This document shows positions 1-64,000 of a stretch of DNA of 64,000 nt, in pieces. The stretch is from Gracilaria domingensis (Eukaryota; Rhodophyta; Florideophyceae; Gracilariales; Gracilariaceae), in assembly GCA_022539475.1 (NCBI GenBank), contig VCMS01000002.1, positions 88,672 through 152,671 on the forward strand, read 5' to 3'. The notes below the pieces were generated by a model. That model was not told where the DNA came from, searched no databases, and worked only from the letters and a program-made list of their open reading frames with translations. How positions within the stretch are numbered: the first letter of the stretch is position 1; the number at the start of each line of letters is the position of its first letter. The translations under genes and the position numbers were made by a program.

Positions 1-204
1 GCGGGGGCGGCGGCCGCGGCGGCCGCGGCGGCCGCGGCGGTGGCCGCGGCGGCGGCGCGCGGGGGGGGCGCACCCTGTCTGGCGTCCATGTCGCGGCGGG
101 AGAAGGGCGGGCGAAGGCGGAGCGCGGCGCGGAACAAAACGACGAAAAAGCGCGCGCAGCTGCGCGGCGCGCGAAAGGAAGCGTTGCTTTACACCGGGCG
201 CGCC
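1..204. repeat. GC-rich 9-bp tandem repeat and low-complexity tail
   Basis: The first 60 bases are a tandem array of a 9-base GC unit (GCGGCCGCG and variants), followed by a G8 run and a GC-rich stretch up to the stop of the next minus-strand gene. An open frame crosses it on the plus strand, but it looks compositional. No gene is supported here. Confidence 0.7.
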
Positions 205-1053
205 TTACACGCTGACGTTGAAGCGCGCGCGCGTGCCGGAAATGACGCCGCCCAGCGGCAGCCGCGAGCTGCCGCTCACGTCGCTCACCACCTCGCCGCG
301 CACCGCCACGCGCAGCGTCCACCGCGTGGCGTCCTCGTCGCCGCAGCTGCGCGAGTGCTCCGCCAGCACCTCGTAGCCGCCCTGCAGCGCGGCGTCCGTC
401 TCGTACACCACCGTCTCCACGCCGCCGTGCGAGTCGCGCCCGCACGCGCGGCGGTTGTCGTCGCGCAGCAGCCGCCCCGTCACGCTGGTGGACTGGAAGA
501 ACACCTGCTTGCCGTCCGGCTGCGTCACAAACACGTCCAGGTCGTCGCGCGAGTCCCACTCCAGGTCGACGCGGATGTCTGCCAGCTTGACGCGGAACGA
601 CACGCATTCCGCGCGCCCGCGCCCGGCGCGTTCGAACGAGTCGTCCCACTCCAGCACGCGCACCACGGCGCACGCGTCGTGCAGCCGCCCGCGCTGATCC
701 AGGTCGGCGTGCGCCGAGAGCGCCAGCGCCGAGCCGCCGAAGCGCAGCGGCGCCAGAACCGGCTCGAACAGCCGCGCGTGCAGCCCGAGTTGATCGGCGC
801 TCCTGAACTGCCGGCTGCCCTTCAATCTCAACGTGGTGTTTCCCACGCGTCGCACGGCGCGGTACACGCCCTCTGGCCCCGGGCCGCACACGGACGGCGT
901 GGCCGGCACGCCGGCGGCGCCGACGTAAGCCACAGCGGCGCCGCCGCAGAACCGCAAGCCGCAAGAGTCTTCGCACGCCCAACTAGCGCCAAAGGAGAGC
1001 GCAAACACGGAAAGCAGTAGCGTGCGGCGACGCATCGCCCTTCGATGCAGCAT
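205..1053 (-). CDS. Secreted protein with YfaP/DUF2135-like domain
   Basis: A 282-residue protein. The chosen ATG at 1053 puts a basic stretch and a hydrophobic segment (about residues 11-25) right at the N-terminus, as in an ER signal peptide; an in-frame ATG at 1035 would also work. The open frame extends further upstream but only from a GTG. The mature part is Cys-containing. Residues about 160-252 carry the YfaP/DUF2135 pattern: a Leu-Glu-Trp-Asp strand, an Asp-Leu-Asp-Val-Phe-Val core with PDGK, then a late Gly-Gly-Tyr strand. Such domains are beta-sandwiches in bacterial and algal extracellular proteins; no enzymatic role is claimed. Composition is strongly GC-biased, like the far right end of the window and unlike DDB1 next door. 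Confidence 0.6.
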   Translation of the reverse strand: MLHRRAMRRRTLLLSVFALSFGASWACEDSCGLRFCGGAAVAYVGAAGVPATPSVCGPGPEGVYRAVRRVGNTTLRLKGSRQFRSADQLGLHARLFEPVLAPLRFGGSALALSAHADLDQRGRLHDACAVVRVLEWDDSFERAGRGRAECVSFRVKLADIRVDLEWDSRDDLDVFVTQPDGKQVFFQSTSVTGRLLRDDNRRACGRDSHGGVETVVYETDAALQGGYEVLAEHSRSCGDEDATRWTLRVAVRGEVVSDVSGSSRLPLGGVISGTRARFNVSV

Positions 1054-1467
1054 GTCTGCGCGCGGCCGGGGGGGGGGGGCCACGGAAGGCGGTGGCGAAG
1101 GGGGACGGCGGAGGGGAAGGGGAGCGCCGCCCGCAGACGACGGCGCGGCGTGTGGGCCTGCAAGCACGCGCTTTACAAACGGCCGTGTCGATGCGCCAGC
1201 GCGGCGCGCGGCGCCCATTGGCGCGCAGCGCACGTGCTGTGATGTGGCACGCGCGGAGCACTTCCCGGAACGGCTCCATTGCTGTAAGCAGCGCCCTTCC
1301 CGCACCGCGGAAACAGCGCTCTGTTGCCCGCGCAGCTGTACCGTCGTACGTCCGTTGTGTTCCACCAATGCGCCGCCTCCACTTCCGCGGCTAACAAACT
1401 CCTCCGCCCCTCATGCCACTGCCAGTCAAAAGATACCTTCGGTCCGTATCTTCCCCAACCGAACCTC
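1054..1467. other. Spacer between secreted-protein gene and DDB1
   Basis: This 414-base stretch holds the 5' region of the secreted-protein gene and the 3' flank of DDB1. It contains a G10 run near 1069-1078. The composition falls from very GC-rich to about average across it. No further gene is visible. Confidence 0.6.
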
Positions 1468-4400
1468 TCACCCCGCCCCGTGCAGCCGCTGCATCCGCTC
1501 CACCCTCTGCACCAGCTCCTCTACCTCCACGTTTACCATCGACGCTATCTTTTTCATCTGCGCCATATTCAGGTCCAGGAACCGTTCAATCAGGTCCCCG
1601 TCCACAAAGTTCTTCGCCGCCGCGCTTCTCGGCGGCGACTCCGCCTTCATCTCCCTCCACTCACTATGCTTCAGTCCCCCCACACCCGGGATCAGCGTCG
1701 CCATTGCGTTCTGTACCTCCACGAAGAACTGGTACGCATCCGCCTTCAGTGTCGCAATAACGCCCAGCATCCCATCAGTCGTGCCGAAGATCATCGTATT
1801 CAGCGCCGGCGATTCATTTTCAGCCAATTGCATTACAAGTGACCCATGCTCGATTCCATTCACCCTCGCCCCCAGATGAAATTGGCCAACTCGTTCAAGC
1901 CGCTCTCTTACGGCTTCAGATGTTGCACGAGAGTTCCGCTTGAACGTGTACAAATGCTTCGAGTGATCTGCTACCATGTATGTGTCATCATCTAGCATTT
2001 CAATTGCCATCACCCACACCACTTCGTAGTCCCTCGCCAATTGTTCCAGCCGATAGTTATCTCCGATCTTCCTGCAAGACAGTACTGAGATCGACCGCAT
2101 TACATCACCCACCAATACAAAGTCTCCCCGCAGCTTCACCCTGTACGCCAGTGTGTGCCCTCGATGTCGATGAAGCAACCGAATATTCAGCATCCCATCC
2201 TTGCGTTCTGCCATGGACAGCACCTGAACCTCGGGTCCCACAGATATAATTAGCATACCGTTAAATGAATTCATGCTGTACACTGCGCCGTGGCACTCTC
2301 GCTCTGCCACCAGTATGGCCTTTCCTTCGATCACTCGGAAAATTAGCATACGTCCGTCCTTAGGATCTTCATCTCCAGGCAGGTCGAACGCCGTTCCAAC
2401 CGCCAGAAACTGCTCATTCTTATCAATGCCACTTCCAGTAAACGTGGTCGCAAGAATGGAGTTCCCGTTCTCCATTGTCTTCAGTTTGTACTTGGACAGT
2501 GTGTCATACCGCGAATCATCTATAATTCTTACATAGCACTCCAGTATTTCTTCCCCATTGCTATCAACAACCGAAGTCTCAGTGATCACTCCAAAGCATT
2601 TCGCAAGCTCCATGTGCGCTATACGACGCGGCTGCTCTCCCAATGGCACAGATGTGATATGCAGTTTCTGGATTTCGTCCACCTCGCCCAAATGCAGCCC
2701 GTTCTCAGTTGCAATGGCCAACGAGTCAGGGAACGCCTCGGTGTCAAAACCGCAAACACGAGTCACCTCTTGTAAATTGACATTGGAAACAAGCAGCTTC
2801 CCTCCCCCAGTGGTAGAGTACACCACCGTTGGGCGATCGCAAGCTGCAAACACATGATTTGCACCTCGACTCCTGAAAACACTCAATTGGGCTGGTTGTG
2901 TGCCAACGCTCAGTTTCCTTCGCTCTGAAACAATTGATAACTGCGTCGAAGAATCTAGCTCCTCAGACGATGCAGCTGTCATCGCAACCTCGCTATTCAC
3001 AGAGTATGTGAGCAGATAACCGTCTCCTAGACCCACAAGCAGATAGTGATGTCCTTCAAGAGTGGCCAAAAGAACTGATCTAGCAATAACATCACCTCCT
3101 AGCCCAATTGTTTCTATCGTTCTTAAAGACGGCAGCGCCAGCAACTTCACGACCGGAACTTCCTTCACTTCAGCCCACAATCCGACAACAGCCAGATACG
3201 CCTCTCCTCTGCTAATAACCGGTTCCTCCACATCCGTCATCTGTGATGAAGATGGTAGAAAGTTGCAGTTAAGGCATGAAATCTCCCTTTCCATCTCTGC
3301 CTGCTTGACTTCAATCAGATTCTTCTTTTCTGGGTCAACCTTCAACAAAATCAAATTTCCACCGGTTGTCGCGAGCAATAGCTGATGTGTGTTTCCAGAT
3401 GCTACTGAAATACGCATGTTGGCGGGAGGAGCCCAGCTCAAAGTAGGCTGCGCAGTCATTGTCACGGCATCGGTAACTTGCACGCCCTTCGTTGTGACCT
3501 GGACCATTATATCACCCTCCATGTTGGCAGCATACAACGTCGGAGTGTCTTCGTCAAAACCCGGCACAATCGCTGGTGCCATTTCATCAGCGCTGATGAG
3601 TTCCAGAGTGCGCGTAGCCGACGTAAAACTCTGAAGCAAATAAGAGTCATATCTATTATCAATGTGTCGTCTCAAAGAAAACATGTCCTTGATACCAGGT
3701 AACTCTTCGGCTGCATGCTCAGATATACCTATTCCGTTCCGTATAATCCTCAACGAACCATCTTTTCCTTGGCCTGAACACGTGACTACTTGACCTTGAC
3801 CGTGTCGCAAGTAGCCCATGCCTTTCACAATACAAAAGTCAAGAATGGGCCCGAGATGAGAGTATGTTTGAACGACCTCAACGAAGCTTCCCGTCTCCTT
3901 ACTTCGCTCACGTCTTAGTCGAACGAGTTGCGAATCGCCAGTGTGAGATCCAATAAAGGCAAAAGCGCTATCGAGGTACGATATGCAGCAGGCAGTACTT
4001 GTTTCGCCAAGTGTTTCTAGTTTGATACCGGTAACGGTGTGTTTCTGATCTGTGATTAATAGAAGAATGCTGAGATAGCCTTTTTGATCGCCTATAAGAT
4101 ACCTTGTGCCTTGTTCGTCCACCATACCGACGGCTGTGATAATTGTGGCTTCAAACGGTTGCGATACGTGCTCGCCATTGGCGGTAATGTGCGTCACAAG
4201 GTCATCTCCAAATACAAGAACGCCGCCTACAGGTTCGGGAACGGCAACAAGCTTCGACGCCGTCACATCCAGCACTGCATTCTTCCAAGAACCTTGCGCA
4301 ATGTCTTGGTCGATCATGCGGATCTCGTAGGTACGCAGCTCGCGATTCTCTTTGCCGTGCGCACACAGTACGGCGACGGTGGGGTTCTGACAGCCGTAGA

Positions 4401-4896
4401 GGAAAACCATGTCAAAGATGGTATCCTCCACGAGCCTAACGTTAAAAGCGGTTTTATCTGCGTCGCGCTCCGTGGGGACCACCTTGAGCAACCGCTTGTA
4501 TTGATGGAGCGCAATGCACTTGGCCTTGGGATCAACAATGCTCATGCGTTCGGAGACTCCACTCGAAACAAAATGGTCCTGCATATCGCCGGACGATACG
4601 ACGTGACAGCGAGCCTCGATGGGGTTCCATCGCAAGATACAGAGCTTGTACTTCTCTGTAATAACGACGAGTTGGTCCTGAGTCTCGCCGGCCATGCGCA
4701 TGAGATGCATGCCGGATATGGTGCCATGAATAGGAAGCTCAATGGCGCAGGCAAGGCCTTCTTTGGTGATTGTGTAGACCTGGATGTAGTTAACCTTTGC
4801 AACGAGCAGGTTGCGCTGATCCGGGGCAAGAAAGCTGCCCACGGCGGTGTGGGACACGCGCGACGCCTTGTGCGCGGTGACGACGTAGTTGTACAT
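1468..4896 (-). CDS. DDB1: DNA damage-binding protein 1 (CRL4 adaptor)
   Basis: A 1142-residue protein, almost the same length as animal and plant DDB1 (about 1140), in one exon. DDB1 is the adaptor that joins CUL4 to DCAF substrate receptors and also binds UV-damaged DNA with DDB2; it acts mainly in the nucleus. The start at 4896 was chosen because it gives the conserved N-terminal strand MYNYVVTAHK. An upstream in-frame ATG would add 18 residues absent from the family. Recognisable blocks are LLGDQKG/LGET in the first propellers, the highly conserved RIIRNGIGI segment, and the C-terminal helical domain with NFVDGDLIERFLDL near residue 1085. The three-propeller layout is inferred from family alignment. 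It is divergent from the giant gene at 5554. Confidence 0.96.
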   Translation of the reverse strand: MYNYVVTAHKASRVSHTAVGSFLAPDQRNLLVAKVNYIQVYTITKEGLACAIELPIHGTISGMHLMRMAGETQDQLVVITEKYKLCILRWNPIEARCHVVSSGDMQDHFVSSGVSERMSIVDPKAKCIALHQYKRLLKVVPTERDADKTAFNVRLVEDTIFDMVFLYGCQNPTVAVLCAHGKENRELRTYEIRMIDQDIAQGSWKNAVLDVTASKLVAVPEPVGGVLVFGDDLVTHITANGEHVSQPFEATIITAVGMVDEQGTRYLIGDQKGYLSILLLITDQKHTVTGIKLETLGETSTACCISYLDSAFAFIGSHTGDSQLVRLRRERSKETGSFVEVVQTYSHLGPILDFCIVKGMGYLRHGQGQVVTCSGQGKDGSLRIIRNGIGISEHAAEELPGIKDMFSLRRHIDNRYDSYLLQSFTSATRTLELISADEMAPAIVPGFDEDTPTLYAANMEGDIMVQVTTKGVQVTDAVTMTAQPTLSWAPPANMRISVASGNTHQLLLATTGGNLILLKVDPEKKNLIEVKQAEMEREISCLNCNFLPSSSQMTDVEEPVISRGEAYLAVVGLWAEVKEVPVVKLLALPSLRTIETIGLGGDVIARSVLLATLEGHHYLLVGLGDGYLLTYSVNSEVAMTAASSEELDSSTQLSIVSERRKLSVGTQPAQLSVFRSRGANHVFAACDRPTVVYSTTGGGKLLVSNVNLQEVTRVCGFDTEAFPDSLAIATENGLHLGEVDEIQKLHITSVPLGEQPRRIAHMELAKCFGVITETSVVDSNGEEILECYVRIIDDSRYDTLSKYKLKTMENGNSILATTFTGSGIDKNEQFLAVGTAFDLPGDEDPKDGRMLIFRVIEGKAILVAERECHGAVYSMNSFNGMLIISVGPEVQVLSMAERKDGMLNIRLLHRHRGHTLAYRVKLRGDFVLVGDVMRSISVLSCRKIGDNYRLEQLARDYEVVWVMAIEMLDDDTYMVADHSKHLYTFKRNSRATSEAVRERLERVGQFHLGARVNGIEHGSLVMQLAENESPALNTMIFGTTDGMLGVIATLKADAYQFFVEVQNAMATLIPGVGGLKHSEWREMKAESPPRSAAAKNFVDGDLIERFLDLNMAQMKKIASMVNVEVEELVQRVERMQRLHGAG

Positions 4897-5553
4897 GTTT
4901 TCTAGCAAGCGGGGTGCGCACAGCGCGTCGGCGGTGGAGACGCAGCGCAAACGGGCAGGAACGGGGGGCTGCAGCGGGCAACGGGCGAGGAGAAGGACGC
5001 AGAGCGTCGAGTCGGACCGCTCTAGTAGCTAGATGCGCTGGCAACGCGAGTGTCGTGTTTGACGCTCACCTCGCCATGACATCACGGATCAAAAGGCGCT
5101 TGTACGCCTGTGCAGTGTACACGTACGCACATGCGCATCGCATAAGCAGAAACGGCATTGGCGGCTACCAAGGGCCGCGCGGGCTACTGTGGTGCGCGCG
5201 CGGCGCGCTGGAGAGATGGGCGGATGCTCTGCTCTTCACGGCGCATGTCTCGTTCTCGTTGCGCTCCGCGCTCGGCCGCGGCGCGGCCCGTTGCAATTCG
5301 TGTCGCTTGCGAGCGAACGGCATGCGTAAAGTTCGTCGCTTCCGCCGCGACTACCGTGCCGCTGCGTTGCCGCGTCCGCTCCCTGTTCGTGCGCGTCGTC
5401 CCGGACGGCAGCCACCTTCGTCTTCTCCGTTCTGATTGCTTCGTCGCTGCGTTCGCGGCCCCGTCGTCCTGTCTGTGCCTGTTGCGCTCGCCCTTTTCGC
5501 CGAGCCGCTGCGTTGCTCTCCTCCTGTGTGAGTCATAGAGCTCCTCCCGCAGC
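4897..5553. promoter_or_regulatory. Divergent promoter region DDB1 / BLTP1-like
   Basis: This 657-base spacer separates two genes transcribed away from each other. It is clearly richer in G+C and CpG than the coding sequence on either side, especially 4900-5030 and 5160-5480. I see no convincing TATA box. ORFs on both strands here look compositional. Confidence 0.5.
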
Positions 5554-8500
5554 ATGGACGCCGGCCAGGCGTCCATGTCAGCCCAAGATGCTTCCTTGTT
5601 CCCGTTCATTCTGTTTGTTCTTGCCTTCGTCCTATGGATTGTGGTTGTCGTCCTTGTCGTCCCACGCCTTTTAGGTCGCGCCGTTTCTTTCTTCACCAAC
5701 CGTGCGTTTGGAGATGACCTACGTCTCGTCATACATTCCATCTATATCTATCCACTTGCAGGACGAGCCGTCGCACATTCTGTGCAATACACCGTCCCCA
5801 ACGGAACCATAGACGTCGAGCAACTCGTGCTGCAAATACGATGGTGGCGCAAGTCACCCGTCGTCGATTTCAACCAACTTCTCACTGTCGACCAACCGGC
5901 TACGTTGGACCGTTTCGCGCACGCGCAACAAGAGCTCCAGAAAGAGAACACCGCCTTTTTCCTTAAACGTCCGTTATATCGTTTGCGAAGATGCTGGCGA
6001 CGCGCAGCTGCTGCTGCCGATGTTAACGATTCTACGGAGCCGTCCGCTCTCATCTCCATCCATTGCATTGGTTTACGAACGCGAATGGTCAACTATCAGT
6101 CAAACTACAACCTCCTCAGACGAGTCACAGAACTAGCAAGAAATGCGTCGAGACGTGCTAGTTTCGTCAATAACAGTGTGCGCTCGAGGGATGTTTGCAA
6201 CGCTGCCTCTGAATCCGCGGGCCCTGCCATGTCAAGTCCGTCCAGCGTATATGATAAGCTCCCATCCTCATCCCGCTCATCGTTTTCGTCAGTGCAATCG
6301 GTCGATGAGAAGCCGCTCATCGAACACTTGCTAGAACTAACGTCTTTTCGTATAACCCACGGCGCTTTCTACTTCTGCGATATGGGTGAATCCCCTTTGG
6401 TTCGTCTCTCTGTCAAGTCGGCCAAACTACGTTATATGTATGGTGCTCCAAGTTGCCCTGTTGACAAATGTCGCAAGCGTATTCGCATGCGAATGTCGGG
6501 GCTGAGACTAAGCGTTGCGGATAAGGCTTCCGTGAAGAATGTGATTCGCGTCACCTCGGAGGATAATTCGATCGCTGATAGTGACTCTGAAGATGCAAAT
6601 TATCAGGACGAAAGCAACACCAATCGAATGATTCGAAGGGTTTTATCTCGGGGGTATAGGGGTATCAGTGAACCAATCTTCGAGGCGCAGGCAAAGAATG
6701 AATCGCGTAGTGGTTCGACGAACAGAAGGAATCAGCGTCCCGGACTGAAGGCGCACTTCATGCACCCCAAAACGTGGAGCCTAAATCGAAAATCCCACAG
6801 AAGCCGCTCCCTTCCGTGTTCGGACGTATTGAATGCTGAGACGGCTATCATCGATTATGTTTTCGATGAACCGGGCGTAGAGCATGTTTCTCGACGTGGA
6901 ACATCGTCCCGGAAACGGAGCGGGAGAACGGAAGAGAATTTTGGCGTGCGAGACGATTCAAACACTAACCCGCCACCCGTATGCCGTGTCTCCATCGTAT
7001 TAAGGGGGACCTCATTTTCGTACGACGTGCAGGCCATCGCAGATATTGAAAGGGTGCTCGAGAGACTACAACCACCATTTTATGATCTTGTGCCAGTAGC
7101 GAAAAGATTGTTCTCGAGGGAAGGAAAACGAGCAGCCACTGGAATACAGATCACTGTCGATGCTACTCCAGTTTCCGCCGACAATTCGTCGAGCAATGGC
7201 TCACGTCCTGGGAAACCTCTTCTTTCCATTCCGTTTGGTGCCCAGGAAACCACATGGAAAGCTTTGGAACTGCTTAATATCCGAACCTGGAAGTCACCGA
7301 ATCTGTCCAACAGCACCCCAGGTAGCGAAAGGAAAAAAGGTTTTCCTATTCAGAGCAGACTGTTGGTGAAAGCATCGAAAGTTTCTCTACGAACAGAGAT
7401 ACCCTACGAGTATGGTGCGCCTCAGAAAACAGTGGTGACGTTCAAGGACATCGATGCACTTGTTGAAGGAATTGTAAACATGCCTATTGGTTGCTCAAAG
7501 CTTGTTACACTTACTCGAATAGTTCAAACTCCTCAAGTGTGGAACGATGAACATCACGTATCATACGATATATTGACATCTCAAACAGAGTTCAGGTTCT
7601 TTCCTGACACGCTTCGAATATTTACCGACATTAGCACGACGATTAGAGAGCATTCCAAAAAACCTGAGAGCATCCGATACTTCGTTCCCTATCGAGAAAG
7701 AGTGAATATACGCGCCGAAGATGAATACTCCATTTTTCTAACATGCAGTCACGACAACGCATGGAATGATGTTCAAAATGGGATATCAGACCAATACGGA
7801 GTAGTCAAGATGCATGGAACGAATGCTGAGTTGGACATGAAACAGGTTGCAACGTCATCCTTCGTAAATGATTCATCTGAACTTCATTGGTCTCTATCTC
7901 TACCGAAGGTGTCCGGTAAGCTCGCTCTGGATGTTTCTCAGATGCTCACTTCTATTCAAAAGAGCGAGGCAAAACCTGACGTTGCGGATGGGAGAAACAC
8001 TGGCGTGTCGTATTTCCACAAGTCACGAACGCCATCGCTTGCACAGAGAATGCTCCTGCAAATTGAAACGTTCGTAGCACACCATAACAGTGTATTACCG
8101 GAAGCGATATCTGAAACAACCAGAGATGTCATCGAGCGAACTTTCCTTACCGCTGGTGAGAGATGTGAGTTGTCGGGAAAGCTCGTCTCAAATGATGGTA
8201 TGCTTTTCCTCGAAGGTCCCAAGCACGCCTTTCTTGACTCGGTGAATTGGAGCGAAATGCGATTCAGCGCCTCGAGTATAGTCGTAGATCTAAATCCACA
8301 CCATACGACATCATTTCTGAATGTCACAAGGAATTATGCATGTGGTGGTAATCACACCATTTCATCCAAGGAACAGTCTCGGATTGAAGAAAGACGAAGG
8401 CCGACTTCTCTACGTATCATCGGGGCTGGTCGTTATCCGAACACAGCAGAATGTCTTACAATGGGACTTGGTAGTGGCCTCGTCATGAGCTCCGGAGGCA

Positions 8501-11500
8501 CGCACAATGCAGCGGATGACGTTTTTGAAATGAATCTTGAGATTGATTCCTTACTGTTGCGCATTCACGAGCTTCCGCATCCATTGTCTCCGTTCTCTTT
8601 GGCACCTGAACATGTCTGCTCTGTAGTATCCGCTGATTTCGGAGGCTCCCTTCGGTCAAATCGACTAGGGTCTGAAATGAAGTTCTTTCCGAGGGCGAGG
8701 AGAAAGCAGGTATCCATTTTCGGCGGATATCTGCCATGCTCCTCAATAAGGACGAAGAGCGAGAATACGTTCATTAACGAAGATCACTCTCTTCCTCGAA
8801 CTGTTCTCAAAGGACTTCGTCTCTTGAAACGAAGTGCAGCCAGTCCGTTTTGGGGTTCCTACAACTCGGAGCTGATATTAGAAATTGACGAAGTGAAAGG
8901 GTGTATCATGGATTACAGTCTGAAGTGTTTGTCAGGCTTCATCACTTCCGCAATCCCGCATCCCCTATACGAAGACCAAACTGCTATTGCATCCATGTTA
9001 TCAGTTGACACCATACAGTTTCGCGTTGGTTCCAGTGACTTTTTTGTTCTATCACCAGGAAGTTCTATTGCTGCGCGGAGATCAGGACAGCGAAGTCGAA
9101 ATATGCCAAACCGAACTGAGAAGAGTCCAGACGAACATTTCTTGCAAAAGATCGTCCCAAAGTTCCTTCAAGCCATAACACATGTGTCATTAAGCAAGGG
9201 CTTGCGTTTTGTCATCTCTTCTCTGGCAACAGAAACATTGGCATCACGGAGCCGATTGTTAATTTCAGAACTGAGTTTAGAAATCATGATTCCTTGGGAC
9301 GATAAGCTGCCTCCCTGGGTGGATGAAGCCACTATGCGAGCCCAAGTATCACATTCAAGCCCGCTCGGAACAGAACCATCTTCAAGTCTATTCAAGGGTA
9401 TTGGAGTGCTGAGGAAAGTAGGGGAATGCAGAAGAGCTGAACTTGATATGTTCATGGAGTTCAAGCCGTCAATTTGGTCCTCTCGCATTGCGTTTCTCCA
9501 AGAAGGACATGTTACGGCACTTTTTGATAAGTTTGGTCGACGCATCCCGCGATGGACTACAAACAATCTGTTTCTAAAATCTGACGGGCGCATTGAATCT
9601 GAACCAAACACCCCTTCAAACCAAGAATGGTGGGATTTCATTTCCGATGGGAAAGAGGCATTGATTGTTAAGACCAGAAAGAAGGATTCTGACAGAGATG
9701 TGCGGTTAGAGACGACGTCCGTATCATTTCCCGCTCCGATTGTCTTTAAGATATCTCCATCGTGCGTAGAAGTACTCAATGATATGGTGACAAGAATGCA
9801 AGAAGGATTATCCAGATATAAGTATAGTTCGGAAAATGCCGGGGATGGGCAAAGTTTCTCAAGCGATGACGGATTGTTAGCCTTATGGACTAGTTATGAA
9901 CAGAACAGTCGATCTGTAATTCCGAGGCATCTGTTGCTTCATGCTCCTCGAACTAATACCTTGAAGGCACTCGAAACCGTAGAACTGTCGGTACACGTGC
10001 TTCCCCCCATTGCCGTCGAGTCCTTGGATGCAGATCGATTCTCTAACCTGCGCACAGATGCTGCGACATTGATACTTTCTCTTCCGCGAGGGTTGCATTT
10101 CTTGCATTCTGCACTAACGGGTTTTGACGAAGGAAATCATGATGTCCACGACCCTTTGTCAGGCTCCGCTTCGCAGCCCCCATCTGGTTTCATTTCAATG
10201 AAGACAGTTTTTCACACCTCTATACATTCCATTGCTCTACAATGCTATCGACGAGGTCAGGATCCAGCAGAAGTTGGAATTGTCAAGGAAATCACGTTCA
10301 TTTTGCGCGACCATGTCATCGCCAAGGATGGACCACTCGGAGGGAATTTCTCAAATCCTCGCCAAAGAGAAAAGAACCACGCCGTAGTGGGTAAAGTTGG
10401 GTCTTTTAGTCTTGGGTCCGGAGAAAGCTCTCTTTCCGCGTATACCAGTTTTGGGAAGAGTGCTTCTGTTTTTCTTCTCTTGCTCAGAACTTTGGCCTTA
10501 AACCACAGTTCACTACAGCAACTAGAAGCGGAAGTACTAGAAGCTATATCCACTCGATATCTAGGGACTTCATTAGCCTCGTTACACCAAAAACATCATT
10601 CAGAGGTTTATCGCTTACTTGTCCGTGAAAGGCGCATGGTTTCGGGGGTAAAGAACCAGCTGTTCAAGCAAATCCGAACTGGGCATGAGGAAAATGAAAC
10701 GTCGAAAGAGTTCGTGATCGACTCCTCCCAATACAATGGCACTAACTATGTGAAATCTATGGATCTGGCAGTAAGAAATGTCAGTGTGAAGATTAGCAAA
10801 GAAGAAATGCTGTATGTCAACGTTTTTCTTTGCAAGACGGGCTCGTCAACTAAATCTGGAGATCGTATTCCCCAGAATCGGCACGAAATAGTTATCAAGG
10901 CAGCGTTTGGTATTGTAACCGTGTTTATGACCGATCACATCGCAGCAAACTCGTTGCGAATGGTATCGGAGGTTGCTTCATTTGTGGGCAGAGCGACAAG
11001 GTTCTTTCCAATGTTAAGGAGTGATACTGAGCAAACGGAAGATTATGATGCGGGAAGCTTGACTTTTGTTTCTTCCCCAAGTAGGGCGGATAATTATGAC
11101 CAGCAGAGTTCTAGAAGAAGGTATCCTATCGAGTATGCTGGTCTTTCTGGGAATAATTCTGGAGGCTTAGAAAGCGATACCTTTCGCTGGTCTCCACGCT
11201 CATATCGTCGGTTGGGTCATGCTCGATCTGTCCCGCGGTTTCAGGTCACCTCATCGGGGGCTAGAGATCTCGGCCAGGCTGAGCGTCAGCCAAATTCCGT
11301 TCAAACTTCGACATCTGCCTCTCGACGTCTCACTACTTCTCATAATCGACCCAACGGGTTACATAACACGGAAGCCGACTCTTCCGTGCAAAACCTAAGT
11401 CCTAGTTCTAAGAATGGTTACAACGCAAACAGTTTCCTCACTAGTAAGAATGACAATTCTTTAGTAAGGGGAGTCACACGCATGATGAGGTCGCAGGAAA

Positions 11501-14500
11501 AGGAAACGGGTTCTCTTATAGCAAGTGAGGAATCGAGTATGTATCAAGTAGTTGCTGTGACTACTTCAAGGGAAACAGGTCCCCCTCTCAAGCGGGCAAA
11601 GCGTATGATCCCTAAAACTGTTGTTCCACCAGCATTCATTCGACCAAAGAAATCAATGGAAGAATCGCTGACACGCAAATTCTCGCCGGCTATGCACGAC
11701 CAGAAAGGATTTCGGTCACCAGCTTACCCCGATAGGAAAGGGCGAGAGCAAGCAAAGCAAAAAAGAAACGGACGGCGAACGCAATCAATTCGCTCTATAG
11801 ATGACAGCCACACCAAGCGGGTCTCGCTAATTTCAAAGCCCAAGCTATTGATTTCTCCGGGTAGCTTCCCAAACATCACCATGTTCTTATCATTCAAGAA
11901 GGTTGAAATGCAGTACATGCGCGGAAGATATGTGTCGATCAAAGATCGACATGATGCAAGTAGGAAAACGGTAAGAGATGCAGGTGTAATCCTTCTAGTG
12001 AACCAGCCAAGGTTGACACTAATGTCTTCAGCAAACGGTATGTGCTCTATTGTACTGACCGCTTCATCTTCCGATCTTCGGTCTTCGAATGACCCGAAGT
12101 GCACCATGGCCGGAGCAATCTCCCGGTTTGGGGTGACCATAAGTATCGCTCAAGATATGTTTCCCCGAAGCCCTCCCAAGCTTATTTTGTCTGCTCGCAT
12201 CTCCGAGTTCGTCGCTACCTTGGAGGCACGTGATTTGCAATCAGTCCTCAAGTTTCGAGAAGAATTCAAAGAAGACCTTAAAGGCGTTCTTACGGCATTC
12301 ATGTCAACCAAAGATTCTATATCCGAAATGGCCCGAGCTACGAGGCTAATGTCATCTTCTCTAGGGCGAAGAGCTCTGTTTTCGACTGTTGCAATTGACT
12401 TGCTCTTTGAAGATTCTAAAGTAATTCTGAAGGGTTTCCATCCACAAGACACGTCAATGAGCATCACCTACCTTTTGGACGGACTTTTCTTCTCAGCAGT
12501 AGCGTCTGAAGCGGACAGTGCAGCTCTAACGCTCGGTTTACGGCTATATGGGCATGGTCTATGTTTGGCTGCGCCTGCTTGGGGCTCTGCCGAAGTTCTG
12601 CGATTTCCTAGTTTGGATGCCCGCGGGGTTCAGTGGGTGGAATCAATAGGTGTCCCGACTTTATTGAAAGTTACCGCAGAACCTCTGACAAACTCAACCT
12701 CAGTTCAGGGACTCCGCCATATTCTGTTCACAGTATCAGGATTGATGGCGTTTCAGAACTTACCTGCAACCCCTGGTGATTCTCGTCTTCACGACAGCAC
12801 TCGTCTAGGAAATCCAGATCCTGACCTGCCTTACCGAGAAGACCCCGATCCCGTGCCGGGTACCCCCCTGACCCGCTCTTTCGCTGCTTGGGAAAGAACG
12901 AAAGGAGTTCGTATGGAGTTGTCCATCCGACCCATGTCTCTGAGCCTGGTAAGCGGTCCGGTTGTGGCATTGTTTCATTTGCAAGCGGTGACCGGTACGT
13001 TCGAATGGAATAAGCTGGTAGAGAAAGGTGTCCAACTTCAAACTGCGATCAATATCCCAAGAATTTCGCTTTCGTTTATGCGCATGCCATCCGCAGACTT
13101 TTCTGTACAAGAAATCAAACCTGAAGATGATAGAACAAGTTTGTCTGTTGCGTTAGAGAGATCTCGCGTGGATGTGCTGAAGTCTCAGGAAGACCTTCAA
13201 CATACATTCATATTTCGCGTAGAGGTCCACGGCGTGTCGGGAAAGCTCCACCCATGGCGACTTTTACGAGACGCTGCTGCTTGGGCTGATGAACAAGAGT
13301 TTGTTTCTGATCTACAGTCCATGAACTACAATACTCTGTCTTCTAATCGTCAGCGTCTCCCCAAACCTGTGGGCACAACCAAACAAACCGAGCATCGCGT
13401 GATTCTCGTGGGATTTAATGTTCAACGTTTCAAACTAGCGGTTCCACTCCTAAGCTCAGAGGAGTACTCTTCATCGAGATTGGCACTCAGTGCGACAAAT
13501 CTACATTTGTTTGCTCGGCAAAGATTCGAAAACCCCGATATCTCTGTTAGAAATGTCATAGAAGTGAAGTCTAACTTTATAGGCATCTTCTGGGAAAGTT
13601 CATCGTTGCTAAGTTCACATCATGCCCGTATTGTTTTGGCAATCAATCATAATTCGCAAGAAGGATTGTCTCTGTTCGGACCAACATCAGTCGTGATAGT
13701 TCCAGGAACATGGATGATTCACCCGAGGAAAGATTTCATCATGGCTATAAACGAAGCAAAGAACGTCAAGGAGTACAAACACTTTTCAGAGAAAACAAAG
13801 GAAATGATTTCCCGCCCGGATGCGTCTAGACCGGGCAGTAGTGTGGCGGGTGATTCTACTTCTAATCCAACTGAAAAACAAGATCGTTTGCTCGTAGAGA
13901 GCCTGAGATTCAAGATAACGAGAACAAGCGGGTTTATCGAAGGTCTCGGAGATGCAGAAGACGGACTCTATGCGAAACAGACAGGGTCCGTAGCTACTGA
14001 TCTTGTGGCAAAGTTAAGTATACCGGCTTTTAGTATAGCCATTGCAAGGGATGTGAATCACGATTTTGACCTTATAGACGTAGACTTCTCTGGAAGGGAA
14101 GGAGAATTTCCTCAAAAATGTCTACAGCGTGTTTCGAATCTGTTCACTGAGTTGTTTGGGGCTGATGCTGGGGAACAAGAACTGACACAGGATCACTTGT
14201 ATTTTAAGGAGTCTCCAAACCGAGTGCCAGGACGGAAAGTTTCTCGAGAAGTTAGCTTGTTAGTTCGTTTTGGAGAGTCTTTATATCGAGCGCAGGAAGA
14301 AGCCAACATGTCATTTGAGTCGAAGTTCGGCTTTTTCGCAGGAAAACACTCAGCCATTTTGTTGTCAGTAGCAACAGCACCTGTTTTTGGAGAGGAAGAA
14401 ACTCACACAACAGTTTACACTGGTATATCCCCGGATTTGAAGCTTGAAATCACCCCTCTTCTTGAGGGTGCCACTCCTCAGAGTTTGCGGTTATCGACGG

Positions 14501-16233
14501 CGAGGATGTTGCATGGCATAAGCCCATGTTTCGCACCACATTCACTTTTCCATGTATCTCGTGTTACCGCATTGATGGAAGTGAAGACTGTGCTGTTGGC
14601 TGAAAGACGTCATCGGCTGCAACTACCAAAAATATCTGCAACTGGAGCTGCGGAAGCTTCAAATTCAATTCTACCGGTGTTCGAGAGTTCTGAGAGAAAT
14701 GCCCTCGTCGTGCTTGGCAGAACAAAACAAAAGGGTAGTACAAGAGCTGGAGAGGGAGCTACTCAACCTGCAATAATCAAATCAACGTCGATAATACCAG
14801 ACCGTGACGTAACAGATAATACGATGTCTGCTGAGCCCTCCACAGGTTCAGAGATCAAAGTAGAACCGGTCATTCGACTACAACTGAAGTTCGATTCCAC
14901 ACCAAATGCAAAGGTCAGTCAGATGGATGTTTTCGTCTACCGTCTCCTCTTCGGTACTAACCGCTCAAGGACCTCGGCAAGCGTGCCAGCTCCCTCTATT
15001 GGATCGTATGCTATACTTCATCAGGGGCTGGTTAGGGCGAAGTGGGACTTCTTAAGTTGTAATCTGTCGCTCAGAGAGAATATGCTGTACAGCATACGAT
15101 CCATGGAAGATTCACCACGTCGTAACTGGACTTGCGTTGGGAACATATTGAACCATTTGAAGTTTGATGTCCTGAGATATGATACTCATACTTTGCGGCT
15201 GAGTATTGATGCATTGGCGATGAGTTGTTACGCTCTGCCGTATGTTGTTGTTTTCGAAAGCACTGACATAAGAACGGATGTCTCACATACTCTGCTTCAG
15301 GCTATTGCGAGGCTTATGAGTCTTGTTAAGAAGCTCAAAAATGAAGTTAAGCTTCTATCTGGGAGAGACATCGCCAAAGGATCCAAGCCAGTGGGACACA
15401 AAGAGCCCACGATACGAGACAATCTAATTTCTGCACGTAGTGATCGTGAAGAGAGTTTGTCCGACGCACGAGAAGAAGGGCAAACGGAAGTCAGTGCAAA
15501 CCTGTCCTCTGAAGCTTTTGCTCACGTTCTTCGAATGAGCAGCGAAACTCTCCTTCTGCCGACCGGGACCAGTGTTAGTATGAAGGGAAGAAGTTTGGTG
15601 TTGGTCATGAGGGGTTATCAATTTGACGAACGTCGCCACAACGCAACAGTTTCTCTATCGGGGTATGATTTGCGACACAGGCATTTGGTCGTGGCGGATG
15701 AGTCTATTAGGACATTGAAAGAGAAAAAGCTGGAATTCAACTTTGATATCATGAAGCTTTCTTACAAGGACGAGGAACGACAGATTATCAGTGATTTATG
15801 CAAAGTTCCTGATCCAGCTCTTGTTCTTCGTGTGCGGGACGATTCGCAATCGCTAGAGGTAGACTTGCAAGGCAATCTGGACATTAAGCTCGGTTCAGGG
15901 TTCTACAACTGGAGACACTTCAGAGATCTTGCTGTTCTTACTCTCTATGGCATAGACGTCGTCCCTAATGCCCAGGAATCTGCAGGCCGAAGTGATGGGG
16001 CATCACCAGCTCGTGATGATGACCACTGGAATGGGAGAACTCCTCAACTGACAGTCAACTTGAACCCAAGAATTGATGTAATAGGAGATTTCACATCTGA
16101 CGTCTTGCACAGGATGAAGGACAGGCTCGGAAATGGAGAAGACATACCAGGATATATGTACCATCACATGGTTCTGCCTTTAGAGGCATTGGCGGAGCTG
16201 GTCTGTGGTTCGCTGGTTAGACAGAGATTGTGA
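5554..16233 (+). CDS. Giant bridge-like lipid transfer protein (BLTP1/Csf1 family)
   Basis: An uninterrupted 3559-residue open frame. The N-terminus has one strongly hydrophobic segment (residues 15-40), then the family signature at about 49-104: NRAFGDD, an IYIYPLAGRA block and paired tryptophans (RWWRKS). Fungal Csf1 and animal BLTP1 (Tweek/KIAA1109) start the same way: an ER-anchored transmembrane helix feeding a long hydrophobic groove that moves phospholipids between membranes, supporting GPI-anchor synthesis among other processes. Yeast Csf1 is about 2950 residues and human BLTP1 about 5000, so the length fits. A Ser/Arg-rich, probably disordered insert lies near residues 1830-2070. No C-terminal membrane segment is obvious. 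The ATG at 5554 is preceded by an in-frame stop at 5536. The assignment rests on the N-terminal signature and overall architecture; the middle is too divergent to judge by eye. Confidence 0.85.
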   Translation: MDAGQASMSAQDASLFPFILFVLAFVLWIVVVVLVVPRLLGRAVSFFTNRAFGDDLRLVIHSIYIYPLAGRAVAHSVQYTVPNGTIDVEQLVLQIRWWRKSPVVDFNQLLTVDQPATLDRFAHAQQELQKENTAFFLKRPLYRLRRCWRRAAAAADVNDSTEPSALISIHCIGLRTRMVNYQSNYNLLRRVTELARNASRRASFVNNSVRSRDVCNAASESAGPAMSSPSSVYDKLPSSSRSSFSSVQSVDEKPLIEHLLELTSFRITHGAFYFCDMGESPLVRLSVKSAKLRYMYGAPSCPVDKCRKRIRMRMSGLRLSVADKASVKNVIRVTSEDNSIADSDSEDANYQDESNTNRMIRRVLSRGYRGISEPIFEAQAKNESRSGSTNRRNQRPGLKAHFMHPKTWSLNRKSHRSRSLPCSDVLNAETAIIDYVFDEPGVEHVSRRGTSSRKRSGRTEENFGVRDDSNTNPPPVCRVSIVLRGTSFSYDVQAIADIERVLERLQPPFYDLVPVAKRLFSREGKRAATGIQITVDATPVSADNSSSNGSRPGKPLLSIPFGAQETTWKALELLNIRTWKSPNLSNSTPGSERKKGFPIQSRLLVKASKVSLRTEIPYEYGAPQKTVVTFKDIDALVEGIVNMPIGCSKLVTLTRIVQTPQVWNDEHHVSYDILTSQTEFRFFPDTLRIFTDISTTIREHSKKPESIRYFVPYRERVNIRAEDEYSIFLTCSHDNAWNDVQNGISDQYGVVKMHGTNAELDMKQVATSSFVNDSSELHWSLSLPKVSGKLALDVSQMLTSIQKSEAKPDVADGRNTGVSYFHKSRTPSLAQRMLLQIETFVAHHNSVLPEAISETTRDVIERTFLTAGERCELSGKLVSNDGMLFLEGPKHAFLDSVNWSEMRFSASSIVVDLNPHHTTSFLNVTRNYACGGNHTISSKEQSRIEERRRPTSLRIIGAGRYPNTAECLTMGLGSGLVMSSGGTHNAADDVFEMNLEIDSLLLRIHELPHPLSPFSLAPEHVCSVVSADFGGSLRSNRLGSEMKFFPRARRKQVSIFGGYLPCSSIRTKSENTFINEDHSLPRTVLKGLRLLKRSAASPFWGSYNSELILEIDEVKGCIMDYSLKCLSGFITSAIPHPLYEDQTAIASMLSVDTIQFRVGSSDFFVLSPGSSIAARRSGQRSRNMPNRTEKSPDEHFLQKIVPKFLQAITHVSLSKGLRFVISSLATETLASRSRLLISELSLEIMIPWDDKLPPWVDEATMRAQVSHSSPLGTEPSSSLFKGIGVLRKVGECRRAELDMFMEFKPSIWSSRIAFLQEGHVTALFDKFGRRIPRWTTNNLFLKSDGRIESEPNTPSNQEWWDFISDGKEALIVKTRKKDSDRDVRLETTSVSFPAPIVFKISPSCVEVLNDMVTRMQEGLSRYKYSSENAGDGQSFSSDDGLLALWTSYEQNSRSVIPRHLLLHAPRTNTLKALETVELSVHVLPPIAVESLDADRFSNLRTDAATLILSLPRGLHFLHSALTGFDEGNHDVHDPLSGSASQPPSGFISMKTVFHTSIHSIALQCYRRGQDPAEVGIVKEITFILRDHVIAKDGPLGGNFSNPRQREKNHAVVGKVGSFSLGSGESSLSAYTSFGKSASVFLLLLRTLALNHSSLQQLEAEVLEAISTRYLGTSLASLHQKHHSEVYRLLVRERRMVSGVKNQLFKQIRTGHEENETSKEFVIDSSQYNGTNYVKSMDLAVRNVSVKISKEEMLYVNVFLCKTGSSTKSGDRIPQNRHEIVIKAAFGIVTVFMTDHIAANSLRMVSEVASFVGRATRFFPMLRSDTEQTEDYDAGSLTFVSSPSRADNYDQQSSRRRYPIEYAGLSGNNSGGLESDTFRWSPRSYRRLGHARSVPRFQVTSSGARDLGQAERQPNSVQTSTSASRRLTTSHNRPNGLHNTEADSSVQNLSPSSKNGYNANSFLTSKNDNSLVRGVTRMMRSQEKETGSLIASEESSMYQVVAVTTSRETGPPLKRAKRMIPKTVVPPAFIRPKKSMEESLTRKFSPAMHDQKGFRSPAYPDRKGREQAKQKRNGRRTQSIRSIDDSHTKRVSLISKPKLLISPGSFPNITMFLSFKKVEMQYMRGRYVSIKDRHDASRKTVRDAGVILLVNQPRLTLMSSANGMCSIVLTASSSDLRSSNDPKCTMAGAISRFGVTISIAQDMFPRSPPKLILSARISEFVATLEARDLQSVLKFREEFKEDLKGVLTAFMSTKDSISEMARATRLMSSSLGRRALFSTVAIDLLFEDSKVILKGFHPQDTSMSITYLLDGLFFSAVASEADSAALTLGLRLYGHGLCLAAPAWGSAEVLRFPSLDARGVQWVESIGVPTLLKVTAEPLTNSTSVQGLRHILFTVSGLMAFQNLPATPGDSRLHDSTRLGNPDPDLPYREDPDPVPGTPLTRSFAAWERTKGVRMELSIRPMSLSLVSGPVVALFHLQAVTGTFEWNKLVEKGVQLQTAINIPRISLSFMRMPSADFSVQEIKPEDDRTSLSVALERSRVDVLKSQEDLQHTFIFRVEVHGVSGKLHPWRLLRDAAAWADEQEFVSDLQSMNYNTLSSNRQRLPKPVGTTKQTEHRVILVGFNVQRFKLAVPLLSSEEYSSSRLALSATNLHLFARQRFENPDISVRNVIEVKSNFIGIFWESSSLLSSHHARIVLAINHNSQEGLSLFGPTSVVIVPGTWMIHPRKDFIMAINEAKNVKEYKHFSEKTKEMISRPDASRPGSSVAGDSTSNPTEKQDRLLVESLRFKITRTSGFIEGLGDAEDGLYAKQTGSVATDLVAKLSIPAFSIAIARDVNHDFDLIDVDFSGREGEFPQKCLQRVSNLFTELFGADAGEQELTQDHLYFKESPNRVPGRKVSREVSLLVRFGESLYRAQEEANMSFESKFGFFAGKHSAILLSVATAPVFGEEETHTTVYTGISPDLKLEITPLLEGATPQSLRLSTARMLHGISPCFAPHSLFHVSRVTALMEVKTVLLAERRHRLQLPKISATGAAEASNSILPVFESSERNALVVLGRTKQKGSTRAGEGATQPAIIKSTSIIPDRDVTDNTMSAEPSTGSEIKVEPVIRLQLKFDSTPNAKVSQMDVFVYRLLFGTNRSRTSASVPAPSIGSYAILHQGLVRAKWDFLSCNLSLRENMLYSIRSMEDSPRRNWTCVGNILNHLKFDVLRYDTHTLRLSIDALAMSCYALPYVVVFESTDIRTDVSHTLLQAIARLMSLVKKLKNEVKLLSGRDIAKGSKPVGHKEPTIRDNLISARSDREESLSDAREEGQTEVSANLSSEAFAHVLRMSSETLLLPTGTSVSMKGRSLVLVMRGYQFDERRHNATVSLSGYDLRHRHLVVADESIRTLKEKKLEFNFDIMKLSYKDEERQIISDLCKVPDPALVLRVRDDSQSLEVDLQGNLDIKLGSGFYNWRHFRDLAVLTLYGIDVVPNAQESAGRSDGASPARDDDHWNGRTPQLTVNLNPRIDVIGDFTSDVLHRMKDRLGNGEDIPGYMYHHMVLPLEALAELVCGSLVRQRL

Positions 16234-16582
16234 AGTAGATGTGTTTAGTCATTTGGTTCGCCGTCAGGACTTCCTCTTGTATATATGAAATCCATTTGCG
16301 TGAGTTTGTGCGCAACATATACATGGTTGTCACCTTCCTCTTCACTAAAAGACAGATATTAGGAAACGTAGATGGTTTTGCCTTCAACCCAGAACGTGAA
16401 CAGGAGGTTCCCACGCCTGCGGACAGGAATCTCGAGGTCCTATCTTGACATGGTGATACATGCATAGGCCCTCCATCCTCAAATGTATCGCAGAATCGCA
16501 TCACGAAAGGGCATCTTGCTCGTTTATGGACGGGAACTTGGGAGCACTGGACCTTCTTTGTCACAATCGGTTATTGTCGAGA
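16234..16582. other. Convergent 3' spacer
   Basis: This 349-base region lies between two genes whose 3' ends face each other (the BLTP1-like gene and GAR1). It must hold both 3' UTRs and polyadenylation signals. Small ORFs on both strands show no coding character. Confidence 0.5.
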
Positions 16583-17260
16583 TCATCGCCATCCACCTCT
16601 TCCACGTCCGTAACCCGGACTTCTCCCTCGACCTCTGCCACGCCCAGGCCCCATTCCTCTTCGCCCTCGTCCACCACCTCCACCTCTACCACCCCTTCCT
16701 CTGCCCCCACGTCCTCCCCTTCCACCTTTACTAACCCCTCCTCGTTGCGGCGGTGGATTTGTAAAGCGCGTAAGTGGCATCAATTTGTCCGGGCCCATGA
16801 AAATCTTATCGCCCGGTTTGAAGCTGGCGGCAACCACGCCATCGGTAGGTTTGACAGAGAAGTAAACTTCGTTGATCGGACCGAGTACTTCTTCTACTTT
16901 TCCAACTTGAGTCTTGTTCTCCAAATAGACTGCCGCGTTGAACTTTGGAACCTGTGCTGCTGCAGTCATCTTGTAGACCATTTCACCTTGACAGGGATGG
17001 AGAAAAGAGCCCGTCTCAATTAGAGATTCAGGAGGTCCTTCGTCATATCGGCCATTAAAACGTCCACCACCACGAAAGCCGCCTCCTCCCCGAAAGCCGC
17101 CTCCTCCTCGAAAGCCACCTCGACCGCCGCCTCGACCGCGACCTCCAAAGCCTCGACCTCCTCCAAAGCCTCGACCTCCTCCAAAGCTTCGACCTCCTCC
17201 ATAGCCTCGACCCCCCCCAAAGCTACGACCGCCACGACCCCCTTGACCCCAACCGCTCAT
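16583..17260 (-). CDS. GAR1: H/ACA snoRNP protein Gar1
   Basis: A 225-residue protein with the classic three-part layout: an N-terminal Gly/Arg/Phe-rich tail (residues 5-70), a conserved Gar1 core (about 77-165) and a C-terminal GAR tail (170-225). The core contains FLHPCQGEMV, the GKVEEVLGPINEVYFSVKP block and the GDKIFMGPDKLMPL strand, all diagnostic of Gar1. In H/ACA RNPs Gar1 binds the pseudouridine synthase Cbf5/dyskerin and aids substrate turnover in rRNA and snRNA pseudouridylation, in the nucleolus. The ATG at 17260 is the first in the frame. It is divergent from the kinase-like gene at 17857. Confidence 0.95.
   Translation of the reverse strand: MSGWGQGGRGGRSFGGGRGYGGGRSFGGGRGFGGGRGFGGRGRGGGRGGFRGGGGFRGGGGFRGGGRFNGRYDEGPPESLIETGSFLHPCQGEMVYKMTAAAQVPKFNAAVYLENKTQVGKVEEVLGPINEVYFSVKPTDGVVAASFKPGDKIFMGPDKLMPLTRFTNPPPQRGGVSKGGRGGRGGRGRGGRGGGGGRGRRGMGPGRGRGRGRSPGYGRGRGGWR
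17085..17230 (-). repeat. Coding minisatellite of the Gar1 N-terminal tail
   Basis: A run of short imperfect tandem units (plus strand: variants of CCTCCAAAGCCTCGA and similar) encodes the GGGRxFGG repeats of Gar1. It is a likely site of length variation between strains and of assembly collapse. Confidence 0.75.
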
Positions 17261-17856
17261 CCCAAGAAAATGACAGAAATCTTCTCGGCTTTAGAGCGGA
17301 TCAAGGATGTTTGAAAATGCTTTGTTGACCGTGACTTTTGTTCTTTTGCTTTCTTTCTAGAATTCTGTGATCCTCTCCGTCACAAGTTGAAACGATCCTT
17401 CTTAGACCTTGCAGCGGGTGCGAGCGGTTCGTAAACGATGTGGTTCGCAGTTGTGCATTCATAGACGGCGGTGAAGGCACATCGCTCGAAATGTATTCAA
17501 CCAATGTGGGTGCCGTCGTCTCTACGGGACGAATACCCTTGTATGTGATTGTGGACTTGCCGATTCTGCATTGCAAATCCCATGATAGGATTCCGCTCGC
17601 GACGGTGGCAGCAAAAGAGATTGCCATCAAACAAATTTGTGATCACGTATACAAATTACCGACGTAATTGTTCTACTCAGCACTCCCCGAGTTGACGAAC
17701 AACTTCATCCAAGGGCTTCGAATGGGGTATAAAGCTATCCTTCTAGCCTTCTACCGTCGTACCAGGGTATCATAAAGCTACAGTTTCGCTTGTGTGCCGC
17801 TTCTTTTCCGTTGCGCGTAATGCATTTCATGAATTTGTTCAGGCTCAACGCGGGTC
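17261..17856. promoter_or_regulatory. Divergent promoter region GAR1 / kinase-like gene
   Basis: This 596-base spacer lies between divergent genes. A TATAAA at 17728-17733 sits about 120 bases before the kinase-like ATG and could be its TATA box. A minus-strand frame of about 108 codons from an ATG at 17627 to 17301 also crosses this region; it has no recognisable features and I do not call it. Confidence 0.4.
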
Positions 17857-18879
17857 ATGGAAGATCGCACATTTGTGTACAAGAGCCCTTTTGTGGCGGG
17901 AATTCCACCTGATTTCCCGAACAAGGAAAACGTGCACGTGTTGAAGGATGCTTTCCAGCATCGTCCCGGGCCCTTTAGAAGACTGCTTCAATGCGACGAG
18001 TGGCTGTACACGCTGCTTTTAGAGTATAACGTTGACGAGAAGGATTGCGTGGAAAACTTTTTGCTGAGTAAGTTGTATCATGGACTGGAAAAGGACGAAC
18101 ACCAATTGATGTACCCAGCACTCGATGATTGCGCAAAGCCTTTCTGGAGCTTTATCTTGAAGGACTATCGACAGCGATACGTTCCAAGCGAAGACCATAA
18201 GCCGTTTCTGCTACATCCTTTTTCGGACAGAGCGTTGACCAGCATCAAGCTGCAAGTCAAAACTGTTAACGGCTCACTTCAGGTCTATGAACATGAGAGT
18301 GAGTTGGCGAACGGGCCAAATTCATTTCCCAATGTGTTCCCAAATGTAGCGACATTCTCAGAACAAGATGTTGATATATTGGACAAAGTTTCGTCAAATG
18401 CGTTTCGCGTGCGCCTCAGGCAAGTCGAATATTGCTTGAAGATGGCTTGGTGGCGAAGACATGAGAGGCTAGAGAAAGAAATTGAGGCACTTCATCAGTT
18501 GATAGGCCACCCTAACATTCTTCAACTGAAGGGGTTGTTAGTGGACGATGAGAAGCGAGTGTTGGGAATGCTCACTCCTTTCATTCATGGAAACACATTG
18601 CGAATGGTAAAGGAGTGTGGAGAGGAGCAGAAATCAAAATGGAAAGCGCAGTTGCTCGATGCGATCAACTTCGCACACAAGCTTGGTGTGGTATGAGGCG
18701 ACGCGAAGCCAGAAAACATTCTAATCGATTCTAATGATGATTTGTATCTCATTGACTTTGAGGGTGGTTATACTGATGGGTGGGTGCCCTTCGACTTATA
18801 CGACACCATAGAAGGAGACAACGTGGCTGTTCCGATGCTTTTATCGTTCATCGACTCGTTGGGCTGTTCAACCAAGTGA
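17857..18879 (+). pseudogene. Protein-kinase-like gene split by one in-frame TGA
   Basis: Codons 1-279 are open, codon 280 (18694-18696) is TGA, and the same frame continues for 60 more codons to a TGA at 18877-18879. The first part holds an N-terminal helical region (1-130) and the kinase N-lobe, with a probable beta3 lysine K195 (CLKMAW) and an alphaC-like LEKEIEALHQL segment. The sequence after the stop is exactly the missing catalytic core: GDAKPEN (catalytic Asp at codon 282, Lys284, Asn287) and a DFE triplet (300-302) replacing DFG. Fungal-type kinases of this kind usually have Val-Trp-Gly-Asp here, so the TGA most simply replaces a Trp TGG codon. Upstream ATGs at 17820 and 17829 are out of frame. 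The protein ends early in the C-lobe, so it may also be truncated at its 3' end. Alternatives are a sequencing error or readthrough. The exact kinase family is not identified. Confidence 0.65.
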
Positions 18880-19297
18880 GTGATTCTTGCCATATCCAGG
18901 CGATATATTAACGTTGGAGCGGCCTAACATGATAACGAGCAGTACGCTCTTTATTAGAACGGCACTTTTCCGGATGCCAACAGCATAGTCGATTGCAATC
19001 TGATTGCAATTGGGCTTGCCATTGCAATTAGATTGCAATCACTCGCTGTTGAAGCAATCGCTGATTGCGGTTTGTTGATTGCAATCGATTGCGCAAGCAA
19101 TCGATTGGAACCAACCCCTGAAAGGAAGCTCTGGCACTATACTGGGTCATCTAGAACTTCTTTTCACATTGACAGGAGTTTCAGAGGATTTCAGCTTTTA
19201 GATATTCGCTAAAAGTCGTTCTCCTTAATAGAGAGTTCTAAACGTGAGCAAAAGAAGTGTGTGCATAACTGCAGAGAGTGAATAAAACTTAACTTCG
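18880..19297. other. Convergent spacer with palindrome cluster
   Basis: This 418-base region lies between the 3' ends of the kinase-like gene and the secreted-protein gene. It contains the GATTGCAATC cluster listed separately. No gene is seen. Confidence 0.5.
18991..19108. repeat. Cluster of palindromic GATTGCAATC decamers
   Basis: The self-complementary decamer GATTGCAATC occurs exactly at 18991, 19031 and 19077. Near-copies occur at 19002 and 19021, and broken half-sites (GCAATC, GATTGC) fill the rest, including CGATTGCGCAAGCAATCG around 19085-19102. The cluster could be a protein-binding array or a decayed simple repeat. It lies just downstream of the kinase-like gene. Confidence 0.7.
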
Positions 19298-20866
19298 TCA
19301 TTGAAATCCTGCTGGAGCAAACTTCCGCATCGATGTCCCTTTGAGAACAATAGCTGTTTGCTCTCCCACAAATATAGATAGCTTTGCAACAACAGCTTCC
19401 GGACACCCTCTTTCCACACCCAATATCACAGGCACTGAGAGGCGAGTGCGACTGATTTCTCTCTTGGTTGCTTTGTTTTCTAAGACAGAAACTAGAGCAA
19501 TTGGAGTCCTGCTCTCTATTTGGCGGTAAGCAGCTCGAAGCTGCACTGAAACCGAGTCTTCCAGCAAGCCCTTCTCCACAGCGCTATCCAGATCGATTAT
19601 GACAGTCTGAACGTTTCCTTCATCTGTGAATTGCATTAGTTCGTTAGAGTTTCCGTCCTCCTTACAATCTACTCCAACAACATCATGCATAAACTCAGCA
19701 CCGCTCGCGAGCTTCGAGTCCGTAGATTGTATAAAGTGAACCTTCAACCGAAGGTTCTTCAAATTTTCAACAATAGACATGCGAGGGCTCTGCAGCATAC
19801 CTCCTCCGATAGCATCAGCACTTGGGTTCCGGGTTCCGTACGATGAAAGCGCAGTTGTTTTGAAAGAGAGAGGATGTGAGGTGTTTTCGAATCCATCGAT
19901 GACTGGCACTATTTCGAAACTGATTTCTTCGTGTAACTCGTCACTCGCCATTGCAAAGATACCTGTGAATACATTATCTTGGGAAATGTCATCAAAGTAT
20001 ATCGCTGTTCCGTCATCGGCGAGATCAACAGAAAGCCCTGTCCGATTGTGCATCTTTGAGCTCAGATGATAAGCCCTAAAACTCTCCAAGCCGTCAATTG
20101 GATCTTTTCCTTCCAGCTTTAGAGAAAGTTTGACGACGCTAGGTTCCCCAACTCTGATTATTTTTGGAGATGCTTGAAGAATCGCCTCCACATTATCTTT
20201 CACTCTATCGTCGGACACCAAAGAGTTGGAATCAGACTCATCATTTTCCATATCTTCTTTGTCGTCATCGTAGAAAAGTTCCTGTTCTCTCGTACTACTG
20301 TCAAGCATTGTACGCATTACGTGCTTCAAAGAAGATCTTGGCGTCCCTTTCCATGTAAAAACCTTAAAAGGGTTAACAATAAGTTGGGTGTTATCAGTAA
20401 CCAATGGTTCACTTTCGCCTACCTCATGTGGAGTAGGAATGAATGAAGCTTCTGGAGATGGCATATAAGTTTCATAGTTCTCAGATGTGGCGGAACTCTC
20501 AGGTTCTATCGATTGTTCCAGTACATTTGGAGAGTATTCCATTTCGAGTATTTGACTCGGCTCCGGGATTAAGGACGGGTCTCCCACTTCTGGTCCGTCA
20601 GAGATTTGAATCTCTTTGAACGAAGATAACGAGGGAGAGGGAGTCTCAAGATGGCTTCGAGTGCACATAACACCTAGTTCCTGTTCTCCTTTCTCATTTG
20701 TTCTTATGCACGTCGCGAGCTTGCACGATTGAAACAATCTGCGGCATCGAAACTTAGCTCTTCTTGAAGGCTGAATACACTTTTCAGGACAAAATGATGA
20801 TCTCTGTGCTTCTATCGTGGAGCTAAGGAAAACTAGTAGAATGAGGAAGAGGGGTTTGAGTGACAT
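19298..20866 (-). CDS. Large secreted acidic protein, function unknown
   Basis: A 522-residue protein. The start at 20866 gives a clean signal peptide (MSLKPLFLILLVFLSS, cleavage probably just after the Ala/Gln near residue 21); the frame opens 13 codons earlier with another ATG. A Cys-rich stretch follows (about residues 25-70), then a Ser/Pro/Glu-rich low-complexity linker (75-225) and a folded beta-rich C-terminal part. That part includes a segment reading like an extracellular Ig-like or repeat-lectin strand pattern (KIIRVGEPSVVKLSLKL, then DDGTAIYFDD). It probably sits at the cell surface or in the wall. I do not recognise the family. AT-rich TATATA near 21017-21022 lies 150 bases upstream. 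Confidence 0.7.
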   Translation of the reverse strand: MSLKPLFLILLVFLSSTIEAQRSSFCPEKCIQPSRRAKFRCRRLFQSCKLATCIRTNEKGEQELGVMCTRSHLETPSPSLSSFKEIQISDGPEVGDPSLIPEPSQILEMEYSPNVLEQSIEPESSATSENYETYMPSPEASFIPTPHEVGESEPLVTDNTQLIVNPFKVFTWKGTPRSSLKHVMRTMLDSSTREQELFYDDDKEDMENDESDSNSLVSDDRVKDNVEAILQASPKIIRVGEPSVVKLSLKLEGKDPIDGLESFRAYHLSSKMHNRTGLSVDLADDGTAIYFDDISQDNVFTGIFAMASDELHEEISFEIVPVIDGFENTSHPLSFKTTALSSYGTRNPSADAIGGGMLQSPRMSIVENLKNLRLKVHFIQSTDSKLASGAEFMHDVVGVDCKEDGNSNELMQFTDEGNVQTVIIDLDSAVEKGLLEDSVSVQLRAAYRQIESRTPIALVSVLENKATKREISRTRLSVPVILGVERGCPEAVVAKLSIFVGEQTAIVLKGTSMRKFAPAGFQ

Positions 20867-21802
20867 TCTGAGAGTAGAAACCCTCAGGTTTCGAATTGCA
20901 CACATCTTCCCTGCAGTTCAATAATGGTGCTGGCGATTCAAGTTGCCGTCTTTTCCGTGACTTGTCTTTAAGTACAACTATAGGAGAGAAGACGGGTATC
21001 AGAGTGTAGCACAGGATATATATTGTAGGAAATAAAGAGTGTGATTGTAAACAGATGTTGACTCAAAAAGTTTTTTTCTTAAGCGGTCGTATTGCGATCA
21101 CACTCGTTTACAAGTTTTTCTCGTATTCTAGGCTGAGCAGAATATAGAGAGGCAGGTAGAGAGCCAAAGGATTTTTGCTTTGAATTCACAAGGCTGCACA
21201 TGTTCACTCTACGGACGTTGATATAACCTTTTGAAGGCATTTCTTCCACAACTCCTTAATAATATTATTGACGTGCTACTGTTGTGAAGATAAGAGGATT
21301 AAATGTCTTCAACCTCTCACAAAGGTTAGCGCTGTTCAGCGATGTCCCCATCTCAACGCTTGTGGTAGTACTTTGCGATCAAGATAAGGCACTTTCGAGT
21401 GAAACATTTAACGCGAATTCATTCCCGAACTTGGTTTTCTGGTCCACAGAGAGCATGGGAAATGGTTCATAGGATAAAATATTGGAAAGCAACGCTTGGC
21501 GCTGCGCCATCCAATTAAATTTGACATCACCTCAATGCAATGAAGCTTTAATCTCAAGTGCATCTCCGTAATTTATGTAGAGTTATGATCCCGTGCACAG
21601 ATTGGGTTTGCATACTTGCCCATGGATCTCTTCACCGAACCTGGGCAGAAAGAGAAACACTGTGTTATTGCTCGCCATACTAGCTCTGCTGCTCTCAACT
21701 CCTGAAGAGCTGCGCAGTTCTTCGGCCTGAAGTATCCCACGCTAGGCTTTTCTTCTGGGAATACAAGCGCACGACGATACTCCATTTTCGAGAGTATCAA
21801 AC
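20867..21802. other. Intergenic region upstream of CtpA
   Basis: This 936-base spacer lies between divergent genes. It is AT-rich, with a TATATA near 21017 and a T-rich run near 21070. A frame at 21284-21472 reads as protein-like for 62 codons but begins with GTG and has no ATG; it may be a remnant. Nothing else is supported. Confidence 0.45.
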
Positions 21803-23149
21803 ATGCCAAAGCGGCAACGCCAGTATTCTCTCTCTCCAGTCTGGGAATGGGTTGCCATCCGCACTGAAGCTCCGCTTCGTATTCCAACATTCATATCGCC
21901 GACAGTTTTGAAGTCAAACCGGCTTCGTCCGTCTGCGGTGAGTCAAAATCGACAAAAGACTCCAGATTCCTTGCAAATGAGCGCTGGAAAATGTAAGACT
22001 CAAATCGTCGCTGCCGTACTTTCTGGTCTTCTTCTTTTTCCTCACAGCGGGCTTGCGTTAACAGAGCCTCAGAAACTCGTGGCAGAGGCATGGCGAATCG
22101 TCGACCAGTCATTTGTGGACCGAACGTTTAACCACAAGGACTGGTTTCAAACTCGAATGCGTGCTGTAAAGAAGTCGTACGGGTCCATGGAAGAAGCGTA
22201 CAAGGCCATAAGGGATATGTTGGCCTTGCTGGAAGATCCTTATACTCGCTTCCTCACGCCACCCGAATACATCTCGCTCACATCTTCCACAACTGGTGAA
22301 GTTGCCGGAGTAGGTGTGGAAATGTTTCCTACCAGGGTCGATAACAATTTGAAAGTTACTGCCCCAATAGATGATTCACCAGCAGAGCGAGCGGGAGTTC
22401 GCCCTTCCGACGTAATAAAGTTTATTGATGGCGAAGACACTAGTAGTCTTACACCTGATGAAGCTGCAGCACGGATTCGAGGTAGGCCAGGTTCAATTGT
22501 CACACTAACCGTTGTACATGACGGTGGAAACGGCAAAGAAGAATCGTTCAATTTAACCCGAGTGAATTTGAAGCTGAAGAGCGTGAAGTCGTCAATGCCA
22601 AAGCCAAGAGAGCTTTACATAAAGATCAAACAGTTCAGTTCTTCTACTGCCGATGATCTGAAAGCGGCCCTAGAGGAATACAATAATAAGGAGATAGACC
22701 GAATCATTCTTGACTTGAGAAACAATTCAGGAGGCTATTTTCCAGGTGGGGTTGACGTAGCAAGACTTTTCCTGAAAGCCGGAACTCCCATTGTGTATGT
22801 AATGGACAAGAGTGGCGTTGCAGACGAGATTGACAATGCCTATGACGGTATGTTAACGGATGTTCCAATGTGCATATTAGTGAACAGTGGAACAGCAAGT
22901 GCAAGTGAGATTCTCGCAGGGGCCTTGAAAGATAATGGGCGCGCGAGGCTAGTTGGAGAACAGACTTTTGGAAAGGGAGTCGTACAAACTGTTTCACAAC
23001 TGAGCAACGGGAGTGGAATAGCCGTCACTGTCGCACGATATGAGACTCCAAATCACATTAACATCAACAAGGTTGGTATTGCCCCAGATTTCAAGAGAGA
23101 ATGTAGTCTAGACGCAGATGTACATACCTGTCTGCCGCCCAACTTTTAA
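21803..23149 (+). CDS. ctpA: Carboxyl-terminal processing protease, thylakoid lumen
   Basis: A 448-residue S41 peptidase. It cleaves the C-terminal extension of the photosystem II D1 precursor in the thylakoid lumen, a step needed for assembly of the Mn cluster. Residues 1-60 are basic and Ser-rich (stroma-targeting). Residues 66-86 form a hydrophobic lumen-targeting signal ending in GLALT, so targeting is bipartite. A PDZ domain spans about 165-245 (GVGVEMF, then VIKFIDGED). The catalytic domain has NSGTASASE with nucleophile Ser366, and FGKG with Lys391. The 25-residue spacing matches the known Ser/Lys dyad of D1 protease. It supports photosynthetic identity together with the LHC gene. Confidence 0.94.
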   Translation: MPKRQRQYSLSPVWEWVAIRTEAPLRIPTFISPTVLKSNRLRPSAVSQNRQKTPDSLQMSAGKCKTQIVAAVLSGLLLFPHSGLALTEPQKLVAEAWRIVDQSFVDRTFNHKDWFQTRMRAVKKSYGSMEEAYKAIRDMLALLEDPYTRFLTPPEYISLTSSTTGEVAGVGVEMFPTRVDNNLKVTAPIDDSPAERAGVRPSDVIKFIDGEDTSSLTPDEAAARIRGRPGSIVTLTVVHDGGNGKEESFNLTRVNLKLKSVKSSMPKPRELYIKIKQFSSSTADDLKAALEEYNNKEIDRIILDLRNNSGGYFPGGVDVARLFLKAGTPIVYVMDKSGVADEIDNAYDGMLTDVPMCILVNSGTASASEILAGALKDNGRARLVGEQTFGKGVVQTVSQLSNGSGIAVTVARYETPNHININKVGIAPDFKRECSLDADVHTCLPPNF

Positions 23150-23480
23150 AGATGACGCCGTGTTGGAGTGAAGGAACGACCGATCCAGTTCTACGATGAC
23201 CTTCCCGACCTCATATGACAGTCAGCGGGAGATAGCCGGTAAGTCCGCGGGACAACGATATTGACCAGAGTGAGTCTTTCGAACATACCGACGCGATTGA
23301 AACACATAACTTTCCGTAGTCGTGCTCTTGTGTTTTTCTATTGTGCACATGATGGATCATGGGGCCCGTTCTCCGTTACAACACATGTTCCCCGAAGAGT
23401 TTCTGTTGCGGTTTTCATTGGCAATGAACCTTTTGCCCAAAAAAGAAGGGATAGCGAGAATAAGGAAAGCACAGATTGTT
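23150..23480. other. Convergent spacer after CtpA
   Basis: This 331-base region lies between the CtpA stop and the 3' end of the spliced minus-strand gene. No feature is recognised. Confidence 0.45.
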
Positions 23481-24201
23481 TTAGAAGCGACGAGCTATGA
23501 AGGTATGTTCGTACTCGAAGCTTTCCATCACGCCTTGGTTCATTGCATCTTGTACCTGGAGTATGGGCTCTTGACTCAATCGGGGCAGCGGTTTGTCGAC
23601 CAGCGACGTCGAGAACGAATCAATCGTACTCGACCCTTTCTCCACGAGGACTAGCCGCATGTTGGCGCGGCCGTTCAGGACATGCATGTGTGAGACACGA
23701 CCTTGAAAATTTCTAAGTTTATAGATGGGATGTCATCATGGGACGATACCACTTCGGAACGCCATTTTGCACGGACGTCGGTGTCATGGTTTGCCTGGAT
23801 GTTTTACGATAAAGCTATCAAACTGAAGCATAGAAACGGAACCATTGAGAAGGCGATGTACGGTGACTTGTCTCTACAGTATGAGTAGATGAAAGAAGAA
23901 AGGCATAAAGAGATGTTCGAAAATTCACTTACCCAAGACAATTGGTAAGAACGCGGGCTGTTCCTAATGGCCATGTGATAGGAGATACGAGAGGGGTGCT
24001 AAGCTGCAGAGATATCACTTGCGAGAACGGCAGTCGGTTACCAAGTAGAATAATGACGGGTCTTTAAGAGTTGGGTAAAATGAACTTGGAACGGGAACGG
24101 TAATGTGTAGTGTGCTTGTATGCTGTGATACATGGAAGGGTACGTGGTGGTTCTGAGTGCACTGCAAAGCTTCTAAAACGAGCGAGACATAATCTGTACA
24201 T
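23481..24201 (-). CDS. Putative spliced membrane protein, one in-frame TAA
   Basis: Three exons are proposed: 24201-23933, 23873-23808 and 23712-23481. Intron 1 (59 bases) has a perfect GTAAGT donor, a pyrimidine-rich tract and a CTGTAG acceptor. Intron 2 (95 bases) has a GTAAAA donor and an ACTTAG acceptor. Joined, they keep one frame for 188 codons. The first 45 codons resemble a mitochondrial presequence (Arg-rich, starting MYRLCLARFRSF). Codon 46 is TAA (24064-24066). After it comes a hydrophobic region, with segments such as PVIILLGNRLPFSQV and IAFSMVPFLCFSLIAL spanning the exon 1/2 junction, and then a polar C-terminus. Either an intron around the TAA is missed, translation starts elsewhere, or the gene is recently broken. 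The family is unknown. It lies 44 bases after UBE2W on the same strand. Confidence 0.4.
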
Positions 24202-24245
24202 GGATGAGATACGCCTAGACTACAAAACGGGTAGCGGGTGTGTAG

Positions 24246-24815
24246 TCAAACATGGTCATCGTGGAACATCCACCGTGTTTGCTTGGGTGACCTTCCTTGG
24301 CAGTTGCGAATGTAGGTGTCGTTATCGGGGGGAACACCTTTCTTCGAGGCGCTGCTCAGCATGCTGACAATACTAAGACAAACAGAGGTTACGGTGAGCG
24401 CCGGACTCCACCCGTCGTAAAGCACGTTGAGACAAATATGGCCATTCGAGTACACATGCGGATGGCGCGGAGTAGGCTGTAGAAAAACGACTTCCGGGGC
24501 TTCCATAGGATAGTCTGAGGGGAAAACGAAACGCAATGTGTACTTCTCATTCTCGTACACGCTACCGGCCGCGCCGGTGACGGTGACGAGCCACTCGTCC
24601 ACTCGATCAGTCTCGGAAACGGACATGCCGGGAACGGGCGGCGACTTGACGGACCATTCCGCTAACTCACGCGTGAGGCGACGTTGCGCGACACGCGTGA
24701 GCTCTTTCCGACGATGCGATGAAGGGCCGCCCATATTCATGGCTTGGAGGGTGGCACGTGCAGCGCCGTATTGCGGACGGCGCGAGTCACTGGGCACGCG
24801 ACGATGGGGGTTCAT
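24246..24815 (-). CDS. UBE2W: Ubiquitin-conjugating enzyme E2 W-like
   Basis: A 189-residue protein with a UBC fold at about 42-189. The active-site block HPHVYSNGHICL places catalytic Cys128 and has HPH in place of the usual HPN, typical of UBE2W. Conserved WSPALTVTSVCLSIVSML and the C-terminal WMFHDDHV tail also match; human UBE2W ends with a similar WWYHDD motif. UBE2W attaches ubiquitin to the alpha-amino group of substrate N-termini. The ATG at 24815 is used because the codon before it is TTG; about 40 basic N-terminal residues precede the core and are absent from human UBE2W, and the ATG at residue 26 or 28 could be used instead. Confidence 0.93.
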   Translation of the reverse strand: MNPHRRVPSDSRRPQYGAARATLQAMNMGGPSSHRRKELTRVAQRRLTRELAEWSVKSPPVPGMSVSETDRVDEWLVTVTGAAGSVYENEKYTLRFVFPSDYPMEAPEVVFLQPTPRHPHVYSNGHICLNVLYDGWSPALTVTSVCLSIVSMLSSASKKGVPPDNDTYIRNCQGRSPKQTRWMFHDDHV

Positions 24816-25487
24816 CAACGAGACGGGCGGAACGCGGCAGTGGCGGCGATGGCGGCGGGAAGAATGCAGGACGGAGGGAATGCGGGAAGGGGCGGATGAA
24901 GACGGGGGGGGGGGGGGGGGGGGGGCGTGGAGTGGGGGGAAGAGGGGAAGGGACGGTGGAATACGCGCGGTGATCAGGAAGGGCAGGAGCGGTGACGACG
25001 GACCAACTACTTTTTGTCGTGCTGTGCCAACAGGGGAACCAGTTCAAACTCCTCAGCCGCTGGCGCCTGCAACTGACATCTAAATATCTCACGAGCGTGC
25101 TTACAGATCCCGAAAAATATGCGCGAATCAGAGCGCACGTGCAGCGTTGCTGTTGCGCGCGCCACGGCTGTCAGTCTTTCGATTCACTGACATCGGCTTT
25201 GCTGTCATTACGTCGCAGCGCAGTGCCACCTTTGCAGCGGCGCGAACGAGAACGCCGGTCCTTCGGGGACAAGCATCGCGCTCGCGCTTTTCGGCACCCT
25301 ATGCAAGGTTTGTATGTCCCGATCCCGGACTACGGTGTTTGGGCCTATAGCCAAGCAATCAGAACGTTCAACGAGATAGAACGAGTAACGAGCTTTTATT
25401 CAACGCTCAACAGTGGAGATAGAGCATAGCTAGTACAAGGCACGACGCGCCACATCCCAAAACTGCAGCAAAGTTGCCACTGCCAAC
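24816..25487. other. Spacer with G22 run
   Basis: This 672-base region lies between the 5' end of UBE2W and the 3' end of the LHC gene. The UBE2W-proximal part is GC-rich with a run of 22 G at 24904-24925, which may be of uncertain length. ORFs crossing it look compositional. Confidence 0.5.
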
Positions 25488-26141
25488 TCAGTAGTATGGC
25501 AATGACATGGGCTTGAAGTCGAGCAGCTGGGCCATCACCGGCACCTTGTAAAGAAGCATAGAGTGAATCACACCTCCAACGCCACACATGGCCAATCGGC
25601 CGTTCTTGATTTCCTGCAGCCTGGTCTTCTCAGTGTACTTGAGTCCCATCGGGTTGAACCCAAGCTCACCAGGAACAGCGCCATCATCGAACATGTCAGC
25701 GTAGGAAATCTTTCCCTTGTGAAGAATGAACTCACAAACACCGCAGAACAAAAAGATCTGCCACAGACCGGCAGCCGGAACCTGGAAGAAAGCCTCGGTA
25801 GCCACTGGGTTGGAGAACATTGGGCCCGGAAGATGCACAAATTCTTGAACAAGAATGCCGAGGAAGGCGAGCATGCACACGCGACCGTGCTTGATTTCGG
25901 ACTCTTGAAGCCACTTGATATCAATTAACTCCGAGATGGCGAACGGGTCAAATCCGGCGTAGCCGACCATGTCTTCGGACAGGTTCTTCGGCTTAGGGAG
26001 GAAGGGCACGGAAGGCGACACCTCAGCCATGCGCACCACGCCGCGGGAAACGGGCGTGGCGGAAAGTCGCGCGCCGCATATCGAAGAGCGAGTCAAAGCC
26101 GGGCGTGCACCAAGGGAAAGGGCGGGGATGAAGGCGGCCAT
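25488..26141 (-). CDS. Red-algal-type light-harvesting chlorophyll-binding protein (LHCR)
   Basis: A 217-residue protein. Residues 1-37 (MAAFIPALSL...) are Ser/Arg/Ala-rich with an early Phe, as in red-algal transit peptides; there is no ER signal peptide in front. Helix A (about 75-102) carries the chlorophyll-binding SEIKHGR motif (Glu82, His85, Arg87). Helix B lies near 126-142. Helix C (about 174-203) carries the matching EIKNGRLAM motif (Glu177, Asn180, Arg182). The early YAGFDP box is diagnostic of the LHC family. In red algae such proteins surround photosystem I and carry chlorophyll a and carotenoids. It is divergent from RPN13. Confidence 0.95.
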   Translation of the reverse strand: MAAFIPALSLGARPALTRSSICGARLSATPVSRGVVRMAEVSPSVPFLPKPKNLSEDMVGYAGFDPFAISELIDIKWLQESEIKHGRVCMLAFLGILVQEFVHLPGPMFSNPVATEAFFQVPAAGLWQIFLFCGVCEFILHKGKISYADMFDDGAVPGELGFNPMGLKYTEKTRLQEIKNGRLAMCGVGGVIHSMLLYKVPVMAQLLDFKPMSLPYY

Positions 26142-26850
26142 CGTGCAGAGAGTACTGTTCTGTTGCGGAGAAGAACCAGTCGGAAAGGCTTGGATGCTGC
26201 CGGAATGACGAGAACGTCAGGTGAAGCGGCGGGGGATCACGAAGAAAACTTAAAGACCGAGTTGAGGGGGGGGGGGGATGTGCGCGATATCTGTAGGGTA
26301 ATGTGGTGATTCGCGCACAGCGCGGAGATGAGCGGAAGAGCGGAATTGGGGGCGCGAGAAGCTGGTTGAGGCCACACGCATTGGCACCGGAATCAGCTCG
26401 GGCGGGTTGTGGTCGCAGCTCTCGGCGAGGCGGATCGTCTGCGCGACGCCACCCAAACTGTGACAAGTGGAAGCACCTCCAGATCTTCTCGCCAAAAGGC
26501 GTTGATATTTTCGGTTCGTGGTCGTTGCCGTCTTTGAAAAGTGAACACGCGTACAAATGGCCGCGTGTCGTCGTCTGTTCTCACTCACGTTAAAGCTGTA
26601 ATGGGGGCCGTTTCTGTTGTGAATGCGCGAATGTTGCTCGCTCCGAATTGCAGTGATCGTGGAGCCTGGACGCCACCGCGCGGCGATTACAAGGGTAACA
26701 GAAACTTGTTCATGGGACGATATCTTACCCCACACCAGCATTCGCCATCCCATCTCCTTCCCCATAAAACTTCTTTTCCCTCGCGCCCATCCTCACTTCC
26801 TCAGCCTCGTAGCGACCCCATATTCATCTCTGTGTCAGGTACAGTGGGAA
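26142..26850. promoter_or_regulatory. Divergent promoter region LHC / RPN13
   Basis: This 709-base spacer lies between divergent genes, with a G-rich run near 26264-26277 and locally raised GC up to about 26460. A light-responsive promoter for the LHC gene is expected here, but no element can be assigned by eye. Confidence 0.4.
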
Positions 26851-27890
26851 ATGGACATGGACGGCATACTGCAGTCCGACGGGATGGGCGGGCTACTTCC
26901 GTCTGATCCACGAGCCCATGTATCCTTTCGCGCCGGTATTCTCAACCGCGATCCCGCAACCAATCGGGTTGAAGCCGATCCACGCAAGGGCATGTTTCGG
27001 ATAATCACAACCAATGACGGTTTGATGCACCTGCAATGGCGTCCCCGCAATTCAGGCTCAGTAGAGCAAGATCTCATTTTATTCAATGGCGACGCAGAGG
27101 TTAAGCAGGTTACGAGCTGTCCGCCGTCTGCGAGGGTGTACGTGCTCAAGTGGAAAGAGGGTGATACGCGTATGTTCTTCTGGATGCAAGGGAGTGACGC
27201 ATCTCAAGACGCTGCCAACATTGCATCCGTTAATCGTCTGTTGGAGAGCGGTCCCGAGGGTATTTCACAGGTATAGTTTGCTCAAGCAATACCGCAACAC
27301 AGGTGTTGAATAAATTCGCTACTAATCACACGTCTGCTCTGCCTGTTTGTGTTGCGTAGATGAACCTGGACACTCTCCGTTCTCCGCAGACACCCCCACA
27401 ACCCGTTACTCAGAACCAACCCGGCAGTAATCCTGCCACAAGCCCCCGTCCGACACCCATGGAACCGCCTTCAACAGTCGGTTTGGATCCAATTAACTTA
27501 GAGCGTTATCAAGGCATGATACCAGGCACCGCCCTTGCTCAACGTAGAGAGGAAGTTTTGAAAACGCCAACTCTTCTTGACTTGCTCAATATGGACATAT
27601 TGCAGCCAGCCCTTCAGAGTTCTTCGTTTCAAGAAAAAATCCCAGCGTTGCTCGCGAAGCTACCTGAGCAGGACCGATCAATTGACAAACTGGCGGATGT
27701 GTTAAGGTCGCCTTCGTTGAGGGGGCAGGCAGCGGCTCTATCGAATGCTCTACATTCTGGACATGCGAATGAAATTCTAAGCTCATTTGGACTTCCCGTC
27801 AGTAGCGGACAGCAAATATATCGATACGGCTTGAAGCAATTTCTAGATGCACTTGTCAAATATGAGAAAGATCAGAACACCGGCAGCTAA
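26851..27890 (+). CDS. RPN13: Proteasomal ubiquitin receptor RPN13/ADRM1 (two exons)
   Basis: Exons 26851-27270 and 27360-27890 join in phase 0 to give 316 residues. Exon 1 encodes the N-terminal Pru domain (about residues 22-135; FRAGI, then MFRIITTNDGLMHLQW and RMFFWMQ), which binds ubiquitin and docks on RPN2. Exon 2 encodes a Pro/Gln-rich linker and the C-terminal DEUBAD domain (about 190-312, including TPTLLDLLNMDILQPAL), which recruits and activates the deubiquitinase UCH37 at the 26S proteasome. Without splicing the Pru half would stop two codons into the intron. The start at 26851 gives MDMDGILQ; upstream in-frame sequence lies in the promoter and looks non-coding. Confidence 0.94.
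27271..27359 (+). other. Spliceosomal intron of RPN13 (89 nt)
   Basis: The intron begins GTATAG directly after CAG and ends GCGTAG directly before the exon 2 codon ATG. A TACTAAT at 27320-27326 is a near-perfect branch-point sequence about 33 bases from the acceptor. The intron has in-frame stops and its removal fuses the Pru and DEUBAD halves. Confidence 0.93.
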
Positions 27891-28421
27891 CTTTTGGATT
27901 TCGCAGTCGAGGCCTTACCAATGACTATGTGAGTACAAAAGTACCGTTGTCTATCACGTCAAGAACTGCTTCTAGTACAGTAACTTGAGTCCATTCAGCT
28001 TGTATGCGAATTCTCAGCGCTCTTCATCTCAGTATTTTATGCGATAGCGATTTCATGCTAGGAAATGGACGTGTACAAAATAGTTCCGTTTCCGTCCACT
28101 AGAAATATAAAGCGCAACGCGACCTTTGGAGCCACAAGAGATTCAGAGATAATTCAAGGCAAGACTTTGAGGACGAACTCCAATCATATTGAAACTCAAA
28201 TAGAGACGCATTGTGGATGTATGCCCCTTAGCGGAATAGTACCCCATTGGCAATAGTTCGAAGTTCGAACACTGAAATATGTGTTTTTGTACCAAAAGAA
28301 GGCATCCGACTACGCCTTTTCCGCTTTGAAACATGAACAGACTGATCTGTTAGAGTGATGCCCATCGAACGGTTGCGGTAGTCCCGTAGCCTTTGGGTGA
28401 TTGACGCCTCAACTTGTTCCG
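27891..28421. other. Convergent spacer
   Basis: This 531-base region lies between the RPN13 stop and the coiled-coil ORF. A minus-strand frame from 28482 to 28228 overlaps the end of the coiled-coil ORF in another frame but begins with TTG. It could be a further exon of that gene, though no in-phase splice pair was found. Confidence 0.35.
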
Positions 28422-28763
28422 TCAATGCTTTTCCTGAGTTTTCAAGTGCCGCACTTGTTCGGAAAGTCGGTACGTTTGGCAAATGCGTTTGACGAGACCA
28501 GATATTCGAGGATTAGTGTTATCCCATTCGCCTAGATCTTCAGGCATGGTCAACGCCGAGTCGCCAAGAGATTTGTTGAGCTGTTGAAGGCAGACAAGTT
28601 GGTTCTGCATGTGAAACAAGTCCCTCCGAAGCTGAGATACTTCATCCTCCAATTGCTGAAGTTGTTCTGGGGAAGGAGCAGGCTGCGCTTTCAATTTAGA
28701 TGATGGGGGAGAGGAGCTGGTGTGAGAGTGATGCTTGGATCGAAGCGGATCTTGTGAAGGCAT
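28422..28763 (-). CDS. Small coiled-coil protein, hypothetical
   Basis: 113 residues from the first ATG at 28763; the open frame extends about 26 codons further upstream to a TAA without another ATG, so an upstream exon is possible. Residues about 28-70 form a Leu/Gln-rich heptad pattern (EQLQQLEDEVSQLRRDLFHM...) typical of a coiled coil, after a Ser/Pro-rich basic N-terminus. I do not recognise a family. Confidence 0.4.
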   Translation of the reverse strand: MPSQDPLRSKHHSHTSSSPPSSKLKAQPAPSPEQLQQLEDEVSQLRRDLFHMQNQLVCLQQLNKSLGDSALTMPEDLGEWDNTNPRISGLVKRICQTYRLSEQVRHLKTQEKH

Positions 28764-29127
28764 GCTTCTGGAAGTCTCGGCAATTTCCCTCAGCGGACGC
28801 CTCTTGGGGTCACGCTGCACTTTGGTTGCGAAGGGGTAGCCTTAGCCGTGGGGCTGCGGTCGGTGCACGCGCAAACAGCTGCGAGGCAAGGAGCAGGATC
28901 ATTAATAAACGTGTCGTTTACGAAGATATACAGTACTCTTGGGGACGTGCAGTCGCGTAATGGGTCGCAAATGTGCGCGAGCGATTCTGGCTCAGCATTG
29001 CTGGGTGGCAGTAGCTGGAAACGATGTGGACAGTTAACATGAACTCGAAGACGAAGTGGATGCCGCTGTCAAGCGCGTTGAGCGGCCTGACATTCAAAAA
29101 CCGGAGGCATACTCGCGCAAACGGAGA
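28764..29127. other. Spacer between coiled-coil ORF and NDUFS6
   Basis: This 364-base region holds the possible upstream exon of the coiled-coil ORF (up to about 28845) and the NDUFS6 3' flank. Nothing else is seen. Confidence 0.4.
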
Positions 29128-29460
29128 CTAACCACGAACCTTGCGCACATACTTGAGTCCGCAGTACTTGCACACCTGCGGGCCGGCATCTTCATCGGAG
29201 ACGTACAACTTGATATACTCGATCGGATGGCCGAGAGCACCGCCGCCGCCGTCGCAGATGGCGACATCGCCGTCAACTTCGATGACGCGCGTGCTCTGAA
29301 TCTTCTCCATGGCGTCGGAGCCCCATTTCGATCGGACGCTCTGCAGGTCGGTATCGTCGGGAACCGCGCCGAGAGGAAGATGCATGCGCGGGCGAAGCGC
29401 CGGCGTGGACAGCGAGCGGGAGGCGAGCCGCTGCAGCGGGATGATGGAGCGAAGGAGCAT
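29128..29460 (-). CDS. NDUFS6: Mitochondrial complex I zinc-finger subunit NDUFS6
   Basis: A 110-residue protein, close to the family's length. Residues 1-22 form a basic mitochondrial presequence (MLLRSIIPLQRLASRS). The zf-CHCC domain is complete: CDGGGGALGHP with Cys69 and His78, then CKYCGLKYV with Cys97 and Cys100 as zinc ligands. NDUFS6 sits in the peripheral arm of NADH:ubiquinone oxidoreductase and is needed for late assembly of its N-module. It is divergent from the GCK kinase. Confidence 0.95.
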   Translation of the reverse strand: MLLRSIIPLQRLASRSLSTPALRPRMHLPLGAVPDDTDLQSVRSKWGSDAMEKIQSTRVIEVDGDVAICDGGGGALGHPIEYIKLYVSDEDAGPQVCKYCGLKYVRKVRG

Positions 29461-29897
29461 TGCGGAGCGGAGAGGTGGGGCTAGACGGCCGACCGACAGG
29501 CCTCAGCGGCGGTGGGAGCGGGTGGAGGGGGAGATGAAGAGGGACTGGGCCTCGGACGATGGCGAGAGGGGCCACGACTTGCGGTTGGCGCTGCGCTGAG
29601 CGTGCGCGCATCACGCGCAAAAAAGGCCAAAAAACGGCGACGCGTGGCAGCGGACTCGCTGCGCCAGCCCGCGGCGCGCCATGGCCCTGTGCCGCCACCG
29701 TTCTCTTGCACACACCGCCACTCCCGGACGCTCTATCAACCACCCTCGGCAAGGCGCCCTTCCTCTCCACCCGCCGCCGTCCGCCGACCCGTCGCGCCGC
29801 CGAACCCACCCGCACGCTGTCCGCGTTCACCGCCGCACTCCTCGCCGCGGCATCCCAGCCCGCGGCACATCTCTCCCCTCGTTCTTCCCCCCTTCCT
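29461..29897. promoter_or_regulatory. GC-rich divergent promoter NDUFS6 / GCK kinase
   Basis: This 437-base spacer is strongly GC- and CpG-rich. The kinase frame is open back to an ATG at 29559, but the translated stretch is Arg/Pro-rich and is here taken as promoter or 5' UTR. Confidence 0.45.
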
Positions 29898-32800
29898 ATG
29901 GCGTCGCAAAATGTGCACCGCCGCCTTCCAGCCGCTGCCAACGGCTACGAGCTCCGCGAGCAGATCGGCCAGGGAACTTGCGCCCATGTGTACCGCGCCT
30001 GGTGTGGCGAAATCAATGAGGAGGTCGCCATCAAGGTCGTCGAGCTTGAGTGGCTGCAGGCCTCGCTTGAGGACATCATTCGCGAGATTCAAGTCATGAG
30101 CCTTTCCAGCCACCCCAACGTGGTTCCTTTCTCCACCGCTTTCGTTCAGAATACCGACCTCTGGATTGTCATGCCCCTTCTTACCGGCGGCTCACTCCAT
30201 GCCCTCATGTCCCTTATGTACACCGATGGGGTTAGCGAACCTCTTGCCGTCTACGTTCTGCACTGTGTACTCCAGGCACTCGAGTACTTCCACAGCAACG
30301 GTCAAATGCACCGCGATGTCAAAGCCGCCAATCTGCTGCTTGACTCCCAAGGAAACGTAATGCTTTCAGACTATGGTGTGATGGGATGGATGGTTGAAGG
30401 CGGCTGGGACAGAAAACAGCGCCAGACTTTTGTTGGAACGCCCTGCTGGATGGCCCCGGAGGTTATGGAACAAGCCTCAGGCTATGATTACAAAGCTGAC
30501 ATCTGGTCTCTAGGCATCACTGCCATTGAGCTCGCGCAAGGACGTGCGCCATACCACAGCTACCCGCCCATGAAAGTATTGTTCTTTACCTTGCAGAATC
30601 CACCGCCCACTCTCACTGGCCCAGCTGCGAGCAGGTTTTCGCAAGAATACCACGATTTTGTTGCCGATTGTCTGCAGAAGGATCCCAAGATTCGCCCTTC
30701 TGCGAAGCAGCTTCTCAAGCACAAATTGTTTGCGAATGGCGTTCAGAAACCACCAGATTTGCCGGAAACCATTGCTAAGCTACCACCTATAGGTTCAAGA
30801 GGGGGCTCACAACGGCAGCTCATACGTCAATTGGCGAAAGCTACACAGCCGCACCGGTCTGGAATCTATGAGCTTACTGCTAAAGGTATGGGTTGGGACT
30901 TTGACGACGATGTGGATCGTGCGAAGCCACATCACACTCGCGCGAATCAGGATGATACAGGTCCTGGAGCGCAGCAGACCACAAGCGATACGACTCCATC
31001 AGAAAGCGTTCCACTCGATCAACCTGTTACTGATACTTCATACGATACACATGCGCCGAGAAATGTGAGCAGCTCCGCTCTTAGTCAAGACGGTGCCTCA
31101 GAAAATCCGTCGACATCGGCTCCTAACTTGCCATATGGCAGCAAACTGGGTCGTGTGAACTCGGCTAATTCTGCGCAGACTAACGCTACGATTCAAGCTG
31201 CACTGAATGCAATGAGTGTTGGGCACAATACAGCCCCCACCTTGCCGGCAAAGACTGTTGGCTTGTTAAAGAAGGGCCGCTTTACTGTTTCGGAAGTGAC
31301 AAATACAGAGAAGATTGATGGCAAGATTGAAAGCTTTTTAGATGATTCTAATGACTTTCCTTCTTTGTTTCCGACTTCACCAACAGAAGATAGTATGCCA
31401 TCTGTATCTACAGCGCCTGTTACCCAACTATCTGCGGCTGCCCATTCACAAGGGTCGCCGTCGTACACCCAGAGCAGGCCTGTACAGCCAACACGTGCAT
31501 CCTCACAACCGCAGCCTATTTCAAGCGCGCCTCAGTCTGTTCTCAGCACTACACACGCACCGTATGCGCAAAGTGCTGCTTCCACACAAGATCGTGCCAT
31601 TTCGCGGGGGGTGGCACCCGTAGTTATCAACGTCGACTCTAAGCAACCACGTTATTCTTCGTCGCAAGCCAATGATGCGACACGGGCGTCAAATTCATCA
31701 CAGTCATCGCCGCTTATACCAATCCATTCTGTGCCCTCTAAGGGTGCATTGCAATCTGCTGCCTCGGCTGGCACTATTCACGCTCCAAGGACGTTGCAAG
31801 CTTCAGCGAAACCTACTGCTGTTGTGCAACCTGCTCAACCTGTGACAGCAGGCCACCCGGTCTCTGGTCAAGCGGTTCAACCTGTGGGTAGTCTTCAAAC
31901 AACTTCGCACGCCGGTGCCCGTGGATCCCCCGTGATGTCAACTCCCTCTGCATCCACTGTGACTCAGGGAGCCACAACGTCCAACCCACCATCAAATATT
32001 ACGAGTGCTCATGTAGCAAGTAATTCCGCGACAGGTGGTGGCCCCTCCGCCAGCACAAGCCAAGGGACGTTACCGACGAAGAGAAACAGTCGATTTCAGG
32101 TCAAAGAAATCCAAAAGGCTCCGACTAAGACGTTCGCGGCGCCTGCGTCTGTTGCACAGCCTACGAATGCGTCTGCGAGCGTCCCTCTCCCGCCGTCGAG
32201 CAGTGGTTCGGCAACGGCAAAACAATCAAAAAGCAGATTTGAAGTGAAGGACATTGATCAGCGACAAACGTATAGCACAGCTTCGAACGGTGTCCCGGCT
32301 GTTGCAAATGTATCTTCAACCGCTGGTACGCCGGTATTGAATTCAAGGCAGAGTACACCACTTGTTTCGCCGCTACCTGAGATTTCATCATCCCCTGGAC
32401 AGAGTCTTGCGAAACAATCGTTTTCTCTGCTCTCTGAGTTGTACAGTACGATTCATGCTTTAGCTCAAGAGAATGAAGCTCTGCGAAAGGAATTGGTATT
32501 TCTGAAAGGAAAAGCTCAGGGTGGTTTCGTGCCCCAGCCCTCTGTAGGGACCCGCAGTCTCTCCGTCCCCGACGCAGTTGCAAAAGCTACTACTCCTATG
32601 GCACCGGCTACGGCTTCTCTTCCCCACTCACAAAGCACATCAGCTGTGTCATCCACAGTAACCCAAAGTCATCAAACTCAGGGTCAGCAGGCCCAGAATC
32701 ATCATATTGCAATTAACACTGTTCAGAGTGTGCCCAAACAGTATGGACATGGGAAGTCGTCTGCTCAGTCGTCACAAAGAGTTGCTCCGCGCGTAACCTC

Positions 32801-33575
32801 AATCCCTCAATCTCAGCCTCATTGCAGTATGGCGGTACAGAACCCAGTGGGGAGCTCAGGTGCGTTGCACCACCCGGTATACCCGACGCCACATTCGACC
32901 CCAGCTGTTCCCGTTCACACGATTTACAGTTCTCCTGGGCCTGGGAGTCATGCACAACAACAAAATGCTTCCTATCCATTACAATTTCATGATGTTGCTC
33001 ACGACGGAATCTTGCAAGGAAGAGACTCACATGTCGCCCTCGGAGCTCAGGGGCCGAGCATTAGCTATCAAATTGACCCAGATCGTATGCAAGCCGCTGT
33101 TACAGTCTCTAGATGGGCACAGACGACAGGAATTCAGCATGGGGAGTATGCTGGCGGCCCGCTACCTCACACAGGTGGGAGTCTACCGCTCAGTGGCCCG
33201 CATCCCGTGACAGAGCAGCAAAGAACTGGAATAAATGCATACCCTTCGCTCGGAACTGGAGGGCGGACTGTGCCTATCGTGAACGTTGAAACATTAAGCT
33301 CAGGGCTACCAGAAAGTGGGAACTCTCGGAGCAGCATTCGGAGCAATCAAGTGCTTAATGCTGACGTTCCACAGCATGGCACGTCGTACTCTGGTTCGCA
33401 AGGGGTCCCTGCGAAGCATCGGATACCAAATGGTGCTTCGAAGAGCAATGGAGTGCTCGAAGACGGGAACCAGTCACTTTCGGGGCCAGAAGGTTATAGA
33501 GGTGTTGTCGAGGATGATGGACGGGGACACGGAGGAGAACAAACGCAGAGTAGCAACCGAATGGAAGGCAGTTGA
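29898..33575 (+). CDS. STE20/GCK-family protein kinase with three RFxV motifs
   Basis: 1225 residues from the ATG at 29898, which places the kinase domain (about 17-278) directly at the N-terminus as in OSR1/SPAK-like and plant GCK kinases. Visible motifs: GQGTCAHV glycine loop, VAIK with Lys46, HRDVKAAN with Asp140 and Asn145, DYG (158-160) in place of DFG, GTPCWMAPEV, and DIWSLGITAIEL. A GWDFDDD motif follows near 332. The remaining 900 residues are Ser/Gln/Pro-rich and probably disordered, with a short coiled coil near 844-873. The tail has three RFxV motifs, RFTV (461), RFQV (732) and RFEV (780), each followed by an acidic or basic-acidic residue pair. This is the docking motif that WNKs use to bind the CCT domain of OSR1/SPAK. 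No CCT domain is seen in this protein itself. Confidence 0.9.
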   Translation: MASQNVHRRLPAAANGYELREQIGQGTCAHVYRAWCGEINEEVAIKVVELEWLQASLEDIIREIQVMSLSSHPNVVPFSTAFVQNTDLWIVMPLLTGGSLHALMSLMYTDGVSEPLAVYVLHCVLQALEYFHSNGQMHRDVKAANLLLDSQGNVMLSDYGVMGWMVEGGWDRKQRQTFVGTPCWMAPEVMEQASGYDYKADIWSLGITAIELAQGRAPYHSYPPMKVLFFTLQNPPPTLTGPAASRFSQEYHDFVADCLQKDPKIRPSAKQLLKHKLFANGVQKPPDLPETIAKLPPIGSRGGSQRQLIRQLAKATQPHRSGIYELTAKGMGWDFDDDVDRAKPHHTRANQDDTGPGAQQTTSDTTPSESVPLDQPVTDTSYDTHAPRNVSSSALSQDGASENPSTSAPNLPYGSKLGRVNSANSAQTNATIQAALNAMSVGHNTAPTLPAKTVGLLKKGRFTVSEVTNTEKIDGKIESFLDDSNDFPSLFPTSPTEDSMPSVSTAPVTQLSAAAHSQGSPSYTQSRPVQPTRASSQPQPISSAPQSVLSTTHAPYAQSAASTQDRAISRGVAPVVINVDSKQPRYSSSQANDATRASNSSQSSPLIPIHSVPSKGALQSAASAGTIHAPRTLQASAKPTAVVQPAQPVTAGHPVSGQAVQPVGSLQTTSHAGARGSPVMSTPSASTVTQGATTSNPPSNITSAHVASNSATGGGPSASTSQGTLPTKRNSRFQVKEIQKAPTKTFAAPASVAQPTNASASVPLPPSSSGSATAKQSKSRFEVKDIDQRQTYSTASNGVPAVANVSSTAGTPVLNSRQSTPLVSPLPEISSSPGQSLAKQSFSLLSELYSTIHALAQENEALRKELVFLKGKAQGGFVPQPSVGTRSLSVPDAVAKATTPMAPATASLPHSQSTSAVSSTVTQSHQTQGQQAQNHHIAINTVQSVPKQYGHGKSSAQSSQRVAPRVTSIPQSQPHCSMAVQNPVGSSGALHHPVYPTPHSTPAVPVHTIYSSPGPGSHAQQQNASYPLQFHDVAHDGILQGRDSHVALGAQGPSISYQIDPDRMQAAVTVSRWAQTTGIQHGEYAGGPLPHTGGSLPLSGPHPVTEQQRTGINAYPSLGTGGRTVPIVNVETLSSGLPESGNSRSSIRSNQVLNADVPQHGTSYSGSQGVPAKHRIPNGASKSNGVLEDGNQSLSGPEGYRGVVEDDGRGHGGEQTQSSNRMEGS

Positions 33576-33648
33576 TCATGTAGTGTAGATAGTTGCTAAT
33601 TAGAGAGTATAAGTTCAGAGTTTGGCGTTTTCGATGGTTTCCGGCCCT

Positions 33649-34634
33649 TCATGATGAGACGCGTTCGAAGTCCCGAGTCTTGTGGAAGTCAAACAATTTC
33701 CGTTCCATGTGGAGAACGGATATAACTGGAAGCGTTCTTTTGTAGATTCCTCGTAACGCTTCATATTGTGTATCTGGTAACTGGTCGCTATCTTCTGCAT
33801 GCAGGTTATCATTGTCGATCGGAAATCGTAACGAAATGGTTACATTTCGAAGACGTGAATGTAATGTTGGGGGCAACTTGAGCATCTTTTTAAGTTGAGA
33901 TGGATAAATGTTATCATGGGACTTGTATGCCACTGGCTGTGAGGGAACTGCTACCGTCTCTTGACCGCCTGTATTACTTTACCAAAGAGGGAACAGGAAA
34001 ATTTCAAACTTGTGGCTTCTGAGATAGATCTGCCGTCGGTACCAAGGGTATGATGAGCTTATTTTATTTTCGTTCCAAAACGAGGACTAGTCCTTGAACA
34101 CATACAGAGTAGCAGTATACGAGTAGAGAGTGTTATGCGCGCACGCTTGTCTCCATCGAAAAACAAAAACATATGAATGAATGAAGCCTTGCTTTCTAAG
34201 CAGACGTAACTTTGACCGGCAATGCTAACATGACGAAGATGAGCTGAAGTCATCATTCTGTGCAGGGATCGTTTCTCAAACTGTTCCTGTTCTTCATGCA
34301 GTTCGCAAGTTCTTTTCTTTCGTACGAAAGATAACGAAAAGAGGGAAAGACATGCGCCTAATCTTCCCATGCTTTTGTTCATGCTGCGAACTTTCATTCA
34401 TACATAGTAATGTAGAGGCAAAGACCTCCCCCCGTCCGGTGCAACCTGGGAATCACATAGTTCATAATAAAAAAGCATGGCCCACCATCGCCACCATGGT
34501 TGTGCGTAGCTGCTGCTTCAAACGAAAGATCGCGCTCTCTGCATAAGGCTTTTCGATAAAGGCCTTTGGTATCAACAACTGCCTTACAGTCGTTGAGGAA
34601 GAATACAGACAGGTGCAAGTTGCATAACTTCTAG
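33649..34634 (-). CDS. 3' exons of an unidentified spliced gene
   Basis: Three exons fit together in one frame: about 34634-34404, 34311-34106 and 33968-33649. The first proposed intron (92 bases) has a GTATGA donor, a long pyrimidine tract and an AAAAG acceptor. The second (137 bases) has a strong GTATGT donor, TTCCTGTTCCCTC and an ATACAG acceptor. The joined frame ends at the TGA at 33649-33651 and encodes about 250 residues with no internal stop. It has no initiating Met, so upstream exons are expected; a protein-like minus-strand frame at about 35010-34780 is a candidate. Within exon 1 the stretch GGPCFFIMNYVIP weakly recalls the start of DUF1336 (EDR2-type), but the rest does not, so I assign no family. 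Confidence 0.4.
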
Positions 34635-35645
34635 CTTCAAACGGATGCTCGTGTAGTATAGATTATGTATTACAAGAAACAGACGGTTGCAAGTTGCATA
34701 CCTTTCAAAATGATACCCTGTGTTGTAGAAAACTCGCAACAGAAGCAGAAGTCTTCATGTTGTCCCCTAGAAGTTAATGTCATAAACAGAACCCCTTCGG
34801 AGAGCTTGTTCTAGTGGGACTTGCATACACTATATCAGTTGCGATACGAGAATGGATGCGGACTCGGATCTTGGTTTGGAAACAAATGGGGCATGAAGGT
34901 CGTCGTGCGAAACGATTCTTTTGTATGAAGTTTTTCAGTGAGACCCTCGAGGGTTCTTTGCTTGCCCAGTCGTTTTCAAAGATGCCTCTGAACACCGATA
35001 CTGCGTTACTGCTGGGCGCTGAAGAGGAACTCTACGCCGAGCTGCATCGTGGGGTAAATCCGCAATCGTTCTGTGAGTCTCCAATTTCAATTCGATACAC
35101 TGCCCCAGTGGACGGGTCCATTCAATAAGCCAAGTCTCTCGCACGGTCTACTAGATAGACCCCTGACACCAGAGGAGTGCTGTGGAAATAGCAGTTTGGT
35201 TCCCTGGCCAAGCTAATTTGCGCGGACGGGCCTCGGGCGGCCAGAGTCTGGCCGGGGGCGTCCGAAAAATGATGCAACTCTCAAACTTTACACCACCCGA
35301 GCATATCAAATGGCACCAGCCAGGCACGCGCACGCGCAGAGCAAAAACACTCGCAGCCGAACCCTTTTCGGTCACAGTCACGGAAAGCAGCGCTTTTGAA
35401 GCTATCAGTGACTCTGGCAGCAGTCTGTACCCTAGGAGCTGCTTCCTGACTCCCACGAGCGTTTCGCCACAGAGCGGCCGGCCATGCCTTCAGAAAAGCG
35501 GTCAGCTTCGACATCTTTGAGTAACAAACCCTGGAGCGCGGCACCAAGGGTATAAGGATAGCGTTCTCTGGCAACTCGAGGGAATAGTGCAAGCTTGCAA
35601 CCTTTTCAGTAGTTCATCCCATTCTCCCTCCAGCTGCCAATCTCC
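34635..35645. other. Spacer with possible further exon
   Basis: This region holds the possible upstream exon noted for the spliced gene (about 34780-35010, minus) and the promoter of the glycosyltransferase. A GC-rich patch at 35210-35275 contains an imperfect GGCCAGA/TCTGGCC hairpin. No further gene is supported. Confidence 0.35.
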
Positions 35646-37901
35646 ATGGTCTCCAAACCGCGTCACACTATGGCGACGTCCGCTCCGCTTTCCAAACCAT
35701 ATCTGCCCAGATCACTTCGCCGTCTCTTCAGAACAGTCCGTACCGAATGGCATCTGTTTAGAGCCAGACCACTTCGTCGTCGACCTTGGACAATACCATT
35801 GATTCTCACCGTTTCATGTATTGCATGTCTTTATCTATTGCTTCGCGTTTTGAACGTTCACTTTTCTAGGCTGCGCTTCCGAGAGCCGCGCCGAGACACG
35901 ATATTCACACACAGAGTTCACGCTTTCGTTCCTCGTCCAAAAGACTTTGATGAAGTCTACAATCGTCGTTGCTCTTGGCTTTATGCCGAATTTGGAGCAC
36001 GCGATGGTCGCCATGTTGAAGCGTTTCTTACTGAGGGTAACGAGTTTCTTGAAGAATATATGCGCGCAACACAGAGTTCTGTTCGAGCGTTTTGTGTGGC
36101 TGCGTTTGATGCAGATCCATTAATGGCAAAGCCTTTGAACAACATCAGAGCAAAGAAGGCGACGAAAACAGCACACTTTGACGTCTTCACTCAGCTGGTG
36201 CCTGCCGCTACTAACGGTACAGAGCCTGTCTCTTTTCGAGCTCCTAACTCAATGACACAAGTTGGAGAAGCAATTGACGTTCGCAGTTTCGCTCTCAAAG
36301 ACTTTATCGACAGTATCACGTATCCATGGGAAGAAAGCGGGAATGATATATCCAGGATGAACCTTGCGAAAGGAAACGGAAATCTTGGTACTGTTGTCGT
36401 GCGCTTTAACGTTTTGGCATTCCAAGAGATTTATTGGTATCTCGAATTACTCGAAGCGTTGGACCCTGCAGGTGTTATGTGCAAGAAAATTGATCGACTC
36501 ATTATTAACTTCGAGCGAACTGATCTTGGCAACAATCGGCAGACATTGGATATAGAAGACCGCGACGTAGTCCGAGATTGGGATCATATCATACTCCCGA
36601 CACCTTCGCGGGAACTGGACCCAAGAAACGGCTTCGAAGGTATCGTGAAACTGGCAAGAGAAATGAGTAATGTGGAAGGTTGTCGCACTGTTGTTCACGT
36701 CCTTGACCAAAGTGGTAACAGGGTTTATCCACCGATCTTATCTGAAAGACAAGTATATTACGCCGTTCTGGCCGGACAACCCACTTTTGATGAAAGAGTT
36801 GGCGCACAAACTGAAACTTGGATGACTGCTGTTCCCCAGGACAGATTGACCATATTCACAAACGCTCCAAGAAATGAAGATGAACTGAAAGCAGCACGTG
36901 GGCGACAAGTTGCAGTTGTCCAACCGAACAAGCCGGAGTTGGAGCAGCGATTGTCTTTGATGCAATCATGGAGTCACTTGGTAAGAGTTCGAGAAAGCTG
37001 GGACCGGGCGATGAAAGATAATCCCGAGATCAAATGGCTTGCTCTAGTAGACGATGATACGTTTGTATTCCCTGGCGGGTTGAGGGAGTACCTAACAATG
37101 TTCGATCATCGCATGAAATTTTGGGGTGGATCCGGCGAACAAGCACGCATTGACAATGGTGACAGCGGAATGTTTGCACAATGGCTTCGCGACGTGAATA
37201 AGAAATTCGGCGGTCCTCACTGCTACATGGAGAATGAAGATGTTCCGGCGAACCTTAGAGGGAAACGTGTGGAGTATAGCATCAGTAAGGTACTCAACGG
37301 TCGCAAGGTTATGAAGAAAGTGTCGCACATGTGTGAGGATGCGTTCTGCGGGATGGGATGCCCGGCCGTGCCACAGGGGGCCGCAATATTTTTATCAAGA
37401 GCACTTGTACAGGCATTACGACCGCACATTGAGCAATGTGAGCTTGATACGACCAGTCTATGCAAGAATTGCGGATCGCAGCGGCTTTACATGTGTGTGA
37501 ATCGTTACGCAGGTCCCGCTCGAACATTACTAATGCGGGGGGTTTGTCGGGCTCCGTGGAAACTTGAACATCGGCTGAACTTCCCATTTGCATTGACTTA
37601 TCATGGATTCAATCGGTATCGCGGAACTTTCCTATCAACGAGTTCTTTACACGGTGACATGGTGGAGCTTTGGCAACTTGGAAAGAGCGTAGAAGAAAGC
37701 GTGAAATACGGATATGTGCCTAGTTTTCTGATTCCAATGCAGAAGATTTCTGATTTACTGGGATGTCACAACCAGGGGACATATGTGAATGGGGAGTGTA
37801 TCACGCCGAATGGAATCAAGTTCGATTCAACGGATAAGCACGAGAGCAAAGAGAGGGCGTTGCCCAGGCATCATGCTACCGATCGAAATGGGAGCGCCTG
37901 A
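35646..37901 (+). CDS. Type II membrane glycosyltransferase (Fringe/GT31-like) with N-terminal Rossmann-like domain
   Basis: A 751-residue protein. A basic cytosolic tail (1-46) is followed by a hydrophobic segment (about 48-68), the layout of a Golgi type II enzyme. The C-terminal half looks like a Fringe/DUF604 GT31-type transferase: WLALVDDDTFVF places the DDD metal- and nucleotide-sugar-binding triad at 469-471, followed by a GGxGEQ loop and many Cys that could form disulfides. The middle domain (about 100-330) resembles FkbM-type SAM-methyltransferase folds (LYAEFGARDGRHV, then a second strand with FDADPLM), although the methyltransferase residues are not clearly conserved. It probably works in cell-wall or glycoprotein sugar transfer; substrate and donor are unknown. 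The ATG at 35646 is the first in frame; one at 35670 is equally plausible. Confidence 0.72.
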   Translation: MVSKPRHTMATSAPLSKPYLPRSLRRLFRTVRTEWHLFRARPLRRRPWTIPLILTVSCIACLYLLLRVLNVHFSRLRFREPRRDTIFTHRVHAFVPRPKDFDEVYNRRCSWLYAEFGARDGRHVEAFLTEGNEFLEEYMRATQSSVRAFCVAAFDADPLMAKPLNNIRAKKATKTAHFDVFTQLVPAATNGTEPVSFRAPNSMTQVGEAIDVRSFALKDFIDSITYPWEESGNDISRMNLAKGNGNLGTVVVRFNVLAFQEIYWYLELLEALDPAGVMCKKIDRLIINFERTDLGNNRQTLDIEDRDVVRDWDHIILPTPSRELDPRNGFEGIVKLAREMSNVEGCRTVVHVLDQSGNRVYPPILSERQVYYAVLAGQPTFDERVGAQTETWMTAVPQDRLTIFTNAPRNEDELKAARGRQVAVVQPNKPELEQRLSLMQSWSHLVRVRESWDRAMKDNPEIKWLALVDDDTFVFPGGLREYLTMFDHRMKFWGGSGEQARIDNGDSGMFAQWLRDVNKKFGGPHCYMENEDVPANLRGKRVEYSISKVLNGRKVMKKVSHMCEDAFCGMGCPAVPQGAAIFLSRALVQALRPHIEQCELDTTSLCKNCGSQRLYMCVNRYAGPARTLLMRGVCRAPWKLEHRLNFPFALTYHGFNRYRGTFLSTSSLHGDMVELWQLGKSVEESVKYGYVPSFLIPMQKISDLLGCHNQGTYVNGECITPNGIKFDSTDKHESKERALPRHHATDRNGSA

Positions 37902-38106
37902 TAAGCGAGGGGTGGGTTGCTTCGGAACTTGTGGATTTGGTATTGTCATAAGCTTTTTCCCGGACGACGATAAAGCGAGGAGATGATGATAGATAGTAAT
38001 GCCTCGAAGTGGCCATTTTGTAAAGTTATACACATAACTGAAAATGAAACAAGACGCGTGTGAGGTGTGACGAGTATACAAAATGCGTTCCGCAATGCGA
38101 TTAGAC

Positions 38107-38541
38107 TTAAGACTGTTGCGGAGCGGTGGTTGCGACGGAGGATGGCTGGGTAGAAGTGTCGGTGGTGGAGGAATTGGCAGCAGCGGAATCAGTCGCAGGC
38201 GCAGATGGAGTGGGGGTAATAGATGCATCCGGCCCCATTTCCTTGTCGATTTCGTACAGCAATGGCACAACCAGAACCAGAGATGTAGTACCGAGCACCC
38301 AGGCAACCTTCTTGGACAGCTTCCACGCTGAGTTTGCAGCGCTTGACAGAGACTTGACCTTGGAGGAGAGGGAAATGTACGTTTGGGTCTCTGTTACGGC
38401 GTCCTTAATGTCTTCCCAGGTTTCTTGCATTGACTCCAAGGTGGACCATTGATGCGGGAGCGGATTGGCAGTAGGATTGACAATGGATCCGTTCGGAATC
38501 TTGTCATCAGACGCATGTTGTGCAGGCTTGGACGGAGCCAT
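38107..38541 (-). CDS. TOM22: TOM22-like mitochondrial import receptor
   Basis: 144 residues from the ATG at 38541; the frame stays open upstream only through GC-rich promoter sequence. The transmembrane block is diagnostic: KLSKKVAWVLGTTSLVLVVP followed by Tyr-Glu (about 75-98), with the conserved Trp, Thr-Thr, Pro and acidic residue of Tom22/Tom9. An amphipathic helix (about 52-73) precedes it. The cytosolic N-terminus (1-50) is short and less acidic than in fungi or animals, as in plant Tom9. The C-terminal intermembrane-space tail is Ser/Thr/Pro-rich. Tom22 organises the TOM complex in the outer membrane and receives preproteins. Confidence 0.85.
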   Translation of the reverse strand: MAPSKPAQHASDDKIPNGSIVNPTANPLPHQWSTLESMQETWEDIKDAVTETQTYISLSSKVKSLSSAANSAWKLSKKVAWVLGTTSLVLVVPLLYEIDKEMGPDASITPTPSAPATDSAAANSSTTDTSTQPSSVATTAPQQS

Positions 38542-38983
38542 GTTGCTGGCGGCGGCGGTGGGGGAGTTGCGCTTCGACCCGCGTCGGAAAACGAATCGCA
38601 AGCAGCACGTAGCCGCGGACGCGAAGGGAGGTCGGTCGGCGCCGGGCCGAGTTGACCCGGCCGCTTTCGTGGCAGTGTAAAGCGCTGTAAGGGTTTGGAC
38701 AGGCATTAGATCTGAGGAGAGACCTTTGTGCGAAGAACGGATCATTCGTGAGCACACGCTTTGGCTGACGGCGGTGCGACGTGGGATGATCTCTCGCCAC
38801 GTGGCGACGAGGTGACGATGCCACCGCGGCTGGGCGCGCGCGCCACGCGTGACGCGGCGGGGTGTGACGGTTTGGGATCGCGGCCTCGACTCGAGACCCC
38901 AGTTGAGGCGGCTCCGCTGCGTTGCAGCGGCGTCTACAGTACACATACGTAGATACCCTTCCAGGAGGATCTCGAGCATGATG
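38542..38983. promoter_or_regulatory. GC-rich region upstream of TOM22
   Basis: This 442-base region is CpG-rich directly upstream of the TOM22-like start. No specific element is identified. ORFs on both strands here look compositional. Confidence 0.4.
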
Positions 38984-39228
38984 CTGCGCCCATCCTGGTG
39001 CTAGTTTTCCTCTGTGCGCCTTTATACGTTAACCTTCTCGGTCCCCGCCTAGCCAGACTTGTATCTAGTATCTTGCCGTACGCCGTTTTCGTGTTCGTGC
39101 TTGAGACAGCTGGGCGTTCTCAGTGCAATCGGTTTGTCGCCCCTCTGGTGCTGCGTTTTCCTTTCTTGCGCGTTTAAGCGTTAACTTCCGGCCTCCCCCT
39201 ACGCCGAACTTTATCATATCTTGCCGTA
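38984..39228. repeat. Diverged direct repeat, about 148-bp spacing
   Basis: Two copies of roughly 95 bases run in the same direction. Copy 1 starts near 38984 and ends with TTGCCGTA at 39073-39080; copy 2 starts near 39136 and ends with TTGCCGTA at 39221-39228. Shared blocks include GTTTTCCT, GCGTTAAC/ACGTTAAC and CCCC-TA-GCC. A weaker third piece may start near 39371. The identity is clearly below 90%, so the duplication is old. Confidence 0.6.
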
Positions 39229-39385
39229 GCGTTTGCAGTGCCTTGGCCGTGCAGACAAGCGGCGTCCTTCTCTCATGTTGCGGGTCTTGGCGAACGTTCT
39301 CTCGCCTCCCTTCACGCGCTCCTTGCGTTGCTTGAGCGCCGGGCAGCAGGGGCACTCGTACGCTCGGATGGCGTCCTTTGAGCGT

Positions 39386-40750
39386 TGACCTTCTCCGGGG
39401 ACAAGGACACCACCGTAACCTTCGAATTTCAGGTCACTAAATCTCCCTAACTTTGCAGCGGCGTCCGGCATCAACATCTCATCCCTCACATGGAACACCC
39501 TCTTAGACGATCCCAATGCGAGTCGTCGGCAATGTAATCGCTACTACTAGCGACCACCTTTGTTCAGACGGCGTCAAACCGTTGACGTCATACCTACTGG
39601 GCTGGTGGCGGAACTCTAAAGGAACGCCACATGGGTCACTGAAGAATCGTGACGCTGTGTCCAGACAGCCTTTCGGTCGGCTAATGTTTCACCTGAACGG
39701 AGTTCAGAGGAGTTTCTACGAGCGGAACATGCAAGGTTCCACAGCATGGATACCACTTAGGATTCAACTCACAGGGGGACAGTACTTGCTGAGATTTAAG
39801 TCTCAGGACGTCAGGAGCTATACGTCAGTTGTCGCAGAGATCGATCGAGGATGCGAATGTTGCCAGGAAGTGTGTGTGGTCGCGAAGGAGGCAGAGTCGA
39901 GACCATTGATCCACCTCAGCAGCATCGGATCAAACGGACCTCTTCGGACTCTACAGACTCACAGGACTCGTCCCAGTCTCCCGATTCATGATTCGGAGCC
40001 GTTCTGGCCCCTACCAGTGGCCAATGGTTTTCGGTCCAAGCGAGCAGCAGTGGACGAGTTCGCGTCGATACGAACAGGACTGTGGGTGTCTTTGTGCCGT
40101 GCAGTGGCATGGTAAGGCAATGCACCAGTGGTGGTGCGAATCCAGAAACTGAAGGGCGCTGTTTCCAGGTCGTTTGTGCGCTTGAGCATGATTAACGTGC
40201 AAATGCGAAACTTACAGATTGGACATCGCGTGCGAGTACGGCAAAAGCATGTTCGATGTGTTTCTCTCTCATCGCATGGAAGGGAACACGTTTGCACGAT
40301 TTTGTCAGGATTGAAACGGAACATGCGCTTGTTCTCACTATATCTGAAGACATTACGTGTATGTGGATGGTCGTATGTGTGCTGCAGGCTCTGTTCGGTG
40401 GAGATAGATTACAACGGCGGATGGGTTGGACAAAAGTGTCAAGTATTCAACACGTCAAGGAACGAGGGTTATACGCGCCGATACACGTCATGGAGATATT
40501 GCTGTAGGTGGAATTCGAGTATCAACATATACAAACCGCTGTGCATCCTCGACTCGCGCATAAATGTTTTGCTTGCGCCGGTGAGATTTCTTTATCGGTT
40601 AGGCGTTCGTGGCTTTTGGACCGTGTAATCGATACAGGAATTCGAGATGTGTACCGATTTCTACCACGTGGTCCGCTGAGATTTGAGAAGGATGAGATGG
40701 TTGTTATCCACGAGATGCTTTTTTTCGATAGAGCTGAACTTCTTGCTTAA
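39386..40750 (+). pseudogene. Decayed unidentified protein gene, several frames
   Basis: Protein-like sequence runs through this region but moves between frames. Examples are LTFSGDKDTTVTFEF (near 39388), a 199-codon frame 39516-40115, and then a frame running from about 39890 to 40750 that is broken by TGA (39989), TAA (40190) and TAG (40505). A segment in yet another frame, DIACEYGKSMFDVFLSHR (near 40222), sits inside it. The patchwork suggests an old gene with several frameshifts and stops. A GTAAGG at 40112 could be a splice donor, but pairing it with the ACAG at 40217 creates a TGA. The family is unknown. Confidence 0.4.
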
Positions 40751-41329
40751 AATGGTATCGATGGGCCATGTGTAGGGTATATGCGTGTTGATATGCTTAT
40801 TTTAATTTCTTTGTGTTTGTAAAAGGCTGCTATTGATAAGCGGCTTTAAAATACGCCATCTCGAGAGCATTGAAGGGCTCGCAGGAATGAATAATGGCCA
40901 TGCTACCACCGTTGTGATTGGTTTGCGCGCGAGGTAACAAGACTGCACATTGGTAACATATTTTCCAGACGCCTACATTGTCAGAAAGACTTGCAAAACG
41001 TGGCCTGAAAAAATGCTAGCCTACCTAGAGTGAGAGGACGTTTGAGAGAGAGAGAGAAAGGAGATAGCACGGAATGTTGATGTAGTCCTGCACGTCAGAA
41101 GAATTGCGGTTGTGTCTGTCGTCCGCTTCAAGTAACGTGCTGCAACTGTCTGCATGCTTTGGAGCGCAGAACGAGACTTTTGGTCCATGAACTGGAATAA
41201 GATAGAGATGTAGAAGTGCTTCTTACTTTGAAAATGACATCTTATGAATGACGCTGGGATTATCAACCTTCATCACATCGATCATCGTGATGCGCCAGTT
41301 CACAAGACGCCGGACGCAAGGCGGCAGGT

Positions 41330-41459
41330 GTCAAGTGGTACAGGCTCCCGAACAACGTGACCAATATTTGGTCACCAAGATGACCTGGAACGTGACCGAA
41401 AGTACCTTGACGGTCAAGGTACAGTACTTTCGGTCACGTTCAAGGCTTGACCACTTGAC
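41330..41459. repeat. Nested inverted repeats, cloverleaf-like
   Basis: An outer 10-bp stem (GTCAAGTGGT 41330-41339 with ACCACTTGAC 41450-41459) encloses two arms. Arm 1 is a perfect 8-bp stem with a 3-base loop, 41357-41375 (GTGACCAA / TTGGTCAC). Arm 2 is a perfect 17-bp stem, 41388-41404 with 41425-41441, which holds an inner stem ACCTTGAC / GTCAAGGT (41404-41411 / 41413-41420). The motif GTGACC recurs in each arm. Confidence 0.8.
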
Positions 41460-41483
41460 GTGATGTCACTATACGCGCAAAGA

Positions 41484-41500
41484 GGTGCGCATTGCGCACC
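41484..41500. repeat. Short perfect hairpin
   Basis: GGTGCGCA and TGCGCACC flank a single T, giving an 8-bp perfect palindrome 25 bases after the nested repeat. It may be part of the same element. Confidence 0.6.
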
Positions 41501-42060
41501 ACACTGCGCACCCATGCGACGTGTTCCACGGTCTTCTTCTTCTTTTTGTTCCACGGTCAGCGTTCCTTCCCTGACAATCTTCATGAAATCGTCATAAACA
41601 CTCCTGACTCGTATCGTATCATGAAGTTCATATGTTTGTTCTCGACGACTTTTGGTAAGGATTATGGATACCCCTGGCATACAGTTTTCCACATTATGAT
41701 AAGGAGTTCAAAGTATGAGCACTTGACCTCAAACTCAATGAAGCAGAGCGCTACTACCCCTCCCTTCCTAACCCCCTCCTTCCTCTCTTTTTCTTTTCGT
41801 AACGACAAGGATAGCGCAGCAGGGCATGTAATAAGATTGCCTTCGTTTCGTTTTTGGAATTCTTACTGATTTGTTTCCAAGACCATAAAACTAATGTTAC
41901 GAACGGACTCACCCAACTTTAGTCTTGCAAAGGTCCCCAGGAGTGGAATCTCCTAAGCGGGAAGCAATAGCAAAGGGCATGTATCTTGATAGGCCTGTCT
42001 TGCTTACAAGAATCATTCTGAGCCAACAAGTACCGTGTAATAGCAATCTACTCAAGCCAA

Positions 42061-42095
42061 AACGTCCTTGTGCACCTCATGTGCACAAGGATGTT
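42061..42095. repeat. Stem-loop, 11-bp perfect stem extended to 15
   Basis: TCCTTGTGCAC and GTGCACAAGGA flank a 5-base CTCAT loop (42065-42091). Four further pairs (AACG with TGTT, one G-U) extend the stem to about 15 bp. No poly-T follows, so a simple terminator is not implied. Confidence 0.6.
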
Positions 42096-43248
42096 CAACA
42101 CTTAGTGCGCACACAAACGGATCCCGTAGAGAACTTCTCACAGTAAGCGAAAGAAAAGACAAAACAATGATAGACATGATTACGCAGTGGCCGTCAAAGT
42201 TTTTGGCTTTTTTCTTCTAAGAGAGCGCTACATCTAGAACGGTGAGCCGTCCCACTGCTTCGAAATAAGGAGTAGCGGACCATACTCAAGAAGAAGAAGA
42301 ACTTTCTGCAGGTCTTACTGCGATCTAGAATCAATAGTAGATGTCAGAATTGTAAAAGAAGATGCTTGTCCGGGATGTAGGCGGCGCTATCATAAAGCAG
42401 TTGTGAAATGAAGCCGGCTTGTTAGCACTAGATAAAACGTGAAACTAAACCTTCGCTGGTATTTATAATCTGCACAAGAGTTCTGCAATGAGCACGAAAG
42501 AAACGACAATTTGTTCAGAGTTGGCCGTAGGTCGGTGGTGGCCTAGTTTAAATAGACCGAACGCAATGTATTCTTTGCATGTACCCTTGTAGTGCAGTTT
42601 GACTCTTTCCAGGTTGTTCGAAATCTTTTATTCGCCTAGTAGTGCCATTTCAAGATGGTTTTGTGACAAAACTTTCGTCTCTTGCTACTATTCCCAGGGC
42701 TTGTTTTTGGCTCTTCGGCTCATGCTCTTTCCCCAGGTTGCTGCGACCCTTTATGGTTTTCACGAATTCGACTTTTACAAACAAATTTCATCAGCAGGTA
42801 TGAAGATTGGCTGTCGAGTGCTGAACTTGTGGAAATCGAGCGGAAGGGGCTCAGTTTCGAGAGTATCCATGAAGGTAGAACCTTTGAAACTTGTTGATTC
42901 ACGTGCTCCTCTACGCATATGCAGAGATGAGCGAGTGTATCGTACTCAATATATAGCAAAGCAGCCGGAACCACCGTAGTACTTGGGCCACCCAGAACCC
43001 CCTTTTGACAGACTAAGGACAAGACTTTTCAAGTTCCGTGTTCGCAATGAAAACTTTCTACTACATAATAGTTTTCTGAGAATACCTTAATTGCAGGGCA
43101 CTAAACTAACCAACAAGGATTGAAGATTATCAGATACCTTTCCTCCTCTTCCAGTAGAGCTACCGGGATGCAAATATTCGTTTTCGCCAGCCTAGGCGCT
43201 CCTCGTACACTTTGTCATTCGATCCAGATCTCCGACAAGAAACTGCGC

Positions 43249-44827
43249 TCATACACTTCTCTCCCCACGTAGAAAGGCATATATAGTATTCTTTGTTCCT
43301 CTATCCCACAACTTTCGAAGCCAATGCTTGAAGGCAGTGGAAAAGGGAGTGGACTCGGCTAGATCACCGTATATGGGCTTTTGAAGCAGCCATTGCATTG
43401 GGTCCTCCCTTGCAGCCCTGGCGGCGAGTGTAAGAGAATCCCAACAGGGATCGTTTGGTTGAATATGCTTGCCGGATTCGTCCATTCCGTAGCAGTACCT
43501 CACCATAAAGCAGAACTAGTGCAAGCCCCTCACGCTTGACCATTTGCAGACGATCTGAGAGAGTGGAAGAATAAACTGGGGTTGCCTATGTGAGCCGTCG
43601 AGGCAAAACGTCTCACAGATCCCAATCTTTGGGTTCGAAAACGAATGCTGATCACAGAAAAATTAAGTCAATAAATCGATTTTTTTTTTTTTTTTTTTTT
43701 TTCTTCGTTAGCATGTTGCATGCTCGTTCAATATCGAAGCTTCATTGTCTCGTACTTGAGAAATCTGGACAAATGACACTCCAACATCTTCAAAGCGTGG
43801 TCTACCGGCGCAAAACTTGTCCTCTATAACCCATTGACCAAAATCTTCACAGAAGACAGGACTTCATCGACGATTCCCTTATGAAAGAACGCTCTCTGTC
43901 ACCAGTCGCCGGGGTTATGCGGTCTATCATGCTGTTCGGGAAAGACACGTTCTCCTTTATCCATTCAGAGAAATCTGGATCCGAAAGTGAAGCAAGAGAG
44001 CAAACGGCGTTCATAGCCACGGCGCCATTGTGAGGAATGTTATCGCATGAAACAACTGTAAAAGGGGGAATGGCTTTTTGTCGTCTCTCTTTCAAAGCTG
44101 CCACGATGAGTCCAAAGACGGTTCTCGGAGGGCCTTTTCCAGCGGCATCTTGCTGAACTTCAGGATGATTACTATCGAAATCGCGCGTATCAGTCAAAAA
44201 GTATCCTCCTTCGGTAACAGTCAAGGATACAATGCGAATGTCCGGTTGAACAAGCCTTTCAAGAATAGCCTGGTACTTAGCGGGCTCGACGTACTCTACC
44301 ATGCAGCCAATGACGGTAGCCGTCTCAGACGTAGCAGACTGTTCCACAACGGTGGAAAGAAAGTCCTGATTCCGAAGTTTCTCGTATTGCGGCATTTCGG
44401 CCGGACGTATTCCAGCGCCAACGACGGCCCAGTCCAGATCACTGCCTTTCTGAAAAAGCTGATGGAGAAACATTCCTTGGTGCGCACGATGGAAGTTTCC
44501 GACGCCAAAGTGAAGTATGCCCGGTGATATGTCGCTTCGAGCATATTGGGGAATATTGAGTGACTTTGGAAGTTGGGCTGATTCTAAAGCTTGCAGAGAG
44601 AGTCGAACAGGAGCTGTTGGGGCCGAAGATACTGTGTTCGGAGTAGTGCATAGCTTGCGCGGAGAAGACACAGGAATATGTCCTGGAGAAGTATGACTAC
44701 AAGTCAACGGGAGACGCCGCAGAGCGGTGGTGCCATGTGAGCATGATTTGATGGCATGTTTGTGGCTCATATCCTTTAAAGAGCGAAGCACATGTTTGCC
44801 GGTATGTCTGGTGAGTTGCTGGATCAT
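43249..44827 (-). pseudogene. Mannitol/polyol 2-dehydrogenase pseudogene
   Basis: The intact 5' part (44827-43847, 326 codons) encodes an N-terminal extension and then the NAD-binding domain of long-chain polyol dehydrogenases: HFGVGNFHRAHQGMFLHQL, TEGGYFLT, SCDNIPHNG and NSMIDRITPAT. These enzymes interconvert fructose and mannitol. After about codon 310 the conserved sequence continues but in changing frames: GIVDE in a second frame, CEDFGQWVIEDKFCAGRP in a third (about 43860-43800), then YETMKLR in another. A run of 23 A (minus strand; T at 43680-43702) follows. The C-terminal helical part reappears at 43506-43249 (RYCYGMDESGKHIQPNDP...), again out of frame with its upstream flank. Roughly 130 residues of the middle are missing. 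At least three frameshifts plus a deletion make it non-functional. Confidence 0.85.
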
Positions 44828-45361
44828 TTTGAGCTCGGATGTTGGGCACGCTGAACATCATCAAGCAAAGCAATACGGCCAAAACGTCAGCGCTGCTCTA
44901 GACCTTAAACAAGGCAAGCGTCAACAGCGCTGACTGCAACACGGGTGGTTTCATGATCATCGTGATGCGGGTGGTGCGGAGGTGGGGGCAAGATGCAACT
45001 TACTGTATCTTGCCGCCCAGATAGATATTAATTGAAAGGTTAGATTTCGGCAATCTAATGGAACGGCGAACGCAGCGAGATTGTGGCGATGCCCTTTTTG
45101 GCATGATCAAGATGCGACGTGCGACAACAGACGCACCGCATGAGTTTTGGCGGGAGCGCGCAATCGAAACTCGAATCACCTCGCGTCGAGAATCGAGGTC
45201 CAGCACGCCTGGAACCCTTTCATCGCCGTCTCGTAACTCATCCAAAAAGCTCGCCTCCGTGCGTGCGAAGGTTGCACGACTTGATCTGCCCAAAGAGACC
45301 TCTTCCTTCCCCGCCTCGCTCCCGCTGCTTTCCAAGCTCCCAGGTAGATTCGACTCACACA
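44828..45361. promoter_or_regulatory. Divergent spacer, MDH pseudogene / tandem-domain gene
   Basis: This 534-base region lies between divergent genes. The frame of the plus-strand gene is open back to 45119, but the segment is Arg/Ser/Pro-rich and is treated as 5' UTR. No TATA box is seen. Confidence 0.4.
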
Positions 45362-47089
45362 ATGTCGACAAGCAATGCACCCCAGTTAGAACCACCGTTT
45401 ACCTTCAACTATAGCATCGATAATGAAATGCTTAGTGTTGTGCTAACGAAAGAAGTCTACCTCATTCCCTTTCAGAAGGCCCGTGGAGCCTTCGACGGGA
45501 TTCGTCGGCGCATGATCCAAACCAACTCGTTTCGCACCGTTCCATTTCCTCGTCATGATCCGGCTGCCAGTAGTAGTGCGCCTACCACCTTGCAGTTGCT
45601 GAAGCATTACCAATACCTCATCGTTAACCATCCGAGTCGTGAAGTGCCCCCCGCTCAAGAGCCCTTTCCTCAAGCGCAGTTCCGAAAGCGCTCTCGACTT
45701 CTGGACCAGATCTTCTCGAAGATCATTGGGACTGTATACGTTCGCGGCGTTGGCAGACCGCCTCGGAAGTATAATTTCGACGGTCGTTTGGATCTCATGC
45801 TGCTTGAGCAGGTACTGCAACGTAAGGCACATCTCCGCCCTCGCTCCCAACTTAATCCCACCTTTTCCAGTATCCGCCAAGGCATTATCGTTAACTATGG
45901 CTTCACATCGGGTCATACAGTGCCCGCGCCTACCAATGTCGTTGAAGGAGCTCCCACCGCATCGCAACTCATAGTTCGCTATCAGTACCTCATTTTGTCT
46001 CACGTCAGCTCAAGTTCAAACGAAGAGTCCGGCCAGCCCCACACCTCTGAAGCCGCCCGCAAACGCAGTCACCTTCTGGATATCATTGTGCGCGATATCG
46101 TTACACAAGCTCTTTCGGGTGCTGAGATCCTTAGAAAATCCCGTCGATCTTCACTCGAAGCCTTTGACAATGACGGAGAACTTTCTGCTCCGCGGCCGAA
46201 GAGAAGGAAGTCATATCCAAGCGTCGGAATTCCCATTGCAGAACGTAGCCCTCGAGCAAAAAGAACTCCTGGCGCTGACCCCTTCGAGTCTCAACCTACT
46301 CGTGCAAGAGAATTGAATGAGGAGGTACAAAACGCAATTACGGAAATCGAGAAAGAAAAGGAACCCCGAACACTTCCTCAGGCTGAACCCGAAGATGAGG
46401 TTATGTGGCGTAGAAGGATGGAAGAAAGGCGAATTGCTCTCGACGAAGATAGGCAGAAAAAGAGTTGGAAGCTTGCTGCCCTGCAGGAGCAGCGAATGAA
46501 GATCGAACAGCAGCGCATGAAGCTTCAGGAGAAGACCTTTGAGATGATGCAAGAAGAACATAAGGTATTTATCGGAACGCTCTCTGGTCTTGCTACTACA
46601 TTTTCTAAAGTCGCAGAGAAACTGGGTTTTGCTGCTGCGAAGGCTGATTCCAACAACAAGGATCCAGTAGAATCAGATACGATGCCTCAAGGCTGTGACC
46701 CTGTTACGGTTATAGCCGATCTTGATGGAGAGGACCCAGTCACAATTGACGAGACACCCACGAATATAGCGCCAACTTCGAAAGAAGTTCCTCCAAAGAT
46801 AGAAAGGCAACAAGCGAGAAAAACGCTGGCTGTAAAGGCTAAGCAGTTTGCGATGTATGAGGGACCTAGGGAGGGTCAAACAGTAGTGGGAAGCAGCTTG
46901 GCTGCTGAAATTGAGTCATCGATGCAAAATGGATCTTCCGAGGGAGTCCCCGAAGAAAACAAACTGCCTGGAAGCAAAACTGTGGGTCGAGCTAAGGAGT
47001 TGATGAGAAACGCCGCCCCTAGGCAGCCCGCAGTCGGTAAGAAAGCAACTGCTAGGACAACTAGAGGTACTCACCTTAGTAATCAATGA
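45362..47089 (+). CDS. Tandem-domain, coiled-coil nuclear-type protein, unknown
   Basis: 575 residues from the ATG at 45362. Two copies of a roughly 105-residue helical domain lie in tandem (about 18-122 and 138-246). They share TTLQLLKHYQYLIVNH / TASQLIVRYQYLILSH and FRKRSRLLDQIFSKI / ARKRSHLLDIIVRDI, but only low overall identity. The pattern recalls Myb/SANT-like DNA-binding domains of plants and algae, without the canonical tryptophans. A basic patch (RPKRRKSYP, near 280) is a possible nuclear signal. A highly charged coiled coil spans about 365-420, and the C-terminus is disordered. It may be a transcription or chromatin factor, possibly derived from a transposase; this is inference. Confidence 0.65.
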   Translation: MSTSNAPQLEPPFTFNYSIDNEMLSVVLTKEVYLIPFQKARGAFDGIRRRMIQTNSFRTVPFPRHDPAASSSAPTTLQLLKHYQYLIVNHPSREVPPAQEPFPQAQFRKRSRLLDQIFSKIIGTVYVRGVGRPPRKYNFDGRLDLMLLEQVLQRKAHLRPRSQLNPTFSSIRQGIIVNYGFTSGHTVPAPTNVVEGAPTASQLIVRYQYLILSHVSSSSNEESGQPHTSEAARKRSHLLDIIVRDIVTQALSGAEILRKSRRSSLEAFDNDGELSAPRPKRRKSYPSVGIPIAERSPRAKRTPGADPFESQPTRARELNEEVQNAITEIEKEKEPRTLPQAEPEDEVMWRRRMEERRIALDEDRQKKSWKLAALQEQRMKIEQQRMKLQEKTFEMMQEEHKVFIGTLSGLATTFSKVAEKLGFAAAKADSNNKDPVESDTMPQGCDPVTVIADLDGEDPVTIDETPTNIAPTSKEVPPKIERQQARKTLAVKAKQFAMYEGPREGQTVVGSSLAAEIESSMQNGSSEGVPEENKLPGSKTVGRAKELMRNAAPRQPAVGKKATARTTRGTHLSNQ

Positions 47090-48207
47090 GCAGTTTGGAG
47101 CATAGCAAAGAATCCTCAGCTATGAAATGCTACGCTATCGTTTTGAGGTATGGACCTGTTCCGGTTTGTTTACCTCCGTCGTGGTTTTGATTTTTGCTAG
47201 AGAACTTTGTGTTCCGCTTGGAATAGAACTTTAGCACTCAGAAGGCTGTCTCGTAGAATTTGGCGTAGTATTGTACAAGGGCACATGCATATCCACATTA
47301 AGGCGTTCTGTTGAGACCAGGTTCACATACAAAGGTAGCACCACGGACACTATCCATGATCTATATCCAAAATTATTACTCCTCGCGTTATGTGAAGATG
47401 ACGATGAAGCGTCAAGCAGTGGCTGTGTTTTCCAATTTGCAAGTGCTTTGAGCCGCAGCAGCGGCTGCTGCGGCGAAAACTTTCTCAAGAAGAGTGTTTC
47501 GGTTTGGGAGAGTGGGAAATGAGAATAGCTTGTTCACGGCCAAGAAAACGCCGGTCGGCGCGGCGCCTGCAAGCAGAGAGTGTTGCTAATGAGTCGTTCT
47601 CTCTCTCTCTGTTTATGGGTGTAACAGCCTAATTCCGGCGTGCTACAGAACGTTTCTGTCGGCCTTCAAAGAAGCCACGGCCACCACGGGGATGGCGACC
47701 ACTAGAAATGTGCCCAAGCGTCTCAAATAGATCTCCTTTTCGTGCCTCAAGGCTACTTTGTGCATTCATGAATGTCACCACAAGGGTAGAGATAGGGCGA
47801 TTGAAACTTGTGCAGAGATTGTATTGGAGTTTATTATACATTTATGTCATGCGTTTGCGAGTGCTCCATGGCAAATGGCGAAACTCTCAAGGTGTTGCGG
47901 AGAGCGAATTAAGCTATCGTGGCGGCAACAAAAATGTCCTTGCGAAGGCATTTCCGCCTATGTATGCATCTGATAGACTCAACAGAATTTGTTGTCCGGA
48001 GGCGTTCATACTATCTACGTATACCACTCTCTATGTCTGTTCGAAACGGACATAATTACTATTCTGTCACACCGAGAAACACTCAGCGGTCCCTAGATAA
48101 ACAGGGCTTCTCTTTGAAATCATGTAATTCTATTACCGTACCTCGGAAGAATCGACCGCATGGTCCGATGATAGAAAGCGAGAGAATTGCACATGACAAA
48201 CACTGCT
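47090..48207. other. 1.1-kb region with short ORFs only
   Basis: This is a convergent spacer. A minus-strand frame with an ATG at 47841 (70 codons to 47629) and a minus-strand frame near 48030-47930 starting MNASGQQILLSLSDAY both read as protein-like and could be exons of a small gene, but no splice pair joins them convincingly. A plus-strand frame (47708-48055) overlaps them and is less convincing. Confidence 0.35.
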
Positions 48208-48972
48208 TTACTTTTTGAATCCAGTCATGGTGCCTGCAGATATGAGATGGGCAACTTTCGGAGCGGATATTCTTCGAACGGTACCAGTGGTGCGATCTGT
48301 TTCCTTTTGTATCTCCTGAGCGGCTTCCTCCGGTGAAAGCCCGTACACATGGGTCAGCCACATACTCATACCAATTGCTGCGCGGCCTTCTCCTCCTGAG
48401 CAGTGAATAACAATCGGTTCTTCCGCTTTGTGTGCAGCATCCAAGGCAGAGACTATGACATCCCTCGAATTTGAAACAAACACCGAAGTTCGATTGTATT
48501 TTCCTTCACCAAACGCGGTTGTCATCTCCTGGTCAATGTCGAATTTGTAATAGTCTTTTTCATCGTCTCCTAGAAGGCTCAAAACGCGCTTTACACCATT
48601 GGCTTTCATGAATCTGACCCAGGGCTCCAATTCTTCGAGGGAGACTTCCTTAGATGGAAATCCAGGTCGTGCGGATCCAAACGCCAACTCGTCGCGATCT
48701 GACACGCGAGAAAAATTGAAGCTGTTCTCAGACATTTCTCCTAGGCCAGATGCAGAAATGTGGTATTGCAAACAGAATGATTCGCAGTCGACAGGTTTTG
48801 GATCGAGAAAGTCACTTTGTGCTGGCTTTTTGAAGTACTGTTTGCTGACAACTACAGAGTTGAACAGTAACTTCGTCTTGGCTCCACAGAGTTGCCCTCG
48901 ACTATACGCACCTTCGTTGACCGATCTCGTATTGCCCAGAAATAAACAAAAAGTTGGAGCGAACGCAGCCAT
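48208..48972 (-). CDS. Dual-specificity-type phosphatase, probably plastid
   Basis: A 254-residue protein. The N-terminus (MAAFAPTFCL..., about 1-50) resembles a red-algal transit peptide with its early Phe, and shares MAAF with the LHC protein. Residues about 85-254 form a cysteine-phosphatase domain like those of cyanobacterial and plastid dual-specificity phosphatases (LAFGSARPGFPS, then the VKRVLSLL strand). The signature loop HCSGGEGRA gives nucleophile Cys191 and Arg197. The residue after Arg is Ala instead of the usual Ser/Thr, which in many PTPs helps release the phosphocysteine intermediate. The substrate is unknown. Confidence 0.78.
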   Translation of the reverse strand: MAAFAPTFCLFLGNTRSVNEGAYSRGQLCGAKTKLLFNSVVVSKQYFKKPAQSDFLDPKPVDCESFCLQYHISASGLGEMSENSFNFSRVSDRDELAFGSARPGFPSKEVSLEELEPWVRFMKANGVKRVLSLLGDDEKDYYKFDIDQEMTTAFGEGKYNRTSVFVSNSRDVIVSALDAAHKAEEPIVIHCSGGEGRAAIGMSMWLTHVYGLSPEEAAQEIQKETDRTTGTVRRISAPKVAHLISAGTMTGFKK

Positions 48973-50302
48973 AGTTTAGACCAAAAGGAAACCCCTGCAA
49001 TAATATTGCGCTCAATACAAATCGACAAGTGACTCCGCTCAGGGGCATTCGAAAGGAACTTCAATTCCACGGGGAATTCGCATGCCATCTCGACATGAGC
49101 CCCCGTAAACTGTTGCCCATGTGCAACCCTGTAGCTCCTGGGTCAGAACGATGGCCTAAGGAATCCGCAGCATGAATCTTTGGATTCTTTGCAAGCCACC
49201 ATTGGGCTGGACCCTCAAAATGATGGCGCCAAAACCCCGAAGAGATTACGGATACGAAAGAAAAGTTTCGATCAGCAACAGCTGTCCAATGGATGCAACT
49301 TGCATCTTCTCTCTCTCTCTCTCTCTCTCTTTTATGGGCACACTAACTTAACGAGAACAAAATGCAGAGCGATCGTCAAAGAAGCGCTCCCTCACCAGAA
49401 AGGCCAACACTCTTCATTTATCCGCCTCTCTCTCTCACATTAACGGAAACGGTGGAGCATCGGCCGTAAATAGAGTCATCATCATCATCATCATCATTCA
49501 TCCTCTCAAGCTCATTGGCGAGGGGCACTCCAGGACGAGATGCCCTGGTATAGGTTCCTCTATGGCAGGCTGAAGGGGGTTAATTGAAGATGCACAAATG
49601 AAAAAGAACAAGAAATGATCGAGCGATATGCTCAGGAAGACGAGAACACCTGAGGTTATTGTTTTTCTCGTACAAGAAGCTCCGTGAACATAACAGGGCT
49701 CCGGATTTGTTATGGAAAACGTTATTGGTGGCCGGGGGTCTGGATGGAGTGTTTTGCAATCCCCCGCGCGTTACAAAGAAGATATGTGCGCGCTTTTGTT
49801 GAATGAGAAGAAGCACCCACACTGTATCTTGTCGTCTCCAATTCTCATTAGAGTTTAGGTGAAACCATGGAGCAAAAAAACAATCTCCTTCTCACACGGA
49901 AGTGTTGTTTCTGTGGATATCTTAAACTACACAGCCCCCGAAATAGGATATGAACCGCTTTGGGTTAACACCATGACAGCCTTGTTTCTCGAAAGAGTAA
50001 GCTAATTATAATACATGTGAGCGATAGGGTTTGTTTGATTATTACAGGAACAAGGGGACGAATGCTTGTTTCACTACCAATCATGAGCTGCTCCTGTCTG
50101 TTTGCCGAACGGGGAAGAACGTACATCTTCATTATCCAGTACGTATAGCGAGGTAGTAGACGTTACGAATAATATGGCTTCGCCGTCTCTTGCATTTTGC
50201 TCGCAATAAGAGGTTCACGGTGTGGCAGTCTTCTAAACACTTCAGAATTCCGGTGTTAACCGCAGTTTGGAACTTATCTAGAGTTCCAGACCCGTAACTA
50301 GT
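48973..50302. other. 1.3-kb intergenic region
   Basis: The region holds the TC repeat at 49307-49330 and a TCA repeat at about 49477-49497. Short ORFs on both strands lack coding character. Promoters for the flanking divergent genes are expected. Confidence 0.45.
49307..49330. repeat. TC dinucleotide microsatellite
   Basis: About 12 perfect TC units, followed by TTTATGGGC. Confidence 0.9.
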
Positions 50303-50692
50303 ATGAGCGGTGATAGATCATGTCAACCGAAAGATCCGGGACAGGCAGGCCACAGCTCACAAAACATTCCAAACAAACTGGGCGACATAGTTCAGATTTC
50401 ACAAGAGTATGGCACTCTCCACATTACTGCGCCTGTATCTCCATCATCTCCAAGGGGAAACGCTGCTTCATCGCCCACTAAGAGTTGGAAGTTGTGGTTG
50501 AGTCCACAGAGCAAAACGAACATCATAGGCTCGCCGCGTTCCCCTGGGGAACCGTCCTCGCACCCTGCAAATGGTAACGACGCACCAACGACGACATCTT
50601 CAACTCCTGTTTCAAGGGCTATTCGGGCTGTCAAAGAAAGCGCAACAAGGTTGTTCTCGTGCGGAGTCGGGAATCGAAATGACACTCAATAA
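50303..50692 (+). CDS. Small Ser/Pro-rich hypothetical protein
   Basis: 129 residues, ATG at 50303. The middle (45-105) is Ser/Pro/Thr-rich with repeated SPR/SPS motifs that could be proline-directed phosphorylation sites. The C-terminus has a short amphipathic stretch (SRAIRAVKESATRLF). No known family and no signal peptide. Coding status is suggested only by length and amino-acid composition. Confidence 0.45.
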   Translation: MSGDRSCQPKDPGQAGHSSQNIPNKLGDIVQISQEYGTLHITAPVSPSSPRGNAASSPTKSWKLWLSPQSKTNIIGSPRSPGEPSSHPANGNDAPTTTSSTPVSRAIRAVKESATRLFSCGVGNRNDTQ

Positions 50693-51396
50693 TACTTAGT
50701 GTACATCGATTCGTTGACTCCAAGGCGTGTTTCTAGCTACAGCTTTTTCGAGATACCCTTGTATTATGGCGTTGACGAGTAAGAAAATCCTAAAGGGTGT
50801 TTGCAAAACCTTCGATCTTCCATGAAGGGAAATTGGTTTCTACATCTAGTGAAGCCCTTTCGATCACATACAACATATGAATCATAGCCTTAAGAGCCCC
50901 AATTTGTTTTCTCAGAGCAGGACAAATAGGGCACGCTTTCATCAATAAACAACTCCATCGTTATCCTTTAGGATAACTTCCGCATCACGACATGTTTTCG
51001 TGTCGATAGATGGTTACGTTGCACCGAAAATGAATACTTCGGCCGTGAAAATCAGAAGGAAGTGGGACTTGGCTAGGTAGAGATCACCGCGGTAGACTCT
51101 CCTCGTGCTAAGGGTATGTTTGATCTATTTTGACCCGAAGCCTCAGTGCCGAGATCTGCGGGTGTATGCCACAAGAGTGCATCAACTATTTCCTGTTTTC
51201 CTTCAAATTACGATGAACGATGAACTTCACGGTTCGAACGAGTGTATGGTTATCATTCATGCAGTACCAAGTCGAGGGCTTGGACGAGAGGCACCATAAC
51301 CTGGCAACATGAATCACGCTCATCAAGAGTTCGTTTCGCAGCTCTGTCTCTGTCTCAGTAGTTTGCTTCTTGTCTTTCCATTCACAAATACATCAC
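50693..51396. other. Spacer with small hairpins
   Basis: A perfect 8-bp hairpin (GTTATCCT / AGGATAAC) lies at 50960-50977 and a weaker one (CGACAT / GTGTCG) just after it. No gene is seen. Confidence 0.45.
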
Positions 51397-52194
51397 TCAA
51401 AGCTTGGGCTTTACAAATTCAGCTTGTAAAAAGACTCTATTCATCTGCAGTTTTTCCTTGCGATTCTCAATCACTCTCGAAACTCTTCGCACGTACACCT
51501 CTTCAAAACCAGCTTCCCTCATGAGAAAACGCACCATGTCTTCGTCAAAGAAGAAAGAAAGAGTTTTGTCCTGACGGACAAAGTAGTTGTCGTCAATTCT
51601 ATTCCGAGACGCAAACCGATTCTGGGCCAAATCGCCAGTTGCATAGTCACGGAACAACAGTCTTCCTCCAGGCTTAAGGAGGGCGTACAAGTTCCGTATG
51701 CCATACGCTTGCTTGGTCGGAGGCACAGCGCTTAAAACAAAAACAAGCAAGCAGTAGTCGACCACCCCATCCGACAAGACACCGCGCTGTCGCGGATCAA
51801 TGGCGCTGAGCGGTTGGGTGCAGAAGTCCCATACAAAAGCTTTTATTCGATTCTCGTCGTACTGAACTCCTTCCTTAATCAGGGCAACTGCGGTGGGTGC
51901 GAAATCAAAAGCATAGATAAACAAGGACTGATTGACATCCAAAAGCGGGAATGCACAGTTTGCTACGCCGCAACCAGCCTCCAAAACGATTTTCTTCTCT
52001 TCCGTAGTTTCAGCGAGACACGGGAAACCATCTGTAGACTCAGTAGCAGTCCAGTGGCGGTCCTTGAAAAAGTTGGTTGAGTTGCGTTTGTAGAATTTAT
52101 CCCAGTTCTTCGACGAGTCGTTTTCGTACTTGCCAGCCCAGAACGCAGAAACGCCGCTCTGCGTCTGGGCTGACCGGTAAAGCTCAGGATCCAT
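51397..52194 (-). CDS. tRNA m3C methyltransferase, METTL6/METTL2 family
   Basis: A 265-residue class I SAM methyltransferase. The family signature NFFKDRHW lies near residues 41-48. SAM motif I is LEAGCGVAN (71-79), followed by an acidic strand end (YAFDFAP). The C-terminal half has LLFRDYATGDLAQNRF and DDNYFVRQDKTLSFFF, near-identical in pattern to METTL6, METTL2 and METTL8, which make 3-methylcytidine at position 32 of the tRNA anticodon loop. Length matches METTL6 (about 284) rather than METTL2. No targeting peptide, so probably cytosolic, with tRNA-Ser as the expected substrate by analogy. Confidence 0.92.
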   Translation of the reverse strand: MDPELYRSAQTQSGVSAFWAGKYENDSSKNWDKFYKRNSTNFFKDRHWTATESTDGFPCLAETTEEKKIVLEAGCGVANCAFPLLDVNQSLFIYAFDFAPTAVALIKEGVQYDENRIKAFVWDFCTQPLSAIDPRQRGVLSDGVVDYCLLVFVLSAVPPTKQAYGIRNLYALLKPGGRLLFRDYATGDLAQNRFASRNRIDDNYFVRQDKTLSFFFDEDMVRFLMREAGFEEVYVRRVSRVIENRKEKLQMNRVFLQAEFVKPKL

Positions 52195-52514
52195 GTTTGT
52201 TCGTCGCGCTCAGGCACAAGCGTAGGCTGAAGTCGAATGAGACGGAAGCTGAACAGAGTTACCGATTCGACGTTGCGCGCCAATTTCCGAGTGGCCAAAG
52301 TCGCTACATCCGTTTGTTCCTCGCGATACTGAACACATGAAACTCGTGGGATGCACCTTTCGCGGAGGCACAACTCTCAGCGGTCAGGTTGTGAAGTTTA
52401 AATTTGCCGAGGATGACGATTGAATTGGGCGATCGAAGCTTTCAAAACACATATTTATTTTAGCTCACCAGATTAATCATCAACACTATTCAGAATTCTC
52501 TATCCGCAGACCGG
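52195..52514. other. Spacer upstream of METTL6-like gene
   Basis: This 320-base region holds the METTL6-like promoter; its left part is GC-moderate, then AT-rich. Nothing else is identified. Confidence 0.4.
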
Positions 52515-52640
52515 GTCAAAGACCAACAATCCCCGTTTGATGTGGCCTTTTTTCCCACACTGCCAACATTTGACGCGATTGCGCCTTCTATTCTGCGGGG
52601 GGTTTTCGACATTTACGACTTCACCGTGCGGTGACACCGC
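52515..52640 (-). mobile_element. Ty1/copia-type gag zinc-knuckle relic
   Basis: On the minus strand, a basic stretch (NRRRNRV) leads into CWQCGKKGH, the start of a CCHC zinc knuckle typical of Ty1/copia Gag. The last Cys appears only after a one-base frameshift (a G-run at about 52532-52535), where RDCW would follow. No reverse transcriptase, integrase or LTR is seen nearby, so it is an isolated fragment. Confidence 0.6.
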
Positions 52641-53093
52641 TCTGTGCATTCAGAGGCTCGACAAGATTGTTTTTGACACTCGGCATCAAACAAGCCGGTA
52701 CCAACGTGGTGTCTTTGAGCAGTGAATGGTAGTGTTCTCTAATGTGACATCCCGGTTTAGATTCCGGTGTCACAACTATGCCTCGCAGCCCAGAAACAGC
52801 GGAAGGATCAACGTGGGATCCACATTGCTCCTGCGTGTTGTTTCGTGAACTTCCGAGCAACATCCCCGCCATACTCAGCACCATAATCCCATCTAAAACC
52901 CACATTGCTTGCTGCGTTGTTGAAGCTTGGTACTAATGTTGAGGTTGCTTAATGTGAATTTGAAGGACTTTGAAGACGGTGATAAGCAGCAAGAACAGTC
53001 AAGAACGAACGCAATCGAGGAGAACGAGCTTAAGTAGCAAGAAGTCAATGTCAGTTGGAAGATCCGCGAACAGCAGATTCACGGTGACCCTCA
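52641..53093. other. Flank of the retroelement relic
   Basis: A 94-codon minus-strand frame (52905-52621, ATG start) crosses here and may be further element sequence or chance. No LTR-like repeat is visible. Confidence 0.35.
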
Positions 53094-53299
53094 ATTCTAA
53101 CAATCTATGGAAATTGCGTTGGTAGCGCAACACGGAGAATACAATTGTAAGTAAAGAGAGTGATATTGCGCCCACACGGGGCAGCTTCTGCTGATAATTC
53201 TAACAATCTGTGGAAACTGCATTGGTAGCGAAGCACGGAGAATACAATTGTGAGCAAAGAGAGTGATATTGCGTCCATACGGGGCAGCTTTTGGTGAGG
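53094..53299. repeat. Tandem direct repeat, 103-bp unit, two copies
   Basis: Copies 53094-53196 and 53197-53299 begin ATTCTAACAATCT and end GGGGCAGCTT plus about 9 bases. They differ at roughly a dozen positions and have no indel. No coding frame is shared. Confidence 0.85.
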
Positions 53300-54359
53300 G
53301 CAATGCACGAAACTCGGATTATCTTAGGACTCTCCTTTCGGATGGGCTAGGACCTTGGGACCAATGTGTGATGATATACTTTTTCTGGGCTTCCCATGCA
53401 TGCAGATGAAGAGATAAGAGGACAACTACAAAGCTCTTGCCTCGGATATACTGAGTTTCGTACCAGTTTCATTGCATGCTTGTGATGTTCACCACAGAAT
53501 TAGCCCGTATCTAGATAGACTGCAGTTGAAATGTACAAATGCAGACCGGAAGTAAGCGATGGTCTCACGAATGATTGTATTTGCGCTCTTCTAGAAAGGA
53601 ATCTCAGCACAACGAAAACCTTTTCAATGATAGAAAGCTTAGAACGAAGAAAGCAAACTGTTATGCGATAAGCCGCGAACATAAGCATCTTGAAGCTCTT
53701 GTATCTTCGGCTATGGGCGGTAGAGAGAGGCGCACCCGCTCCATTGCTCACCTGTTCGCTTCCCCCGCAGGCGAGAATTCGTCCATGTCTTGCACATTGT
53801 CAAGACACGCCCTAATGTGGCAGCCCCGCATGGTTATCTGGGATGCTCTGATGATGACGGACGTGATCCAATGGTTCTATCACCGGTGCCAAACCCGCAG
53901 ATCCACTAGTGACAGATATAAGGATATAAGGCTACCGTCGATATTTAGTAAATAGAAGGTTAATAATACTATCTACTGTAGTAACTTCATCTCCAAAACG
54001 AAAACATCTGGCTTCCCGTTTTTCTCAAGAGGGATAGGACGGTTCGTTTACTGCGCTTCGGAAGGCAAAGGTAAATTCTCTACGGCTCTATGCTATCCGA
54101 TTCACTTGCTTTAAGTGAGTCTCGAATCTGTATCTCTGAAGGATAAAATTGGAGATCGACAGGAGACGAAGAGAAAACTTGTTTGAGTTACTAGAGGGCT
54201 TTCATCAGAGAATATAGTCCTAATCTTTGTATCGAACCTGTCTATTCCTCTGGAGCCTTTCTCCGCCCCTTATAATTGTTCAAGGGCTCACAGAAATCGG
54301 TCTTTGTTGGTCAATATTCATATTCACCAGAATCAGTTACGGAGTCGCTTTCATTGGCA
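53300..54359. other. 1-kb intergenic region
   Basis: It contains ORFs of up to 126 codons on the plus strand (53575-53955) without family features. The frame of the next gene extends upstream to 54276 and may include a 3' splice acceptor (TTCAAG near 54276-54281). Confidence 0.35.
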
Positions 54360-54638
54360 ATGGTATATGATCGATTGCTTTTCGTTGCCACTAAGGTAAT
54401 GCCTGTTCTATGTTTTGCGGGATTAACTCAAATTGTTTTACAAAACACTTTGGTATCACGAACGGAACAACAAGAAGATGCGTTAGAAAAACTGCGTCAA
54501 AGGAGAATATCCGCGAAGTTTGCGACGCCTACATCTGGGCATGTAATTCCAGAAACGATGGATAACGATCGTCTTAAGGTGAAGGGGATCTCTCCTGACC
54601 AAAGTACTACTGCAGATACAAGTATTGCCATGGACTAA
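54360..54638 (+). CDS. Small single-pass membrane protein, hypothetical
   Basis: 92 residues from the ATG at 54360; the frame is open back to 54276 but begins with TTG. A hydrophobic segment (about residues 6-26, LLFVATKVMPVLCFAGLTQIV) is followed by a charged helix (EQQEDALEKLRQRR) and a Thr/Ser-rich tail. An upstream exon is possible. Family unknown. A 61-codon frame at 54671-54856 with a hydrophobic start follows, but I do not call it. Confidence 0.4.
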   Translation: MVYDRLLFVATKVMPVLCFAGLTQIVLQNTLVSRTEQQEDALEKLRQRRISAKFATPTSGHVIPETMDNDRLKVKGISPDQSTTADTSIAMD

Positions 54639-54878
54639 TCGCGTCACTTCACAAGAAAAAACCATTTGGCATGTTATTACTAGGTTTCCTTTGTCTTGCA
54701 TTTTGTTTATTGCAGACGCATTGGAGCGAGAGTGATCTCCCGTGTAAAAACTTAAACTTAGTACAAGGTGTCTTAGGTGCTGCAAAATTTCGTCTTCCCG
54801 CGAACGATCGCGATGGGCCTCTGTTTTTTCCTGTGCGACACGTGCAGTACCAGTAAAGCAGACAAAGACGCTATCGCT

Positions 54879-55898
54879 CTAATCGAGTGCCGCAGCACCT
54901 GAGGTAATTTCGCTAAGTTCCTGAGTAATAGCCGCTTGACGTTGACGATTGTACGACAGCGTAAGTGTCTGAAGCATATCAGAGGCATTCCTCGAGGCAT
55001 TATCCATCGCAGTCATTCGCGCAGCCTGTTCTGAAGTAGCATTTTCCAAGAGGGCATTGAACAATTGGGTTGCCAATTGGAACTCGAAAAGATCCACGAG
55101 CACCTGCGCAGAGTCCATATCAGAGTCGAACTCATATTCGTCAAAAGCTTCTGCAGATGCCATAAGAGCTTTGAGGCCCACAATAGGCTTCTCAATTGTA
55201 TCTTGCGAGATGACAGACTTGAATTCGTTGAACACTAGAACGATTTCGTCGTACTCGCGACCGAGAATATCTTCCGCAATCAAACACACCTGTGGGAAAG
55301 ATACTGGCACCTTGAAGACATCTTTGAAGGAGACGCGAATACTATCACCATGCGCACGGGCTAGACCATCGCGGCCCTTGTCGCCCAGAAGCATGATCGC
55401 GTGGTTGATGCTCTTGTTACCCATAATCATGCTCTTAATCTTCTTGACGATTGAGGAATTGACACCACCGCATAAACCGCGATCGGATGTTACAGCAATT
55501 ACGAATCGCGTGGAGGCCGAGTCGCCCTCAGGCTCAATCTTGGCGACAACGTCGGATTCATCCATGGTCTTGAAGAAACCCTGCAATCCGACCGCAAAAG
55601 GACGAGAATTCTCCTGCATGGTCTGCACGGAACGCAACTTGGCGGCGGCAACCATTTTCATGGCCTTGGTGATCTTACCAACAGAGCCGACGGATCGCAT
55701 ACGGTCGGAAATCGCCTTAAGATTCGCCCATCTGACGGGTTCTTCGACGGCGAGCCAACCGCCATTGGCACCGGCCGGATGGGAGAGGACGAATGGGGAT
55801 CGCGAGGTGAGCGCGACGAGCGAGGCGGATGGGGAAAGGGCGGTGGGGCGCTGGCCGGCGGCCCGCATCATGGTCTTCAAAGCGCCGCGCGCCGCCAT
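54879..55898 (-). CDS. ATPC: Mitochondrial F1Fo ATP synthase gamma subunit
   Basis: 339 residues from the ATG at 55898. About 45-55 basic, hydroxylated residues form the presequence; the frame extends upstream only through GC-rich leader. The N-terminal helix has ISDRMRSVGSVGKITKAMKM and VAAAKLRSVQ, followed by TSDRGLCGGVNSSI, all hallmarks of subunit gamma. The C-terminal helix ends with MTAMDNASRNASDML and the family-conserved NRQRQAAITQELSEI. It lacks the redox regulatory insert with paired cysteines found in plastid gamma of green plants, and together with the presequence this points to the mitochondrial enzyme. Gamma is the rotating shaft that couples proton flow to ATP synthesis. Confidence 0.95.
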   Translation of the reverse strand: MAARGALKTMMRAAGQRPTALSPSASLVALTSRSPFVLSHPAGANGGWLAVEEPVRWANLKAISDRMRSVGSVGKITKAMKMVAAAKLRSVQTMQENSRPFAVGLQGFFKTMDESDVVAKIEPEGDSASTRFVIAVTSDRGLCGGVNSSIVKKIKSMIMGNKSINHAIMLLGDKGRDGLARAHGDSIRVSFKDVFKVPVSFPQVCLIAEDILGREYDEIVLVFNEFKSVISQDTIEKPIVGLKALMASAEAFDEYEFDSDMDSAQVLVDLFEFQLATQLFNALLENATSEQAARMTAMDNASRNASDMLQTLTLSYNRQRQAAITQELSEITSGAAALD

Positions 55899-57102
55899 TG
55901 CTGCGATAGAGTTGTTGGCCGGATGGGGGAATCGAGGCGGGCGATGGAGAAGACGGATCGGGCGAGGCGCGAGATGAGTTTGTGGTGCGCGGCAATGCGT
56001 TGCTGCGTATTGATGTGTGCGGCGATGGCAGAGCACTGTGCCACGCGATGCAGCCGCGAGCGGCACCAGTAAAATTTGCTCCATTTGTCGCGGCACCTGT
56101 GCACGCTCGGACCTCCGTCCACTCTTATCTGGTGCCTGCCTGAACGGGAAGCGCCCCGTCTACCCCTGTTCCCGTTGGTACCAAAGGATACCTTCTATGT
56201 TGTAAGTTGGGTCATTGAGCAAGGATGGGAAGAGAAGCACGGCTCCATGGACAAGAATTAAGTCGCGTGCGTCTCATTGTCTCCGCCTCCATCCCCAGCG
56301 CGAGATGCATTTGTCTGACGCCCAAGCAGATTGTGGTTGTAAAAGACGCAGCAGTCTGTGTCAAAACGTCGTTTACGAAGTATCGCTGCCCTGTAGCAAC
56401 ATCGTTTCGCACAGCTGACCGATGCTGCATGTGCCTTTGTAGAATACAGCCCTTCTCCTTTCGGTGCTCGAGTCTTGTCTAAACATTTGTGGGACAATCC
56501 AATGTTCTACCTCTTAGGCAGGAATACTGCCAGTTACTAAACAAAATGAGTCCGGCCCTTTCGTTAGTCCCGATTATGCTGGAGGCCGAAATGCATGCCA
56601 GGGTTACAACCTTCTTTCAGAGCGAGAGGGAGAGATTCATAGAAAACAATGTCATTGTGCTCATGAATGCAGTGCTGGCTACAAATCACGGTGCGTGACA
56701 GTCATATCAAAGCACACTACTCTCTCTGCTCCAATGGTGCGAAGGGTGAACTTCGCCCCGGACGGCCAGGCGTCCAACCCCGCCGTAAATTTTCATTGAA
56801 TCTGACAAGTAACGAAGAGAAGGCTAAACAGCAATCAAAGCGTGAGGGAGGACAACACTTGATGTCTATAGAATGTACCGTAGCACTCATGACGACGTGA
56901 CATGCTAGTGGTCATGGTATAACTTTCGCTCTCCGTTGTTCGGCTGATACTTTGTTGCGACGGTCTCCCCATTTTTAATCAGCAGATTGCAAAAGCAGTC
57001 CATCTTGCGCTCGCCTTTCCTTTCCCTACACAAGTATAAGGTTGTTCTTATCTTCATCACACACCGTCTGCCTTCCCTTACTCTCCAACCCCTGTGGACA
57101 GG
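55899..57102. other. Divergent spacer, ATP synthase gamma / unknown gene
   Basis: This 1.2-kb region has a GC-rich left part (to about 56150) that is the gamma promoter and leader. A hairpin-rich patch lies at 56738-56790 (GCGAAG / CTTCGC, then GGACG / CGTCC). No gene is supported. Confidence 0.4.
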
Positions 57103-57852
57103 ATGGGTATAGCCCGAAGGTACATAACGAATCTCCTTCTCGAGCTTTACGCAGAATTGTCGACATTAATACCATGTTACACCGACGCAGAAACGTTTGA
57201 GAGGGCATTACTATCTTCTTGGTTTCAAGGCGATGTCAAGAACATCAGGGACCGTTTCTATCACCTGGCGCATATTGTGTACGGAGAAAACGCAAAAAGA
57301 TGTGATCATACAGCCATCCCAAAACACATCTCTTCTTCCATACCAATCGACATGAAAGGTCTTAGTGACTTCGAACACGATATCGACATTCATCGCGTTG
57401 TCAAGTACGGCGACTGGTTCCTGCAGTATCTGAAAGATGCGGAATCGACAAAGCGAGTTCTAAACAGACATCTTGCTGAAGCTGATAGCCAAGATCGCTT
57501 TTACACTGTCAACTTTAGCAAGTGTCCGCGAGACGAGCTTCAAAGGTATATGAAAGCATATGAAAAACGTACTCATAAGCGGTCACTCGTGTTCTGGGCG
57601 CGAGATTTTGAAGTGTCGATGTCGAAGTCTAGAGTGTCAATATCGAAGGTGAAGAACGCGGTAGAGGACTGGCTCTCCGATGAACAGCTTGGCAAAGCTA
57701 CCATAACCAGCGATGGTATCGAAACTCGAGTTGTATACGCGCCGAGGAAAAGGAAGAACGAGAACATTCCTTTCGCGGACAAGGAAACGCATCCCCGAAA
57801 GTTGCCTCGCTATCGGGAGGACCAGATCCAAGCTTCAGACCGTACTCGGTGA
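57103..57852 (+). CDS. Unknown protein, 249 residues
   Basis: The ATG at 57103 follows a GTG in the same frame. The protein is rich in charged residues and helical, without signal peptide or membrane segment. Residues about 60-75 (FYHLAHIVYGENAKR) and 150-175 (RDELQRYMKAYEKR...) are the most ordered-looking parts. A basic cluster (PRKRKNEN, about 216-223) could be a nuclear signal. I recognise no domain. It has consistent coding composition over its length, so it is probably real. Confidence 0.5.
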   Translation: MGIARRYITNLLLELYAELSTLIPCYTDAETFERALLSSWFQGDVKNIRDRFYHLAHIVYGENAKRCDHTAIPKHISSSIPIDMKGLSDFEHDIDIHRVVKYGDWFLQYLKDAESTKRVLNRHLAEADSQDRFYTVNFSKCPRDELQRYMKAYEKRTHKRSLVFWARDFEVSMSKSRVSISKVKNAVEDWLSDEQLGKATITSDGIETRVVYAPRKRKNENIPFADKETHPRKLPRYREDQIQASDRTR

Positions 57853-58018
57853 AACAATTCCGACGGTGTTTCGTCTCTTCTTTGCATGAATCATGCTTAC
57901 GGGGTATAGAGTATGTTTGTCCAATGATACATACAATATACACGTCGGTGACCGGAGTAGGATCAGATGAGTGTCGACATGCATTAAAGAGAACATCTGT
58001 TCCGTCATAGAATGGATA

Positions 58019-58612
58019 TCAGGTTGCAAGATAAATAAGCACAATGTTCTCGCCTCGGATGAGCAACTGGCCTACTCGTCGCGCATCAAGTCCATAGTCC
58101 TGGATCACAGCATTCTTGACGACGACATTCATGTGTCGGTCAAAGGCCACCACAACGCCTTCGACAAATCCTCTGATTCGATGACGCTCGCGGAGTCGAA
58201 TGCGTAGAAGTAGTTTGTTGGCGACAGCTCGACCAAGAAGCTCAAGCGGACCTTTTGCCGCCTTGTCATGGATGGACTGCAGCACGCTGAGGCGACGCTC
58301 GCTTTTGTCGGCGTGCTGAGATGCGTCTCGGGGACGTTTTCTTGAGGGCGTGGTGAGATTGGCGGTGACCGGGGCCGGTTTGAGGATGCGGTACGGGGCA
58401 TGTTCCAAATGAGCGCAGGCTGCCACATTGTCAACAGGCTGGGCCCTATCGAATATGGCTTGATCTCGCGCTGTGGGCAAAGTGGCGCGAAAGGCTGAAA
58501 GGTGTTGTTGCAAGGCTAACTCAGGATCGAATTGCTCAGAAAATGGGTTTAACTGAGCTCTGGTTGGGCTGCTGGGTGGGCTGCTGGGTGGGTCAGGGTT
58601 GTCAGCGGTCAT
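58019..58612 (-). CDS. LSM11: LSM11-like Sm-fold protein (U7 snRNP type)
   Basis: A 197-residue protein. The N-terminal motif LNPFSEQFDPELAL (21-34) matches the FDPLxAL element of animal LSM11. A Ser/Pro and basic linker (60-120) follows. The Sm1 motif (about 133-166) contains RIRGFVEGVVVAFDRHMNVVV, close to the LSM11 segment in which a Gly-rich strand leads into VAFDKFWN. The Sm2 motif (182-194) is LLIRGENIVLIYL, matching the IRGENVLLVHL of LSM11. Canonical LSm proteins usually have RG-N/D without this GEN form. The spacer between Sm1 and Sm2 is only about 15 residues, against more than 100 in human LSM11. In animals LSM11 with LSM10 replaces SmD1/D2 in U7 snRNP, which cuts histone pre-mRNA. 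Alternative: another divergent LSm protein. Confidence 0.72.
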   Translation of the reverse strand: MTADNPDPPSSPPSSPTRAQLNPFSEQFDPELALQQHLSAFRATLPTARDQAIFDRAQPVDNVAACAHLEHAPYRILKPAPVTANLTTPSRKRPRDASQHADKSERRLSVLQSIHDKAAKGPLELLGRAVANKLLLRIRLRERHRIRGFVEGVVVAFDRHMNVVVKNAVIQDYGLDARRVGQLLIRGENIVLIYLAT

Positions 58613-58831
58613 TGTACAGAGCCAGGACTTTTAGTTGCGTTGTTGTGTGTGTGTTTGTGTACGCATGATGATTGCGGTGGACAAGCAAGCAACGAGCAAA
58701 GGCAAACTAGAACACTTGGGAGTAGCTTCGTTGAGAGCAAAAGACGGTTGATCCCGAAAATTGAAATCGTTGACAAACTTGACGAAAAACGAAGACAACG
58801 ACACCAACGACAACAGCGTTGAATGAAGCGA
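58613..58831. other. Spacer at the GC transition
   Basis: This short region lies between the LSM11-like start and the 3' end of the LCAT-like gene. To its left G+C is ordinary; to its right it is extreme. Confidence 0.5.
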
Positions 58832-59944
58832 TCAAGTCGGTTTGGTGTGCTCAACAACAGCATCAACCAACTGAACCAGATCCAAATGTGACGCGTGGAC
58901 GCGCAATACACGGCGGGCAACACGCTCACAAGCTCCTCGTTCCACGACGCCATCGCCGTCCAGGCGCACGCCGCGCACATCAACGTCAAAGCCGCTCCCC
59001 TCGACACAAAAGTCCAAAACGGCCTCCCCGCCGCTCGCCAGCTCCGCGGCGGCGTCAAAAGCGTTGACCAACGCGCGTCGTTCCTCGAGCGGGACGGCAG
59101 GCTGGCGGTCAAAATCAATGCCCGACACGTCTGGAATGTATGAGCGTCGGGCGTGAGTGGAGAGCATTCCCAGCTCGGCTGCCATGGACGCATACTGAAT
59201 GCGTGCGCGGCGCGCGGTGCTCATGCAGTCGGCGAAGTTGTGCGCGTCGCCCACGCGCATGAGTCCGTGCCCCATGGCTGTGAGGTTTGCCAGGTGGGCG
59301 GAGATGGGGGCGATGCAGGCGGTGGTTGCGCTGACGTTGCGATGAGTGTCGATTGCGAGGCGGAGCAGCGGGCATGCCGAACCGTGTGCGAGCACGAGGC
59401 AGCGGTGGCAGCTCAAGGCGTGCGCCAGCTGCTGGGCGAAGGCGGTGCGCAGAATGGCGCGCTTGGACTGGCGCCAATCGTAGGGCAGACTGCGCACATG
59501 GTACTTTTGGCGGAGCTGCGAAACGGCGCCCCTGGCGGGCAGGGCGAGGCAGTGCGAGAAGTGGGAGCCGTCGGCGGCGCACGTGGTGGCGGCGTATTCG
59601 ACGGCGTGCTGGTGGTCGACCAGCTCAGAGGAGCGACTCCGCAGCAGGCGGTACAGCGAGCGATAGCCGTGGGGCGACAGCGGGGCCAGGAACAACGGGA
59701 GGGGGGCGCGGGCGTTGCGCAGGAGCGTTCCCTGGAAGGAGGGGATGAACACGAGCGGCGCGGAGGACGGGCGCGGGGGGGAGGCGGAGGGCGCGGGCGC
59801 AGACGCGGCGGAGAGCGACGGCGGCGACCGGCGGTACTGCGCGTACTGGCGGCGCGAGAGGCGGAGGAAGAGCGCGGCGGCGGGGCAGAGCAGCGCGGGC
59901 AGCAGCGCGAGCGCGAGCGCGAGCGCGAGCGCGAGCGATGCCAT
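58832..59944 (-). CDS. LCAT-like alpha/beta-hydrolase, secreted or ER-lumenal
   Basis: 370 residues from the ATG at 59944. The signal peptide is a pure (Ala-Leu)n stretch, MASLALALALALALLPALL, encoded by a GCGAGC repeat (plus strand). The LCAT/PDAT family blocks include an early IPSFQGTLL, SLPYDWRQS (about 152-160) and the nucleophile strand LVLAHGSACPL with Ser189. This elbow is A-H-G-S-A rather than the usual G-H-S-x-G, so catalysis may be altered. A C-terminal HASHLDLVQLVDAVVEH stretch supplies a candidate catalytic His. Family members transfer acyl groups between phospholipids and sterols or diacylglycerol. The frame continues upstream but is GC artefact. Confidence 0.7.
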   Translation of the reverse strand: MASLALALALALALLPALLCPAAALFLRLSRRQYAQYRRSPPSLSAASAPAPSASPPRPSSAPLVFIPSFQGTLLRNARAPLPLFLAPLSPHGYRSLYRLLRSRSSELVDHQHAVEYAATTCAADGSHFSHCLALPARGAVSQLRQKYHVRSLPYDWRQSKRAILRTAFAQQLAHALSCHRCLVLAHGSACPLLRLAIDTHRNVSATTACIAPISAHLANLTAMGHGLMRVGDAHNFADCMSTARRARIQYASMAAELGMLSTHARRSYIPDVSGIDFDRQPAVPLEERRALVNAFDAAAELASGGEAVLDFCVEGSGFDVDVRGVRLDGDGVVERGACERVARRVLRVHASHLDLVQLVDAVVEHTKPT

Positions 59945-60176
59945 GGGCGGCGTGCGGCGCGCGGCGGGATGACGCGCGCGGCAGCGGCGCGCGCTCAACA
60001 GCGTCGAAGCGGCGGCGCCACACGTGGCGGGCTCTGCGCCGTTCAACGCCATCGCGCCGATGTGCGGCGCTGATGCGGATATAAAGCGGCGACGGGGGGG
60101 AGCACAACGCTGCCGCGGCGCGCGCGGCCGACGGCCGCGCCGACGGAGACGCAGCCGCAAGCCCGGCGCCAGCACC
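59945..60176. promoter_or_regulatory. Bidirectional promoter with TATA box
   Basis: This 232-base region lies between divergent genes in very GC-rich DNA. TATAAA at 60080-60085 stands out and points to the plus-strand PP2C gene, 97 bases before its proposed ATG. Confidence 0.5.
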
Positions 60177-61166
60177 ATGCACCCTGCGCACGCACCGGAA
60201 CAGCGCGCCGCGCGCGCCGCGGCGTTCGGCGCGGCGCTTCCGCTCAGCGGCGCGCTGGCGCGTCTGTCCGAGCCGCCTGCGCGCGCGCGCGCCGCCGCGC
60301 GGCCGCGCGCGCGCGCGCGCGCGCGCAGAGCGGCGGCGCGCATGCTGTTCAACTTTGGCGCGCTGTGGTCGTCCAAGGAGCCGGACACGCCGCAGCGGCT
60401 CAACTGGTCGATCGGGTACAGCTACCTGGCGCACCCGGAGAAGAACACGGGCGAGGACGCGTTCTTCGTGGAGGGCAACTGCATCGGCGTGTTCGACGGC
60501 GTGTCGGGCGCGTTCGAGACGCGCGGCGTGGACCCGCGGCTGTACAGCCAGACGCTGGCGGTGGACACGCGCGACCTTGTGCGCGAGCTGGGCGCGCACA
60601 ACGCGGTGAAGGCGGCGTACCAGGCGGCGGCGCGGAACGAGCAGGTGGGCGCGTCCACGGCGTGCGTGGTGGGCATGGACCGCTACGCGCGGCTGTTCGG
60701 CATCAACCTGGGCGACTCGGGCGTGCGCGTGGTGCGCGGCGCCAGGCTGCTGTTCCGCACGCGCGAGCAGCAGCACTTCTTCAACTGCCCGTACCAGCTG
60801 GGCACGGACAGCGAGGACGCGCTGGCCATGGGGCAGAACGTGCAGCAGAAGCTGGCGGCGGGCGACTGGGTGGTGGTGGCGACGGACGGGCTGTTCGACA
60901 ACGTGGGCGACGGCGACATTGTGGCGGCGGCGGCGGCGGCGGCGGGGGGGGGGGGGGACGCCATGCAGCTGGCGGAGACGCTGGGCGCGCTGGCGGCGGC
61001 GCGCGCGGTGGACGGCAGCTTCCGCAGCCCGTTCATGGCGGCGGCGGAGGCGGCGGGCGTGGCGTGGACGGGCGGCAAGGCGGACGACGTGACGGTGGTG
61101 GTGGCGCGCGTGGAGGACGCGCCGCAGCTGGCGGCCACCAGCCTGCTGTCCACGCTGCCGCAGTAG
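60177..61166 (+). CDS. PPTC7-like PP2C (PPM) phosphatase, organellar
   Basis: 329 residues from the ATG at 60177, which has ACC before it and a TATA box 97 bases upstream; the next ATG, 60342, would remove the 55-residue Arg/Ala-rich presequence. The catalytic domain has all PPM metal-site motifs in a PPTC7/Azr1 arrangement: GEDAFFV, VFDGVSG, NLGDSGVRVV, ATDGLFDNV and ADDVTVVVARV. PPTC7 phosphatases act on mitochondrial proteins and control mitophagy and coenzyme Q levels; plant relatives are plastid or mitochondrial. A G10 run at about 60949-60958 codes for glycines and could be a sequencing weak spot. Confidence 0.85.
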   Translation: MHPAHAPEQRAARAAAFGAALPLSGALARLSEPPARARAAARPRARARARRAAARMLFNFGALWSSKEPDTPQRLNWSIGYSYLAHPEKNTGEDAFFVEGNCIGVFDGVSGAFETRGVDPRLYSQTLAVDTRDLVRELGAHNAVKAAYQAAARNEQVGASTACVVGMDRYARLFGINLGDSGVRVVRGARLLFRTREQQHFFNCPYQLGTDSEDALAMGQNVQQKLAAGDWVVVATDGLFDNVGDGDIVAAAAAAAGGGGDAMQLAETLGALAAARAVDGSFRSPFMAAAEAAGVAWTGGKADDVTVVVARVEDAPQLAATSLLSTLPQ

Positions 61167-61327
61167 CTGAAGGCTGTGTGTAGCTGGCTAACTTAAACGC
61201 CAACGTGTCCAGCGCGCCGCGCTTCTTTCAAGCCGCGCGCCGCTTGAAAAGCGCGCGCGCGGCGGCGGCGGCGGCGCGCCGCGCGCGCGCCCGCGCACGG
61301 CCGCCGTCGCGCGCGTGGCGCCCCCGC

Positions 61328-61405
61328 ATGCAGTTCGGCACGCTCACGCTCGAGCAATGGCACGCCACGCTGGCGCGCCGCGCGCGCGCGCTGCCGCCGC
61401 CCGGC

Positions 61406-61451
<46 letters not shown>

Positions 61452-62000
61452 GCGCCGCTACCGCCGCCGCCGTGAGCGCGCCCACCTGGGCCGACCGCGT
61501 GCGCGCCAAGCGCTCCGGCGTCGTGCGCCCGCATGACGTGCCGCCGCCGGCGCCGCCCGCGCCCGCGCCCGCGCCCGCGCCTGCGCCTGCGGCCGAGGCC
61601 GCGGGCAACGGCGCCGCGGGCAACGGCGGGCCGCTGCCGCGCGCGAGGCCGCCGTCGCCCTCTTCTCCTCGATCCTCAGCATCAGCATCAGCATCAGCAT
61701 CAGCATCAGCATCAGCATCAGCATCAGCATCAGCTTCGGCATCGCCGCCGCCATCGCCATGTGTCGCCAACGCGAACGGCTACGACGACGACGGCGCGCG
61801 CGAGCGGCGCGGCGCGCGGCGCGTGGCGCGGCGGCGCGTGCGCGGGCTGGTCAACTGCGGCAACTCGTGCTTCATCAACGTGGTGCTGCAGGCGCTGCTG
61901 GCGTGCGAGCCGTTCCGGCGGCTGCTGCTGCAGCAGCCGCGCGACGTGGCGGCCAAGGCGCCGCTGATGGCCAAGTTTGTGCGGCTGGCGGAGGAGATGA

Positions 62001-62037
<37 letters not shown>

Positions 62038-62881
62038 GAGCGGCAGCGGCAGCAGCAGCAGCAGCAGGAGCGGCAGCGGCAGCGACAAGGACGACGACGT
62101 CGACGACGAGGAGCCGCGCGAGGAGGACGCGCTGCTGCCGCACTGGATGCTGGACATCTTCCAGCCGGGCAGCGCGCACGCGGGGTCGCAGGAGGACGCG
62201 GAGGAGTTTTTAACGTTCGTGCTCAACGCGCTGCACGAGGAGCAGGTGGCGCTGCGCAAGGGGCGCGGCGCGGACGGGCGCGCGGCGGCGGAGGAGGAGG
62301 GGTGGGAGGAGATGACGCGCGGCGGGCGGTCGGTGCACATCCGCGGCGGCGGGTGGGAGCGCTCGGCGCTGACGGAGGTGTTCGGCGGCACGCTGCGCGG
62401 CGAGGTGCGGCGCGTGGGGCAGAAGGCGTCGGTGACGCGCGAGCCGTTCTGGGCGCTGAGCGTGGACATCGACGGCGCGGCGGTGCGCTCCGTGGAGCAG
62501 GCGGTGGCGGCGTACTTCGCGCCGGCGGAGGTGGGCGGCGGCGTGCGGCGGCAGGTGGCGCTGGCGGCGGCGCCGGCCGTGCTGGTGCTGCACCTCAAGC
62601 GCTTCTCGCACAACGGCGCCACGGGCGCGCTGGAGAAGGTGGCGCGCGCGCTGCCGTTCGGCGAGGCGCTGGCGCTGGCGCGCCGCCGCTACGCGCTGGC
62701 CGCCGTCGTCACGCACGTGGGCCGCGAGCTGGCCGGCGGCCACTACACGTGCGACGTGCGCGACGCCGCCGGCCGCTGGCTGCTGTGCGACGACGCGCGC
62801 GTGCGCCGCGTGCCGCCGGCCGCCGTGGCGCGCCGCGCCGCCTACCTGCTCTTCTACGCCGCCGCCGACGCGCCGCCGTAA
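61328..62881 (+). CDS. USP10-like ubiquitin-specific protease
   Basis: 517 residues from the ATG at 61328; the frame opens earlier only with GTG. A low-complexity Pro/Ala/Ser N-terminus (about 20-160) leads into a USP domain. The Cys box GLVNCGNSCFIN has nucleophile Cys181, and the His box GGHYTCDV has His472, followed by an LLCDDARV block with the third catalytic residue. HWMLDIF, QEDAEEFLTFVLNALH and LHLKRFSH match USP10/Ubp3. USP10 removes ubiquitin from ribosomal proteins and other substrates in the cytosol. Homopolymeric Gly and Ser insertions near residues 225-250 reflect GC-biased repeats. Confidence 0.9.
61678..61740 (+). repeat. Hexanucleotide AGCATC repeat in coding sequence
   Basis: About ten tandem copies of AGCATC (read TCAGCA in frame) encode alternating Ser-Ala in the USP10-like N-terminus. 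A nearby (CCG)n at 61409-61449 encodes a polyproline run. Both probably vary in length. Confidence 0.9.
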
Positions 62882-63217
62882 TATTCGCCCCGCGCGCGCA
62901 GCCGCAATACTCGCCGCACACGTGTGCCCAACCGCCCCCCCGCGCCCGCCATACTCCCCTCCCCTCCCCCTCCCCCTCCCCTCCCCGCCGCCCCCCGCGC
63001 CGCCCCCGCGCCGCCCCGCGCCGCCCGCCTCCCCCTCGCGCCCCAACCAAACCCCCCGCGCCCCCCCCCGCCAAACCCCCCGCATGGCCGCTTTTGTCTG
63101 CGCGCCGCTGCCGCTGCTGCTGCCGCCGCCCCCCCGCCGCCGCCCCTCTCCCCCGCCGCGCTCCCCCCGCCGCGCGCTCCCCCTCCCCCTCCCCCCCCCT
63201 TCCGCGCCCACCCCCCC
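62882..63217. other. C-rich spacer upstream of SQD2
   Basis: This 336-base region is dominated by C-runs and CCCCT/CCCG repeats on the plus strand. An ATG at 63084 begins MAAFVCAPLPLLL..., a transit-peptide-like start that is one base out of frame with SQD2. Homopolymer runs of 7-9 C make the exact length uncertain. Confidence 0.6.
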
Positions 63218-64000
63218 ATGAGGCGCGCCACCGGCGTGTTCGCGCGCGCCGACACCGGCACCACGCCCGAGGAGGCCGTCGCCGCCGCCACCGCGCGCCA
63301 CTCGTACGCCGTCGCCTCCGGCGCAAACCTGCAGCTCGACGCCACCCCCCCCCGCCGCGTCGCGCTGCTCGTCGAGCCCTCCCCCTTCACGCACACCTCC
63401 GGCTACTCCAACCGCTTCAAGAACCTCATCGTGCAGCTGCGCCGCGCCGGCGACGACGTGCTGGTCATCGTGCCCGACAACGACCGCCACGCGCCCACCG
63501 AGTTTGCCGGCGCGCGCATCGTCAACGTGCCCGGCTTCCGCTTCCCGCTCTACCGCCGCATCACGCTCACGCTCGGCCTGCGCGGCGTGTACGCCGCGCT
63601 GCGCGACTTTGACCCGGACGTCATCCACCTCACCACGCCCGGCTTCCTCATCTTCGCCACGCTGCTGTTCGCGCGCCTGCTGCGCAAGGCGCTGCTGCTC
63701 AGCTACCACACGCACCTGCCCATCTACGCCAAGGACTACGGGCTCGGCTCGCTGCAGGCCGTCATCTGGGCCATGCTGCGCCTGCAGCACAACCGCGCCG
63801 ACTTCACGCTCACCACGTCGCCGCAGCTGTGCGAGGAGCTGGTGCGCCACGGCTTCCAGCGCGTGGGGCTGTGGCGCAAGGGCATCGACACCGCCATCTT
63901 CAACCCGCGCTTCAAGTGCGAGCGCATGCGCGAGCGCCTCACGGCCGGCCACGCGCGCCAGCCGCTGCTCATCTACGTGGGGCGCATCGGCGCCGAGAAG
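63218..64000 (+). CDS. SQD2: Sulfoquinovosyltransferase SQD2, 5' part
   Basis: Partial: the frame runs off the window after 261 codons. The GT4/GT-B N-terminal domain is clear: VALLVEPSPFTHTSGYSNRF (glycine-rich donor loop), PDVIHLTTPGFL, SYHTHLPIYAKDYG and the hinge LIYVGRIGAEK that opens the C-terminal donor domain. SQD2 transfers sulfoquinovose from UDP-sulfoquinovose to diacylglycerol to make the plastid lipid SQDG. The ATG at 63218 leaves a short, poor transit peptide. A better start may be 63084 (MAAF...) if one C is missing from a C-run in between. Confidence 0.9.
   Translation, partial: MRRATGVFARADTGTTPEEAVAAATARHSYAVASGANLQLDATPPRRVALLVEPSPFTHTSGYSNRFKNLIVQLRRAGDDVLVIVPDNDRHAPTEFAGARIVNVPGFRFPLYRRITLTLGLRGVYAALRDFDPDVIHLTTPGFLIFATLLFARLLRKALLLSYHTHLPIYAKDYGLGSLQAVIWAMLRLQHNRADFTLTTSPQLCEELVRHGFQRVGLWRKGIDTAIFNPRFKCERMRERLTAGHARQPLLIYVGRIGAEK

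Follow-up and report, generated by a model that had tools for sequence, protein, structure and literature searches.

A gene of the red alga Gracilaria domingensis very probably (we put it near 0.8) codes for a compact LSM11, part of a U7-type machine that forms the 3′ ends of histone pre-mRNAs. The gene lies in the window, i.e., the whole stretch of 64,000 nucleotides analyzed here. The same genome contains LSM10 and SLBP genes besides the LSM11-like one, histone genes with 3′ stem-loops, and an element downstream of the stem-loops that is common to these genes.

The LSM11-like gene is a complete frame of 197 codons without intron, as read from the open frames, and runs from ATG to TGA (window:58019–58612, minus strand). 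An in-frame stop is found only six codons upstream of the ATG, so that no in-frame extension is missing, unless an intron is present. LSM is the sole Pfam domain match in the protein (E = 7.3e-11, 42 bits for a cut-off of 23.4), and because this score is well over the cut-off, the match to the Sm fold is more than chance. The earlier note had described an FDPxLAL motif near the N-terminus followed by an Sm1 core and an Sm2, and all three are there: FDPELAL at residues 28–34 (58511–58531, minus strand), VAFDRHMN at residues 155–162, and IRGENIVLIYLA at residues 185–196. Sm1 as a whole covers residues 121–168 (58109–58252, minus strand) and aligns without gaps to Sm1 of human LSM11, and Sm2 covers residues 180–196 (58025–58075, minus strand), with the protein ending one residue later; its C-terminus (residues 185–197) reads IRGENIVLIYLAT. 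The linker between them (residues 169–179; 58076–58108, minus strand) has 11 residues versus about 120 in human LSM11, where the Sm1 stretch ends near residue 210 and Sm2 begins near residue 332. The description of a 197-residue protein lacking the long insertion is therefore correct. Between FDPELAL and Sm1 there is a stretch with many P, S, A, and basic residues. A low-confidence model built from the single sequence suggests a possible basic helix at residues 101–118, just N-terminal of the Sm domain (58259–58312, minus strand); the mean pLDDT of the model is 41. Human LSM11 has a helix that touches CPSF73 (PMC12774660), and one may speculate that the predicted helix corresponds to it.

Two other genes of the window deserve mention. 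A 1142-aa protein (1468–4896, minus strand) with RSE1/DDB1/CPSF1 propellers and a CPSF_A domain is, by length and layout, probably DDB1 and not CPSF160. An uninterrupted frame of 3559 aa (5554–16233, plus strand) has no Pfam match; it starts with a membrane helix followed by FGDDLRLVIHSIYIYPLAGRAVAHSVQYTVPNGTIDVEQL, a start that we take to recall large bridge-like lipid transfer proteins (Csf1/BLTP1).

The earlier note held that the set of motifs defines LSM11, which it does not do by itself: in a PDB sequence search, archaeal Sm proteins (7e-7) and SmE (9e-6) outrank the LSM11 chains (0.0011–0.0029), and with Sm1 alone SmD2 and SmE come on top (0.01), followed by LSM11 (0.9). Comparison of the Sm domain with 17 human Sm/LSm proteins gives shuffle-corrected scores of 16.9 for SmE, 15.6 for LSM11, 13.1 for SmD2, and at most 10.7 for the others. 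Against 14 sequences of the alga itself (SmE and SmB entered as single exons; LSM3, LSM5, and LSM7 left out), the highest scores are those of SmD2 (16.0) and the SmE exon (11.4), the remainder being lower. When human LSM11 is compared with 15 sequences of this genome, SmE and SmB again as single exons and LSM3, LSM5, and LSM7 again left out, the LSM11-like protein scores 16.3, SmD2 12.5, and the others 8.5 or less. Reciprocity thus holds in one direction: human LSM11 picks the LSM11-like protein, but the latter picks human SmE over LSM11. In the phylogenetic tree, neither the LSM11-like protein nor human LSM11 is placed: both sit at an open fork that belongs neither to the SmD2 pair (100/97) nor to the SmE pair (92/56), and the AU test rejects none of the forced groupings at 0.05 (p = 0.28 for LSM11, 0.08 for SmE, and 0.34 for SmD2). 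From sequence alone the identity is ambiguous.

Features beyond the scores point to LSM11. Sm1 shows no gaps relative to LSM11, versus four gap positions relative to SmD2 and two relative to SmE. The protein of the alga and human LSM11 (IRGENVLLVHLAQ) both stop one residue past LA. Human LSM11 has FDPLLAL at residues 31–37 of its PDB chains, as the counterpart of FDPELAL, and the local score of the FDPELAL region with the human N-terminus is equalled by only 9 of 2000 shuffles. To our knowledge, FDPxLAL is a general feature of LSM11 proteins.

The genome searched has 77.9 Mb in 680 contigs. Its phycobilisome linker domains (PF00427) give 14 matches, ten of which are on eight contigs other than C680. 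On the latter (179,836 bases), three linker repeats lie in a frame of 878 aa and a single one in a frame of 234 aa, the pattern that apcE and cpcG of a plastid genome would show. Mesophilic red algae, and not glaucophytes, are described as having diversified families of nuclear linkers (PMC6811547), and the linker set lends good support to a mesophilic red alga.

Pfam LSM has 26 matches in the genome, and frames were read at 21 loci besides the window. These include SmB, D1, D2, D3, E, F, and G, LSM1–8, an NAA38-like protein, and L044, the names of the Sm and LSM genes being based on comparison with human sequences. All 15 canonical Sm and LSM1–8 places are occupied by genes other than the LSM11-like one, which leaves this gene and LSM10 over. 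In the tree, from which SmB, LSM3, LSM5, LSM7, and NAA38 of the alga were left out, nine human/alga pairs have bootstraps of at least 95 (SmD1, SmD2, SmD3, SmF, LSM1, LSM2, LSM4, LSM6, and LSM10); the SmE and LSM8 pairs have 92, and SmG is not resolved. The SmD1 gene of the alga is on contig C2, as is the LSM11-like gene. One of the 21 loci, L043, codes for an HtrA-like protease. There are four LSM6-like genes (L002, L006, L007, and L008), of which three are near-copies whose Sm2 end is altered or has a stop; the extra copies (L006–L008) look like recent duplicates or retrocopies.

The earlier note had tied its reading to the presence of LSM10, SLBP, and histone stem-loops in the genome, and the three are found. 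With splice sites placed by eye, exon 1 of L044 halts at a GT after DSVDANM, exon 2 contains RHITFVHVPEDVNVWETMEIH, and exon 3 ends in GGKRRRR and a stop. The best PDB match of L044 is human LSm10 (3.6e-11, the next being at 1e-5), L044 and human LSM10 are reciprocal best matches, and they pair at 96/91 in the tree, beside SmD1. By these comparisons, L044 is clearly LSM10. LSM10 and LSM11 are reported to occur only in the U7 snRNP (PMC12774660). SLBP has a single profile match in the genome (C271:21014–21214, 9.1e-24) and none in 14 control genomes. The gene carries RQKQVDYGKNTLAYDRF and GDPMTP, and all five chains that it matches in the PDB are SLBP (best 3.2e-15).

Histone genes were searched with PF00125 (17 matches) and PF15511, whose eight matches are two H4 and six H3-type genes already found by PF00125. 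The comparison of 3′ regions covered 13 histone genes and did not include six PF00125 matches (C5, two on C66, C20, C19, and C4:367271). A CAAA-flanked stem-loop is present in four of the 13, one per core histone: H3 with AGGTGTA-TATT-TACACCT (C12:311214, plus strand); its divergent neighbor H4 with TGGTGGT-TTCTT-ACCACCA (C12:310149–310334, minus strand); H2B with AGGTGTA-TTTT-TACACCT (C13:47936, plus strand); and its divergent neighbor H2A with AGGTGTA-TCTT-TACACCT (C13:47097, minus strand). The coding frames of these four genes are uninterrupted, and all four stem-loops lie directly 3′ of CAAA, at distances of 27–84 nt counted from the stop codon's first base. The pattern common to the H3, H2A, and H2B stem-loops, GGTGTATNTTTACACC, occurs at exactly three places in the 77.9 Mb, all three after those genes, for about 0.15 exact places expected by hand calculation. 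Allowing one mismatch adds five places, all of them one repeat, and the pattern read backwards, as a control, has three places at one mismatch or less. The repeat holds GCTGTATCTTTACACC with near-identical flanks at L048–L052 (C84, C142, C157, C603, and C643).

The set of stem-loop, CAAA, and downstream element is missing in the other nine of the 13 regions compared, i.e., those of three H3 genes on C145, H3 on C17, H2A on C81, H2A and H2B on C61, H4 on C32, and a divergent H3 on C4. Core histone genes thus come in two classes: divergent H3–H4 (L015/L126, C12) and H2A–H2B (L022/L026, C13) pairs with stem-loops, and copies lacking them, including another divergent H2A–H2B pair (L023/L025, C61), L016/L017/L020 (C145), and L125 (C32). 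The H2B gene of the C61 pair (L023) has a perfect hairpin, GCGGTC-TTTC-GACCGC, 136 nt after the stop, with an animal-type TTTC loop and no CAAA; it may be due to chance, since a perfect 6-bp hairpin turns up in 7% of 3′ regions after shuffling. The divergent H3 gene on C4 has GC-rich hairpins. Near an H3 gene on C145 there is a long AT-rich inverted repeat (L016:2441–2518), which matches Rfam MIR7696 with 40.8 bits for a cut-off of 83 and is probably MITE-like. The Rfam Histone3 model has no match in nine histone loci, the four stem-loop genes included. It has five matches elsewhere in the genome, all under the cut-off, and such matches are found in all 14 control genomes too.

The stems of the four genes are followed by agacttgaagtcacttgttgg (H3), agatgtgaagaacttgtttgg (H4), cgattgaagaatgttgtcag (H2B), and cgaagagagagtcttgtcag (H2A). 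GA is found at +2–3 after the stem in all four, GAAG at +6 or +7 in three (in H2A it is at +2), and TTGT in all four, at +14 in three and at +15 in one. By a hand estimate, a given 4-mer would recur within one base in three further sequences with a probability near 2e-6, which rises to some 3e-5 when every 4-mer of the stretch is admitted. By analogy with animals, this shared element, about 2–18 nt after the stem-loop, would sit where the U7-binding element is expected. Genome context, i.e., LSM10, SLBP, stem-loop histone genes, and filled canonical places, points to LSM11 and supports the U7-type reading of the earlier note.

Its U7-like snRNA, by contrast, was not found in the whole genome by the Rfam model, by an Sm-site pattern, or by a downstream-element pattern. 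RF00066 has three matches, all below the cut-off (best E = 5.45), and such matches occur in 12 of the 14 control genomes too. The Sm site AATTTNTCTAG has 67 places versus 63 for the backward pattern, hence no excess over the control. Each of these places was given a score for a 3′ hairpin and for its pairing with the elements of H3, H2B, and H2A. In one of them (C250:73485–73495, minus strand), CTTCAATC fully complements the H2B element GATTGAAG, with a hairpin of −9.0 kcal/mol; no TATA-like box is seen by eye at this locus, and its placement between reverse-transcriptase-like and gag-like frames makes it only a doubtful lead. The surrounding region (C250:71490–75490) has, by eye, retroelement-like frames on both strands, one strand seeming to code for a reverse transcriptase and the opposite one for a gag-like protein. 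The pattern CTTCAN{2,15}AATTTNTCT has 63 places versus 26 for its control, and the sequence was read at 33 of the 63. At C154:21058–21074 (minus strand; CTTCACATAATTTGTCT), CTTCA is 3 nt from the Sm site and there is an 8-nt complement to the H4 element ATGTGAAG; this lead is weak, because a hand calculation predicts some three 8-nt agreements of this kind for 63 places. The U2 and U4 genes (one each, the U4 match being below its cut-off) have no clear upstream element in common.

The mechanism that we propose is inferred from the animal U7 machine (PMC12774660, PMC7026596) in its ring assembly, pairing, recruitment, cleavage, and poly(A)-less ends. In an Sm ring assembled on a U7-like RNA, LSM11 and LSM10 would take the places of SmD2 and SmD1. 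The RNA, envisaged with AAUUUNUCU, would pair by its 5′ end with GA...GAAG...UUGU, and the stem-loop would be held by SLBP. The N-terminus of LSM11 would help to bring in the cleavage complex (CPSF73, CPSF100, and symplekin). A cut just after the stem-loop would then yield histone mRNAs lacking poly(A) from one H3–H4 and one H2A–H2B pair, and the remaining histone genes would use ordinary polyadenylation.

One rival reading takes the protein for an additional, divergent SmE or SmD2, or for a free Sm-like protein, that serves in spliceosomal or other RNPs and is unrelated to histone mRNA. This is unlikely, as the genome has a clear single gene each for SmD2 and SmE at other loci, as the Sm1 length, the C-terminal end, and FDPxLAL are those of LSM11, and as the same genome has LSM10, SLBP, and stem-loop histone genes. 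Alternatively, SLBP and the stem-loop could serve the stability or translation of histone mRNA, with 3′ ends made in the absence of U7 RNA and with LSM10 and the LSM11-like protein on another RNA. In C. elegans, a hairpin with the protein that binds it and a conserved element downstream of it have been described, with no U7 RNA known (PMC1924863), and the failure of model and patterns to find a U7 RNA in the alga goes in the same direction. Against it are the description of LSM10 and LSM11 as exclusive to the U7 snRNP (PMC12774660) and the downstream element common to the four stem-loop histone genes, so that we consider a U7-less system improbable. C. elegans, for its part, is not known to have LSM10 or LSM11.

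A last alternative concerns origin: the compact form could result from recent shortening, or the gene could come from an animal or a contaminant, and it would then be uninformative on ancestry. The evidence does come from one genome, and red algal genomes are known as reduced (PMC6811547). However, the similarity to human LSM11 is low, the native set is spread over C2, C33, C271, C12, and C13 of one assembly, and the SmD1 gene of the alga is also on C2; such an origin is very improbable indeed. If the gene is a native LSM11, the U7-type machine may already have been present in the common ancestor of red algae and animals, near the root of eukaryotes. The insert-free LSM11 would then be the ancestral design, the insertion and the long N-terminus of animals having come later, a scenario to which we give slightly less than even odds. 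The presence of both proteins beside SLBP and stem-loop histone genes in a red alga would place the origin of a U7-type machine before Archaeplastida and animals parted. Structural work would gain a small natural LSM11, and a second code of stem-loop and downstream element, which evolved separately from the animal one, would be at hand for comparison.

SLBP and stem-loops occur in several protists, and a 2008 survey of early histone 3′-end processing reportedly covers SLBP and stem-loops in protists. Among the matches listed in a literature search that lay mostly outside subscription journals, no paper deals with Lsm10/Lsm11, U7 snRNA, SLBP, or the stem-loop in red algae, and the main text of a paper on the Galdieria spliceosome contains none of the terms Lsm, LSM10, and histone (PMC5880011). 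The cited U7 work discusses LSM10 and LSM11 for animals. With due caution, the presence of LSM10 and a probable LSM11 beside SLBP and stem-loop histone genes in a red alga thus appears to be new. Stem-loop histone mRNAs have been reported in Volvox and Chlamydomonas (PMC6827988). These green algae resemble G. domingensis in having histone genes with a 3′ stem-loop, whereas the case presented here is that of a red alga in which LSM10 and an LSM11-like protein are also found.

The LSM11-like protein resembles human LSM11 (PDB 6v4x, 8g1u, 9n96, and 9nh5) in FDPxLAL near the N-terminus, the gap-free Sm1, the IRGEN Sm2, and the LA-x end, although its Sm domain scores no higher with LSM11 than with SmE. 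The two differ in that the human protein has 360 residues, not 197, and that the alga has a short N-terminal part and no Sm1–Sm2 insertion. Most of the insertion is likewise absent from a 259-residue LSM11 chain (6v4x, 9n96, and 9nb1), and since solved U7 complexes use such a chain, we take the insertion as a lineage trait and not a defining one. With the animal U7 machine as a whole, the alga shares LSM10, an LSM11-like protein, SLBP, a CAAA-flanked stem-loop, and a common downstream element. Its stem-loops differ from those of animals in the pair that closes the H3, H2A, and H2B stems, A-U in place of U-A, and in the H4 loop, which has 5 nt. In animals, an A-U swap is reported to lower SLBP binding without abolishing it (PMC6827988).
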